Source: Myxacorys californica WJT36-NPBG1 (lineage in GTDB: Bacteria; Cyanobacteriota; Cyanobacteriia; Leptolyngbyales; Leptolyngbyaceae). From it: DNA of 46,344 nt. Made by a program: the position numbers and the translations under genes. The stretch lies in contig JAHHHO010000045.1 of NCBI GenBank assembly GCA_019359315.1, forward strand, positions 1 through 46,344, given 5' to 3'. Below are positions 1 to 46,344 of the stretch, piece after piece (the first letter of the stretch is position 1; each line of letters starts with the position of its first letter). A model generated the notes under the pieces. The model ran no database searches. It was not told the DNA's origin and was given only the letters and a program-made list of their open reading frames with translations.

Positions 1-163
1 GAGAACCGCGAGCCGTCCAGCTTGCAGTAGCGGTGGTAGTTTCTCCATCCTCTTACTAGAGGAGCCAGTCGAGTTGCTTTAACGATTGCCCCATCGCTAG
101 AACAGTTGACGATACGTTTAATTTTTCGGCGTTGCATAATGGAGAGATGAATAAGGTGATTCT
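1..163. other. Left edge, no recognisable gene
   Basis: I see no supportable gene here. A short perfect-stem motif (CTCC...GGAG near 43-63) and the lead-in to the IS1 fragment are the only structure. The open frames on the opposite strand across 56-394 run through IS1 and CRISPR sequence and are shadows. Confidence 0.4.
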
Positions 164-337
164 CTGCAGTGCCCGGAATGCCAGTCTACTCACATTCGGA
201 AGAATGGAAAACGCAAAGACAAGCAAAATCATATCTGCGTGGACTGTGGGCGACAGTTCATCGATAGCTATGACCCCCCTCAAGGCTACTCGGAGGACGT
301 CAAACGAGAATGCTTGCTGATGTACACGTACATTTAA
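164..337 (+). pseudogene. IS1-family transposase N-terminal fragment (InsA-like zinc ribbon)
   Basis: The frame starting at CTG 164 reads LQCPECQS, then RKNGKRKDKQNHICVDCGRQ, then GYSEDVKRECL. This is the CPxC...CxxC zinc ribbon at the N-terminus of cyanobacterial IS1-type transposases. The expected ATG start is CTG here, and the frame ends in a stop at 335-337, just after sequence of CAST-end type begins, so only about 55 codons remain. The downstream catalytic DDE part is absent. Homology appears to run through the codons for MY (320-325). The recombination joint with the transposon end therefore lies at or near the TGTACA at 321-326. The piece is a dead remnant that records a rearrangement at the CRISPR array. 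The family call rests on the zinc-ribbon pattern only. Confidence 0.7.
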
Positions 338-351
338 TGTGCGAATGTACA
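321..351 (+). mobile_element. Stray CAST-type right-end fragment ending in TGTACA
   Basis: Bases 328-351 contain ACATTTAATGTGCGAATG followed by TGTACA. They match the terminal site of the larger end at 1155-1179 almost base for base and lie in the same orientation. The fragment stops exactly at 351, and from 352 the sequence is the 3' 21 nt of a CRISPR repeat. On its left it abuts the IS1 fragment. It therefore looks like the terminus of a second, related transposon that truncated the CRISPR array and was later deleted or overwritten. Confidence 0.6.
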
Positions 352-696
352 CAGACATGGGTGGGCTGAAAGGGCAATTCGTCCTGTTCGCCATCCCTCA
401 TCGATTGCGTTGCAATCGCCTTCCCAGACATGGGTGGGCTGAAAGATGCCTTCACGAAGACATTTCTCTTTTAGCTCAGTGTTGCAATCGCCTTCCCAGA
501 CATGGGTGGGCTGAAAGACTCCATAGCGAAAGTCGTTTTTGTCGTTGCTGAGTTGCAATCGCCTTCCCAGACATGGGTGGGCTGAAAGTTTACTGCGCGA
601 TCGCGTTTCAACTATAAAACCTACGTTGCAATCGCCTTCCCAGACATGGGTGGGCTGAAAGATTTCAAGGCTGCGTTCATAATATCTATTCAGGAA
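352..696 (+). CRISPR. Truncated CRISPR array, 37-nt repeats, Cas12k (type V-K) style
   Basis: Four identical 37-nt repeats lie at 409-445, 481-517, 552-588 and 625-661. A fifth, 5'-truncated repeat (last 21 nt) lies at 352-372. Repeats begin GTTGCAATCG and end GGGTGGGCTGAAAG. The spacers are 36, 35, 34 and 36 nt (373-408, 446-480, 518-551, 589-624), with a last spacer from 662 to roughly 696. The GTT...GGGxTGAAAG form resembles the repeats of Cas12k-associated transposons, and a matching transposon end follows at 1010-1179. No cas gene and no obvious tracrRNA remain beside it, because the leader side is replaced by the IS1/CAST-end junction. I found no spacer match inside the window by eye. 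Confidence 0.9.
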
Positions 697-744
697 ATTT
701 CAGATTTATGTACCTGTAGCATCCTAAGCATCACAAGAAATTGC

Positions 745-797
745 GTTGCTCCAGCTACTGTAAATGGGGAGGACTGAAAGGCGCATCTTAATGGCAT
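745..797 (+). ncRNA. Delocalised (homing) crRNA unit targeting tRNA-Ala
   Basis: A degenerate 36-nt repeat at 745-780 keeps the GTTGC start and the GACTGAAAG end but differs in the middle. It is followed at 781-797 by GCGCATCTTAATGGCAT. This matches 16 of 17 bases of the tRNA-Ala(GGC) gene (D-stem through anticodon; minus strand from 45952 leftward), with one mismatch at position 9. The four bases before the protospacer in the intact tRNA are GGTA, which fits the NGTN-type PAM of Cas12k. Type V-K CASTs are known to carry a separate atypical repeat with a short spacer near the right end that directs insertion beside tRNA genes. This unit has that form and position. Its transcription is inferred. 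Confidence 0.8.
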
Positions 798-1009
798 GAT
801 GCAATGAAACTAGCGTTGCCATTGAAGTGCAAAAAAGATAGAGAAAGAGATTAGCCATACTCTTATTTGTTGATCAAGCTTCTACTCAAGCAACGTTTGT
901 TGAGCTGGAATAATGCACAATTAGCACGGAACTGATTTACGGTTCAGCAGACCACCTACACCGACACCAATCTGCAAGTTTTCAAACAACCTAGCAGAAA
1001 TTGTTCGAA

Positions 1010-1179
1010 GCGACATTAATGTGCGAACCGTGAGATTAACGACAAATGCGACATTAATGTGTGAATAGCAAGAATCTATTGATTAACGACATTAATGTGC
1101 GAAACTACAGCCGAAACGCCAAAAATCGTCGAAAACGACATTAATTTGCGAATCGCGACATTTAATGTGCGAATGTACA
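1010..1179 (+). mobile_element. CAST right-end-like terminus with five putative TnsB sites
   Basis: Near-identical copies of (G/A)CGACATTAATGTGCGAA lie at 1010-1027, 1048-1065, 1086-1103, 1135-1152 and 1155-1179. The first three are spaced exactly 38 bp apart. The last two sit nearly head to tail, and the outermost ends in TGTACA (1174-1179). Repeated TnsB sites of this kind with a TGTACA terminus are the known form of type V-K transposon ends, and a doublet at the tip is typical of the array-side (right) end. Directly outside it begins the tRNA-Ala 3' sequence. The first five outside bases, TATGG (1180-1184), would be one copy of a target duplication. The opposite transposon end is not in the window. 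Confidence 0.8.
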
Positions 1180-1233
1180 TATGGAGCTAAGCGGATTCGA
1201 ACCGCTGACCCTCTCAATGCCATTGAGATGCGC
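1180..1233 (-). other. attL: 3' fragment of tRNA-Ala(GGC)
   Basis: These 54 bp are identical to 45899-45952 and represent tRNA-Ala from the D-stem to the 3' end. The 5' 21 nt of the tRNA (acceptor and D-arm start) are missing, so this copy cannot be a functional tRNA. Phage DNA begins at 1234. The following CTCTCAATCATGCC (1234-1247) resembles the sequence flanking the intact tRNA (45980-45993), which suggests that the phage attP includes captured host flank. Confidence 0.9.
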
Positions 1234-1297
1234 CTCTCAATCATGCCTCCTGAAGCCCAATTCTGTAAGCACTCTATTTATGAAGGGGGATTGACCC

Positions 1298-1317
1298 TTG
1301 CATAGAGTTGCATAAAG
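1298..1317 (+). other. Probable integrase arm-type site (left)
   Basis: TTGCATAGAGTTGCATAAAG is a tandem of two TTGCATA units. It closely matches 45760-45779 just inside the other prophage end, so in the circular phage the pair would flank attP on both sides. It overlaps the alternative TTG start (1308) of the integrase and could also let the integrase control its own gene. Confidence 0.55.
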
Positions 1318-1319
1318 AA

Positions 1320-2390
1320 ATGAAGCCTTTAATCGTCAGAAAGAATTCTAATAGTTGCATTATCAGGTGGAACTATGATAATGATTCTTATTCTCTTACA
1401 TGGGGTAAATACTCTGACCCTTCTGATAGAGCTAAGCTTGAATTAGCAGGTAAGTTAATCTACCAGGATTGCTTAACTAACAACTTTGATACTTCTCTCA
1501 ATAAATATAAATGCTGGCTATTAGGGATTGTTCCAGACGTTAATAGTTACTCTAAAGTTAAGTGCCCCTCACTAATCACACTTTTAGAAGAACGTCTAGA
1601 GAATCTATACAGTAGTGCTGATCAATCAGTTCTGAATTTATTAAAGCAGTATAAAATCTCTGTTGATAATCCCTGTAAAGCTAAAGACTTTCTAAAGTGG
1701 ATTCAGAATAGAGGAGTAGCTACATCCACTCAGAAACGCTATCTAGCCGTTCTACAAGTAGTTAGAAAAGATTTATTCGGTCATCTGAAGGTTAAATTAG
1801 AAGGTAAACCTAGACCTAGACCCCTTACTATTGAACAAGTACATAGATTTATAGCTGAATTAGAACGATCTCCTAACTACTGCCATTATGTAGACTTCTT
1901 TCTGTTTTTATTTAATTCTGGACTCAGGATTAATGAAGCTATAGGTCTTAGATGGCAAGACGTTGATTTAGATAATAGAGAGATTCAAGTTTATCAATCT
2001 CTAATAAGAAATAGAGGTAAAATCTCAACTCGAATTAGAAAAACCACTAAAACTTCAAAGCATAGAGTAGTTCCCATCAATAATAAAGTATGTGACATTC
2101 TTACTAATAGAAAGTCTAAGGATTCAAAAGGCTCAGACCTAATATTCTTATCTCATAAAGGTAAACCAATTGATGACCATACTCTAAGTCAAAGATGCTG
2201 GAGAATAACTTTAGAGAAGTCAGATATTCCACATCGACCTATGAGAGTAACTAGAAGTACTTTTGTTAGTCATTGTGCTGCTTCTGGAATGGAGCCTGCT
2301 AATATTGCTCAGATTACAGGTCACGATGTAAAGATTCTATATGAGAATTATTTAGGGGCAATCAATAAACCCATTCTACCTGAACTATAA
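1320..2390 (+). CDS. int: Tyrosine-type site-specific integrase
   Basis: Phage integrase of the tyrosine recombinase family that would integrate and excise the prophage at tRNA-Ala. The C-terminal catalytic domain shows NSGLRINEAIGLRWQDVD with the first catalytic Arg, a Lys region TKTSKHRVVPI, then RVTRSTFVSHC (box II), QITGHD and the nucleophile region LYENYLG. About 356 aa, a usual length for the family. Box II reads R-x-x-R where most relatives have H-x-x-R, so the His is substituted. I chose ATG 1320 because the alternative TTG at 1308 lies inside a TTGCATA arm-type repeat; neither start has a strong ribosome binding site. The gene lies beside attL and reads inward, the normal arrangement. 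Confidence 0.95.
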   Translation: MKPLIVRKNSNSCIIRWNYDNDSYSLTWGKYSDPSDRAKLELAGKLIYQDCLTNNFDTSLNKYKCWLLGIVPDVNSYSKVKCPSLITLLEERLENLYSSADQSVLNLLKQYKISVDNPCKAKDFLKWIQNRGVATSTQKRYLAVLQVVRKDLFGHLKVKLEGKPRPRPLTIEQVHRFIAELERSPNYCHYVDFFLFLFNSGLRINEAIGLRWQDVDLDNREIQVYQSLIRNRGKISTRIRKTTKTSKHRVVPINNKVCDILTNRKSKDSKGSDLIFLSHKGKPIDDHTLSQRCWRITLEKSDIPHRPMRVTRSTFVSHCAASGMEPANIAQITGHDVKILYENYLGAINKPILPEL

Positions 2391-2417
2391 TTAGGCGTAC
2401 AAAAGGAGATAAATAGT

Positions 2418-2663
2418 ATGAAAGTCGAAATCAATTTAGATTGTGACATGAATCTATGTTTAACTTACCTACTTTTTGCAGTAGCGGCTGTAGAGATTGA
2501 GCCTCCTAAGGAAGACAATACGCTTATCTGCTACGAAAGGGATGTTGAAGGTAAGCCTCAAATTATGAAAATCGAAATAACTCCCTCAGAAATTGATGAA
2601 TTAGATGAGCAGAGAATTAAATGGTATTTACAACGTAAGGATAGTTTAAAGAAGTCCCACTAA
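2418..2663 (+). CDS. Small phage protein, family A (unknown)
   Basis: 81 aa with a good ribosome binding site (AAAGGAGA, 2402-2409) before ATG 2418. It begins MKVEINLDCD, then has a hydrophobic stretch (about residues 14-28), and ends in a charged helix (ITPSEIDELDEQRIKWYLQR). It resembles the next gene in layout: a short MK(V/I)(E/Q)I start, a hydrophobic LLFAVAAVEI-like strand, and a helical end with a WYLQR/WFENW pattern. The two are probably paralogues. It sits 27 bp after the integrase in the same direction, so it may be co-transcribed. Function unknown. Confidence 0.75.
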   Translation: MKVEINLDCDMNLCLTYLLFAVAAVEIEPPKEDNTLICYERDVEGKPQIMKIEITPSEIDELDEQRIKWYLQRKDSLKKSH

Positions 2664-2729
2664 TAAAATGATTGAATCTGTGGGTGTTGATTACGTTAAA
2701 CTTAGAGTTATTCGCCTCCTTAATTAACC

Positions 2730-2990
2730 ATGAAGATTCAAATAGATATCGACTCTGATAATACTCCTGTAGCTTGTGTACTCTTTGAGGTTAGTCTAAG
2801 AGGTATTTTGGGTGTAGATGAACTTGAAAATGATTTAAGTTTTAATTTGGAGGGTAAAGAAATACATATTTCTGAGAAATTAACAGTTGAAGAACGCCGT
2901 TATTTCAGGAAATGGTTTGAGAATTGGATTTACAGATATATTGCGAAGGAGATGCCCCTAATTGATCTTAAGAATCGCCCACATTCTTAA
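2730..2990 (+). CDS. Small phage protein, family A paralogue (unknown)
   Basis: 86 aa beginning MKIQIDIDSDNTPVACVLFE, which parallels the start of the preceding small protein. It ends in a basic/aromatic helix (ERRYFRKWFENWIYRYIAKE). No conserved enzyme motif is visible, and it has no clear ribosome binding site. It could be a regulator or integrase accessory by position, but nothing in the sequence proves this. An intrinsic terminator follows at 3012-3039. Confidence 0.7.
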   Translation: MKIQIDIDSDNTPVACVLFEVSLRGILGVDELENDLSFNLEGKEIHISEKLTVEERRYFRKWFENWIYRYIAKEMPLIDLKNRPHS

Positions 2991-3011
2991 GCACCATTAA
3001 ATCTAAACTTT

Positions 3012-3039
3012 GAGAGTAAATAAACCTACTCTCTTTTTT
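3012..3039 (+). terminator. Intrinsic terminator after the integrase group
   Basis: A 7-bp stem (GAGAGTA 3012-3018 with TACTCTC 3027-3033) is followed by a T run (3034-3039). It closes the rightward integrase-proximal group. Confidence 0.75.
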
Positions 3040-3327
3040 ATGTATAACTTCCTGAACTTCTGTATCAGCTTCATCCAGTCAATTATTAATACTCTAAAAG
3101 TTAATCCATTAATCACCTTATCTATCATCTTCCTATTCGTCGATAAGACCCTATTCATAGCCTTCCTAACTGGAGCTATAGGATTTACATTAGGTGTAGT
3201 TAGTGGACGTTCTGACGGTATTCTAAGTACATATCAGACTGATGAAGAAACAGTACAGCAAATACTTTCAGAAGTTAATTCGCGTCGTTCAGAATTCTAT
3301 TTAGATGAGGATGAGACTGATATATAA
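3040..3327 (+). CDS. Small membrane protein (unknown)
   Basis: 95 aa from ATG 3040, with two probable membrane segments: NPLITLSIIFLFVDKTLFI and AFLTGAIGFTLGVVSG. An acidic cytoplasmic-type tail follows (DEETVQQILSEV...DEDETDI). A longer start at TTG 3010 is open, but it would lie inside the terminator stem. I prefer ATG 3040, although it lacks a ribosome binding site. No homologue recognised. Its function could involve the envelope, for example superinfection exclusion, but that is only a guess from topology. Confidence 0.6.
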   Translation: MYNFLNFCISFIQSIINTLKVNPLITLSIIFLFVDKTLFIAFLTGAIGFTLGVVSGRSDGILSTYQTDEETVQQILSEVNSRRSEFYLDEDETDI

Positions 3328-3334
3328 AAATAGA

Positions 3335-3373
3335 GAGAGAGTTAAGCCTCTACCAAAAGTACTTAACTCTCTC
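3335..3373 (-). terminator. Convergent-gene terminator
   Basis: A perfect 12-bp stem (3335-3346 with 3362-3373) lies between the rightward membrane-protein gene and the leftward gene ending at 3407. The T-rich side (complement of ATATAAAAATA, 3321-3331) faces the leftward gene, so it mainly ends that transcript. Confidence 0.75.
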
Positions 3374-3406
3374 CAGTTATCCCTTAGATTATGCATCAGT
3401 GAGGCT

Positions 3407-3811
3407 TCAATCATCCCACTGAGTTCTGTCAACTTGATACCAAATTACTACATCAGATATATTACACGCACCTTGACTGCACCTGAAAAATACTGTAACG
3501 GGATTGCCATGCTGATTAAAAGCAGGCAGGAAGTTAAATGACTCCCAGTAAACAGTTCTTATATTGGCTGGAAAAGAACCATCAAACATAATGGCTTCAT
3601 CAGTTATGTCATCGAGATAAACTCTAAAGGAAGTTGCCTCTGAAGTCGTAATCTTAAAGGCTAGGACTGGTTTTCTTGATCCCCCCGTCACGACAATATC
3701 ATCAGGAACTCCAAATTCTAACTCTTGATTACTATTTGAGCCTGTACCAGTAAGCGGAAAAGATGCATCAGAAAGGACTTGGTAGTCAGCAAGAGAAGTA
3801 CTATTAGCCAT
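3407..3811 (-). CDS. Unknown 134-aa beta-rich protein
   Basis: Starts at ATG 3811 with a GGAG site about 9 nt upstream on the minus strand. The protein begins MANSTSLADYQVLSDASF and looks beta-strand rich, with many aromatic and Asn/Ser residues (DDIVVTGGSRKPVLAFKI, RTVYWESFNFLPAF). It has no signal peptide or membrane helix. The fold type resembles small virion decoration or receptor-binding domains, but no family is recognised. It lies apart from the late operon, alone on the minus strand among rightward genes, with its own terminator, which suggests an independently expressed (moron-like) gene. Confidence 0.65.
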   Translation of the reverse strand: MANSTSLADYQVLSDASFPLTGTGSNSNQELEFGVPDDIVVTGGSRKPVLAFKITTSEATSFRVYLDDITDEAIMFDGSFPANIRTVYWESFNFLPAFNQHGNPVTVFFRCSQGACNISDVVIWYQVDRTQWDD

Positions 3812-4168
3812 AGAATCTGCTCCAATCTGTTAACTGCTTCTAGGCTAGATTCTTAATGAATTAAGTACATTACCCACATGGGTACTATTCAATAGGTTGA
3901 GCTATAAGGAATGAATTTAACTTCCAGACACCCCTATATATTGAAGTAAAGGAATCTACTAAATCTACATGTAGTTAGTGTAGTTATCTTGTAATATTTT
4001 TAATTTTTGAAATGTAGATGTAATTAAACCTCAATTAGAGAGTTACTAATTGAGGTTCTTTTATTGGCAGTTATAACGCCCACTTTCTAAATATCAATCC
4101 TGATAAATTCATGAATATGGGAGTAAAAACATATCCTTAATCAATATTTATAAAACTGAATAATTCGG
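3812..4168. other. Intergenic region with a terminator
   Basis: 357 bp without a convincing gene. It must hold the promoters of the two diverging genes. An intrinsic terminator for rightward transcription lies at 4029-4062 (stem CCTCAATTA/TAATTGAGG, 9 bp, then TTCTTTT). No annotated rightward gene feeds it, so an unrecognised small RNA or read-through transcript may end there. The repeated TAGTTAGTGTAGTTA near 3972 is minor. Confidence 0.5.
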
Positions 4169-5311
4169 ATGAATACTACTTTAAATTTAAAAGATTCTAT
4201 TCTCGCTAAAAATCCTAATGCTGATATAACCATTATTTCTAAACTTACAGATTTAATTGAAAAGCATAATATCAGTTGGGTTCCTAGTTCAAGTAAAACT
4301 GGAAGCTACTTTATTATGAGTGAGCTTAGTATAGCTAAAGGACTTACTAAGGATGATTATCAAAAGCATTGGGCTTGTGAAAAGAAAGAATCGACGACAT
4401 CCGAAGAAGGGATGTCGTCAGAATGCAGCCCTAGCAACACTTCTGACAACCGCTATCAAAGAGCGGTCGTCAACCCTAACCTTAAGCCAAAACCTGTAAG
4501 ACCTTCTGAATCCACGAGTTCTGAAAAAGGGAACCCGTCACTACCTGGTAAAAGCTTCAAGTTAGAAGGTGCAAAACTTAAGACTTTTAAGAGACTCTAC
4601 CTTGAATGTACAGGTAAAGACTTAGGAAGAATTAATTCTATTTGGGTTGGCGACTTTGAACATGCCTACAGCTACTTAGTTCAAGGATCTACAGAAGCGG
4701 CTCAAGGTTTTCAATCCTTAGGTTCTGATGCGATCACTCAAGCAGCCCTAGAGCCTATTGAAGATGTGACTCGTAGAGAGCTTAATGGGATTGGCCTTTC
4801 TGAGGAACAGATTCAGGATCAACTTCTATTACTCTGCAATCACGGTTACTACAAACTGGAACCAGAACAGAGTGTAAAAGACTTTCCTCAAAGTAAATGT
4901 GTAGTTAGAAGGTTTGACCTAGTTCACAAACGTCCTGACAAACACAAACGTAAAGTAGTTACAATCTACGAACTGAAGAGAAACGTAATTGATCTCTGTG
5001 ACGTTATCACTACGATTGAAGCTAAGCGCTATGTAGAGCTAGGCAAGTTAGCTTACAACACTGAGCATGTGAAGCTAATTATGGTCGCTCCCTTTGGTGG
5101 TACTCAAGAAGCCTGTATGAAAGCGGCTGAGTATGGTATTGAAATTATGACCCTTCAAGTTTTAAGTAATGAACTAATGAAGTCAGCTTTAAGGAAGCAT
5201 CCATTAGATCCTTACTTTGTAACTGAAACATTAGCTAAGAAGTTTGAAAAGATTCTATCTAACCCTGCTTTACCTGCTGCTAAGCCTGCACCTATTCTAA
5301 AGTCTGCTTAA
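4169..5311 (+). CDS. Probable PD-(D/E)XK nuclease-fold phage protein
   Basis: 380 aa. An N-terminal helical domain (about 1-75) is followed by a Ser/Thr/Pro-rich linker (about 75-130). The C-terminal domain carries RRFDLVHKR and, after a short basic stretch, TIYELKRNV. The D...(E)xK spacing is that of PD-(D/E)XK endonuclease-like folds, which fits a role in DNA processing, recombination or defence. The assignment rests on these residues only. The linker is encoded by three consecutive inverted repeats (4393-4419, 4445-4471, about 4512-4540). The gene is followed by a terminator at 5335-5363. No strong ribosome binding site precedes ATG 4169. Confidence 0.75.
   Translation: MNTTLNLKDSILAKNPNADITIISKLTDLIEKHNISWVPSSSKTGSYFIMSELSIAKGLTKDDYQKHWACEKKESTTSEEGMSSECSPSNTSDNRYQRAVVNPNLKPKPVRPSESTSSEKGNPSLPGKSFKLEGAKLKTFKRLYLECTGKDLGRINSIWVGDFEHAYSYLVQGSTEAAQGFQSLGSDAITQAALEPIEDVTRRELNGIGLSEEQIQDQLLLLCNHGYYKLEPEQSVKDFPQSKCVVRRFDLVHKRPDKHKRKVVTIYELKRNVIDLCDVITTIEAKRYVELGKLAYNTEHVKLIMVAPFGGTQEACMKAAEYGIEIMTLQVLSNELMKSALRKHPLDPYFVTETLAKKFEKILSNPALPAAKPAPILKSA
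4393..4540 (+). repeat. Three hairpins inside the linker coding sequence
   Basis: A perfect 10-bp stem (GACGACATCC 4393-4402 with GGATGTCGTC 4410-4419) is followed by a 9/10 stem (4445-4454 with 4462-4471) and a weaker one (about 4512-4520 with 4532-4540). All end in (C/G)GTC. They lie in the low-complexity linker of the nuclease-fold gene. Confidence 0.6.
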
Positions 5312-5334
5312 AATAAAACCTAAATTAAATTCTG

Positions 5335-5363
5335 AACCCTTCTATTAATTAGAGGGGTTTTTA
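5335..5363 (+). terminator. Intrinsic terminator
   Basis: Stem AACCCTTCT/AGAGGGGTT (9 pairs, one G-T) with a 7-nt loop, followed by a T-rich tail. It separates the nuclease-like gene from the actin operon. Confidence 0.8.
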
Positions 5364-5388
5364 TTGTATTTACCCTTATATCTATTTG

Positions 5389-5515
5389 TATCTAATCATA
5401 TTCAATTAGATATATTCTGATTCTTTTTAACCTTCACCTATTGCTTTTATGGATTCATTTATATACTATTAGATAAGAAAGGAGAAAAAAGTATTCATTT
5501 GTATTAAATTAGATA
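5389..5515. promoter_or_regulatory. Repeated ATTAGATA motifs upstream of the actin operon
   Basis: Four copies of ATTAGATA occur: one inverted at 5389-5396, then 5405-5412, 5468-5475 and 5508-5515. The first two form an inverted repeat. Partition operons usually carry their centromere (parC) or operator as repeats just upstream of the actin gene, so this is a candidate. The region is AT-rich and chance repeats are possible. Confidence 0.4.
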
Positions 5516-5550
5516 TGTCACTAATTGAAGGTAATTTAGAGGAATTAGAA

Positions 5551-6624
5551 ATGAGTTCAAATTTATTTGTTGGTTTTGATATTGGCAACTTACATTCTCG
5601 TGTTTCAGCTAATGAGTTCAAGAATATGAGTGAGAGCTATGTACTTGAATTAGAAGCAGGAACTTACCCTAAAGCATTCAAATGCATTAAAGATAGTAGT
5701 GACTCTAAATTTTGGGAGAATAAAGAATTTCTAGTTGGTAAGCCTGCATTAGATTTTAATCCTAAAAGAGGGGATAGAGTTCTAGATGATAATGACCATA
5801 AAGCTAAATTGGCTCTACCACTTCTTGTAGCTTTAGTGTGGGAGAAGATTGAGACTGAAGACACTTTAATTCAATTAGGTATATCAGTTCCTAATGCTTC
5901 AGCACTAGAAGATAAGGTTATAAGCCACTTAAAAGGAAGGTTTAGATTTGAGTTTAATGGGGTCAAGAAAACTTTTCAGATTAAAGTAGTTAAGGTTTAT
6001 TTTGAAGGTCAAGGTGTCATCAAGCAGCAAAAAGGAATTGATAGAAACATTCTAATGCTTGACTTAGGTTCAGACACCTTAATTGTTTCTCAGTTTGAAG
6101 GTTACGCCTGTAAGAATAGTATCCCTTTAGAAAGTGCTGGAGTCCGTTCATTAATCACTAATATCATCGGCTCTCCTGAAATTAACTCTCCTAAATATCT
6201 AGGTAAGACTCCCACTTTTCAGGAAGTTCTAGATATGTTTGAACGTAATACTCCTTATGTAATTGACGGTGTAGAAATTACAGAGCTTGTCAATAAGTTA
6301 GCCCTTACTTGGATCACTGAAGGACTTAAGGAGAGTAAGAGAGTGATGAAGAATGCTTTCCTTGATTCAAGCTCTTTAGTCGCTACAGGAGGAGGATGTG
6401 AGATTCCAGTAGTTAGTGACTTTCTAATTAGTAACGGCTTCAGAGTCGCTTCTAATCCCATCTGGGATAACGCTGATGGAATGGTGCGAGCAGTTGGTCA
6501 GAAGTTTGAAACTAGTATTACTTTAGGGAATTTCAATAAAGCCAGAACTAAAAAAGCTTCTAAAAAGATTAGTAATGTAGTTGATATCAAATCTAAAGCA
6601 GTTGAGGTACAGATTAATGGCTAA
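5551..6624 (+). CDS. ParM-like bacterial actin (plasmid/phage segregation ATPase)
   Basis: Actin-fold ATPase of the ParM/Alp class, which polymerises to move or position DNA. From ATG 5551 (MSSNLFVGFDIG) it shows the phosphate-1 loop VGFDIGNLHSR at the N-terminus, phosphate-2 LMLDLGSDTLIVSQFEG in mid protein, and the adenosine motif LVATGGGCEIPVVSD near residue 280. Length about 357 aa fits the family. I prefer ATG 5551 because GAGGA lies 8 nt upstream and the actin motif then starts at residue 7. An in-frame ATG at 5515 would add 12 residues. It overlaps the next gene by 8 bp, so the pair is translationally coupled. In related prophages such pairs segregate or transport phage DNA. Confidence 0.88.
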   Translation: MSSNLFVGFDIGNLHSRVSANEFKNMSESYVLELEAGTYPKAFKCIKDSSDSKFWENKEFLVGKPALDFNPKRGDRVLDDNDHKAKLALPLLVALVWEKIETEDTLIQLGISVPNASALEDKVISHLKGRFRFEFNGVKKTFQIKVVKVYFEGQGVIKQQKGIDRNILMLDLGSDTLIVSQFEGYACKNSIPLESAGVRSLITNIIGSPEINSPKYLGKTPTFQEVLDMFERNTPYVIDGVEITELVNKLALTWITEGLKESKRVMKNAFLDSSSLVATGGGCEIPVVSDFLISNGFRVASNPIWDNADGMVRAVGQKFETSITLGNFNKARTKKASKKISNVVDIKSKAVEVQING

Positions 6625-6853
6625 TCCAGTATCTCAAATGAAAGTTAATCAAGAGATGATCAATCGGGTAAAGCAGAAGTGTAATCCTAACTTTATTGGA
6701 AATGATAGGCAGTTTATTGAATGGCTTTTAACTAATATTGATGCAGGTATTCACCCCTTTTCTCAGACTATAACTGACAGTCATATTAAGGAAGCCCCTG
6801 AAGTCATAGAGGAGGAAGTAAAGCAGACTGGTTGGCAAGATGATGAAATGTAG
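6617..6853 (+). CDS. Small partner of the actin (ParR/adaptor-like)
   Basis: 78 aa starting MANPVSQMKVNQEMINRVKQ. The ATG at 6617 overlaps the end of the actin gene by 8 bp. The N-terminal half looks helical and basic, and the C-terminal half is acidic (EAPEVIEEEVKQTGWQDDEM). That layout fits ParR-type adaptors: a DNA-binding N-terminus and a C-terminal tail that binds the filament. I see no clear ribbon-helix-helix signature, so the role is inferred from coupling, size and position. An in-frame upstream ATG at 6581 would lie deep inside the actin gene and is less likely. Confidence 0.65.
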   Translation: MANPVSQMKVNQEMINRVKQKCNPNFIGNDRQFIEWLLTNIDAGIHPFSQTITDSHIKEAPEVIEEEVKQTGWQDDEM

Positions 6854-6922
6854 ATAACCTAAAAAGTATAATTCCGTCTCCACAATGATGTGGAACCCAG
6901 ACCATACGGTACTTTCAGACAC

Positions 6923-6963
6923 AAAAAAAGACCCTGTAAGAATTTAATTCTTACAGGGTCTTC
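6923..6963. terminator. Strong terminator, T-rich on the minus strand
   Basis: A perfect 13-bp stem (6930-6942 with 6948-6960) with a 5-nt loop. Eight bases, seven of them A, precede it on the plus strand, giving a T run for leftward transcripts; the plus-strand tail is only TTCT. It could stop late leftward transcription that has run past the lysis gene and antisense through the accessory gene at 7090-8205, and may also end the actin operon. Confidence 0.8.
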
Positions 6964-7089
6964 TGATTTATGAAGGTTACGGCTACTACCTCCATCTGCC
7001 ATTGACACGAGGAGATGCAGTTGCTTAACTAGCAGAGCAGGTTTCCAGCTACCCATTATTCTCTGCGGCAAGGCAGTCTACAGCTACTT

Positions 7090-8205
7090 ATGGATTTCAG
7101 TTCATTTGAAGAAAATATAAGGAAGACAGGATTCCCCCTTGAGTTCCGCATTGCTGAGATTCTGAGAAAAGCAGGATGGAGTGTCATCAACAACCGATAT
7201 TATGCGGATGACTTGACTGGCACTGTCAGAGAAGTTGATTTAATTGCTTATAAAGTTAGAAAAGTTAGAGACTTTCAACTCTTTACAAGTATTGTTATTA
7301 GCTGCAAGAAGAGCGAAGATTGTCTTTGGGCTCTACTTTCAAAAGATATTAATATCAACGATGTGAATACTGATTGGAAACCTATTCATGCTTGGACAAA
7401 CCTCAAGGCATTAGAGTTTGTAATGTCTCAAGAAGGCTGGAAAGATGAATACTATAGCTATGTTGCTGAAAAAGGAGTGACTCAGTCTATACGCATTCCT
7501 GAAGTAGATATTTTTGCTTTTCAGACGATGCTGAAAATAGATAAGGATAAAAATAATGAGAAAGGAAAAGCAAAAAACGATACTCCTATTTATGACTCTA
7601 TAGTTGGTTTAATGAAGGCTCAAGCTTATGAGATGTCTTCTCTTCCTAAAAATGATAGACCTAATCGAATCTACCAATTTAACTTAGTGTCTATTATTGA
7701 TTCTGATCTGATTAGGCTTCATTTTGAAGAAGATGAAATAAAGGGATCTGCGGTAGAGCAAGATCACCATGTTGGCAGGTATATTCTTAACGGAGAAGCC
7801 ACATTTGCTCATGTCCACTTTATTAAAGCTGATGCTTTTGAAGGCATCTTGAATGATTATGATTCACTTCATGAAGCTAATGCTTCCTTCTTCCAAAATG
7901 CCTATGATGACTTCTATAAAAATGTTTTGGATGATTATAAAAGAAGAAAAATATTTCATAAAGAATTTTCAGAAGCGATAAAACCTATCATTAATTACAG
8001 AGTAAAAGTAGAAGATGGTGAGGAATTATTTATTTACTTAAATAAGCCCGATGAATCAGGATGTTTGAAAATTGAATTAGATCTGAACGAAACTCAAGTG
8101 CAGGAGCTGAATGAATTTCCCTTCCTTATCAGTACAACAGAGGAACTACTTAAAAGCCTTTACCATTATGAAGGGAAATTTAAATTTGTGACACTATCAT
8201 TTTGA
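7090..8205 (+). CDS. Accessory protein with restriction-endonuclease-like domain
   Basis: 371 aa. The N-terminal about 90 residues carry FRIAEILRKAGW, then REVDLIAYK, then IVISCKKSED. This is the E...D...(x)xK layout of Mrr/PD-(D/E)XK-type nuclease domains, with Cys in the place of the usual Glu in the ExK step (SCKK). The rest is mixed alpha/beta without recognised motifs. The gene reads against the late operon and is set off by the terminator at 6923-6963, the usual form of a moron or cargo gene. It has no clear ribosome binding site. A defensive or unknown accessory role is plausible; catalytic activity is uncertain because of the Glu-to-Cys difference. Confidence 0.8.
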   Translation: MDFSSFEENIRKTGFPLEFRIAEILRKAGWSVINNRYYADDLTGTVREVDLIAYKVRKVRDFQLFTSIVISCKKSEDCLWALLSKDININDVNTDWKPIHAWTNLKALEFVMSQEGWKDEYYSYVAEKGVTQSIRIPEVDIFAFQTMLKIDKDKNNEKGKAKNDTPIYDSIVGLMKAQAYEMSSLPKNDRPNRIYQFNLVSIIDSDLIRLHFEEDEIKGSAVEQDHHVGRYILNGEATFAHVHFIKADAFEGILNDYDSLHEANASFFQNAYDDFYKNVLDDYKRRKIFHKEFSEAIKPIINYRVKVEDGEELFIYLNKPDESGCLKIELDLNETQVQELNEFPFLISTTEELLKSLYHYEGKFKFVTLSF

Positions 8206-8364
8206 AATAAGTGTTCTCTTCAAACAGAAAAGGTTTAGATTTTCAGCTCCACAATCTCCAGGAGTTCAAACCAGCTATAGGTTCTAGTCTTTATCTAAAC
8301 ATTTCTCAAGCAGCTCATTGATCAGAATGAATAGTAGTATCACTAACTGAATGAGTTTCATCTC

Positions 8365-8943
8365 TTAACTCAGTAAATGAACCCAGAAAATTCCATCAGT
8401 GAGCACCTTCTCTGTAAAAGACTTATGGCTGAGCCAATATTTTCCTAAGTCAGGATCTCCACCCCAATTCTTTTCATATCCTTGTGGGTAAAACTCCCCG
8501 TAGGAATCTGAAAAGTGCCAACTTACAGGAGCACCCTTACTATCTAGCCTCACCCCATCCACACAGACAATATGACCACTAAGGGTGAGGTAGGTATGGA
8601 TAATGGCAGGCTTATTCTCTTTTAGATGAGCTATCAGTTTATAGACTGCCTTCCCTACAGCACCCCAACCTTCTACAATAATCAGTTCATCCTTAGCGCC
8701 ATACACTTCAGTTAATTCTCTAATGACTCCAGGCTCACGGCGATTTAACCCACGATCAGCACATCTCTGCACTAGTTCATCTTCAAATTGTGCAAACCTA
8801 GAAGCATAAGTCTGATTCCTAGACTTCTTCAAATAGACTAAGCACATAGCTAGAGAAGTCATATTGCAGGAGCTATCAGGATGCAGTCTATTATCTAGTT
8901 GTGGAAATAGCGGAAAATTAGGAAGTAAAAATTCACAAGACAT
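8365..8943 (-). CDS. C39-like cysteine peptidase, probable endolysin
   Basis: 192 aa of the papain-like peptidase C39 type. The triad can be seen: DSSCNMTSLAM with Cys about 26, TLSGHIVCVDG with His about 124, and FSDSYGE with Asp about 146. No signal peptide. It is the last gene of the leftward late block, directly after a holin-like membrane protein, the usual place for lysis genes. C39-type domains are used as amidase/endopeptidase lysins in some phages, so a peptidoglycan-cutting role is likely but inferred. The terminator-like hairpin 8969-8999 upstream may reduce its transcription relative to the tail genes. Confidence 0.8.
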   Translation of the reverse strand: MSCEFLLPNFPLFPQLDNRLHPDSSCNMTSLAMCLVYLKKSRNQTYASRFAQFEDELVQRCADRGLNRREPGVIRELTEVYGAKDELIIVEGWGAVGKAVYKLIAHLKENKPAIIHTYLTLSGHIVCVDGVRLDSKGAPVSWHFSDSYGEFYPQGYEKNWGGDPDLGKYWLSHKSFTEKVLTDGIFWVHLLS

Positions 8944-8968
8944 ATTATTTTCTCTTATAAATAAACAA

Positions 8969-8999
8969 TAAAAAAGCCAGAGTAGTTATTACCCTGGCC
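8969..8999 (-). terminator. Hairpin terminator between holin candidate and endolysin
   Basis: Read leftward: stem GCCAG...CTGGC (about 7 pairs with one G-T) followed by a run of T (complement of 8970-8975). It would attenuate lysin expression. Confidence 0.65.
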
Positions 9000-9020
9000 T
9001 CTATGAAATTAGTGGACTGT

Positions 9021-9431
9021 CTATTTGTGTTTAATTTCCTGAACAGTGTCATTGATTCCATCAACCTTTTTGGTCAATCTATCAATGTCTTCTCTATTGT
9101 GATTAGAAGTTCTGACTAGATCCTCAACACCAGAAGCTAGTTTTTTCATTGAATCAGCATTCTCAGATTGAGATTTAATAAAGGATTTGAACACATCTTT
9201 GATTCCTAGCCAATTAGCCACAACTACTAAGCCTAAAGTGCATAGAATGACACCTAGGCCCACACCAGCAGTATTTTGAAGTACTGCATCAATTACTTTG
9301 GCTTGAGTGTCAGCTTGAACTGCAATGTATGTTGTGCCTGAACTTGCTCGTCGATCAAGATTGATTTCAGTAGGGCCACTTGATTTTTCAGTAACTAAAG
9401 TTGTATTGTCGGTAGAGGGTTTTGATTCCAT
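9021..9431 (-). CDS. Holin-like membrane protein with coiled coil
   Basis: 136 aa. The N-terminus is polar (residues 1-50), followed by one membrane segment (AGVGLGVILCTLGLVVVANW, about 55-75). The C-terminal half is a heptad-rich polar helix (DSMKKLASGVEDLVRTSNHN...VDGINDTVQEI). Single-helix membrane proteins next to a lysin gene are commonly holins or holin accessories. The long coiled-coil tail is also seen in phage haemolysin-like XhlA proteins. The role is inferred from topology and neighbours. Confidence 0.7.
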   Translation of the reverse strand: MESKPSTDNTTLVTEKSSGPTEINLDRRASSGTTYIAVQADTQAKVIDAVLQNTAGVGLGVILCTLGLVVVANWLGIKDVFKSFIKSQSENADSMKKLASGVEDLVRTSNHNREDIDRLTKKVDGINDTVQEIKHK

Positions 9432-9436
9432 TAAAT

Positions 9437-10567
9437 TTAAGTTTTGATTAAATAGTTGCAGCTAACAGAAGGCTGTAGGACACTAACAGGAGCATTTCCG
9501 CCATTAGCATTTACAGAAATATCAATAGTGTTGGCTTGAATATTTGCATTAGCATTTGCAGCATTTAAGGAGATACCTGTCCCATTTCCATAAATGCCAA
9601 TGTTAGAGCCTGAAGTTTCAGTGTCGTAGTGGTAATCGGGTGCTCCTGCTGGCCCACTACCATCAACTAATCGACCCCCATTTGAATCACTTCCAAATGC
9701 AGGAATTACTAAGTGATGTCTATGCCCTGGATCGAACACACCATGAGCATGTCCAGGATCATTTAGACCGTGACTGTGAGGTATTTGATTCAGAACGTGA
9801 CTATGAGAATTCTGAGTGGTTGAGTGATTGTGTAAGGGCATCTGAGACACACTTAGAGAAACAGTCTCAGCCCCAAACCTAGCTCCGATTGGTCTAGCTG
9901 TAGAGGAACCTACTAGTGTTTGACCTCGTAAATCAGGTACTCTGAAGTTTAAGTTTGAGTCTCCAACTTGATTAAACTGAGTTCCGATCGCTGCAAATAA
10001 ATCAGGGTATGCAGTTCTCAAGTAAGAAGCGCCATTACAGGCTAAAAAGCCATCTTCTACAGACGTTCTGAAAGTAGGTTTGATATCTCCACTTAAGTAG
10101 GGTGATGCTTGAGCAGGTAGACTTAATGTTTTAACCTGTTCTAAGACTTGATAGCGTAGGTCTGAGATTTGAGAAACGGTACTAGCTCCACTTGAAACTA
10201 GACCTAACGCTACACCTTCATTTGGCAGGCTAGAGGCTTGTTGAACTACACCGTTCTTACTGATGAAAACATAACTGGCACTACTGGGAGGTACGTTAAT
10301 GCTTCCAGGACTAAAGTTGACAATTCCAGTAGGAGTTAAGACCGAGCCTCCTGAATAATTGACACTCAAGCCTGTTCCGATACTCAACTTGATACGATTG
10401 TAAAAACCGTAGAAGAGAGCTTTAATTTGATCAGGAGCATCATTAAGCCAGTCATCAATAACTTTCTGACCGTGACCGAAAACTTCAGTATTACCATCTA
10501 GAATTGGAAAGCCACTAGCATTAGCTAAAGCCTCAGTCCAGATGTCATTATTCTTAATTGTTACCAT
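9437..10567 (-). CDS. Tail fibre with phage tail-collar domain
   Basis: 376 aa. The middle carries the collar-domain signature: GDIKPTF, FLACNGASYLRTAYPDLFAAIG, FRVPDLRGQTLVG, and then GAETVSLSVSQMPLHNHS. A His/Gly-rich stretch follows (HSHGLNDPGHAHGVFDPGHR), as in short-tail-fibre tips that bind metal ions. The C-terminus ends in PVSVLQPSVSCNYLIKT, the usual collar ending. It is likely a distal receptor-binding part of the tail. It is the first gene after the hairpin at 10590-10619. Confidence 0.9.
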   Translation of the reverse strand: MVTIKNNDIWTEALANASGFPILDGNTEVFGHGQKVIDDWLNDAPDQIKALFYGFYNRIKLSIGTGLSVNYSGGSVLTPTGIVNFSPGSINVPPSSASYVFISKNGVVQQASSLPNEGVALGLVSSGASTVSQISDLRYQVLEQVKTLSLPAQASPYLSGDIKPTFRTSVEDGFLACNGASYLRTAYPDLFAAIGTQFNQVGDSNLNFRVPDLRGQTLVGSSTARPIGARFGAETVSLSVSQMPLHNHSTTQNSHSHVLNQIPHSHGLNDPGHAHGVFDPGHRHHLVIPAFGSDSNGGRLVDGSGPAGAPDYHYDTETSGSNIGIYGNGTGISLNAANANANIQANTIDISVNANGGNAPVSVLQPSVSCNYLIKT

Positions 10568-10589
10568 TTTAATCTATATATATTTAATT

Positions 10590-10619
10590 AAAAAAGACCC
10601 TAGAAATTAATCTAGAGTC
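10590..10619 (-). terminator. Attenuator-like hairpin in the tail-fibre region
   Basis: Leftward stem GACTCTAGA/TCTAGGGTC with a 6-nt loop, followed by a T run (complement of 10590-10595). It lies between two late genes and would reduce transcription into the fibre and lysis genes. Confidence 0.7.
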
Positions 10620-10639
10620 TCTACTTTCAGCACCTTTAA

Positions 10640-11368
10640 TTAAGGTAATTCTTGATAGGTTAAAGTTACTGTGCCTGTAATATTTCCGGTTCCTGCAATA
10701 GCTTTTGTATACAGACCTAAGGCACTATCAGAGATTTCCTCATCGTAGTCATAATTAATAAAAGTACGTCCACCTACAGTAAAAGAAGTAAATGTAGGGG
10801 TATCTAAAGGGGTATCCAAACCATTATCCTGATAGATAATTCCAGATTCAAAATCCCAATCAATTCCACCACTCAGAATCAAAACATTTAATCTTTTGAT
10901 TTTGATTCTACCTGCAAAAGGTTTAGCGGTTCTTTGAAATTTAGATATAGTATTTCCAGAAAGTTCCATTTCTAAAGTGTAGACAGGAGCTACCTTTTGC
11001 CTAAAAGATTCAATAGAGGTTAAGATTTTAGCTACTCTAAGAGCCCCTGTAGTTAAAGTGTCGTTTACAATTCCAGTTGGAAATAGGGTACTTAATTCAA
11101 TAGGGCTAACGTCAGCAGGAATTAGAAAATCAAACTCTAAGTAAACTACCTCGTCACTTGTAAATTTGAGATGATAGCTGACCTCTTCAGAGACAGATAA
11201 TTCAATATTAACTACTCCAGAGGTAATATTAAAGATGTGACTCTTTACCGTCATCAGACTATTGGGAGTAGTGGAATCTAGAACCTTAGGGTTATTTAAT
11301 TTAATCTCTAGAGTGCCACTTAAAGGAGTTAGGGCTGAGTCTGTAATGGTTCCTAGTATTTGTGTCAT
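10640..11368 (-). CDS. Tail-fibre-region protein (unknown)
   Basis: 242 aa, beta-rich: MTQILGTITDSALTPLSGTL at the start and GNITGTVTLTYQELP at the end. It overlaps the stop of the upstream gene by one base (TAATG), so translation is coupled. The opening resembles N-terminal beta domains of tail fibre components that follow a gpI-type baseplate protein, but no known domain is recognised. Likely a virion tail component by position. Confidence 0.75.
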   Translation of the reverse strand: MTQILGTITDSALTPLSGTLEIKLNNPKVLDSTTPNSLMTVKSHIFNITSGVVNIELSVSEEVSYHLKFTSDEVVYLEFDFLIPADVSPIELSTLFPTGIVNDTLTTGALRVAKILTSIESFRQKVAPVYTLEMELSGNTISKFQRTAKPFAGRIKIKRLNVLILSGGIDWDFESGIIYQDNGLDTPLDTPTFTSFTVGGRTFINYDYDEEISDSALGLYTKAIAGTGNITGTVTLTYQELP

Positions 11369-11832
11369 TATGCTCCTGAACTAGCTCTCATAGCACTTGC
11401 AGCCTTTAACTGAAGCACAATATTATTAAATCCACACTCTTTTAGAATCTGATTTACTTCATCCATTTCTTCAGGAGTAATGTAATCTTTTAGTTCTTCT
11501 AATAGATCATCCATAAAGAAAGCTAGGGCATCTTCAATTCTAGTAATTAAAACTACCTGCTCTAATTTATTGAAGCTCTGAGCGATTGCTAGACTATCTT
11601 TACTCAAATAGAAGCTTTTCATATAAAGTTGACAACCTAAAAGTTTCTGAACTAATAGATTCCAATCTTTAATGATGACTTTGTTTAGTTCCACCTGTGC
11701 AGCTTCTAATTCAGCAAGAGTGGGAATAGGTCTTTCATCCATCCAAGTGAGTCCTGAAAGTTCATTTCCTCTCAAAGCAAATTCTGCCCCTGGTGCTAAA
11801 TACATGAGGCATTCTACTAAATTAATTTTCAT
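11368..11832 (-). CDS. Probable tail fibre accessory/assembly protein
   Basis: 154 aa, mostly helical. It carries TWMDERPIPTLAELEAAQVE near residue 30, a pattern found in short phage tail proteins where a W-D-x-x-P-x-P motif precedes a helix. It sits directly after the large fibre gene and overlaps the next gene by one base. A chaperone or fibre assembly role is plausible by position; not recognised with certainty. Confidence 0.7.
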   Translation of the reverse strand: MKINLVECLMYLAPGAEFALRGNELSGLTWMDERPIPTLAELEAAQVELNKVIIKDWNLLVQKLLGCQLYMKSFYLSKDSLAIAQSFNKLEQVVLITRIEDALAFFMDDLLEELKDYITPEEMDEVNQILKECGFNNIVLQLKAASAMRASSGA

Positions 11833-11840
11833 ACTTTTTA

Positions 11841-14207
11841 TTAAGCGGCTATTTCCATTAGGGTGATTGTGGAGGTTGAAGCGCTGTTAACTTGTGCGGC
11901 TACAGATCCTACTCCGGTTGTATTTGCTATAAAAACTCTATATTCTAGTAGTCCAGTAAGATGATCAGAATCTAAATGATTTGAACTAGATGAGGTTATA
12001 GCCCCCGTGTTTGAAGTACTAATAAAAGCATTATCATTGGCGATTAGATTTAAGGTTGTGTAGGTTCCACCATTTTGTCTTCTTTGGAGTCGAAGACCTA
12101 CCCAAGTATTTCCAGATTGGTAGACTCCATTGATACTAACCAAAATCAGTATTTCACTAGAAGCAAATTGAGGGGTGATTGTAAGTCCAACTCCCGTATC
12201 AATAAAAGTACTGGAAGTTGTAACAACAGAAGTTGCTTGATTCATGTACTTCACTTGAAGGACTTTACCTCCAGCCCCAAATGCAGGCTCATATTGAGAA
12301 CTTGCACTACTGTATTGCAAGACCTGTTTATCAGCAGGGGCAGTACTACTTACATTTCTACCTTGAATCTTATTAGCATTATATTGAGCCGTAGCTGGAT
12401 CAACCCCTAATGCTGTTCTAGCGGCTGAAGCTGTAGTAGCTCCTGTACCTCCATTACCAACAGTGAGAGCAGTTCCTAGAGTCAATCCGCCATTAATTAC
12501 ACTGATGCTTCCATTACTTACAGATAAATTTGAATTACTGAGCGTCAAATTACTAGTGAAAGTTTTAGCTCCAGTAATGGTTTGAGTACCTGACAGTTGA
12601 ACGTTAGCTTCAGTAACCGCTCTCCAACTGGTAGTTGCTAAATCATATTTTAGATATTGACCATCAGTAGGAGCCGTACTACTTACAGAAGTTCCTTGTA
12701 ACTTATTTGCGTTAAATTGTGCCGTGTTTAAGTTGTAGGGTGCTGCCAAATCTACAGCCGTTCCACTAGTACCTAAAAACTTGAGAGTTCCATTATTTGC
12801 AAATAGAACTACGCCATTAGTAGGATTAGTTGTAGGGGCTGTAGTGGCATTTGTGATTCCAATGACTCCCCCACCACCACCAAACTGAGTAGAAGTACTC
12901 CCAAATTGAACCCCTGAACCAGCAAAGAAGGCAATGGAGTTTGAGATGAATTGACCATTGACATCAAATCTACTTCTGACTGCCCCATCACTACCTCTTT
13001 TAATTTCAAGAATGTTAGCAGTACTGGAACTTGAGTTAGGGGCAAGAATTAAAGCTGGAAGAGTATCGCTATCAGATTTAACATCCATTTTGGCGGTTGG
13101 AGTTGAGAAACCAATTCCAAAACCCCATCGACCGTTACCTGTCAGATGACATAATTGAGTGCCATTAGATCTGACTGTTAGATAATTTCCACTAGTTGTT
13201 CCATCTGAGGTATTAAGGAAAATACCTTGAGCAGCAGTTTGACCATTACTTTTACTCTTCAGGTCGATACTTAAAGCTGATGAGCCTGCATCATTATTGT
13301 CTGCTCCTACTGGCTTCTCATGGGCGATCTTTAAAGTACCGTGAGAATATTCCTGTCCAGTAAATTGAACAGCACTGAAGTCAGGGTTGCCCGAAACAGC
13401 ATTAAAGGCACTTACATTATCTCCAGAACCAGTTGTACAGATTGCCGCTAGAGTGTGATCACCACTAGTATTTCCTGAGTAGACAATATTAGTCTTCCTC
13501 GCTGTAAGAAGATTTCCGGTTGCAATAGTTAAATTCGAGTTAAAGGTTTTAGCTCCTGTAATAGTTTGAGTGGAACTCAAATCTACATTATTCTCGGTAG
13601 TAGGTTTCCAGCTAGAGGTAGCTGAATCGTACTTCATGTACTGTTTATCAGTAGGAGTTGTTGAACTTAAATTGACACTTTGTAGTTTAGTCGCATTATA
13701 TTGTGCGGTATCAGGATTCAATCCCAGGTTAATCTGAGCTTGACCTTGAGTATTAGCCCCTGTACCCCCACTAGTAATACTAAGGGCATTAGTTAAGGAT
13801 AAAGTGCCACTCAGATTTAAGTTATTAAATGCTTTAGTGCCAGTAATCGTTTGAGTAGAAGTTAAATCTACATTATTTTCACTAGTTGGTTTCCAGGTAT
13901 TAGAAACAAAATCATACTTGAGATACTGTTTATCTTCAGGTAGGGCATTACTAACAGCTTGACCTTGAAGCTTATCAGCATTCCATTGAGCCGTAGTATT
14001 ACCAACTTGAGCAGCCGTTACAGAGTGGGGATTACTAGTATCAGAAGTGTGAGCCGTATGAGTGGAAGTTCTAACCAAGTCACCTTTAACTTGATTTACT
14101 GTAGCTTTACGTGAAGTTCCTTCTTGTTCTACAAAAAGAACATCACTATCATTAATACTAGGAGCAGGGTCTAATGCTTCTAGTTTCTTTAAAATAATTT
14201 CAGCCAT
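11841..14207 (-). CDS. Large tail fibre protein with internal repeats
   Basis: 788 aa. Four copies of a module appear: AQ(W/Y/F)NA(D/T/N)K(L/I)Q... followed by (T/A)P(T/A)DKQYLKY, a Trp/Tyr position, ENNVDL(T/S)STQTITG(T/A)KTF and N-L. They lie near residues 80-140, 170-230, 500-560 and 610-650. Between them is a Ser/Thr/Asn/Gly-rich beta region, and the C-terminus is a compact beta domain (LTGLLEYRVFIANTTG...STITLMEIAA). This is the form of a trimeric fibre shaft with repeated units and a receptor-binding tip. It directly follows the baseplate gpI gene, as fibres normally do. Repeats could recombine and vary in number. Confidence 0.88.
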   Translation of the reverse strand: MAEIILKKLEALDPAPSINDSDVLFVEQEGTSRKATVNQVKGDLVRTSTHTAHTSDTSNPHSVTAAQVGNTTAQWNADKLQGQAVSNALPEDKQYLKYDFVSNTWKPTSENNVDLTSTQTITGTKAFNNLNLSGTLSLTNALSITSGGTGANTQGQAQINLGLNPDTAQYNATKLQSVNLSSTTPTDKQYMKYDSATSSWKPTTENNVDLSSTQTITGAKTFNSNLTIATGNLLTARKTNIVYSGNTSGDHTLAAICTTGSGDNVSAFNAVSGNPDFSAVQFTGQEYSHGTLKIAHEKPVGADNNDAGSSALSIDLKSKSNGQTAAQGIFLNTSDGTTSGNYLTVRSNGTQLCHLTGNGRWGFGIGFSTPTAKMDVKSDSDTLPALILAPNSSSSTANILEIKRGSDGAVRSRFDVNGQFISNSIAFFAGSGVQFGSTSTQFGGGGGVIGITNATTAPTTNPTNGVVLFANNGTLKFLGTSGTAVDLAAPYNLNTAQFNANKLQGTSVSSTAPTDGQYLKYDLATTSWRAVTEANVQLSGTQTITGAKTFTSNLTLSNSNLSVSNGSISVINGGLTLGTALTVGNGGTGATTASAARTALGVDPATAQYNANKIQGRNVSSTAPADKQVLQYSSASSQYEPAFGAGGKVLQVKYMNQATSVVTTSSTFIDTGVGLTITPQFASSEILILVSINGVYQSGNTWVGLRLQRRQNGGTYTTLNLIANDNAFISTSNTGAITSSSSNHLDSDHLTGLLEYRVFIANTTGVGSVAAQVNSASTSTITLMEIAA

Positions 14208-14212
14208 ATTTT

Positions 14213-14845
14213 TTATTTAATTTCTAAAGCTTTATCTTCATCAGTTGCTAATACGAAGTCATCGTTGAAGGAGAGAACATAGTAATAAGCTGATGAGAAT
14301 CTTGTGTCATCAAAAATAATTGAAGATCGACACCAAACAGGAGCAAATAAATCCTTAATTCTAGCGGCTAATTTAGCTGAGTCACTATCTTTACTTCTAG
14401 TCCTCATGATGATGTCAAAATCCCAAGCTACAGTACCGATCGGATCTCCAACTCGTGAATAGCCAACTAAGAAGGACGTTCCAATTTGAATAAAGTGCTC
14501 TACACCTAAAGTATCTAAAATGAAAGATAGAACTCTAGCTGAACCTTTATTTATCCAAATGCCAATATTTCTATAGGAGTTATCTAATAAGGTTCTCTTA
14601 GCTTGTTCACTCCAAGTAACATCCCAAACGTCAATCCAACCAAGCATCAGGGATAGATAGTCTAAGTACTTAGCATCACAAGTTAGGGGATCTAATTGAA
14701 GTCCAAAGTTATCAACTTTAGATTTAGTTTCTACTAATAATTCATCCCAGTAGAAAGTTAAAGCATCACTAACACCATCTTCTAGATAGGTATCAGGTAG
14801 TCTTGAATAAACAGGTCTTCCACTATTCCAGGCTTTATAGGTCAT
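14213..14845 (-). CDS. Baseplate/tail protein I (P2 gpI-like)
   Basis: 210 aa. It shows the gpI family layout: RLPDTYLEDG early, DYLSLMLGWIDVWDVTW, then QAKRTLLDNSYRNIGIWINK and GSARVLSFILDTLG. In contractile phages this wedge protein links the baseplate periphery to the tail fibres. It overlaps the baseplate J gene by 4 bp and is followed by the large fibre gene, the classic J-I-fibre order. Confidence 0.88.
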   Translation of the reverse strand: MTYKAWNSGRPVYSRLPDTYLEDGVSDALTFYWDELLVETKSKVDNFGLQLDPLTCDAKYLDYLSLMLGWIDVWDVTWSEQAKRTLLDNSYRNIGIWINKGSARVLSFILDTLGVEHFIQIGTSFLVGYSRVGDPIGTVAWDFDIIMRTRSKDSDSAKLAARIKDLFAPVWCRSSIIFDDTRFSSAYYYVLSFNDDFVLATDEDKALEIK

Positions 14846-16020
14846 GAAGGTTCACCCACTCCTTTTAATGTGGTGAAGATATTATTGTCCTCATCTACAA
14901 ACGTCATGTATAGATTAAAAGCTTGAGGTAGGGAATAAGCGTTAGGCATTGGAATATTCAAACTTGCATCATTCAGCTTAAGTTCCTCAATATACTTAAT
15001 TCCTTTAGCAAATCGAAGCTCATACTGCACTTCTTGAATTAGGACTGAAGCACCAACTTCGAATTTAGTAGGAGATAAATATGATTTATAAATTTCCCAT
15101 AATTCGTCAGCTAACGGTAGAATTTCAACCCCATTAAGAACTTTAATAATCAATTCTCCTGAGATCTCAACTAAGTTCATAGGAGAGACATTCAGTTGAG
15201 TCCCTAACATCAACTTAAGGTTAATAGACTGACTGACCTCTTGAATTTGAGCGGGATTAGCTGGACTTCCACTAGCATCTAGACAGAATAGATGAACTTC
15301 ACCAGGAGCATAAGTAATTTTATCTGAACCTAATAGTCCGATCGCTTTACATCGAGAACCATTACCTAGAATAGTTTGAGCTAGTTCCTCAAAGTCATTA
15401 GCACTAACAGGATTTCGAGTATTAAGGGCTCTTAAAGCTCTGTTAATAGTTTCTTCAATAGTTTCACTATTAGCTCCACCTTGAGCCTTAATGTCGTTAT
15501 TAACAGATGATAAGAAGGCTAATGGTTGTAGATATTGATTGAGGGTATATGACTCAACATTGTATTGATCCCCTACTTCTCCAGCCGTAGCACTCACAGA
15601 ACCTATAATACTTCCAGCAGGAATTACTAGTAGTTCATTAGTGAAGAAGTTAAGGTTTCCATTAGAACTTACTACCTCAAAGTTAGCTGGAATTTGAAAT
15701 GCTTGAGTTAAAGGGGCAGTTAATGTAAACGTTAGAGTCGTAACGGCTTTACTTCCTAGATTTCTCTGAACTCCAGTTGTTTGTAGAAACTTAAGGAGTA
15801 GGACTAGAGGTAATTTATTTACACTATATAAAAGTTCAGCACCAGAGTAAGCTTGTCCTTGAATAAGACAAGTTAGAGGGTTATGGTCTGAAAAGTCATT
15901 CAGCAGTCCATTACTTTTATTAAAAGCTGTTCTTTGAGCTTCAGTAACTAGCTGCTCCTCATTCCGCTCATCTATAAGGGGGATATAGGAAGTTAATTCT
16001 TCAAAATTAGTTTCTGACAT
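14842..16020 (-). CDS. Baseplate assembly protein J-like
   Basis: 392 aa. It shows the baseplate J/gp47 layout: an N-terminal helical part, a central beta domain (IPANFEVVSSNGNLNFFTNE, IPAGSIIGSVSATAGEVGDQ), and a C-terminal part with ETIEETINRALRALNTRNPV and SANDFEELAQTILG. The A-L...TRNPVSANDFEELA segment is typical. It forms the baseplate wedge with gp25-like and gpI proteins, both adjacent here. Confidence 0.92.
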   Translation of the reverse strand: MSETNFEELTSYIPLIDERNEEQLVTEAQRTAFNKSNGLLNDFSDHNPLTCLIQGQAYSGAELLYSVNKLPLVLLLKFLQTTGVQRNLGSKAVTTLTFTLTAPLTQAFQIPANFEVVSSNGNLNFFTNELLVIPAGSIIGSVSATAGEVGDQYNVESYTLNQYLQPLAFLSSVNNDIKAQGGANSETIEETINRALRALNTRNPVSANDFEELAQTILGNGSRCKAIGLLGSDKITYAPGEVHLFCLDASGSPANPAQIQEVSQSINLKLMLGTQLNVSPMNLVEISGELIIKVLNGVEILPLADELWEIYKSYLSPTKFEVGASVLIQEVQYELRFAKGIKYIEELKLNDASLNIPMPNAYSLPQAFNLYMTFVDEDNNIFTTLKGVGEPS

Positions 16021-16025
16021 TTTAT

Positions 16026-16373
16026 TTAATTGATTAAAACCGGAATGGCTTCTTGTTTAATTCCTTGATACTGCCACTCAACTTCAATTAGCCCCTCCCC
16101 TTCATCGGTTAAAGAACCTGAAACATTAAATGTGGCTTGAGGAACATTAGCTGTTAAACTTCTCTCAATTTCAGCCGCTATCACATCCCAACTTGAATAA
16201 GTTTGAAACAGATAATCATCAGTTCCATAACCAGGTCGCATTATGTGACTCTTTTTAGTGTCGGTTAGGTAGCTGATAATGTGATCTCTGATTAAATCTA
16301 CATTTGTGGAGAGCTTTAGATTCTTAGTGAGTGGATCTATCTGCAAAGGGTAAGTTAAGCCTGTAATATTCAT
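16026..16373 (-). CDS. Baseplate wedge protein, gp25/gpW-like
   Basis: 115 aa from ATG 16373. It shows GLTYPLQIDP at the N-terminus, DLIRDHIISYLTDTKKSHIM followed by RPGYGTDDYLFQ, then IAAEIERSLTANVPQ. The R-P-x-(F/Y)G-(T/S) motif after a helical stretch is the gp25-like lysozyme-fold wedge signature. The fold is structural here and not expected to be enzymatic. A TTG at 16400 would extend the N-terminus by nine residues. Confidence 0.9.
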   Translation of the reverse strand: MNITGLTYPLQIDPLTKNLKLSTNVDLIRDHIISYLTDTKKSHIMRPGYGTDDYLFQTYSSWDVIAAEIERSLTANVPQATFNVSGSLTDEGEGLIEVEWQYQGIKQEAIPVLIN

Positions 16374-16452
16374 TTTTGTAAGGTAGAAACGTAAGGGCAA
16401 TTATTTTCAGGGGGCTTCTAGCCTGTTTTAGAGGCTAAGTATATTTACTCAA

Positions 16453-17232
16453 TTAGTAGCCTTTAGTTACTAAAGTATCGCCTCTAGTGTCTGTAGCCCC
16501 AATAGTTGCGATCGCCTTGCCGTTGATGGTCACATTAGCAGCATTCTTGAACTCAACAGAATTGCCGTTCAAGTTGAAGTGGAAACTGCCTGTTGTGAGA
16601 TGCATCTGGATGTCAGTAGGTTGAGTTCCACCATTAGTAGCAGCCCCTAGGATCACAGAATTTCCCAGGTTGTCAGATAAAATTGCAACTCCTATCTCAC
16701 TAAGGACTAAAGAAGCTCCAGCTAGGTTAGAGATTGTAACTCTCTGTCCTGCTGTAATGTTGATGTTGCCGTCTGCATCTATCAAGATGTTAGAAATAAC
16801 TTTAATAATGAAGTTTTTAGAAACGTTCAGAACATAGTCCTTAATGACCTCTAACCATCTCTTTCCAGGAGTTGATTCATAATGGTCATTCACTGGATCA
16901 TCCTTTTTTAGGGGTGGATTAGTGTCATTTACAACTACTGTGTATTGAGCCTCTAAAGTGCCGTCTAGGTGAGTAATTTGAACTGTTTGACCTACTTTAG
17001 GTAAAGGGGGATCAATACCAGGACAGGTTTCTGAGCGTTGAATCCAATCAGATTCAAGAGCAGGAGATTCAGGTAATGAAACCTTAATTCTTCTCTTATT
17101 TTCTGGATCATTATTGTTAGAAACAATTGCTAATTTAGGGGTTAATTCTCTATTATTTAAGTCGAGAGCTATTTTGTTAGCTTTCTTGGATTGATGCCAG
17201 ATTTCAAATATATTATTTAATTCGTTTGTCAT
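16453..17232 (-). CDS. Baseplate central spike, gpV/gp5-like
   Basis: 259 aa. An OB-fold-like N-terminal part (KLAIVSNNNDPENKRRIKVS, then DWIQRSETCPGIDPPLPKVG) is followed by a repetitive beta-rich region (NITAGQRVTISNLAGASLVL, LSDNLGNSVILGAATNGG) and ends VTINGKAIATIGATDTRGDT. This is the layout of a trimeric spike with OB domain and beta-helix shaft. It overlaps the hub gene by 4 bp. It would puncture the outer membrane on contraction. Confidence 0.88.
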   Translation of the reverse strand: MTNELNNIFEIWHQSKKANKIALDLNNRELTPKLAIVSNNNDPENKRRIKVSLPESPALESDWIQRSETCPGIDPPLPKVGQTVQITHLDGTLEAQYTVVVNDTNPPLKKDDPVNDHYESTPGKRWLEVIKDYVLNVSKNFIIKVISNILIDADGNINITAGQRVTISNLAGASLVLSEIGVAILSDNLGNSVILGAATNGGTQPTDIQMHLTTGSFHFNLNGNSVEFKNAANVTINGKAIATIGATDTRGDTLVTKGY

Positions 17233-19367
17233 TTCACTCTGTAAATTCTGGCTTTGACACCATAAAAGGATTCATAAGTTGAATTACTATCCTCCCAAAC
17301 AAACCTAGCTTTACTAGATGAATTTGATAGAACTTTTGTAGCTCCAGCTTGAGTTACTATACCTATATGTCCTCTTTGAGTTGCGGCATTATCCCAAATC
17401 ACAATGTCTCCTGGTTGAGCTTGAGCTTGAGAAACTAAAGTGGCTTGAGATTGTAGAGCACTTTCAGCAGTCGGTACATATTCTGAATTACCCCAAGGAG
17501 GATTTATGCCTGCTTTCTGGAAAACTCTGTTGATCGCATACACACAAGCCTCATTACCGTTACCTGGGCCAGCAGATGTATCGGAACCCTTATATTTCAA
17601 AGCTGCTTGATACAGGGCATCATTTTTACCCCCTATTGGGCTAGAGGAAGTACTTGTAGAAGTATTATTTCCAGAAGAGGTACTGGACTTTCGAATTCCT
17701 CTTTTAATAGGACTATATAAAATCCCATTTGAACTGAATCCAGATGAAACATCATACGAGTGACTGATTGATTTGAGAATCCAGTACCGATCTAGGAAGT
17801 CACTGAAGCCTTTACTTGCAAATGCAGAGTTGGGATCTAAGGTTAGTAGTTCAGGAGTAGTAGGGCATTCAAAATCAGCATCTACTTGACTTAAGATTGA
17901 CTGTCCTTCTCTACGAGCATCATCTTCAACATCAGTAGCCCCATCAGTTTTAGGTTTGACTTCTGGTTTTTTAGTTCCGGTTGTTGCCGTATCTGGAGAG
18001 ACACCTGCTCCAACTGGATTCTCAAGATTGATAATCTTTTGAACTCCACTAGAGGGGTCAACTACTGTTTTTCTCTGACCTGAAGCAAACTTTTTATCAG
18101 AACCTTCATCACTCCGAGCTTGATGACTGACGTTAAGAACGAATCCACAATTATCTGCATAGGTAAGGATGAATGCTTCAGCCCCTTTTTTCCTTAAGCC
18201 TGAATATATGTAGAGAATATTTCCTCTACAGTAAATTCGATACCCGATTCGCTTACACTCAATCAAAAGCGATTCATAGTCTGATACTCCTCGTTGAGGG
18301 AAATATTCATACTTCGGCCCCTCTTCTTTCATATCTAGCTTCAAACCGTAAGCGGTACAGATTTTGGTAGCCATCTGTCTGAGACTGAGATTTTTATAGG
18401 CTGTATTTTTAATACGTTGAGTTAATACCCAAGCTGCACTCTGACCTTCAAAAGTTAGAGTAGGTGAATCAAATCGGCTGCACTTTATGGATGTGTGGAT
18501 GAAGCTAGAAGCGGCTAGTAGCTGTCCACTAAAACCTAGCTCAACTGTGATCTGAGAGCCTGTATATGCTGCTGTGGTTGTAATAGGGACTTTAGGAATG
18601 TCCCCTGCTGCTTGGGTTGAATCAACGGCTGTCCTAGCTTGTTGAACTCCTGGAGAATACTTAGCTTGCATCTGTTTGAAGTAAGCTCTGAACTGCTCTC
18701 TAGTGATGTGAGCTTGAGGACTTGGCGGGAAGCAGGCCCATGTTGGATAGAGAATGTCCATAGCTCCATCTAAGTTTCCAGACTCTACAGCAGATGTAGC
18801 TCCTCGCTCTTTAATGAGCGCTACTGCTGCTTTATCCTGATTAACTGAATTGAAATCCTTTAGTCCTAACTGAGATTTAAGACCGTCCCAAGTAGTTGAG
18901 ATGAATTGATATCTACCTGCTGCATCACTGTTTACACTAGCCAAATAGACTCTAGGGTGATCCTTGTAGCTGACAAAAGTACCTCCACCAACTTTAGTGT
19001 TGTAGTTTGCTCCCTCTCCATAAGCGATCGTGTCAAGGAAAGCCTTCATGTTTGCACTCTGATTATTATCAGTTGCAGAATTAGAAGCATTACCAGGATT
19101 TGAGGGAGGGGTAGTCTCTTCTTTAACTTGAACGGGAGTCAGTCCCTTTACAGCTTTAATAATCTGAAAGTATTTATCAGCTATTTTTGAGCCTGGATCA
19201 CTAACAGTAAAGGAGCAGCTTGAACCCGCTTCCATTTCATCTAAGGTGATAGAAGCGGCTTTCAAGTAACCGTCTCCAGTTTGGAAAATGTCTTTATCCC
19301 CTATAGTTACTCTGATGAAAGGAGTTAATAGTGAACGTCCTTGATTAGGATTTATAAGAATAGTCAT
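17229..19367 (-). CDS. Tail hub with fused GH104-like transglycosylase and CHAP-type hydrolase
   Basis: 712 aa modular protein. Residues about 1-95 and 255-540 are hub-like (ITLDEMEAGSSCSFTVSDPG; DYESLLIECKRIGYRIYCRG), as in gpD/gp27 baseplate hubs. Inserted at about 108-235 is a lambda-R-like lytic transglycosylase: LDTIAYGEGANYN with the expected Glu, YKDHPRVYL, AAGRYQFISTTWDGLKSQLG and IKERGA. The C-terminus (about 575-712) is a CHAP/NlpC-type domain with NEACVYAINRVFQKAG (Cys) and PGDIVIWDN...RGHIGIVTQAG (His). Two cell-wall hydrolases of different specificity in one hub would let the tail cut both glycan and peptide during injection. The linkers are Ser/Thr-rich. Confidence 0.92.
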   Translation of the reverse strand: MTILINPNQGRSLLTPFIRVTIGDKDIFQTGDGYLKAASITLDEMEAGSSCSFTVSDPGSKIADKYFQIIKAVKGLTPVQVKEETTPPSNPGNASNSATDNNQSANMKAFLDTIAYGEGANYNTKVGGGTFVSYKDHPRVYLASVNSDAAGRYQFISTTWDGLKSQLGLKDFNSVNQDKAAVALIKERGATSAVESGNLDGAMDILYPTWACFPPSPQAHITREQFRAYFKQMQAKYSPGVQQARTAVDSTQAAGDIPKVPITTTAAYTGSQITVELGFSGQLLAASSFIHTSIKCSRFDSPTLTFEGQSAAWVLTQRIKNTAYKNLSLRQMATKICTAYGLKLDMKEEGPKYEYFPQRGVSDYESLLIECKRIGYRIYCRGNILYIYSGLRKKGAEAFILTYADNCGFVLNVSHQARSDEGSDKKFASGQRKTVVDPSSGVQKIINLENPVGAGVSPDTATTGTKKPEVKPKTDGATDVEDDARREGQSILSQVDADFECPTTPELLTLDPNSAFASKGFSDFLDRYWILKSISHSYDVSSGFSSNGILYSPIKRGIRKSSTSSGNNTSTSTSSSPIGGKNDALYQAALKYKGSDTSAGPGNGNEACVYAINRVFQKAGINPPWGNSEYVPTAESALQSQATLVSQAQAQPGDIVIWDNAATQRGHIGIVTQAGATKVLSNSSSKARFVWEDSNSTYESFYGVKARIYRVK

Positions 19368-19369
19368 AT

Positions 19370-19684
19370 CTATAGGTCAAGCCATGAGATTAGCTGATGG
19401 TCAAATAATCCAAAGGGGTTAGCCGCTTTAAGACTGCTTAAATCTAAATCCTTGAGTAGGGGATCAACAGCTTTTCTAACTTCAGTTTTGGCTAGATTAA
19501 TGGCTAATGTTTTTAGTTCTTCTTTACTTGGAATAGATAAAGATTGACCGATCGGAAGCTGTTGAAATATATCCAACTCATTCCAATCGGCTATTTCTCT
19601 AAAGTTAGAAGAACTACCTAATGTTTCATAGGCAATATCAGCTAAGGTAGAACCCGAACTGACTTCATACTGGAGTTCTTCCAT
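19370..19684 (-). CDS. Small baseplate protein with LysM-like domain (gpX-like)
   Basis: 104 aa. The N-terminal half (YEVSSGSTLADIAYETLGSS, NFREIADWNELD, LPIGQSLSIP) has the LysM pattern used by tail protein X and baseplate wedge proteins. It lies between the tube-type wedge protein and the hub gene, a conserved place for this class. The C-terminal helix (KTLAINLAKTEVRKAVDPLL) is unassigned. Confidence 0.85.
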   Translation of the reverse strand: MEELQYEVSSGSTLADIAYETLGSSSNFREIADWNELDIFQQLPIGQSLSIPSKEELKTLAINLAKTEVRKAVDPLLKDLDLSSLKAANPFGLFDHQLISWLDL

Positions 19685-20452
19685 TTATTTAATAGTGGTT
19701 TTAGAAGTGTCTAATTTACTGGTGAGAGCATTATAGGTTCCGATAATTCCTAGTTCTTCACCTTTAGAATTCAGAACCTTAATAGAGCCACTATCAGAAG
19801 TAGATAATTTATAGCTGTTAGTTTGAATTGCTTTTTTAATGTTGGGTGAGAATTTAGCTACATTAGATACTAGAAATTCCTTAGCCTTTTTAGAGCCATC
19901 TACCTTTTGTCTCTGTGATAACTTAGGGCTTGTCAGATTCTTAGGGATTGATGTTTGCTTAGGGACTGAATCAGGATCAGGTACTCGAAGCAGGCTCACA
20001 TTGAGGATAACTTTAGCAGGCTCACCAGCTAACCAAGCTGTTTCAGTCCAGTCAATATCTGTTACTACACAAGGCCCGAACTTCTCTGTACCCCATACAA
20101 AGTAGACAGGGGTAGGAGAGAAACTTTTCTCATTAATAACTAATAGAGCTTCTAAATCATTGAGAATGGGTCTGAGACTCTTCTTTAAGCAGAAGCTATC
20201 TAATAGAAGGTTTGAGAGTCTGAGTGTTTTACCTTCTGTAAATAAATAGTTCTGACTGGGTGTTGAAGTAGCTGCTGTAGGAGCAGCACCATAATTTGCT
20301 TTACGGCTAAACTCCTTTGACTCTGGGTTGTATTGGAATTCAAATACTCTCTGATTCTTAGCGTCTACTAATCGAGCATAGTGACCTGTACTTTGATTAG
20401 CACTAGAGAGCTTAGCAGTTGATTGAGGATTAATTAAAGGGGATAATTTCAT
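19685..20452 (-). CDS. Baseplate wedge/CIS-tube-like protein
   Basis: 255 aa. It shows FEFQYNPESKEFSRKANYG near residue 40 and later PVYFVWGTEKFGPCVVTDID followed by PAKVILNVSLLRV. This (F/Y)NP-x6-8-(Y/F)S...WG..(F/P)..V pattern is that of the contractile injection system tube/wedge family found beside LysM and hub proteins. The C-terminal about 80 residues are not recognised. It directly follows the tape measure gene. Confidence 0.8.
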   Translation of the reverse strand: MKLSPLINPQSTAKLSSANQSTGHYARLVDAKNQRVFEFQYNPESKEFSRKANYGAAPTAATSTPSQNYLFTEGKTLRLSNLLLDSFCLKKSLRPILNDLEALLVINEKSFSPTPVYFVWGTEKFGPCVVTDIDWTETAWLAGEPAKVILNVSLLRVPDPDSVPKQTSIPKNLTSPKLSQRQKVDGSKKAKEFLVSNVAKFSPNIKKAIQTNSYKLSTSDSGSIKVLNSKGEELGIIGTYNALTSKLDTSKTTIK

Positions 20453-20453
20453 A

Positions 20454-22463
20454 TTAAGCTAGTCTTGCATTACTGTAGGCAGCAAACTTAGAAGTAATTA
20501 GGCTAACAACTGTGTCTGCTATCTCTTCAGCATTTTTAGCTTCGGTTTTTATAGTTAAAGAACCAATTGTTACTGAACCTGCATTTTGAGAATTAGCAGA
20601 TTTAATTAGAGAAGCTTGCTGAGCGTTAGTTAAAATGGATTCTGAGGAGTTAGCAACTACTAATGAAGTATTAGCAGGTTTAGCTGAATTCTCTCTATTA
20701 ACAGCTTCAAATAAGCCTTTAGTATTGAATCCAGAAGCGGCATTTCCAGCTTCTACATTGCCTGAAATAACCTGATTACTGGCTTGATTAGGTTGCCCTA
20801 CAAAAGGAATCTTACTCAGTAAATCTGTGAACCAATTCCTAACTGAATCAAAGAAGTTAGTAGCTGTAGAAGTAACTTCACTCCATTTCTTAGAGATAAA
20901 TTGACCTAGCTCTGAGAATTTATTACTTAAGGAGCCGATGAACTCTCCAACCTTAGATGAAATAAAGTTTAATACTCCATTCCACATTGCAGTAGATTCT
21001 CTAACGTAGAGATCAGAAACGATCTTTAATGTCCCTCCAATTAAATAGGCAAGTCCAATAATGGAACCAGATACTACTGTTAATAGATTCTCTACAACAG
21101 CTAGATAGTTGATGCTCTTGATATAACTAATTAATCCTTCAAAGACGCCTCTAATAACTGCCAGAAGTAAATTACCTAGAGATAGCCAATCAATAGTTTC
21201 AAAAAGAGCTAAACCACCTTTTAGTAAATTACTGAATAGAGTTGCAGTTCCAGAACCTAAACCTTTAAAAGTAGAAGTCCAATCAACCTTACCTAATGAA
21301 TTGATCCCTTGATTAATGAGATTACCTATATTTGAACCTATTTCAGTTGCATTTATTTGGCTTAAGTAATTAGTGATTGAATCTTGAATATAAGTAAAAA
21401 TACCTTGTCTGATTCTACTTAGATCTACTTTTTCTTTCTCGGCTTTAGGGGCTAGAAAAATTTGATTGATAGACCTTACAAAGTCTCTAAGGGATTTAAT
21501 CGTTTCATTGAACTTCAAGATTCCACTTCTCAACGATCGCATAGGGTCAAATGTTAGCCCTAAGGATTCAAACGTCTTGGTTAACTCTGTCAGTAAACCG
21601 TCTCCACCAATCAGTAGGGAGAGAGAATCATTGATAGCCAGCAGAACAGTTTCTTTTTCTTTAGTGGAAGTATCAATGTCTCTCATCAGACCAAAGATAC
21701 CTGTATCCTGGTCGAATAGCTGAGCTTGCAATCCACTGATTAGACCTGAAACACCTTCAGAACTGGCTTTAATCAGTTCAGGGGTGACTAACTTCTGTCC
21801 GACTGCTTTTACTAGCTCCTTTCTCTCAGCTACGGTAGCAGCCTTTAAGTCTATGTTTCTTTTCTCGGCTTCTGCTTTATAGAGATTTAGAAATGCTGGA
21901 TTATTTTCAGCAAATAAAAGATTGTTTAATTCAGCTTCAGAAGCTCCACCCAATAATTTAGCTGTGAATTTACTAACATCTTTAGTTGCAGTCTTAGAGG
22001 AAACCCCTAGAACTGTCATACTCTTAGTAATATCAATTAAATCTTTTTGGAAAGCAGAAGTGTCTACATTACCGTTTAAATCCTTAAAAGCAGGTATTAA
22101 ATTATCCTGAATTCCTAAAGCTAATGATTTGTAATCGGCATTAGTGCCAGGTAATTTAGAGGCTACTTCAGATAACTTACCATTTAACTCATCTACAAAT
22201 TTAGTGCCTTCTCCAAAAGATTTACCTGTTAAGGCTGCAAAAGTAGCAGATGCAGAAGCAGCAGTTAATTGAAGTTCTGCGGCATCTTTAAAGGAATTGG
22301 CTAATCCATCTACGGCAGATTTAGCTAGATTTACAGCAGAAGTAATACCTCTACCCATTAAATCTGCGGCTAGGGCATTACCTCTAATTAACCCACCTAG
22401 ATTTTTGAAAGTAGCTGATAATTCATCCTTAGCTACTAACCTTGTTTCGATAACATTTTTCAT
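20454..22463 (-). CDS. Tail tape measure protein
   Basis: 669 aa, the longest helical protein in the tail block. It sits right after the two chaperone frames. Features are long amphipathic helices, a cluster of hydrophobic segments in the middle (LFETIDWLSLGNLLLAVIRG; VSGSIIGLAYLIGG), and a polar C-terminus (SLVVANSSESILTNAQQASL). Tape measures set tail length and enter the cell with the DNA. A length of 669 residues suggests a tail of roughly 100 nm by the usual 1.5 angstrom per residue rule. Confidence 0.9.
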   Translation of the reverse strand: MKNVIETRLVAKDELSATFKNLGGLIRGNALAADLMGRGITSAVNLAKSAVDGLANSFKDAAELQLTAASASATFAALTGKSFGEGTKFVDELNGKLSEVASKLPGTNADYKSLALGIQDNLIPAFKDLNGNVDTSAFQKDLIDITKSMTVLGVSSKTATKDVSKFTAKLLGGASEAELNNLLFAENNPAFLNLYKAEAEKRNIDLKAATVAERKELVKAVGQKLVTPELIKASSEGVSGLISGLQAQLFDQDTGIFGLMRDIDTSTKEKETVLLAINDSLSLLIGGDGLLTELTKTFESLGLTFDPMRSLRSGILKFNETIKSLRDFVRSINQIFLAPKAEKEKVDLSRIRQGIFTYIQDSITNYLSQINATEIGSNIGNLINQGINSLGKVDWTSTFKGLGSGTATLFSNLLKGGLALFETIDWLSLGNLLLAVIRGVFEGLISYIKSINYLAVVENLLTVVSGSIIGLAYLIGGTLKIVSDLYVRESTAMWNGVLNFISSKVGEFIGSLSNKFSELGQFISKKWSEVTSTATNFFDSVRNWFTDLLSKIPFVGQPNQASNQVISGNVEAGNAASGFNTKGLFEAVNRENSAKPANTSLVVANSSESILTNAQQASLIKSANSQNAGSVTIGSLTIKTEAKNAEEIADTVVSLITSKFAAYSNARLA

Positions 22464-22465
22464 GA

Positions 22466-22714
22466 TTAATAAACTAAAGGTTCAGAATCAAACTCAACCC
22501 CTTCAAAACCCTCAATATCATTATTTTTAGTAGGTGGATTTATCCTTTTCTGAACGTTGATATAAAGGTCTACAAAATAAAGAGCTTCTGAAATTTCAGT
22601 ATCTAAAAGCTTAAAATAACCTTCAGAAACCTTACCTCCAGAAGCTAACATTAATGTTTCAAGTAATTCTTGAACTGTGAAAACTCTATCCTGAACTCCA
22701 AATAAAAGGTTAGG
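22466..22714 (-). CDS. Tail assembly chaperone, second (T-like) frame, expressed by frameshift
   Basis: About 81 codons open in the +1 frame relative to the upstream chaperone. They continue from the CCC-TAA site as NLLFGVQDRVFTVQELLETL. No good independent start with a ribosome binding site is present: the only open starts (GTG 22762, ATG 22738) lie inside the upstream gene. A longer independent reading of this frame from 22762 is possible but less likely. The arrangement (two short overlapping frames directly before the tape measure) is the G/GT type of phage tail chaperone pairs, in which a small share of ribosomes shift frame to make a fusion protein. Confidence 0.8.
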   Translation of the reverse strand, partial: PNLLFGVQDRVFTVQELLETLMLASGGKVSEGYFKLLDTEISEALYFVDLYINVQKRINPPTKNNDIEGFEGVEFDSEPLVY

Positions 22715-22715
22715 G
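22710..22715 (-). other. Probable +1 programmed frameshift site (CCC TAA)
   Basis: At the end of the first chaperone frame the minus strand reads AAG AAG CCC TAA C. A peptidyl-tRNA on CCC can slip +1 onto CCT while the slow stop codon TAA waits in the A site. Reading then goes on as AAC CTT TTA in the T frame. CCC-stop shift sites are known in some phages (CCCUGA in Listeria phage PSA). Confidence 0.65.
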
Positions 22716-23111
22716 CTTCTTGAGTTTGTCGAACACATTACGAAAGCAAGTAAGAGCAGCACCTACCCGCTCAATATCTTCAATTTCTAGTGATTCAAGG
22801 AATTCATCGAAGGATTGATTTGAATTGATTAGACAGGTGTGAGCTAGTTTCATGGCAGCAAAACTATCAGATTGATACTCTTCACTAGCATTTTCATACC
22901 AGGACTGCATCTTTAATAATGCTTTAGCTTTTGGAGATTTGAGAGTGATTTGAGTACCGCTTGAAAGGACAACTGAAGCAGTATCTAGGGTAGAATCATA
23001 GTCAACTTCATAACCTTTCTCTTCTACTTCCTTAGCTTCTTCCTGCTGCTCTACGGCTTCAGATTGTTCTTGTAGGGAATCTTTCATTCCTTTTTTAATA
23101 ATAGGTTTCAT
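22710..23111 (-). CDS. Tail assembly chaperone, first (G-like) frame
   Basis: 133 aa. A low-complexity Glu/Gln N-terminus (EQSEAVEQQEEAKEVEEKG) is followed by a compact helical part (KALLKMQSWYENASEEYQSD; FLESLEIEDIERVGAALTCF). Size, acidity and position between tube and tape measure fit gpG-like chaperones that coat the tape measure before tube assembly. It ends in KLKKP-stop at the shift site. It starts 1 bp after the tube gene. Confidence 0.8.
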   Translation of the reverse strand: MKPIIKKGMKDSLQEQSEAVEQQEEAKEVEEKGYEVDYDSTLDTASVVLSSGTQITLKSPKAKALLKMQSWYENASEEYQSDSFAAMKLAHTCLINSNQSFDEFLESLEIEDIERVGAALTCFRNVFDKLKKP

Positions 23112-23112
23112 A

Positions 23113-23601
23113 TTAGATACCTAGTCCTGAATTACTCGTAGTGTTAGCGCCAGATAAAACAGCACTAGAGTAGCTGAAGGTAATAGAGATTTCGGAAACT
23201 TTACTACCGTCTTCCGTATCCATAGAATCCATAATGGATACTTCTGCAAGTCTACATTCAGAGAGATTCCAAACTTTATTACCTCGGAACTCCAAACCAT
23301 TACATCTTTTTACAGGTCTGAGAGACATATTAAAGACTTCACCACACTCATGCTGAGCAATCCATTGAAGGAGTTCATCATCTTTCTCAGGGTCATGAGC
23401 CTTAGCGATCGTTACATTCTCAAATTCAATAGAACCAGAAGCAGCAGGTCTTTTAGTATTACTTAAACCATCAGAATACATAGCTCTTGAAAACTTCTTT
23501 TTGATTCCTGAGAACTTACTAAAATACCCAGGTACTCCTTCAATAGTGATTAGTACATCTGCTGAAGTGATCGGGGAGCGGTCAATTAATTTAACAGCCA
23601 T
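23113..23601 (-). CDS. Tail tube protein
   Basis: 162 aa, beta-rich. ADVLITIEGVPGYFSKFSGI at the N-terminus, GSIEFENVTIAKAHDPEKDD in the middle and EVSIMDSMDTEDGSKVSEIS towards the end match the gp19/FII-like tube fold. The gene follows the sheath, as usual for contractile tails. A terminator-like hairpin (23636-23665) between sheath and tube may set their ratio. Confidence 0.88.
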   Translation of the reverse strand: MAVKLIDRSPITSADVLITIEGVPGYFSKFSGIKKKFSRAMYSDGLSNTKRPAASGSIEFENVTIAKAHDPEKDDELLQWIAQHECGEVFNMSLRPVKRCNGLEFRGNKVWNLSECRLAEVSIMDSMDTEDGSKVSEISITFSYSSAVLSGANTTSNSGLGI

Positions 23602-23635
23602 TATTTTTTAATTTATTATTTTTAGATTTAGACAA

Positions 23636-23665
23636 TAAAAAAGGAACCTAAATTGATTCCTTTTC
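23636..23665 (-). terminator. Attenuator hairpin between sheath and tube
   Basis: Leftward stem built on AAAGGAA/TTCCTTT followed by TTTTTTATTG. It lies between two highly expressed structural genes, so partial termination or transcript-end protection is likely. Confidence 0.65.
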
Positions 23666-23675
23666 TATTTGATGA

Positions 23676-25130
23676 TTAATTGAGTTGTGAGGCTACTTGC
23701 TGAACTTGACCGATTGGAACTTTAACTGAGGCAATTAAAATACGTTCTACAGAGGGGCTAGTAGCCGCATAAACTTCAAGTAAAACATTACCCACTTCAA
23801 GTTCTGAATTAGGATTGTTCTCAAAGGAACATCTGACTTCAAATGCTTCAGGTTCACTATTACCAAATAATGCTCCACCAATCCAAAGTTTACGAAGTAC
23901 AGCACGAGCGGTTTCTTCAATTCGGTGAAGTAAAACACCCTGACCATCAATACTATTAAATAGTTGATTGTCAAAGCCTTTTCTCAGAGTGCCATTAATC
24001 ACGTTCATAATGATCCGTGAAACGCTCTGTTTATACAAGGGTTCAGTAGCTCTAGTACGTGCTGACCATGCCACAATACCTTTATTTCTTAGGTTTCTGA
24101 TGACGTTTATTCCAGCAGGATTCAGAATCTCTTGATCACTGTTGCTGTACTTAGTAACTACATCAAGAACACCTAAAATTGGGTATTTAGTACCAGCAGC
24201 AGGTTGAACGAAGCTCTCTTCTCTGTAACGCCTAGTAGAAATTGCAGCAATAGCGGCACTGGGAGGTACAATCTGTGATTCCAAATCGATTAGATAGGTG
24301 CTGTAGTAGCTAGAGTGTCCTTGAGGACTGATATAGTTTTGAGATTCCGTCTGTAAATCTGAAACGCTTACAGTAGTGGGGGCACAATCAATTAGAGTTG
24401 ACCAGTCGAAGTTCTTATCAGATGCTAAGGCTTCCATAGAAGCAGCTACAGCCGTTCTTTGAGCTTGAGTATTAGTAGCAGCCTGGAAGAATTCAGGGCA
24501 GATCAAAAATCCTTGCTCATACTCATCATCAATGTCAAATGTATGTTCAAAACTATAAACATAATCAGATGCAGTAGGAGTAGTACTAGATAGGGTTGTA
24601 ACCGTCATTGAACCTGAAGCTGTTAAAGTAAAGGTACTTAGGTTATCAGATACAATCGAGAGTTCATCTGTAGCTGTGTTTGAGTAAGCTGTCACTAAAC
24701 TAGAAACACCAGCAGCAGTGTTAACGGCATTAACTAGGAGAGAGACTACTTCAGGTTTAGTATTTTCACTAGTAACGCTAACTGTAACCGCAGTTCCAGC
24801 AATTGTTAAGGTGTAGGAACCAGCACTGATAGAATCAACTTTTACTGTTTTCTTAGGGGCGATTGGAACTCTAATAAAGTAGAGAATTCCATACTTATTA
24901 TTTCTGAAGAATAGCTTTACTGAATTCTCAGATTGTGAGCTTGGAAATTGATTAGTAAAATCCACTAAGGATTCCACTTTAGTAGGAGTAAGTGAGGGGC
25001 CAGATGTTGAGTAGCCAAACATGTATACGGTTTGGAAACTCGTAAGTTCTAAAATAGAAGAACCAGAAGTTGATTCTACAATTCTGGTTCCTGGGGCTTT
25101 GAAATTGGCAAATGATAAACTACTAACCAT
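23676..25130 (-). CDS. Contractile tail sheath protein
   Basis: 484 aa. The N-terminus (FANFKAPGTRIVESTSGSS, then ELTSFQTVYMFGYSTSGPSL) and the C-terminal domain (NVINGTLRKGFDNQLFNSID; VEVGNVLL-type strand ELEVGNVLLEVYAATSP, ending VPIGQVQQVASQLN) are the conserved arm-exchange parts of phage sheaths. AWSARTRAT in the middle is also typical of the family. The presence of a sheath defines the phage as contractile. It overlaps the upstream gene by 8 bp. Confidence 0.95.
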   Translation of the reverse strand: MVSSLSFANFKAPGTRIVESTSGSSILELTSFQTVYMFGYSTSGPSLTPTKVESLVDFTNQFPSSQSENSVKLFFRNNKYGILYFIRVPIAPKKTVKVDSISAGSYTLTIAGTAVTVSVTSENTKPEVVSLLVNAVNTAAGVSSLVTAYSNTATDELSIVSDNLSTFTLTASGSMTVTTLSSTTPTASDYVYSFEHTFDIDDEYEQGFLICPEFFQAATNTQAQRTAVAASMEALASDKNFDWSTLIDCAPTTVSVSDLQTESQNYISPQGHSSYYSTYLIDLESQIVPPSAAIAAISTRRYREESFVQPAAGTKYPILGVLDVVTKYSNSDQEILNPAGINVIRNLRNKGIVAWSARTRATEPLYKQSVSRIIMNVINGTLRKGFDNQLFNSIDGQGVLLHRIEETARAVLRKLWIGGALFGNSEPEAFEVRCSFENNPNSELEVGNVLLEVYAATSPSVERILIASVKVPIGQVQQVASQLN

Positions 25131-25755
25131 AATTATTTATATTAGTGAAATTTAATTCGGTATCTAAAGTTGAATTTGAAGGGTCAACTGGTGAAGGGGA
25201 TTTATAAACCTTAATTCCTAAATTGATAGGGCTATCAACAGGGGTAGTGTCAGGATCATTAGGTTCATATTCAGGGGCCAGTTCAAGTAGAGTAACTTTG
25301 AACTGAACTGTAAGTAAAAAGGTGCAGTTGACTAGCCAATCATCTTGATCAGTTCCATCTCTCTTAACCCCAACTGAATTCTTAGTAGATTCTGGCTCAA
25401 CTGAACTAATAGAATCTGAACAAATTCCTTCAACTAAAGCTGAACCCTGAATGTATTCAACTAAAGATTCTAATTTTGATATTGGTAATTGATGGTAGGA
25501 AAATTCTCTAGGATATCTAAAAATAATAGAGAAGGGAAAAGTTCCAGTTCCTTCAAGAGAATTAAACTGTGTTCTCGAATAACTTAGGTTCTCTACTGGA
25601 AAAACTGTACCTGTATTGGCAGGTTTACTTAAATTTTCAGTAGAAGCATTTGAATAAAGTTCTTCAGGGACATCTAAATCAAAACTGTCAATTCTAACCT
25701 TAGTTTGAATCCAGGATTTAAGTAATTCTTTAACTGATTGAATATTGGAACTCAT
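25123..25755 (-). CDS. Neck/tail-completion protein (unknown family)
   Basis: 210 aa directly before the sheath, overlapping neighbours at both ends (8 bp and 4 bp). Helical start (IQSVKELLKSWIQTKV), then beta segments (FPFSIIFRYPREFSYHQL; VNCTFLLTVQFKVTLLELAP). The position corresponds to the tail terminator or neck protein in similar gene orders. No motif confirms this. The Pro/Asp-rich C-terminus looks disordered. Confidence 0.7.
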   Translation of the reverse strand: MSSNIQSVKELLKSWIQTKVRIDSFDLDVPEELYSNASTENLSKPANTGTVFPVENLSYSRTQFNSLEGTGTFPFSIIFRYPREFSYHQLPISKLESLVEYIQGSALVEGICSDSISSVEPESTKNSVGVKRDGTDQDDWLVNCTFLLTVQFKVTLLELAPEYEPNDPDTTPVDSPINLGIKVYKSPSPVDPSNSTLDTELNFTNINNYG

Positions 25756-26213
25756 TTGTCTTTTTCACGTCTTAATATTAATTTTAGGATGGTAGGATCA
25801 TCATCTATAACGTGAATCAAACTACACTTAATTCCCGTACTTAAAGTTTTAGTTGTGAGGTTAATGTATTGGATCTCTGAATCCACAACAGGGGGATCAA
25901 TATATAAAATAATTCTACTTTTATCTTCTTTAATATACGAATCAATGAGTTGGGATCTAGAAACTTCAACCTGAAAGTCAGCTTGAGAAACAGTAATACT
26001 ACCTATTGGTAAACCTATTAATTTAACTGGAACAGAAGCAATGTAGGGGCGAGGTAAAATTAGGGAGTCATCATAAACTCTGACATTACTAGAATTTAAA
26101 TAGGACTTTCTAACTAATAGATGTCTACGTTGCGGCAGACCTAAATTTGTTTCTAGAAGTGCCATTTTATTTTCTATTAAGGTGAGTCTGTCATATAAGT
26201 TAGCTATTATCAT
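25752..26213 (-). CDS. Head-tail region protein (unknown)
   Basis: 153 aa. An N-terminal helix (NLYDRLTLIENKMALLETNL) precedes a beta-rich part (VKLIGLPIGSITVSQADFQV; RIILYIDPPVVDSEIQYINL). It overlaps the next gene by 4 bp and touches the previous one. By place it is probably a neck or tail-joining component; no family recognised. Confidence 0.65.
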   Translation of the reverse strand: MIIANLYDRLTLIENKMALLETNLGLPQRRHLLVRKSYLNSSNVRVYDDSLILPRPYIASVPVKLIGLPIGSITVSQADFQVEVSRSQLIDSYIKEDKSRIILYIDPPVVDSEIQYINLTTKTLSTGIKCSLIHVIDDDPTILKLILRREKDK

Positions 26214-26539
26214 TAATTGAAAGTCCTATCGATTGCATCTTCTAAAGCGAGAGATTGAAACTCATCTATTTGTGATTGTGCCCGTTTAACCATTTCAATT
26301 TTCTTATCAACAAAAATGGTGTAATCTACGGCATTATTAATTAAATAGGATGAATAATCTTCTCTCTCAACATCCCAACCAGCCTTTAAATTTCCAGTTC
26401 TGACAGGGCTTATATCTCTTAGAATCCCTTTACCAAAATCAGAAGTTAAGTCTAAAGCTTCTTCTACAGATTCTCTTAGATTTTTAGTTGGATTATCGAA
26501 TAAGGGGCCACTTGCTGTAACTGTAATTTTGACTGACAT
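26213..26539 (-). CDS. HK97 gp10-like neck protein
   Basis: 108 aa. SPVRTGNLKAGWDVEREDYS is the conserved P-V-x-TG-x-L-x-x-(S/G)W motif of the gp10-like family, followed by YLINNAVDYTIFVD, which fits the usual N-N-x-x-Y-x-x-(Y/F)V. These proteins sit at the head-tail interface. It shares one base with the next gene. Confidence 0.85.
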   Translation of the reverse strand: MSVKITVTASGPLFDNPTKNLRESVEEALDLTSDFGKGILRDISPVRTGNLKAGWDVEREDYSSYLINNAVDYTIFVDKKIEMVKRAQSQIDEFQSLALEDAIDRTFN

Positions 26540-26540
26540 T

Positions 26541-26885
26541 TTAGTAGTTGGAGATATAAGAGGTTCTGGATTCAGTTAGGTATTTATTCCTTCTAGCCTG
26601 AACCTCTAGAGCATTAGCTAGTTCAAAAAGGTAAGCTGACCCCTGAGCTTTCAGATGTCTAACATGTGAGAAATAGTCTAATTTCTGACTTCTATTTCCA
26701 ACTACAAATGAAAACTCAGTGGCTTCTAATATCTTTAAATCTATAGCCGTTAGATTTACTACTAGAGTCTCAATATAGTCAGTAAACTCTTCAGTAAAAT
26801 CAGGTTGTGCTAACTTATCCCTTAGACTATCCGAATCTCCTAAAATTACTGCAATGTGATTAGCTAGAGTAGGAGTGATAAACAT
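26541..26885 (-). CDS. Head-tail connector-region protein (unknown)
   Basis: 114 aa, largely helical (LRDKLAQPDFTEEFTDYIET; YLFELANALEVQARRNKYL). It lies directly after the major capsid gene, where adaptor/connector proteins are normally coded. No conserved motif seen. Tight spacing (1 bp) with the gp10-like gene supports a shared operon. Confidence 0.7.
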   Translation of the reverse strand: MFITPTLANHIAVILGDSDSLRDKLAQPDFTEEFTDYIETLVVNLTAIDLKILEATEFSFVVGNRSQKLDYFSHVRHLKAQGSAYLFELANALEVQARRNKYLTESRTSYISNY

Positions 26886-26901
26886 TAGTTTAAGGGGCTA
26901 A

Positions 26902-27888
26902 TTAGGCCGTTACACCTGTGATTACAGCTACAGAGCGTCTTTCCATTAGTGCCAATTGGTACATACCATAGAGTACAAAACTAACTTCTTGAGGGTTAGC
27001 ACTACCCATCTCTTTTACATACATTAGAATGCCTTGCTCTGAGGAATCAACACTTCCACCAGCATTAGTTTGACGGAAGGAGTAGAGTCTTAGGTCATTC
27101 TCATTTACAAAGTAGATCGTTCCATCGGGGCAATTAGGATCTTCCACAATAGGTCGCCCCTCAAAGCTCATTCCACGTACACCTAGGTCAGCTACGTTTG
27201 TGTAGTCAGCATTAACTACAACCGATGAGTCAAATGCAGAGCTATAAAGTAGAGCCGTAGTGGGACTCATTACTAAAGCCGTAAAAGTTCCAGCAACTCC
27301 AGTCGTTTTACCTTGACGATAATCAGCAGAGAAAGCTTGAAGCTTAGCCTTAGTGATAGCTCCAAAAGTACCCTTTACATAGGTTGTCCATAGAGGATCA
27401 ACAGCAGGGTCAAGACCAGCATAAGCATTAGTAGCTTTACTAGCGGTAATAGCCGTATGTAAACGACTTAGACCAAGAACATCACTATGACTAGTACCAT
27501 TACCTACGAAGATACCAGCACCTAATCCTTGGAGGATTTCACGTTTAGCAGATTCAGCAGAGAGACTGATCAAGTTACTGAGGGCTGGAATTCCTTGGGA
27601 TTTGGCCTCAGCGATCTGAACCTCATGAATAGAGAATTTAGAACGGAGTCTATAATCTGCAATAGGGAGTTTTGCAGGCTTGATCACATCTCCAGAATTA
27701 CCATCAGCGTCAGCCGATACTAATTCAGAAACAGCAGTAGCACCTCCAACATTCACATTATATTTAACTTGAGTTTGAGAAGTACTATAGCGGTTCAAAC
27801 GTCCAAGCATAGGTACGTTCAGTTGCTCTAGTTCGGCCAATTGAGGCTCGATAGAGAGATTAATTACACCGTTTGTATACGTAGTCAT
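26902..27888 (-). CDS. Major capsid protein
   Basis: 328 aa. It shows the pattern of HK97-fold capsids: an N-terminal arm, PIADYRLRSKFSIHEVQIAE with the E-loop/spine region, a long helix (LISLSAESAKREILQGLGAG), and a C-terminal A-domain (YFVNENDLRLYSFRQTNAGG; QEVSFVLYGMYQLALMERRS). Size and place after a scaffold gene support the call. No protease gene is seen nearby, consistent with a separate scaffold. Confidence 0.85.
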   Translation of the reverse strand: MTTYTNGVINLSIEPQLAELEQLNVPMLGRLNRYSTSQTQVKYNVNVGGATAVSELVSADADGNSGDVIKPAKLPIADYRLRSKFSIHEVQIAEAKSQGIPALSNLISLSAESAKREILQGLGAGIFVGNGTSHSDVLGLSRLHTAITASKATNAYAGLDPAVDPLWTTYVKGTFGAITKAKLQAFSADYRQGKTTGVAGTFTALVMSPTTALLYSSAFDSSVVVNADYTNVADLGVRGMSFEGRPIVEDPNCPDGTIYFVNENDLRLYSFRQTNAGGSVDSSEQGILMYVKEMGSANPQEVSFVLYGMYQLALMERRSVAVITGVTA

Positions 27889-27902
27889 TGTTTAATTTAT
27901 TA

Positions 27903-28484
27903 TTAGATAAAAGATTGAGCGATCGCTTCACCCATAGAACTAGGTTTAGCTTTAGTGTCAGTAGCAGTAATTGTCTTAGATTCTTTAGTTCCTGAACCTT
28001 GAGTAGGTGAAGCAGGTACAAAGCTTTTACCCTCATCTGATTGAAGGTAGGAGTTGAAAAGGTCTTTGATTGGAGTGACTGTATCACCCTTCTCAAGGAA
28101 CCATTGGTTATCTTCTTTCTTGAGAGAAGCACCGAATTCAACAGTGAATAGTTTCTGAAGGGCACTTTTATTTACCGTTTCAGAACCAGCAATAAGTTGA
28201 GAAATAGTGGCAGATTTCTCAGATTCAAAAGCAGCTTTATCCTTTTCAGATAGTTGCGTAGTTAAATCTTGAATCTGTTTTTCTAAAGCTTTAAGAGATA
28301 GACTGGCAGGTTTCTCTTCAGTCGGTTCTTCAGCTTTAGGTTGAATGTTTTCTAGGGATTTCTTAAGGGTAGACTCGATTGATTTAGCTAAGCCTGAATT
28401 TGCTTTATTAACATCAGTCATAATTGATGTCTTAAACGTATCTAGAGCTTGATTAATAAGAGCCTGTACTTGTTGTTCATCCAT
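27903..28484 (-). CDS. Capsid scaffold protein
   Basis: 193 aa, highly helical and charged (ALEKQIQDLTTQLSEKDKAA), with a Lys/Glu/Pro-rich middle and a Ser/Thr-rich tail (SFVPASPTQGSGTKESKT). Phage scaffolds lie directly before the capsid gene and have this coiled-coil form. It is 14 bp upstream of the capsid gene. Confidence 0.82.
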   Translation of the reverse strand: MDEQQVQALINQALDTFKTSIMTDVNKANSGLAKSIESTLKKSLENIQPKAEEPTEEKPASLSLKALEKQIQDLTTQLSEKDKAAFESEKSATISQLIAGSETVNKSALQKLFTVEFGASLKKEDNQWFLEKGDTVTPIKDLFNSYLQSDEGKSFVPASPTQGSGTKESKTITATDTKAKPSSMGEAIAQSFI

Positions 28485-28576
28485 TTGAATTGAAATTTCC
28501 TTTTAATAATTAAGGTGTCTGCATGATGCAGTAGGTTTATCTGGGGTTAAGGCTTTTATCCAGTAGCCGCGTAGAA

Positions 28577-30085
28577 TTAAACGGTTGGATTAGTTGATAG
28601 TTCAGGTAATTCAAAAGTTAAAGCTTCAATCTCGCTATTAACTAATTCCTTTTCTTCAGATGAAGCATTAGGGGCAAGTTGAGATGAAAGTGATTTAGCA
28701 AATAGTCTTTTACTAGTCTGTGGAATATAAGGGTCTACTTTAATTAATTCATTAGCTGTAGCTAAAAGGGAGTCAAGCGAATCTAATTCAAAGGACTCAT
28801 AACCAGTAACACTGATTGAATTAATAGTTTCTGATGGAAGTCCAATAGCCGAAGCTACTAATTGAATTAAATCTTGTAGAAATTCTAGAAGTAGTTTTCC
28901 ATACGATCGCATCACCATTTCTTCCGAATGGAGATCAAACTTTTTAGAGATGCCTGACTGTTGAACGGCCCCTTTATCAGATGAAATACAACCTAAATTG
29001 AGTATGTCTTTAATTTGATTCTCTAAGTCTGCTAGAAGAGTTGAAAGGATAGTAAGTACTGATCCCTGCATTTCCTTAAACTCAAATTCCTCAACCTTCA
29101 TAATGTGGGCGTTACTTGAGATTGGTGTTTCTTCTTCTTTAACAGCTATCTCTAAGTTCGGAAGAGTTTCTTGAATTGGCTTAAATATTCTTTGAATGTA
29201 AGCCATTCCAGCAGCATCAAATCTATTATTCTCTATAGTTAAATATTCTTTAGCTTTTAGATAGGCATGATTCATTGCATAGAGTTCACTAGGTAGTTCA
29301 AACTTTAGAACAGGGAATGAACTGAAGCCATGATAGATAGGTTCCTGATCTAAAGAGATATAAGTATCTTTAGGAGTAACTGGAACTATTTTTCCATCTT
29401 TGATTAGTGTGACAATCTGATTGTTCTTAAGCTCAACTAAAGCCGAATATCTAAGGATCAGTTCAGGGGTGATTATCGTCCAAATTACTTGAGGGACAGG
29501 TTTAGTGAAGGGGTCTGGACGGTACTCTACAAGCTGTCTGATCTTAATGAATGTCAGTGAGCCTGTATCATCCTCAGTCCAATCATATACATCTCTACAG
29601 TTGTGTAGGATGGTGTAAGGGTTTAGATTGAGTGCCTCTTCTTCTGCTCTGTTTCTAGGGATGAAAGGAGCTAGGGGTTTGTCAACCTGAACGAATACTT
29701 TCTTATAAATTAAAGCTTCTCTGAAAATTCTCTGTAGAAGTTTAAGTTCAGATTGCCCTTTCTTTTTGGAAGTATTCTCTCTAAAGTTCTTCCAGAAATC
29801 ATTATCAGGTAAATTTGAAATTGAATAGCTACCTGCTGCAAGTTTAGAAGTTAATTCTAGAAGTGCCGAAGATAGAAGGTTAGTGTAAGTGAACTTTTTT
29901 AATCTAGCAGTGTAGGCTTCAGGAACCTCTCCCGCTCGAATAGGTAAGAATTGACCTTTTACTTTTTCTAGAACTGTTGATCCCTCAATTAGAGGATATA
30001 ATTGGGTGTTTAATTCTTCACTATTTATATAATCAGAATGTTTGGATTCTAAAAAGTCCAAACTTAATTCATAAGGGATATCCAT
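28577..30085 (-). CDS. Portal protein
   Basis: 502 aa, between large terminase and scaffold. It shows a portal layout: helical start, YTARLKKFTYTNLLSSALLE, GFSSFPVLKFELPSELYAMN, long stem/crown helices (VLTILSTLLADLENQIKDIL; LLLEFLQDLIQLVASAIGLP). It resembles the DUF4055-type portal-like proteins. It would form the dodecameric DNA gate at one capsid vertex. Confidence 0.85.
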   Translation of the reverse strand: MDIPYELSLDFLESKHSDYINSEELNTQLYPLIEGSTVLEKVKGQFLPIRAGEVPEAYTARLKKFTYTNLLSSALLELTSKLAAGSYSISNLPDNDFWKNFRENTSKKKGQSELKLLQRIFREALIYKKVFVQVDKPLAPFIPRNRAEEEALNLNPYTILHNCRDVYDWTEDDTGSLTFIKIRQLVEYRPDPFTKPVPQVIWTIITPELILRYSALVELKNNQIVTLIKDGKIVPVTPKDTYISLDQEPIYHGFSSFPVLKFELPSELYAMNHAYLKAKEYLTIENNRFDAAGMAYIQRIFKPIQETLPNLEIAVKEEETPISSNAHIMKVEEFEFKEMQGSVLTILSTLLADLENQIKDILNLGCISSDKGAVQQSGISKKFDLHSEEMVMRSYGKLLLEFLQDLIQLVASAIGLPSETINSISVTGYESFELDSLDSLLATANELIKVDPYIPQTSKRLFAKSLSSQLAPNASSEEKELVNSEIEALTFELPELSTNPTV

Positions 30086-30092
30086 ATTGTTA

Positions 30093-31388
30093 TTAAGCCG
30101 CAGATAGGCTTGAAGATAAATTATATTTAGTTTCTATTTGCGGGATCACATAGCGGAAACTATCTAATATGTGATCAGATTGACCTTCAGCTACCTTCTC
30201 TAAAATGTTTCCTTCTCGATCTTCAGCTTTGTGATAGCTGTTAATGTCATCAATTAAGCTTTGAAGTCTATTAGAGACTAAAATTCTATTTTGATAAAAG
30301 AGAGAGTTAATAATTCCAATACTTTCCATTACACCAGGTTTTGATCTGGGAACAGTAATAGCATTCTTTAGGGCTTGAATATTCTCGGTAGCCCCTTTTC
30401 TTCTCAGTGCAATAGTGAAGCTAGGTCTATCATCGGGGCTCATTACTTGATGAACCTTATATTTTCTACAGAAAGTTATAATCTGCTTAATTACTTCATC
30501 TTGAGTAACAGGGATTGAAGGGTTGGGATTACTCCAGCAGTCAATTATGTAGTAGAGATTATCTTTAATTCCTATAACTGAAACTGCTGGATTAGTCTCA
30601 CCGTGATCAACTCCAATTAAAATAGTGCCGAAACTATCAGGGAGAATATCAACGGTGTGGCTTTCATTAAATTGATCGTATAACTTACCTGAGAAGTCCT
30701 CCCAACTGGCTTCATACTCTTGTCTAAAAACACTAGGAGGTAAGGTTAGTCGGGCCTGCTCTCTAATTTCTGAAGGGTTAAAGGGATTATCAGCAGATGT
30801 GTAATGAAAATATTTCCAATTTGGATTCTCTAAAGCTTTTTGATGGAACTTATAGAAGTGTGAGTTTCTGCCTTTAGGAGTGCCGATCACCATACTTTCA
30901 TAGAATCCACTAGGGTCACGAAAGCAAGGAGTTATGATTTCATCCCAGGTCTTAGGAGGAAACATCTGATATTCTTCAAGTCCAGCAAAAATAAGGTTCT
31001 TACCTCGAATCCGCTCTCCACCATCATCGGTTCCAGCTAAGGAGAGAAGGGGGAGATTATTGTGAAAGTAGATAATGTGCTTAGACCTATCTATTTTCCT
31101 AGTGAGGGGCAAGCTTTCAAATAGGTTTATTAACGGTTCCCAATGAAGGGCGATCGCCATCTTCAAGGTTGGAGCCGCTATCAGAACTTCACAAGGACTT
31201 TCAGTGTCAAACTTACCAGAGTAGGTTAGTAGAGCTTTAATTGCTGCTGCTCTTAGGAGTCTGGTCTTGCCCCACCCCCGACCTGAACAAACAACTTTTA
31301 CTTTAGCTGGAGAGGTAAGGACTGAATGCTGAGTAGGGTGTAATTTAATGTCAAGCTTAGCCATCATCTTCAGGAGTGGTGATTCCAA
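30093..31388 (-). CDS. terL: Terminase large subunit
   Basis: 431 aa DNA-packaging motor. Walker A is SGRGWGKT (residues about 35-42) and Walker B is LIFAGLEEY, with the catalytic Glu at about 138/139. The nuclease domain shows ILIGVDHGETNPAVS with Asp about 261, SPDDRPSF in the 320s and GQSDHILDSFRY near the end. It overlaps the small terminase gene by 32 bp. Confidence 0.95.
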   Translation of the reverse strand: MESPLLKMMAKLDIKLHPTQHSVLTSPAKVKVVCSGRGWGKTRLLRAAAIKALLTYSGKFDTESPCEVLIAAPTLKMAIALHWEPLINLFESLPLTRKIDRSKHIIYFHNNLPLLSLAGTDDGGERIRGKNLIFAGLEEYQMFPPKTWDEIITPCFRDPSGFYESMVIGTPKGRNSHFYKFHQKALENPNWKYFHYTSADNPFNPSEIREQARLTLPPSVFRQEYEASWEDFSGKLYDQFNESHTVDILPDSFGTILIGVDHGETNPAVSVIGIKDNLYYIIDCWSNPNPSIPVTQDEVIKQIITFCRKYKVHQVMSPDDRPSFTIALRRKGATENIQALKNAITVPRSKPGVMESIGIINSLFYQNRILVSNRLQSLIDDINSYHKAEDREGNILEKVAEGQSDHILDSFRYVIPQIETKYNLSSSLSAA

Positions 31389-31788
31389 AAGAGACTTCCA
31401 CTTTCATATCAGCTTGAGTCTGACCTAGAACACGCTCTAGCATTTGAGGAGTAGGTATAATTTCTTCTTCTTTTACTAAAGTGACAATTTGACCTTGAGA
31501 ATTGAATGCTTCCTGTCTAGTGATTTTGAATTTCTCACCTTTAAGAACCTTAGTGATAAAGTCCTCAGCTAACACTATTCGGTCTATAGCCTGTTCTTGT
31601 CCTTGTCTGAGTCTTGTAGCTTTAATGTCAGCAACACGTTCAGCAAAGTCTGGATACTTTGTAAGCCAGTCATAGAATGATGCTCTAGATACCTTAGCGG
31701 CTTCACAGGCTGCACTATCGGAACCTGTTAACTCTAGAACCTTGTAAATAACGTCGAGCGTTTCAGGTTGATATTTTGAACGAGCCAT
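31357..31788 (-). CDS. terS: Terminase small subunit
   Basis: 143 aa. The N-terminal HTH (LDVIYKVLELTGSDSAACEA, AAKVSRASFYDWLTKYPDFA) is of the homeodomain-like small-terminase kind. The C-terminal part contains a helical oligomerisation region and an acidic tail. It recognises the packaging site. It is the first gene of the leftward late operon, so the late promoter and possibly the pac/cos site lie in 31789-31933. Confidence 0.88.
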   Translation of the reverse strand: MARSKYQPETLDVIYKVLELTGSDSAACEAAKVSRASFYDWLTKYPDFAERVADIKATRLRQGQEQAIDRIVLAEDFITKVLKGEKFKITRQEAFNSQGQIVTLVKEEEIIPTPQMLERVLGQTQADMKVEVSFGITTPEDDG

Positions 31789-31811
31789 ATGATTTTTGTT
31801 GAAAGTTAAAT

Positions 31812-31910
31812 AGAATCAATAATAATATTCGTAGATTTTAATTCGTGGCGACTATTATTGATTCAATAAAAAACCTCCAGTAATTTAGGAGGTTAAAAAT
31901 TATTGATTCC
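31812..31910. repeat. Three copies of an ATTATTGATTC motif upstream of the terminase genes
   Basis: GAATCAATAATAAT (about 31813-31826, inverted), ATTATTGATTC (31854-31864) and ATTATTGATTC (31899-31909) surround the terminator. Two are direct and one inverted. Sites next to the small terminase gene may be packaging recognition sites or operators of the late promoter. Confidence 0.45.
31872..31894 (-). terminator. Terminator of the leftward HTH gene
   Basis: Stem AACCTCC/GGAGGTT (7 bp, 9-nt loop). On the minus strand it is followed by a T run (complement of 31868-31873). It separates the HTH gene transcript from the late operon. Confidence 0.75.
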
Positions 31911-31933
31911 TCTACCATTACGAGTGAGCGGAT

Positions 31934-32737
31934 TTATAAATGGGTTAGTAAATAATCAGAGATAACGTCAAAAGCTTCGAGACATAGACGGTCAATATAA
32001 TCTTCAAACGTCTCTGAAGTATTTAACCCTGTAAATATATAACCAATCCGATAGTGTACTGAAGGGTCATTTGTGATCTTAAAATTCAGAACTAAACATT
32101 GAGGAAAGTTTAGTTGACCGATCGCATCTGACATTAAGCTTTCATCTATCTGGCTCCATAAGGATGAGCCAGGATTCAACTGTGAGAGCGGCTTGTAGAT
32201 GTTAGGAATGAACTTATCACATTCATTCAAAGTGCCGTTGTAGTAGTCCTCCAGCACCCTTAAAAGTTGAACTGGATCAATGTATGAGGTCTTGATTCTA
32301 GATTCATCGTAGGAGGGTAATTCCTGAATGACTTCTTCAGTTGGCCTTCTCTGCTGCTCCAGCTTCTCATTCATAAAGGTGGAATATTCAAAGATGGTTC
32401 GATAGTCATTCTTTGAGTGAGAGCACTCATTTCTAGTCAATCGGTTCAGTTGGGAGTTGGATAAAATGGAATCATCCTTTATTAATGCTGATTTATTTTC
32501 TTCTAGCCATTTCAAAAGGTCAGGCTTATTTTTATATTCGGCTTTTAAAATCTTATAGAGACTTCCATCAGCCCCTTTAGCCTTTACTCGGTAATCATTA
32601 CCGTACTGCTTGATTAAATTATCTTTTAATGTACTAAAGGGGATATTAAGCTTCTTCGAGATGCTCCTTACTGAGGAGTTGGTATCAGTTGATAGGATGT
32701 TAAAGGCTTGATTGATTATTTCTTTAGGGAGTTTCAT
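31934..32737 (-). CDS. HTH-containing putative regulator (unknown family)
   Basis: 267 aa. The N-terminus (IINQAFNILSTDTNSSVRSI, SKKLNIPFSTLKDNLIKQYG) is a convincing helix-turn-helix. The remainder is mixed, with no known enzyme signature (ESLMSDAIGQLNFPQCLVLN; YRIGYIFTGLNTSETFEDYI). It sits between late and early blocks, reading leftward, and diverges from the small HTH gene at 33027. This place suits a lysogeny or late-gene regulator; the target is unknown. Confidence 0.75.
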   Translation of the reverse strand: MKLPKEIINQAFNILSTDTNSSVRSISKKLNIPFSTLKDNLIKQYGNDYRVKAKGADGSLYKILKAEYKNKPDLLKWLEENKSALIKDDSILSNSQLNRLTRNECSHSKNDYRTIFEYSTFMNEKLEQQRRPTEEVIQELPSYDESRIKTSYIDPVQLLRVLEDYYNGTLNECDKFIPNIYKPLSQLNPGSSLWSQIDESLMSDAIGQLNFPQCLVLNFKITNDPSVHYRIGYIFTGLNTSETFEDYIDRLCLEAFDVISDYLLTHL

Positions 32738-33026
32738 TAGAGGAATAAATTATAAAGGATTTATTCTTCTAATATTTCATACTGTATATGTGTAATAGTG
32801 GGCGTTGTATAGGTAGCAGTTCAAGCGAGGGCTGAATTATTAATATAGGTTTATTTCAACTTCTAGTTTATTCCGAGAACTTTATTCTCAACCGTACTTA
32901 TATAAATTCGGTAATTACTACTTATTTAATTCAGGAATTTAAGTAATAAAACTTGTAGTATTAATTAAGGAGTTAGAGAACTCTTTTTATTTAAATTGAT
33001 AAGCATATAGACCAAAAGGATAAAAA
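32738..33026. promoter_or_regulatory. Divergent control region between the HTH genes
   Basis: 289 bp, AT-rich, without genes. It should hold both early promoters and operators. Visible elements: a TATAAT on the minus strand at about 32748-32753 close to the leftward gene, TATATAAAT (32899-32907) as a possible rightward -10, and a small hairpin GAGTT/AACTC followed by TTTTTA (about 32972-32990), which is terminator-like and could attenuate the rightward transcript. This is the best candidate for the lysis-lysogeny switch. Confidence 0.45.
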
Positions 33027-33218
33027 ATGATTCCAGATGATTTGATTTCAACTCAAGAAGCGGCAGAAATAGCAGGTTATATTACTTCTGAAACTATCCG
33101 TTATTACATCAGAACAAAGCGTCTAACAGCTTATAGAAACCCTAGAGGTTGGAAATTTGTTTCTAAAGCTGAAGTAGAGGAGAAATTAGTTAGACCAGAC
33201 TTTATAGTTCTTGATTAA
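33027..33218 (+). CDS. Small HTH protein, excisionase/MerR-like
   Basis: 63 aa. LISTQEAAEIAGYITSETIR then YYIRTKRLTAYRNPRGWKFV is the winged-helix pattern of excisionase-type HTH proteins (substrate recognition helix followed by the R/K-x-G-R/W wing). The AAAAGGA ribosome site precedes ATG 33027 by about 7 nt. It lies far from the integrase, so it may be an early regulator rather than the excision partner. It reads towards the DNA polymerase gene. Confidence 0.82.
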   Translation: MIPDDLISTQEAAEIAGYITSETIRYYIRTKRLTAYRNPRGWKFVSKAEVEEKLVRPDFIVLD

Positions 33219-33322
33219 TCGCCTACTTATTACATCACGTATATATCAAACTAAAAATAAGCAGAGAAGAATATAAACTCTCCTCTGCTCTCTTAAAAAA
33301 CTATTTAATCTTTCTATTATAT

Positions 33323-36133
33323 ATGACAACTGAATATCAAAACTACCTTTCCAAATTTCTTAAAGAGAGTTCATCAAAGCTTTGGAAGTCTCCCACATAT
33401 GTAGTCACAACTGGAGATGATACTGAATATGTGAGCAGGACTAATCAGAAGAATAAAATGATTATTTCTCAAACAGCTTTTTCAGAAGACCCTAATGAAT
33501 GTGTAGTTCTAGAACATCCAACTTTAGGGTTAGGAGTTCTACCTACTTGGGACACTAAATGTATATTGTCCAGTATTTTAGAGTTTGAAGAAGTAAGTCC
33601 AGTTAAAGTTCCAGACGGCTATCTAATTTGGGAAAAGATAATCTTTTTCGCGCCAGCAGATGTTCTAGCAGGTTCTTTTAACGATCCAGCTATCACAAGC
33701 TTTATTCAAAAGAATTGTATTCAGGATACTAGATTTAGAATTGAGACAAAGGATAAGAATCACCCAGACCTATTACAGCTACCCATATACTTAGACACCC
33801 CTAAAGGAATTCTAAAGTTAGTCCTGAAGGTTATTGACCTATCTAAGCTAGGTGGGAGGGGGCTAGAAGACACGGTAAAAATGTTTGGTGGCAAGATGAG
33901 TGATAAAGGGTTAATGGATCAATACAAGACCAATATGTTATACCCTTACACAGAACCTAACCTTCAGAAAGATTTCGTTAAGTACTCTAAATCAGATGCT
34001 TGCATCTTACATTGGTTAAGGAAAAAGAATGAATTTAGAAAGAATAAACTTTTTCAGATTCAAAACCTAACACCACCTCAAAATGAGATATTAACCGTGG
34101 GTTCTCTAGTAGCTATACTGTTGGAAAAATACTTAGAAAATTATATTGGGGAATTTAAGGCTTACGAATTCTTTACTTCCACTCAGTTTGGTAAAACCCG
34201 TAAGTTTACATTAAGAGATTTACTAGAGAAGTCAACGGTAGCTTACTTTGCTCAACAAAAAGAGTCTAATAAGTCCGTAGCAAGCTTGGTGCAAGGTGGT
34301 CGGGCCAAGAATGAAAGACCGACAGACTTTTATTTTGAAGGGGCTATAGCCGATGCAGATATGTGTGGAGCTTATGTTGAGGTTCAGAAAAAGTTAGAAT
34401 ACGCTGTTGGTTTACCCGTAAGTTGGGGTAAGCATGAATCTGATAAGAGAGTAGTTACTTTAGGTCAATTCTTAAAGAAAGAATCACAAGACTTTGAGAA
34501 CAGACAATGGGCTATTACCGTATCAGGTGATTTAAGCTTCAATCAAACGTTGATCCCTTCAAAAGTAACAGACAGTATTAAGATTAATGAGAATTATTCA
34601 GAAGATAATCCTAAGATTAATGCTGACTTTAGGCTTTATACCCGTCAGATTATCAACGGCATTGTAACCTCAGATGTTTTAGAAGCTCTTAACAACGTTT
34701 GCTCAAGCAAGGAACTATCTGAAATCCTATCTTTAGAAGTGGTAAGTGCAGTTTGGCATCCTAAATCTAAAAAGTGTACAACTCCTGAAGAATGGTTTGA
34801 AAAAACAAAAGCTCATACTGATAAAACAGGCAATAGATTAGAAGTAAAGATCGTAAAAGGTAGACAAGTAACCATAGACAACCGTTCAACTTATTGGTTA
34901 GCTGTACCGCTAAATAGCTTTATCAAACCGTATTCAGATATTAGAGGACATCTAAAAAGAAAAATGAGGAGCTTTGAGAAAGGTTCTGATAAATTTCTAC
35001 TCTTTGACTCTAAGCAGAATCAAATGAAGCTGATCCCCAATACAGCTTACGGAGTTATTGCAAGCCCTTATTTCCCTGTAGGTAGTGCCGTCTTAGCAAA
35101 TGTCATCACAGCAGCAGTTAGAACGGCTCTATGGTGTACTCAAGCAGCAGTAGGGGGTTTCCTATCTATTACAGACGGAACCCCTTATGACTTAAATTCA
35201 GTTAGAGATTGGAAAGACCACAAACCTTCTATGAACACCATCAGCTTATGGAGAAATCAAAGTAGATTAAACAGAACGGCAACCCGCTACTTAAATACTA
35301 AATCTTTAGGTACAGATGCTAAATGGCTAGTAACTGAAGGTAGAAGCAATGGGGATGATAGATACACAATATTAACTGACGGCAATGTGACTATAGAGTG
35401 TAAAGAAGGTGAGTGGACTTACCTAGATGAAAAACTAAAGGAGCATGTTCAACACTTTTTTAGAAATGGTGAGCCGATTAGCATTTTAGACAGCTTGACT
35501 TTTGAACATAAGGACGTTTATGTAAAGGCAATCACTCATTCTCAAACTAATTATCAATTCCATCACGTTTCTGGAGATAAAAAAACAAAAGTTAGAGGGC
35601 AGAAGTTAAAAAACACACCATATAACAACGATACTGAAGCTTCTAACATGTTTCCTTTATTCAATGATCTAGAAAATAACCCTTCTGAAATCATAGCACA
35701 GCCACCCCAAACCATTAGCCAACTTTTAAAGTGCAATTTAGCTAATGAAATGCTAAATAACCTTTCAGATAATGTAGTTAAAACAAATAATCTAGAAGCA
35801 GGGGACAGTTTAGAGAAGAAAAGTCAGATTACCATCATCAGTTTATCCATGTTTCATTGGCAAAGTGATAAACAGTTTCAATCGTGGAGTAAAACTAATG
35901 ATAAATTGAAAAAAGAATCTAATTGGGGTATTGAACAGTACTTTCAGAATGAAGATGGAACAATTAATTATCAATTAGCAGTATCAACTATTCAGGAAAA
36001 GATTGATGACGGTGAATCATGGATCTGTAAGTACTCTAATAAGAACCCTAAAGAAAAGGTTTTATCTTTACATCCGTTTCATTCAGATTACAAAAAGTTG
36101 GATAATTTAGTTGAAGAGGAAGTAGAAAACTAA
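33323..36133 (+). CDS. Family-B-like DNA polymerase
   Basis: 936 aa. Polymerase motifs in order: motif A IADADMCGAYVEV near residue 343; motif B KLIPNTAYGVIASP near residue 568; motif C FLSITDGTPYD near residue 615, where the usual DTD is ITD. The second Asp, a metal ligand, is kept. An exonuclease-like N-terminal region ends in MSDKGLMDQYKTNM...FVKYSKSDACIL (residues about 190-230), fitting exo motif III Y-x3-D. No primase or helicase gene is next to it. It is likely the phage replicative enzyme, or a plasmid-type polymerase. The terminator 36154-36176 follows. Confidence 0.88.
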   Translation: MTTEYQNYLSKFLKESSSKLWKSPTYVVTTGDDTEYVSRTNQKNKMIISQTAFSEDPNECVVLEHPTLGLGVLPTWDTKCILSSILEFEEVSPVKVPDGYLIWEKIIFFAPADVLAGSFNDPAITSFIQKNCIQDTRFRIETKDKNHPDLLQLPIYLDTPKGILKLVLKVIDLSKLGGRGLEDTVKMFGGKMSDKGLMDQYKTNMLYPYTEPNLQKDFVKYSKSDACILHWLRKKNEFRKNKLFQIQNLTPPQNEILTVGSLVAILLEKYLENYIGEFKAYEFFTSTQFGKTRKFTLRDLLEKSTVAYFAQQKESNKSVASLVQGGRAKNERPTDFYFEGAIADADMCGAYVEVQKKLEYAVGLPVSWGKHESDKRVVTLGQFLKKESQDFENRQWAITVSGDLSFNQTLIPSKVTDSIKINENYSEDNPKINADFRLYTRQIINGIVTSDVLEALNNVCSSKELSEILSLEVVSAVWHPKSKKCTTPEEWFEKTKAHTDKTGNRLEVKIVKGRQVTIDNRSTYWLAVPLNSFIKPYSDIRGHLKRKMRSFEKGSDKFLLFDSKQNQMKLIPNTAYGVIASPYFPVGSAVLANVITAAVRTALWCTQAAVGGFLSITDGTPYDLNSVRDWKDHKPSMNTISLWRNQSRLNRTATRYLNTKSLGTDAKWLVTEGRSNGDDRYTILTDGNVTIECKEGEWTYLDEKLKEHVQHFFRNGEPISILDSLTFEHKDVYVKAITHSQTNYQFHHVSGDKKTKVRGQKLKNTPYNNDTEASNMFPLFNDLENNPSEIIAQPPQTISQLLKCNLANEMLNNLSDNVVKTNNLEAGDSLEKKSQITIISLSMFHWQSDKQFQSWSKTNDKLKKESNWGIEQYFQNEDGTINYQLAVSTIQEKIDDGESWICKYSNKNPKEKVLSLHPFHSDYKKLDNLVEEEVEN

Positions 36134-36153
36134 AGTATTTTTAACCATATTAC

Positions 36154-36176
36154 AGAGTCGGAAACGGCTCTTTTTT
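36154..36176 (+). terminator. Intrinsic terminator after the polymerase
   Basis: Stem AGAGTCG/CGGCTCT closed by a GAAA tetraloop, followed by TTTTT. A very typical rho-independent form. Confidence 0.9.
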
Positions 36177-36670
36177 ATTGTCAAAATAGTGGTTATGGGG
36201 GGGGGCTTTTTTAAAAAAGTAGGGGGGCATAACCACAAAAAATCCTTTAATAATCAGGGTTTCAGGAGTTCATTTTACTAACTGGGGGAGTGCCCCCGAC
36301 ATGGCGACTTAGCCATGTCATAATCTTGGTTTGGGCCGAACGTGAGTGAGGTGCAAACATTAAAGAATTAATGAAAGAGGCTCCTTAAAAAAGAATAAAC
36401 TTGAAGGTGGAGGCTATTAAATTTATTAAGAAGAGGCGCTATGATTTTGAATAGAGTGCTTAATGTTTTCTAATTTGTCTCTATTAGCTCCTTCAAGCTT
36501 GACTGAACTAAGATTGAACTAATCCCCTATCATTTAAACATTAGTTTCCTTCTAAACTGATTCTCAGAGGGCTAAACTTTTGAATATTAGAAGTTCTGCT
36601 TTAATGTTCGGGGGAGCAGGACATACTATTTCATCTAACATGAAAATTTTTACAGTTATTAAACTAAACC
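36177..36670. other. Structured G-rich non-coding region (candidate origin or RNA)
   Basis: About 490 bp without a gene. Three inverted repeats follow one another: 36189-36236 (arms GTGGTTATG/CATAACCAC enclosing a run of nine G, the 14-bp palindrome CTTTTTTAAAAAAG and a run of six G), 36284-36297 (GGGGG/CCCCC), and 36298-36319 (GACATGGC/GCCATGTC, 6-nt loop). The rest (36330-36670) is ordinary AT-rich sequence. Position just after the polymerase suggests a replication origin or a structured RNA. Confidence 0.55.
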
Positions 36671-38428
36671 TTAAACAGTAAGGCTATCATCAACAAATGA
36701 ATGGATTAGTGAATTAGATGAGCTTGGAAAACTTTTAATTACTGATAATGCTTTTGACTCCAGATCTTTTGCTTCATCAAATCGTTTAATTAGCTCATTA
36801 ATAATGCGGGGATCTGTAGTGAAGAGTCCTGCTTCACGCTCTTTGGAACTGTCACCTGATGTTAGAAAATTATGGCTCCCAACAACGGCAAACTTGCGAT
36901 CACAGACTATATATTTTTCATGAGTTCCGATAATTTTAAGTTTAAGGTAGTCACCCTCTAAATCTCTCAGATAATCAATAGCATCGTATAAGTTAGAATG
37001 TTTTTTGAGCCTTTGCCATAGCTCTCCTACTCCATACCGAACTGAGTTCTTGCTAATATCGTTTAAATGGCCCCACCCAATATTGATATTAATTTCTTTC
37101 TTCAATTTAGCTTCAATCTTCTCTTCTATAGTGCTGTCAATAGAGTATGTTGCAAGCCAAGGACAAACCATAATCAACCGCTCCCCAACTTCATCAAGAG
37201 CTTTCTCCAAATATTTCCGACTTTCAGAGCGATCGCACACCAATTTATACTCGTAATTAGGTTGAATATTTTTGAGCATCTGGTTTACAGCACTCAGATG
37301 AGTTTCCAGACTTTCATCCACCTGCCCTTGAAATCGTTCAGAAAACTCTTTCAAAAGGCTTTCAAAATCAGTTGAATTATCTTTACTTGAAGCTAAAATT
37401 TCTAGCTGATTCTGCATTTGTTCAAGCGGTCGAGTCTCATCATGAAGATCCTGATAGCTATGATCTAGGTCTGTCAAATGCTCCTCTAACTGCTTAACGT
37501 GCCCCCTCAGAGTATCTAACTGTTTTTGAACATTCAATTTTGGGCGGTTTTCAACTTTGTTAGCCAAAGCAACGACCTGCTCTTTCACAGCAGACAACTC
37601 ATCTAGGGAGATTGCTGACTGTTGCCACAATAAAAACTCATCTTTAGTAAGGGAAGTTTGAAGTTTGTTCTTTAAGGAAATTACTACCCTGTCAATCTCC
37701 TCAATCTTCCTCTGAATGGTTACTACTTCTGAAGCTACAACCTTCTTCTGCCATGAAGCAAAATCTTTTATAGTCAAATAATCCTGAAGTTGATGCTCCA
37801 GACTAGCAATATTCTCAACCTGCTCACTTGTAACACTCTCCTTTTGAGATTCCACAAGTTGTTGTAGAGATTGCACTTGAGTTCTCAATGTATCAATGTC
37901 TTGCTGAACTGGCACTGGATTAAAAGGAGTTGGAGTAGGGAGAGGCTGCTGAACTTGAGTAACCTTTTCAAAGAGACTAGCTAGGTCGAGAGAATGCATA
38001 ACGCCAAGACCCTCTGAAAGGCGTTCGATTTTTCTCTCAACTTCAGTTAAATCTGATGGAGTAGGAGGAAGTTTATTAATGTGATCGCTGACGTGAGAGA
38101 GCTTGTGCTGTAGCTGCCCTATTTGCTCCTGAATACTTGCTGCATCTGAGAGCTTCAGATACACGTCAGGGATAAGGGTGCTTTGTTCAATAGCTGTAAT
38201 CCTTTGAGTAACCTGCTCTTGAACTTGACGAGTACTAACTGCAATGTGGCGAGCAGTTGCTTCTTCCATACGATGACGGTTCTTCTGACTCAACCATATA
38301 AATACTGCTAGGAGAGGTACACAAAGCACCTGTTGGTATAGTAATCCTGCAAATGCTCCTGCTAATGAACCATACTCTGCAACTTCAAACCAACGTAGAT
38401 ATTTTCGATTTGAGTTAGAGAGGGTCAT
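36671..38428 (-). CDS. Membrane-anchored coiled-coil protein with PLD nuclease-type domain
   Basis: 585 aa. The N-terminus carries hydrophobic segments (GSLAGAFAGLLY; VLCVPLLAVFIWLSQ, about 15-45). A very long coiled coil follows (about 50-390; LQHKLSHVSDHINKL, QNQLEILASSK), then a C-terminal phospholipase-D-like domain with THEKYIVCDRK (HxK...D, about 502-510) and VVGSHNFLTSGD. Only one clear HKD motif is seen, so the active form would be a dimer. Such membrane-sensor plus PLD-effector designs are common in phage-defence proteins. It is the first gene of the cargo arm, and its own promoter is inferred. Confidence 0.88.
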   Translation of the reverse strand: MTLSNSNRKYLRWFEVAEYGSLAGAFAGLLYQQVLCVPLLAVFIWLSQKNRHRMEEATARHIAVSTRQVQEQVTQRITAIEQSTLIPDVYLKLSDAASIQEQIGQLQHKLSHVSDHINKLPPTPSDLTEVERKIERLSEGLGVMHSLDLASLFEKVTQVQQPLPTPTPFNPVPVQQDIDTLRTQVQSLQQLVESQKESVTSEQVENIASLEHQLQDYLTIKDFASWQKKVVASEVVTIQRKIEEIDRVVISLKNKLQTSLTKDEFLLWQQSAISLDELSAVKEQVVALANKVENRPKLNVQKQLDTLRGHVKQLEEHLTDLDHSYQDLHDETRPLEQMQNQLEILASSKDNSTDFESLLKEFSERFQGQVDESLETHLSAVNQMLKNIQPNYEYKLVCDRSESRKYLEKALDEVGERLIMVCPWLATYSIDSTIEEKIEAKLKKEININIGWGHLNDISKNSVRYGVGELWQRLKKHSNLYDAIDYLRDLEGDYLKLKIIGTHEKYIVCDRKFAVVGSHNFLTSGDSSKEREAGLFTTDPRIINELIKRFDEAKDLESKALSVIKSFPSSSNSLIHSFVDDSLTV

Positions 38429-38625
38429 AGGTGTTACTTCCGTTAGTATCAGTTGAAGCTTCTCTATTAGATTGAAGCATCCTAAGTTCTAACGTTGCCT
38501 TGCCTTTATTATCAAGTCGGAAATTTACTAAAAAAATAGTTTATTCAAGAAACGCATACAGAAAATTCACTTAAGATTAGTACAAAATTATTAATTCCTC
38601 ACTTATCAATACATATGAACTAAAA

Positions 38626-38664
38626 CAATAAAGTCCTCTAGCATCAATCTAGAGGACTTTATTG
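38626..38664 (-). terminator. Strong terminator of the Gly-rich protein gene
   Basis: A perfect 16-bp stem (38626-38641 with 38649-38664) with a 7-nt loop. The leftward tail is GTTTTAGTT on the minus strand. It isolates the gene at 38697-39317 from the PLD gene. Confidence 0.85.
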
Positions 38665-38696
38665 TTTTCTGAATGGAGTCGAGTTAGAAGAAAGGT

Positions 38697-39317
38697 TCAA
38701 TTTCTACTACTTGCAATAAGTGCTTTAGTGGTCTGGACAGCTTTAACCGCTTCAACAGAACTAGGGCGGATTGCTAGAGCTTTTTTGAACCAATTAAGGG
38801 CAGTTTGATACTGGTACTGACTCAAGGCTTCATTCCCCCAGTCCATATACATGAGATATAGATCAACATTTCCTTCTGGAGTATATGCAAGTCCCATCCC
38901 CTCATCATCAGGACTAGCATATGCTTGCTTGTCTTTTGGATGTACTTTTTTAATTGGATTAATATTGTCTGGATAGGGATAGGAGTTGAGATCTGGAGTA
39001 TTCAAAGGTGAAGTTAAGTTTGAACTACCTGACGTAGAGCGCAACCTTCCGGTAGAGAATGAGCCGCTATTAGAACCAAATTGAAACCTGCCATTAGGAT
39101 TAGAGCGTGTATGGGAACGAACATAAGTTCCATCTTTTCTGGTATAACCTCTAACACTTACGCGACCTCCTCCACTTTGCCCACTATAACTACTAGAACC
39201 TCCTCGTCCTCCACCCGCTCCCCCTCTTGCCCAAGCATCACTAGAAGCAAATGAGAGTGACCCTACTGTAATTGCAGTAGTAAAGAGAATTGAAACTATC
39301 TTTTTCAGGCTAAACAT
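38697..39317 (-). CDS. Secreted Gly/Ser-rich protein with TPR-like C-terminus
   Basis: 206 aa. A signal peptide is evident: basic MFSLKKIVSILF, a hydrophobic core, and a likely cleavage after SDAWA. A Gly/Arg/Ser-rich segment follows (GGAGGGRGGSSSYSGQSGGG), then VSVRGYTRKDGTYVRSHTRS, a motif found in bacterial surface/periplasmic proteins. The C-terminus (WGNEALSQYQYQTALNWFKK, ALAIRPSSVEAVKA) is one tetratricopeptide unit. It is unlike phage structural genes and looks like host-derived cargo that acts outside the cytoplasm. Function unknown. Confidence 0.82.
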   Translation of the reverse strand: MFSLKKIVSILFTTAITVGSLSFASSDAWARGGAGGGRGGSSSYSGQSGGGRVSVRGYTRKDGTYVRSHTRSNPNGRFQFGSNSGSFSTGRLRSTSGSSNLTSPLNTPDLNSYPYPDNINPIKKVHPKDKQAYASPDDEGMGLAYTPEGNVDLYLMYMDWGNEALSQYQYQTALNWFKKALAIRPSSVEAVKAVQTTKALIASSRN

Positions 39318-39602
39318 TTTAGGCTAGACAAGTACTTCAAAATGAGTTCAAGTCTTTTCTATCCTTTAATCTCTATGACTGTCCTCGGTGTAAATACAAA
39401 ATAGCTAAAAGGGTTAACCAAATTATCTAATGAAGCATTTCTTTAGATAATTTTCAGAGATAACTCTAATCTTCAATAAGTTCATACTTAGCTCTTTGAT
39501 GTTTAAAGATATTGTGAATATCTCTGTTTCTGAGTTAATAATCAAACAAAAAATGTGAATTAACCGATAATCACAACTAAACGCAAATGTAAAGTTAAAT
39601 TG

Positions 39603-40391
39603 CTAATTGCGTTCTAGTTTAGGCAGACCAGCCATTGTAATTAGCTTTAGAGAATGAGCCTCCTCAGGATCATAGTCATATTCGGCTTTTCTGCGAATTA
39701 GAATTTTAACTGCTTCACGCATCCAATTCTCTTCAGCTTCAGATAAAGCTACAAAATCATTATTGTGCTTACGGGCATCAAACTGTGATCCCTTAGTAGT
39801 AGTAAAGTCGCCCAACTTATCTAGGACTTCCCAATCAATTCTGTATTCATCTGCTGCCCTTTTTCTTTTACCCTTAGAGACTAGTGATTCTATTACAGTC
39901 AGACAGAAGTAAGCCATTGATTGAAGGGGCTCCTTACCCTCAAGATGCTGCTGATACCTAAACCACATGACCTCTACATCTGGTGAAAGTTTAAATCTGG
40001 TTGGTGGCTCAGGGTATTGTCCACGAGTGACATGTAATGTTGCTGACATTGCAGAAGTAGCAGAAATAGCTGTAGATACTGCTATTACCTGAGGTGTGCC
40101 TGGAGGAGGAGGATCTCGATCAATGACTGATGCTTCTTCAAAAATAAATTGAAGTTCTCCAATTTCGAACCTCAGTGCATTATCCAACTCCCAGGCTCTC
40201 AAGACTTCCTCTACTTTAGATCTAGCCTTACTTTCTGATGAAAAATGCTGCTGCATGGTTGCCATCAGCACTCCATTAGCTAGGTGCAGAGAGAACAGAT
40301 CATACTCACGCTCTAGAGCAGGGGCGTTGTACGAAACACTTGCATCAGTTTCAAGATGATACTTCAGCCAAACTACATGAGGATCACGCAT
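39603..40391 (-). CDS. Unknown 262-aa protein
   Basis: No recognised family. The protein has two alpha-helical halves: residues 1-90 (WLKYHLETDASVSYNAPALE; FSLHLANGVLMATMQQHF) and 140-262 (VEVMWFRYQQHLEGKEPLQS; AEENWMREAVKILIRRKAEY), joined by a Thr/Ala/Pro linker. Both halves contain W-(L/F)-(K/R)-Y...HLE...(S), which may be an internal duplication. No membrane segment or signal peptide. The start is ATG 40391. The gene is flanked by long untranslated regions, so it probably has its own promoter. Confidence 0.75.
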   Translation of the reverse strand: MRDPHVVWLKYHLETDASVSYNAPALEREYDLFSLHLANGVLMATMQQHFSSESKARSKVEEVLRAWELDNALRFEIGELQFIFEEASVIDRDPPPPGTPQVIAVSTAISATSAMSATLHVTRGQYPEPPTRFKLSPDVEVMWFRYQQHLEGKEPLQSMAYFCLTVIESLVSKGKRKRAADEYRIDWEVLDKLGDFTTTKGSQFDARKHNNDFVALSEAEENWMREAVKILIRRKAEYDYDPEEAHSLKLITMAGLPKLERN

Positions 40392-41092
40392 TCTATTTAA
40401 GGTAAAGAGGCTATCGATCCTATCCCACTACCCATTAGCTGTCTCGAATCAACTTAAAGTCATAAATTATCTATACAGATAAAATTAAGGTGAAGGGTAT
40501 TGATGCTGTCTTAAGCCTATTGCAGTCCTTTAAATTCCCTTCTTTTGTATGCTTCAGCCTGCTTTGAGCTTATTGATAAGAGATCTGTATAGATCTACAT
40601 CAGTAATGGAGTACTACCACGTTGCGTTTAAGTATAACTACTCACCTTAAATTTGGGCTAGAAGGTGCTTGAAATCGATTATAGGTGTAAAATGACCTTC
40701 TATAGATTTAGACGCGATCCTCATCTATAAGAAAGATCGATAGGATGCCTTAGAGTTGTCATCGCCTTGCAGGGTGCGAGTTTAGGAAGCTTTTTTAGAT
40801 GAGCATAGGCGCTTAAACTGCCTTCTGTATTAGCTTTGAGCCTTTCTGTAAGATATGACGTATATGGTGTTTAAAGTTGCTTATATATATGACGTAACAC
40901 CATTTGTAGCGGTATCCTGAAAAATTTCCTTTGCCATATATCGAAACAGCGTGTACATTTCTCTTAGGTTGGTGAGCTTGAGCTTCACAAACCTAACCTG
41001 CTTCAAATCAGGTCTGGGTTTTATTCCAGAAATGGAAAATCTCCCAACTTCATTTGAGGTAGGGAGACTGAAAAAATTCGTAGGTCAATGAT
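40392..41092. other. Long intergenic region with small repeats
   Basis: 701 bp with no convincing gene. It contains an inverted repeat ATGGTGTT (40864-40871)/AACACCAT (40896-40903) with two TATGACGTA copies (about 40854 and 40888), and a short hairpin (TCTCCC/GGGAGA, 41040-41067) before the small membrane gene. These could be operators. It may also be the scar of older gene loss. Nothing else stands out. Confidence 0.4.
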
Positions 41093-41317
41093 ATGACACC
41101 TAAGCAGTTCTTGCAAACTTTCTCAAAAGAGAAAGCTAAGTCTCATAACAAGCTCAAAGCAAACTCTACTGGTTGGGCCATCTTAGCCTGTGGAGTTGTT
41201 GTTGTAGCTTGTGTCTCTTTTGCCGTTCACGAGAAGTATGAATCTGTGAGGGTCACTGTTGATTCTCCAATTGCAACTTTTGAAATTGAGCTTGATAAAG
41301 AAGGGGGTGAGTTCTAA
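41093..41317 (+). CDS. Small single-pass membrane protein
   Basis: 74 aa. The basic N-terminus (KEKAKSHNKLK) is followed by one membrane helix (GWAILACGVVVVACVSFAV, about 27-45) and a short outer tail (VRVTVDSPIATFEIELDK). No clear ribosome binding site. It ends before a strong terminator (41327-41369), so it forms its own unit. Function unknown. Confidence 0.6.
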   Translation: MTPKQFLQTFSKEKAKSHNKLKANSTGWAILACGVVVVACVSFAVHEKYESVRVTVDSPIATFEIELDKEGGEF

Positions 41318-41326
41318 CGGTTGAGT

Positions 41327-41369
41327 AATGAGAAACGCTTCTTATAATGGAAGGCGTTTCTCATTGCTT
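41327..41369 (+). terminator. Intrinsic terminator
   Basis: A perfect 12-bp stem AATGAGAAACGC (41327-41338)/GCGTTTCTCATT (41354-41365), 15-nt loop, then GCTTT. Confidence 0.75.
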
Positions 41370-41444
41370 TAGTACAAGAGTATTATTTTATAACTAGATA
41401 CTCAAGAGAACTTCAACCGATACTTGAGCGTTACATAGATCAAA

Positions 41445-42644
41445 ATGATTAGCAGACCATTTGACTCAATCGGTAAAGATGACATTGAGAGCTTGATTTC
41501 TAATAATATTCCTGAGAGTAGGACATTAGAGTACAAGGAAGCTTTGCCCGGAAATGCTGATGATGACAAGCGTGAGTTTTTAGCTGATGTTTCATCGTTT
41601 GCTAATGCTTCAGGAGGCACTCTGATTTATGGAGTTCGTGAGCAGAGAGATGGGAGCGGTAAAACAACTGGGTTTCCTGAATCGATTGTTGGTTTGGGTA
41701 ATATCAACATTGATGCTGAGAAGCTGCGATTAGAGAGCATCCTTCAAGCTGGTATTTCTCGTCGCATTATTGGGCTACAAATCAAAGCAATTGATGGTTT
41801 CTCCTCTGGAGAGGTGCTACTTATCCAGGTTCCGCCAAGTTGGAACTCACCTCATATGGTGACATTCAAGAATTGGTCACGGTTCTTCTCTCGAAACAGT
41901 GCAGGAAAGTATCAGTTAGATGTAGATGAATTACGTAATGCCTTTATTGCATCAGAGTCACTAGGAGAGCAGATTCGGCAATTCCGAGTTGATCGTGTTG
42001 CAAAGCTTATTGAAGGTGAAGGCCCAACTAAACTCTTGCCAGGTGCAAAATTTATGTTGCACCTTATTCCAGTTGCAACGTTTGGTTCATCAGAGCAAGT
42101 TGATGTTCGCGCTGTCTTTAGGGCAAATAATCTTTACTCTCCTGGAGAAGTTACGAGAAGGGATAGGCGATTTAATTTGGATGGTGTCCTAAGTTTTGTT
42201 GATAACTACACACGGGATAATGAGTCATATTCTTACGCTCAGCTCTTTCGCAATGGAGCGATTGAAGCTGCTTGCTCTCTTATGAAGGGGGATGATACGC
42301 ACGTAATTGAAAAAGATTATGAACTTAAGGTTCTTAAAAGTTTAGATAAGTACCTTCACTTACTGCAAGAGCTGTCAATTAATTCCCCGATCATCATTTC
42401 TCTTACCATGATTGGAGTAAAGGGCTACAAAGTAGGCCGCTCAATATTTGATGCTTCTCCTTACACAGCAAGGATAATTGATCGAGACGTACTAATCATT
42501 CCTGAAATCAGTTTAGAAGAGTATGGCGTTGTTCTAGAAAATGCTATGCGACCATCTTTTGATGCAGTTTGGCAAGCATCAGGGGGTGAAGGCAGTCCAA
42601 ATTATGACCAAGCAGGAAAGTGGATAGGTTCGCTAGATACTTAG
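41445..42644 (+). CDS. AlbA_2 (Schlafen-like) domain protein
   Basis: 399 aa. Residues about 20-120 show the AlbA_2 pattern: ESRTLEYKEALPG, DKREFLADVSSFANASGGTL and IYGVREQ, then the strand pair EVLLIQVPPSW. This domain is shared with Schlafen proteins and transcription-associated ATP-binding-like proteins, and is found in several bacterial defence proteins. The C-terminal two thirds (FRVDRVAKLIEGEG onward) are not recognised. It opens a rightward group with a GNAT acetyltransferase and a HEPN protein. No strong ribosome binding site is seen before ATG 41445. Confidence 0.85.
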   Translation: MISRPFDSIGKDDIESLISNNIPESRTLEYKEALPGNADDDKREFLADVSSFANASGGTLIYGVREQRDGSGKTTGFPESIVGLGNINIDAEKLRLESILQAGISRRIIGLQIKAIDGFSSGEVLLIQVPPSWNSPHMVTFKNWSRFFSRNSAGKYQLDVDELRNAFIASESLGEQIRQFRVDRVAKLIEGEGPTKLLPGAKFMLHLIPVATFGSSEQVDVRAVFRANNLYSPGEVTRRDRRFNLDGVLSFVDNYTRDNESYSYAQLFRNGAIEAACSLMKGDDTHVIEKDYELKVLKSLDKYLHLLQELSINSPIIISLTMIGVKGYKVGRSIFDASPYTARIIDRDVLIIPEISLEEYGVVLENAMRPSFDAVWQASGGEGSPNYDQAGKWIGSLDT

Positions 42645-42724
42645 GGAGCCGTATTGTATTTGAAGATATTGTGAATGCTCTTTTTTTGATCCGCTACTTA
42701 AACTTTGAATTCAGAGGTTAAACC

Positions 42725-43120
42725 TTGACTAAATTTAACTCAAATGGAGAAACTCTCATTTTTAAGGAAATTCCCAACACACATGAGATAGAAGGGGTAA
42801 TGTTTGGGATCTTCAGGGAAGACGGGACTAAATTAGGTGAAACCTTTTGTAGGAATGACAAATTTAATGGGCTTGCTTGGTATCTGGATGATATATTCAT
42901 TGAGCCTGAATATCAGGGTAATAACTACGGTAGCCAGCTATTGGAAAAGACCTGTGAAGCTCTTTGGCAAAAGAAGAAGAAGCTGGATATTATCTTAGAA
43001 CGACCATCAAATGCGATCGCTCCTAATGGATTTGATAGGAAAGCTTGGTACGAAAGACATGGATTTACTCCTCATTCAAATCCAGAGATAACTTATATGT
43101 GGCGCGAACCACCAAGCTAG
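42725..43120 (+). CDS. GNAT-family N-acetyltransferase
   Basis: 131 aa. Motif A reads WYLDDIFIEPEYQGNNYGSQ followed by LLEKTCEALW, with the acetyl-CoA-binding Q-x-x-x-x-G loop (the more common form is Q/RxxGxG/A). The C-terminal AWYERHGFTPH is the usual motif B region. The start is TTG 42725 with GAGG about 8 nt upstream. It might modify a small molecule, tRNA or protein. It is followed 44 bp later by the HEPN gene, a pairing worth noting. Confidence 0.85.
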   Translation: MTKFNSNGETLIFKEIPNTHEIEGVMFGIFREDGTKLGETFCRNDKFNGLAWYLDDIFIEPEYQGNNYGSQLLEKTCEALWQKKKKLDIILERPSNAIAPNGFDRKAWYERHGFTPHSNPEITYMWREPPS

Positions 43121-43164
43121 AACTAAGTTTCTCAGTGAGTATAAATCCTCTTTTAGGCTGTCTA

Positions 43165-44514
43165 ATGGTATTCAAATTCAAAAATACAAAATCAAAACGA
43201 ACGGCTAAATATATTTGGAAGAACGTTCTGCTGAAGACTAAAAATTACTTCAGTGATAGCCAAGCAATGCTAGAACTTCCATTCAGAGAGTTTGATACGT
43301 ATTGCTTAGAGATAAAGCCTGGAATTCATCTCTGCTCGAAGGATGCAGCAAAAGAAGGAATTAGAAGCTTAACCAATATCATTCATGAAATTCCTGAAAT
43401 TAAGGATAGCTGTAGTTTTGGAATAGTGTATAAGAGTGTGAAGCAGGAGCTTCAGTCAGATCTGCTTTTGCTTGTGGAGGCAAGTCCTTTAAGAGATTTT
43501 GAAGATGTTCTAGAGTCCTTGTTTTATAGAATTCACTCAAATGTGAAGAACTATAATTTCTACTTCTCCTTGGAAGGGATTGAATTAGTTGACGTTGCAT
43601 CAATAGACTTGCATTCCATCTTAATATCAAAATTTGATGAGCAGATGATGGGTGATGTCCTGTCAAAGAATGATGCAACAACACCATTTGGTGAAAGGTG
43701 TGTTGAATTTGTAGAGAAGAATTTTCTTGATAAAGTTTGTATCAGATATTCCTGCTTTGGAGATTATGAATTCTGCAAAGAGCTTTCAAAAATCAAAGTA
43801 AGAGAAACACTAAACTTTTTCAGATACATGATTTGTCTTATCTACTATCAACGAATACATGAAAATTTGCTAAAAATAAATGTCGTATCTGAAACATACA
43901 TTGATGAAAATCAAGTTTTAGTTGAGGAAAGAGATACTAAACACATTACTCTTCATCAAGGTTCGACAAGAAAGCCCTTTGACAAGTTCCGTATTGACCA
44001 AGAAATGGTAAACGAGATGAAAGAGAAGCTTTTTCTTGAGGTAATTGTCAGAATACTAAATAATAGCAATCACACAGATCTGGAGGGTTGCCTTATAGCA
44101 GCAATATATTGGTCAGGTGAAGCTCAGAATGAATTTGATTGGGATATCTCATTCTTAAAGTATTGGACTGCGCTTGAGTGCATATTCTCGCGCCACAAAG
44201 ATAACATTACTCACTCCCTAGCAAAGGGAATTTCTACTTTAGCTGCTTATGGTCACTATCAATTCATAAAACCGAGTGAGATTGATCAGGTATACACCTT
44301 CTTGTCTAAACTCTACGATAAGCGATCAGGAATAGTTCATAGAGGTTTAAGAGGGGGAGTAAATGAGTCTGAGCTTATAGAAATATGCAAATATACGTCA
44401 TGGACAGTTCTGAGTTTATTGAGTCTTATCGAAGCTGGATACACAGATATGGCTCTACTTGAGGAACATACTGAAAGATTGTATAGAAGACGCCCTTCAG
44501 CTCAGAGCATGTAA
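43165..44514 (+). CDS. HEPN-domain protein (ApeA-like), putative RNase
   Basis: 449 aa from ATG 43165. The C-terminal domain shows FLKYWTALECIFSRHKDNIT, HSLAKGISTLAAYG and LYDKRSGIVHRG. The R-x4-H motif (Arg about 388, His about 393) is that of HEPN RNases, in the arrangement seen in ApeA-type anti-phage proteins. The N-terminal 280 residues are not recognised. HEPN effectors usually cut RNA on infection. An in-frame GTG/ATG region from 43045 would overlap the acetyltransferase and is not needed. Probably co-transcribed with the two genes before it. Confidence 0.85.
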   Translation: MVFKFKNTKSKRTAKYIWKNVLLKTKNYFSDSQAMLELPFREFDTYCLEIKPGIHLCSKDAAKEGIRSLTNIIHEIPEIKDSCSFGIVYKSVKQELQSDLLLLVEASPLRDFEDVLESLFYRIHSNVKNYNFYFSLEGIELVDVASIDLHSILISKFDEQMMGDVLSKNDATTPFGERCVEFVEKNFLDKVCIRYSCFGDYEFCKELSKIKVRETLNFFRYMICLIYYQRIHENLLKINVVSETYIDENQVLVEERDTKHITLHQGSTRKPFDKFRIDQEMVNEMKEKLFLEVIVRILNNSNHTDLEGCLIAAIYWSGEAQNEFDWDISFLKYWTALECIFSRHKDNITHSLAKGISTLAAYGHYQFIKPSEIDQVYTFLSKLYDKRSGIVHRGLRGGVNESELIEICKYTSWTVLSLLSLIEAGYTDMALLEEHTERLYRRRPSAQSM

Positions 44515-44551
44515 GTGTCATCCTACGATCGCGTCACTGGAGACTAATCAC

Positions 44552-44665
44552 ATGAATGCCCCTTCCAAGTTCCCAGTAGTTGAATCTCCCACTGATGAAG
44601 CTTGGAATAAAGCTATCGAAGAGACTAAGCAATTATACTCAGAGGCTTTAAAGGGACTGGCTTAG
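44552..44665 (+). CDS. Very small protein (37 aa), uncertain
   Basis: MNAPSKFPVVESPTDEAWNK onward, from ATG 44552 with GGAG about 9 nt upstream. It is acidic and helical at the end (EETKQLYSEALKGLA). A longer start at 44459 would overlap the HEPN gene. Similarity to short partner peptides is a guess; it could be a regulator of the HEPN protein because of its place. Confidence 0.4.
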   Translation: MNAPSKFPVVESPTDEAWNKAIEETKQLYSEALKGLA

Positions 44666-44754
44666 CTCCTTAAATAATTTAAGTCCTCAGATATATTGAT
44701 CCCTTAGTGAGCCTAATAGATGTCTCTCAGATCAATTTTATTAAATGACCAATC

Positions 44755-44809
44755 ATACTCCCATTCAATTTCAATGGGTTTAAAGCTCATTCTAGAGGGA
44801 GTATTTTAA
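44755..44809. terminator. Probable terminator of the AlbA_2-GNAT-HEPN group
   Basis: Arms ATACTCCC (44755-44762) and GGGAGTAT (44797-44804), followed by TTTT. The loop is long but contains a smaller stem (CATT...AATG). Confidence 0.5.
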
Positions 44810-44875
44810 TGATTAAGTTCAATCAGCTTTAAGAAATGTTATATTGAGGAGCGTTTCTTCTTTTAGGTCAATTCC

Positions 44876-45478
44876 ATGCCTCGCTCAATTAACGAACTTC
44901 ATCCAGATGAAAAAACTACAATCGCTCTAGCGACCATTCATTTAGAATTAGCTGGAGATAGTGATGCTTCTAAAACTGTAGCTAAAGATTTTGATGTGAG
45001 TCCACGAGGAGTTACAGTGCTCAGAAATAGTGCCCTAGAAGCTATAAAAACATATTTCAGTGGTGAATCCTCTACACCTGCAACAAGTGGTATTGCATCG
45101 CAGGAGTTAAAGGCCAGGTTAAGACTGCTCATAGGTTCAGGCAAAGCTAATCCTTCAAATGAATCAAATTCTGAAACTGAATCACCCAGTCCTGAAGAAA
45201 AAGAAGAACCTACCAAATTAGAGCCACTTGATTTAGATGAAGTATTTAATGCAATTGTAGAATATAACCGATCAGAGGAAGGTCAATTTAAGATTTACCC
45301 TAGCTCTGCAATTCTTTCTCATGTAAGCAATCAAGATAAAAAGTTTGCTGATGCCTGGGCAAAGGAAAATAAAGATAAAACCAAAGCTCTTATTGAAGAA
45401 TTTAACCTCAATGTCAGAACAAATGTCAGCATTCCTAAAGATATTGACTTGAGGGAGGAGTTAGGTCTAGAAGATTGA
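44876..45478 (+). CDS. Unknown protein with HTH-like N-terminus
   Basis: 200 aa. The N-terminal 60 residues are helical (DEKTTIALATIHLELAGDSD; SKTVAKDFDVSPRGVTVLRN) and may form a sigma-like HTH. A Ser/Glu/Pro-rich linker (SNSETESPSPEEKEEP) joins a C-terminal helical part (LDEVFNAIVEYNRSEEGQFK; DAWAKENKDKTKALIEEFNL). An AGGT site lies 8 nt upstream of the ATG. A regulator is plausible by layout; not recognised. Confidence 0.72.
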   Translation: MPRSINELHPDEKTTIALATIHLELAGDSDASKTVAKDFDVSPRGVTVLRNSALEAIKTYFSGESSTPATSGIASQELKARLRLLIGSGKANPSNESNSETESPSPEEKEEPTKLEPLDLDEVFNAIVEYNRSEEGQFKIYPSSAILSHVSNQDKKFADAWAKENKDKTKALIEEFNLNVRTNVSIPKDIDLREELGLED

Positions 45479-45507
45479 CCACATTCTACACCCTTACTTT
45501 TTGTATT

Positions 45508-45541
45508 ATTCCTGTAGTAGATAAATTACAGGAATATTTTT
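45508..45541 (+). terminator. Hairpin/terminator overlapping the ribosome site of the next gene
   Basis: Stem ATTCCTGTA (45508-45516)/TACAGGAAT (45527-45535), followed by ATTTTT. The right arm contains the AGGA that would serve ATG 45542, so the folded form would hide it. Confidence 0.7.
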
Positions 45542-45691
45542 ATGTCTAAGCTAACTTTTGAACAGAAACGTACGTTACTCAGAATGATGATCATTGCTCC
45601 AGAAATTGTAGATACCACTTTTATTGTTGGTATTTATTTATGGATTGCCATCAGTTTAATTCCTTCATTACTTTTGCTTATGCTTTTGTAA
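45542..45691 (+). CDS. Tiny membrane protein (49 aa)
   Basis: MSKLTFEQKRTLLRMMIIAP, then a long hydrophobic stretch (FIVGIYLWIAISLIPSLLLL), ending in MLL. It has one membrane helix and no homologue that I recognise. AGGA lies about 9 nt before the ATG but within a hairpin, so translation may be conditional. It could be a small toxin-like or membrane-active peptide. A strong terminator follows. Confidence 0.5.
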   Translation: MSKLTFEQKRTLLRMMIIAPEIVDTTFIVGIYLWIAISLIPSLLLLMLL

Positions 45692-45726
45692 TTATTAATT
45701 TAATTTACCTAATAACTCTCTAATTG

Positions 45727-45760
45727 AAAAACCTCCTTAAATTCTATAGGGAGGTTTTTT
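45727..45760. terminator. Intrinsic terminator at the prophage right end
   Basis: 10-bp stem AAAAACCTCC (45727-45736)/GGAGGTTTTT (45750-45759). The A and T tracts on both sides make it active in both directions. Confidence 0.85.
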
Positions 45761-45779
45761 TGCATATAGTTGCATATAA
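45760..45779 (+). other. Probable integrase arm-type site (right)
   Basis: TTGCATATAGTTGCATATAA, matching 1298-1317 at 17 of 20 positions. The pair lies just inside the two prophage ends in the same orientation. Confidence 0.55.
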
Positions 45780-45898
45780 TATAGAGACTTTCCTAAATAG
45801 AGTATTCCTTTTTTTAGCGCTAAATGCGGCATGACTGAGAGGTGTAAGGGGCTATAGCGCAGTTGTTAGAGCCCCCTGATATAGCAATGTTTTCAACC

Positions 45899-45952
45899 TA
45901 TGGAGCTAAGCGGATTCGAACCGCTGACCCTCTCAATGCCATTGAGATGCGC
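45899..45952 (-). other. attR: 3' portion of the restored tRNA-Ala
   Basis: Identical to attL over 54 bp. The phage-supplied 3' part joins the host 5' part (45953-45973) to restore a full tRNA, as is usual for tRNA-targeting integrases. Confidence 0.9.
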
Positions 45953-45973
45953 TACCAACTGCGCTATAGCCCC
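45901..45973 (-). tRNA. tRNA-Ala (anticodon GGC)
   Basis: 73 nt, minus strand. Acceptor GGGGCTA pairs with TAGCTCC, including the G3:U70 pair that marks alanine tRNAs. The D-arm is GCGC...GCGC, the anticodon loop is ATGGCAT (GGC at positions 34-36), the T-loop is TTCGAAT, and the discriminator is A. CCA is not encoded. The gene is restored by the prophage and is also the target of the nearby CAST homing spacer. Confidence 0.95.
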
Positions 45974-46149
45974 TTACACCTTTCAATCATGCCGCATTTA
46001 GCGCTAAAGCGCAACTCAAGAACTGTGCCGATTTAAGAAAAACCCCACAAACCCATAAATGAGATCTGAGCTTATGTCAATTTATGCGAGAGCGCGGCTT
46101 TGTTGCATGATTGAGAATTGAGACAAATCCATCCTAAACTCGGTTGAGA

Positions 46150-46245
46150 TTAAGCTTCAACTACATAACTATGGGGCTTAGCTACTTGGATCATGCGGTT
46201 GAGCGCAGCCCACTTGATGAATAATACCAAATCTCCAAAGATAGG
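46150..46245 (-). pseudogene. Transposase C-terminal remnant
   Basis: Minus-strand frame ending LFIKWAALNRMIQVAKPHSY then VVEA-stop. It resembles C-termini of cyanobacterial IS5/IS4-type DDE transposases. It is interrupted at a stop (46246-46248), so only 31 codons remain. The nearby GGCTTTGTTGCATGATTGAG (about 46097-46116) looks like an IS terminal repeat. Family not certain. Confidence 0.4.
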
Positions 46246-46287
46246 CTACAGATGGTATAACTCAAGTGACGAGTTCAGAAAGCAGAA

Positions 46288-46344
46288 ATGGCAGGCGTTT
46301 ACAAACTGGAGATTCAGGAAAGTGCTGAAGAACTGAAACACCTG
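46288..46344 (+). CDS. IS630-type transposase, N-terminal part (runs off the window)
   Basis: MAGVYKLEIQESAEELKHL from ATG 46288. The opening is typical of cyanobacterial IS630-type transposases, with an N-terminal HTH that follows. Only 19 codons lie inside the window. Confidence 0.7.
   Translation, partial: MAGVYKLEIQESAEELKHL

Follow-up and report, generated by a model that had tools for sequence, protein, structure and literature searches.

The question raised by this locus is why a short repeat-spacer unit, standing apart from a CRISPR array, should carry a guide against a tRNA gene that is bordered by a transposon end on one side and a prophage on the other. The window, by which we mean the entire stretch of DNA analyzed, is the whole of contig C23 (46,344 bases) from a Myxacorys californica genome of 5.97 Mb in 128 contigs. 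Near the left end of the transposon, the unit at 745-797 comprises a single degenerate repeat (R*; 745-780, plus strand; 3' end GGAGGACTGAAAG) and a 17-nt spacer (781-797, plus strand). It is separate from the CRISPR array proper (352-661, plus strand), which contains four full 37-nt repeats (GTTGCAATCGCCTTCCCAGACATGGGTGGGCTGAAAG), with its first repeat reduced to the last 21 nt (352-372). The delocalised crRNA of V-K CASTs was reportedly described by Saito et al. in 2021. The initial annotation had read 745-797 as such a homing crRNA for tRNA-Ala, and the combination of R* with a 17-nt spacer, a GTN PAM, a tRNA pointing toward the left end and a 54-nt offset supports that reading; its coordinates proved exact. 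Based on sequence comparisons, we propose as a very probable explanation that 745-797 encodes the anchor crRNA of a type V-K CAST homing to tRNA-Ala(GGC), and that a prophage entered the same gene later.

The spacer differs from tRNA-Ala(GGC) at one position, matching it at 1217-1233 and at 45936-45952, both on the minus strand; the mismatch sets a T of the spacer against a C of tRNA-Ala and would make an rU:dG wobble. These two gene copies are the only sites in the genome within one mismatch of the spacer, apart from the spacer itself, which bears out the one-mismatch match to tRNA-Ala first noted for this unit. Relaxing the search recovered one site with two mismatches (on C41) and 13 sites with three; since the spacer pattern read backwards, which served as a control, gave 10 genomic sites at up to three mismatches, only matches with zero or one mismatch stand out. 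At up to one mismatch, chance alone would give about 0.036 matches in the genome and about 0.0003 in the 46,344-nt contig. We therefore attach next to no probability to the reading that the tRNA match is a coincidence, or that the spacer is a functionless copy of tRNA sequence: the absence of a PAM at the copy adjacent to the transposon is the one observation in its favor, but the position of the unit, the PAM of the intact gene and the distance to the transposon end all fit as well, and the same design recurs in 16 of 20 related regions, as detailed below.

In the intact tRNA-Ala(GGC) gene (45901-45973, minus strand), the protospacer at 45936-45952 is preceded on its 5' side by GGTA at 45953-45956 (minus strand), which fits a GTN PAM and agrees with the PAM initially assigned to this gene. 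The copy adjoining the transposon has AGAG where a PAM would be expected, and no GTN. The transposon end next to this second copy (1002-1179, minus strand) was recognized from repeated sites like CGACATTAATGTGCGAA, which we take to be of the TnsB-site type, from a terminal TGTACA at 1179, and from its similarity to an end of a complete CAST on contig C19. It shares 77% identity over 132 nt with the CRISPR-side end of the C19 CAST, whereas only its last 28 nt are in register with the tnsB-side end; one out-of-register 52-nt match also links its repeat units with the latter. As the long match is to the CRISPR-side end and there is little to the tnsB-side end, we identify the terminus at 1179 as the left end, with which the insertion has, judging from these alignments, the canonical orientation, tRNA-Ala pointing at the left end. 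A backwards insertion, in which the CRISPR-side end would be the right end, was considered and is ruled out by PMC9938897 together with the related cas12k regions. The flank of the element next to 1179 reads TATGG; target-site duplications are unusable as a test here because the elements on C19 (flanks ATAAC and TGAGG) and in the relative G034 (AAATG and CCTTG) also have non-matching flanks.

The PAM is missing from the adjacent target because a prophage split the tRNA-Ala gene. The limits of this prophage (1234-45898) are deduced from a 54-nt att core that is identical at 1180-1233 and 45899-45952, with the identity stopping one base beyond on both sides. It codes for an integrase, terminase, portal, major head, tail sheath, tail and baseplate proteins, and seven of the eight prophage proteins scanned matched a PHROG of named function. 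The integrase (1308-2390, plus strand) is of the tyrosine type (phrog_1, 1.4e-39; PF00589, 7.3e-25), and the best nine phage matches of the terminase are to phages of cyanobacteria (31-36% identity). Tyrosine integrases insert prophages into tRNA genes such that the 3' part is duplicated and the gene remains intact at one edge. The locus on C23 conforms to this pattern in having a duplicated 3' part of tRNA-Ala and one intact gene at the other prophage edge, but differs in that its att core is exactly the stretch between the CAST PAM and the left end. The 3' part at 1180-1233 (minus strand) is thus the att copy that would represent the leftover half of the original target, retaining the protospacer (1217-1233) without its PAM.

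When the flanks are joined across the att core, an intact tRNA-Ala is recovered by ARAGORN, and in this rebuilt site without the prophage the edge of GGTA lies 54 nt from the terminal base 1179. The transposon end had originally been placed 54 bp from the PAM side of the target; that distance holds for the rebuilt site, but in the contig as it stands the split by the prophage leaves the intact, PAM-bearing copy about 44.8 kb from the left end. We infer from this that an initial CAST insertion followed by the prophage is the simplest history of the tRNA-Ala locus. The reverse order, with the CAST inserting beside an already split copy, has in its favor that the protospacer is still complete at that copy. 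Against this, the split copy offers AGAG rather than a GTN PAM, removal of the prophage restores an intact gene beside the left end, and no transposon end lies at the expected distance from the intact GGTA copy or elsewhere near it, all five termini found being in other places. Hence, we consider a prophage-first order very unlikely and retain the order in which the CAST came first.

The prophage edges have further peculiarities of their own. A 60-nt inverted copy (93%) of 45949-46008, covering the 5' half of tRNA-Ala and sequence upstream of it, is found at 45813-45872, inside the prophage edge and 76 nt from the original. At the split copy, the 14 nt preceding the protospacer (GGCATGATTGAGAG) resemble both R* (767-797 compared with 1217-1247) and the sequence upstream of the tRNA (GGCATGATTGAAAG), so that the edge of the split copy looks like the tRNA region minus about 27 nt.

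We then compared the unit with those of related elements. Cas12k was searched for in 42 genomes of the order, the present one and 41 relatives, and was matched in 21. The comparison drew on 20 of the resulting cas12k regions, each of 2.6-7.2 kb and together representing 16 relatives from the same family; hits lying at contig edges (for example, G004:C58 and G037:C47) were omitted, as was the majority of the weak or partial hits. In 16 of the 20, a 17-nt stretch following a repeat end of GAAAG matches a GTN-flanked target located farther out on the opposite strand, with no mismatch in ten, one in five and two in one of these anchors; no such unit was seen in the remaining four (L102, L108, L112 and L113). 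ARAGORN calls a tRNA at the target of 13 of the 16, and the tRNAs used include tRNA-Thr, -Ala(CGC), -Gly, -Asp, -Pro and -Val. Three regions (L103, L105 and L106) have a similar anchor spacer (GACTGCCTGACTC) with a GGTA-flanked target at which ARAGORN makes no tRNA call. The adjoining target carries the PAM in all 16 matched relatives, unlike the adjacent copy on C23. Where a GTACA end could be picked automatically (12 of the 16), the PAM lies 60, 65, 65, 65, 62, 57, 61, 56, 50, 62, 64 and 41 nt from it; the last value (L114) falls outside the published range and may reflect a wrongly picked terminus.

PMC9938897 describes V-K anchor spacers as accompanying a truncated repeat, R*, and gives a PAM-to-left-end distance of 46-82 nt, outside which a single case, at 147 nt, falls. 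The unit on C23 resembles the anchors of that account in its lone degenerate repeat, 17-nt spacer, GTN PAM, tRNA pointing toward the left end and distance, and differs in targeting tRNA-Ala(GGC), in its single mismatch and in having a target now split by a prophage (PMC9938897). In light of the spacer match, the GTN PAM, the 54 nt and the presence of the same kind of unit in the regions of the relatives, which upholds the comparison with other V-K CASTs that had been suggested for it, 745-797 is on sequence grounds a further instance of the known V-K anchor or delocalised crRNA and not a new kind of element. Its repeat and spacer, PAM, tRNA target and offset are the normal anatomy of V-K elements. 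The expectation that the spacer match itself would be conserved in related elements was not borne out: the 16 matched anchors all have targets other than tRNA-Ala(GGC), and a degenerate-pattern scan of genome_contigs for the R* end plus spacer gave four matches, none titled as a cyanobacterium, which we take to be chance, in a collection from which records very near this genome are possibly absent. A scan of the same collection with the Cas12k protein found no relatives. We do not count the missing conservation as a refutation because V-K elements use many different tRNAs as targets (PMC11406308).

The element on C23 itself looks decayed, judging from its gene content. No match to cas12k or tnsB was obtained on the contig, and an Rfam search of it returned only tRNAs, with no tracrRNA recognized. 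The contig breaks off inside the transposon, and its outermost bases resemble sequences elsewhere in the genome, with 1-127 similar to a stretch of C66 (83%) and about 128-327 recurring on many contigs; both are taken as probable insertion sequences, and frame 1 of about 128-326 is presumably the start of an IS1-type InsA. The array region (352-720) has no match among plasmids. A further 22 nt at 330-351, ending in TGTACA, are identical to the transposon terminus, and the stretch at 328-351, which sits between an insertion-sequence-like fragment and the CRISPR repeat truncated at 352, has the appearance of another transposon end fused to the first repeat of the array.

The complete CAST on C19 has genes that score as V-K TnsB, TnsC, TniQ and Cas12k with the PADLOC models. 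Besides the similarity of its CRISPR-side end, it shares with the C23 element the 3' end of R*, its own lone repeat also ending in GGAGGACTGAAAG, and termini of the form TGTAC(A/G); it differs in possessing tnsB, tnsC, tniQ and cas12k, a tRNA-Val(TAC)-type spacer and other array repeats. The lone spacer of the C19 CAST (L017, C19:20177-23013), GAGCGCCTGCCTTACAA, is the same as that used against tRNA-Val(TAC) by two relatives, yet the sequence outside the left end of this CAST yielded no tRNA call. Downstream of its cas12k, where by position a tracrRNA would lie, there is an exact 8-nt complement of GGAGGACT from R*. Duplex folding against this stretch gave -21.2 for the present R* and -20.2 for the array repeat of C23, with no clear preference; among the related loci the complementarity of R* to the tracrRNA is uneven, being longer than that of the array repeat in some and shorter in others, L095 and L096 among them. 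Due to this unevenness and the lack of a clear preference in the energies, we do not use the complementarity as proof. It is possible, as far as these likenesses go, that the C19 machinery serves the C23 guide in trans.

These observations bear on whether the unit is a dead relic, which homed the element once and is now neither made nor used, the cas12k, tracrRNA and transposase genes having been lost. We regard this as evenly balanced. The apparent insertion sequences at the left of the contig are in keeping with decay, as is the distribution of TnsB, of which the only close relative in the genome is on C19, the others (on C11 and C125) showing 38% and 27% identity; a right-end-type terminus on C51 likewise has a radical SAM gene and no tnsB in the 1.8 kb from it to the end of that contig. 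However, the guide is nearly intact, and the complete C19 CAST, with its complement to R* and similar termini, might act on it in trans.

The terminus on C51 (L006, C51:24568) is 79% identical to the tnsB-side end of the C19 CAST over 173 nt. It is found 60 nt beyond the GGTA of a tRNA-Thr(CGT), a side on which one would expect a left end, with GTACT as its flank, and may represent the second end of the C23 element, a reversed insertion or a rearrangement. The first gene inside it (L006 11020-12111, minus strand) codes for a radical SAM protein (PF04055) that weakly resembles prokaryotic viperin models (2.5e-11 over about 90 residues). In a survey of the right ends of related elements, tnsB was present in four of seven. 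We also considered whether a single element could bridge convergent tRNA-Thr(CGT) and tRNA-Ala neighbors. Across 30 loci from the 38 genomes searched, with up to 1.5 kb taken per side and less at contig ends, tRNA-Thr was found at 29 (a count that includes the present genome, L087 being without any tRNA call) and tRNA-Ala at none, and this arrangement was rejected. In the same-genus genome G027, the sequence downstream of both tRNAs matches C116 and, weakly, C103; no tRNA was detected in C116:48500-54500. Partial Cas12k relatives other than that on C19 occur on C85 and C11: the former (L059, C85:1-1600) has the 3' portion of a different cas12k and, after it, an array of a third type, and the latter contig (L060, C11:1-640) opens with the N-terminal portion of a Cas12k relative. 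By their sequences, these pieces belong to at least one further decayed V-K element.

Taken with the anchor reading preferred above, the course of events may be pictured as follows. The unit would be transcribed and the anchor crRNA would pair with tracrRNA and Cas12k, after which its 17-nt guide would bind the stretch of tRNA-Ala(GGC) from the D-arm to the anticodon beside GGTA, and the bound complex would recruit TniQ, TnsC and TnsB. The element would enter with its left end leading, at a distance of 54 nt from the PAM and 2 bp beyond the 3' end of the tRNA, thereby landing beside an intact tRNA-Ala gene. The prophage would integrate into the same gene afterwards, carrying off its 5' half and the PAM, with the prophage's own copy of the 3' part completing the gene 44.8 kb away. 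The steps of transcription, tracrRNA pairing, Cas12k binding and recruitment of TniQ, TnsC and TnsB follow V-K CAST biology as presented in PMC11406308 and PMC11656645, and that this guide made the insertion on C23 is likewise proposed by analogy.

What appears unusual here, from the arrangement of the locus, is the later insertion of a prophage into the same tRNA gene, parting the transposon from its target; among the matches listed in the Cas12k and prophage literature, titles and opening lines of abstracts mention no phage splitting a CAST homing target. The PAM-bearing target moved by the phage might constitute a vacant homing site, although we deem it unlikely that a second insertion, at the prophage edge and by the C19 machinery in trans, would follow. 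tRNA-Ala(GGC) is an addition to the anchor sites found in this comparison, and the locus presents one tRNA gene used by both an RNA-guided transposon and an integrase-driven prophage. It thereby offers a natural setting in which to ask whether a CAST can insert anew after a phage has moved its target away, and whether another CAST in the same cell can serve an orphan guide.
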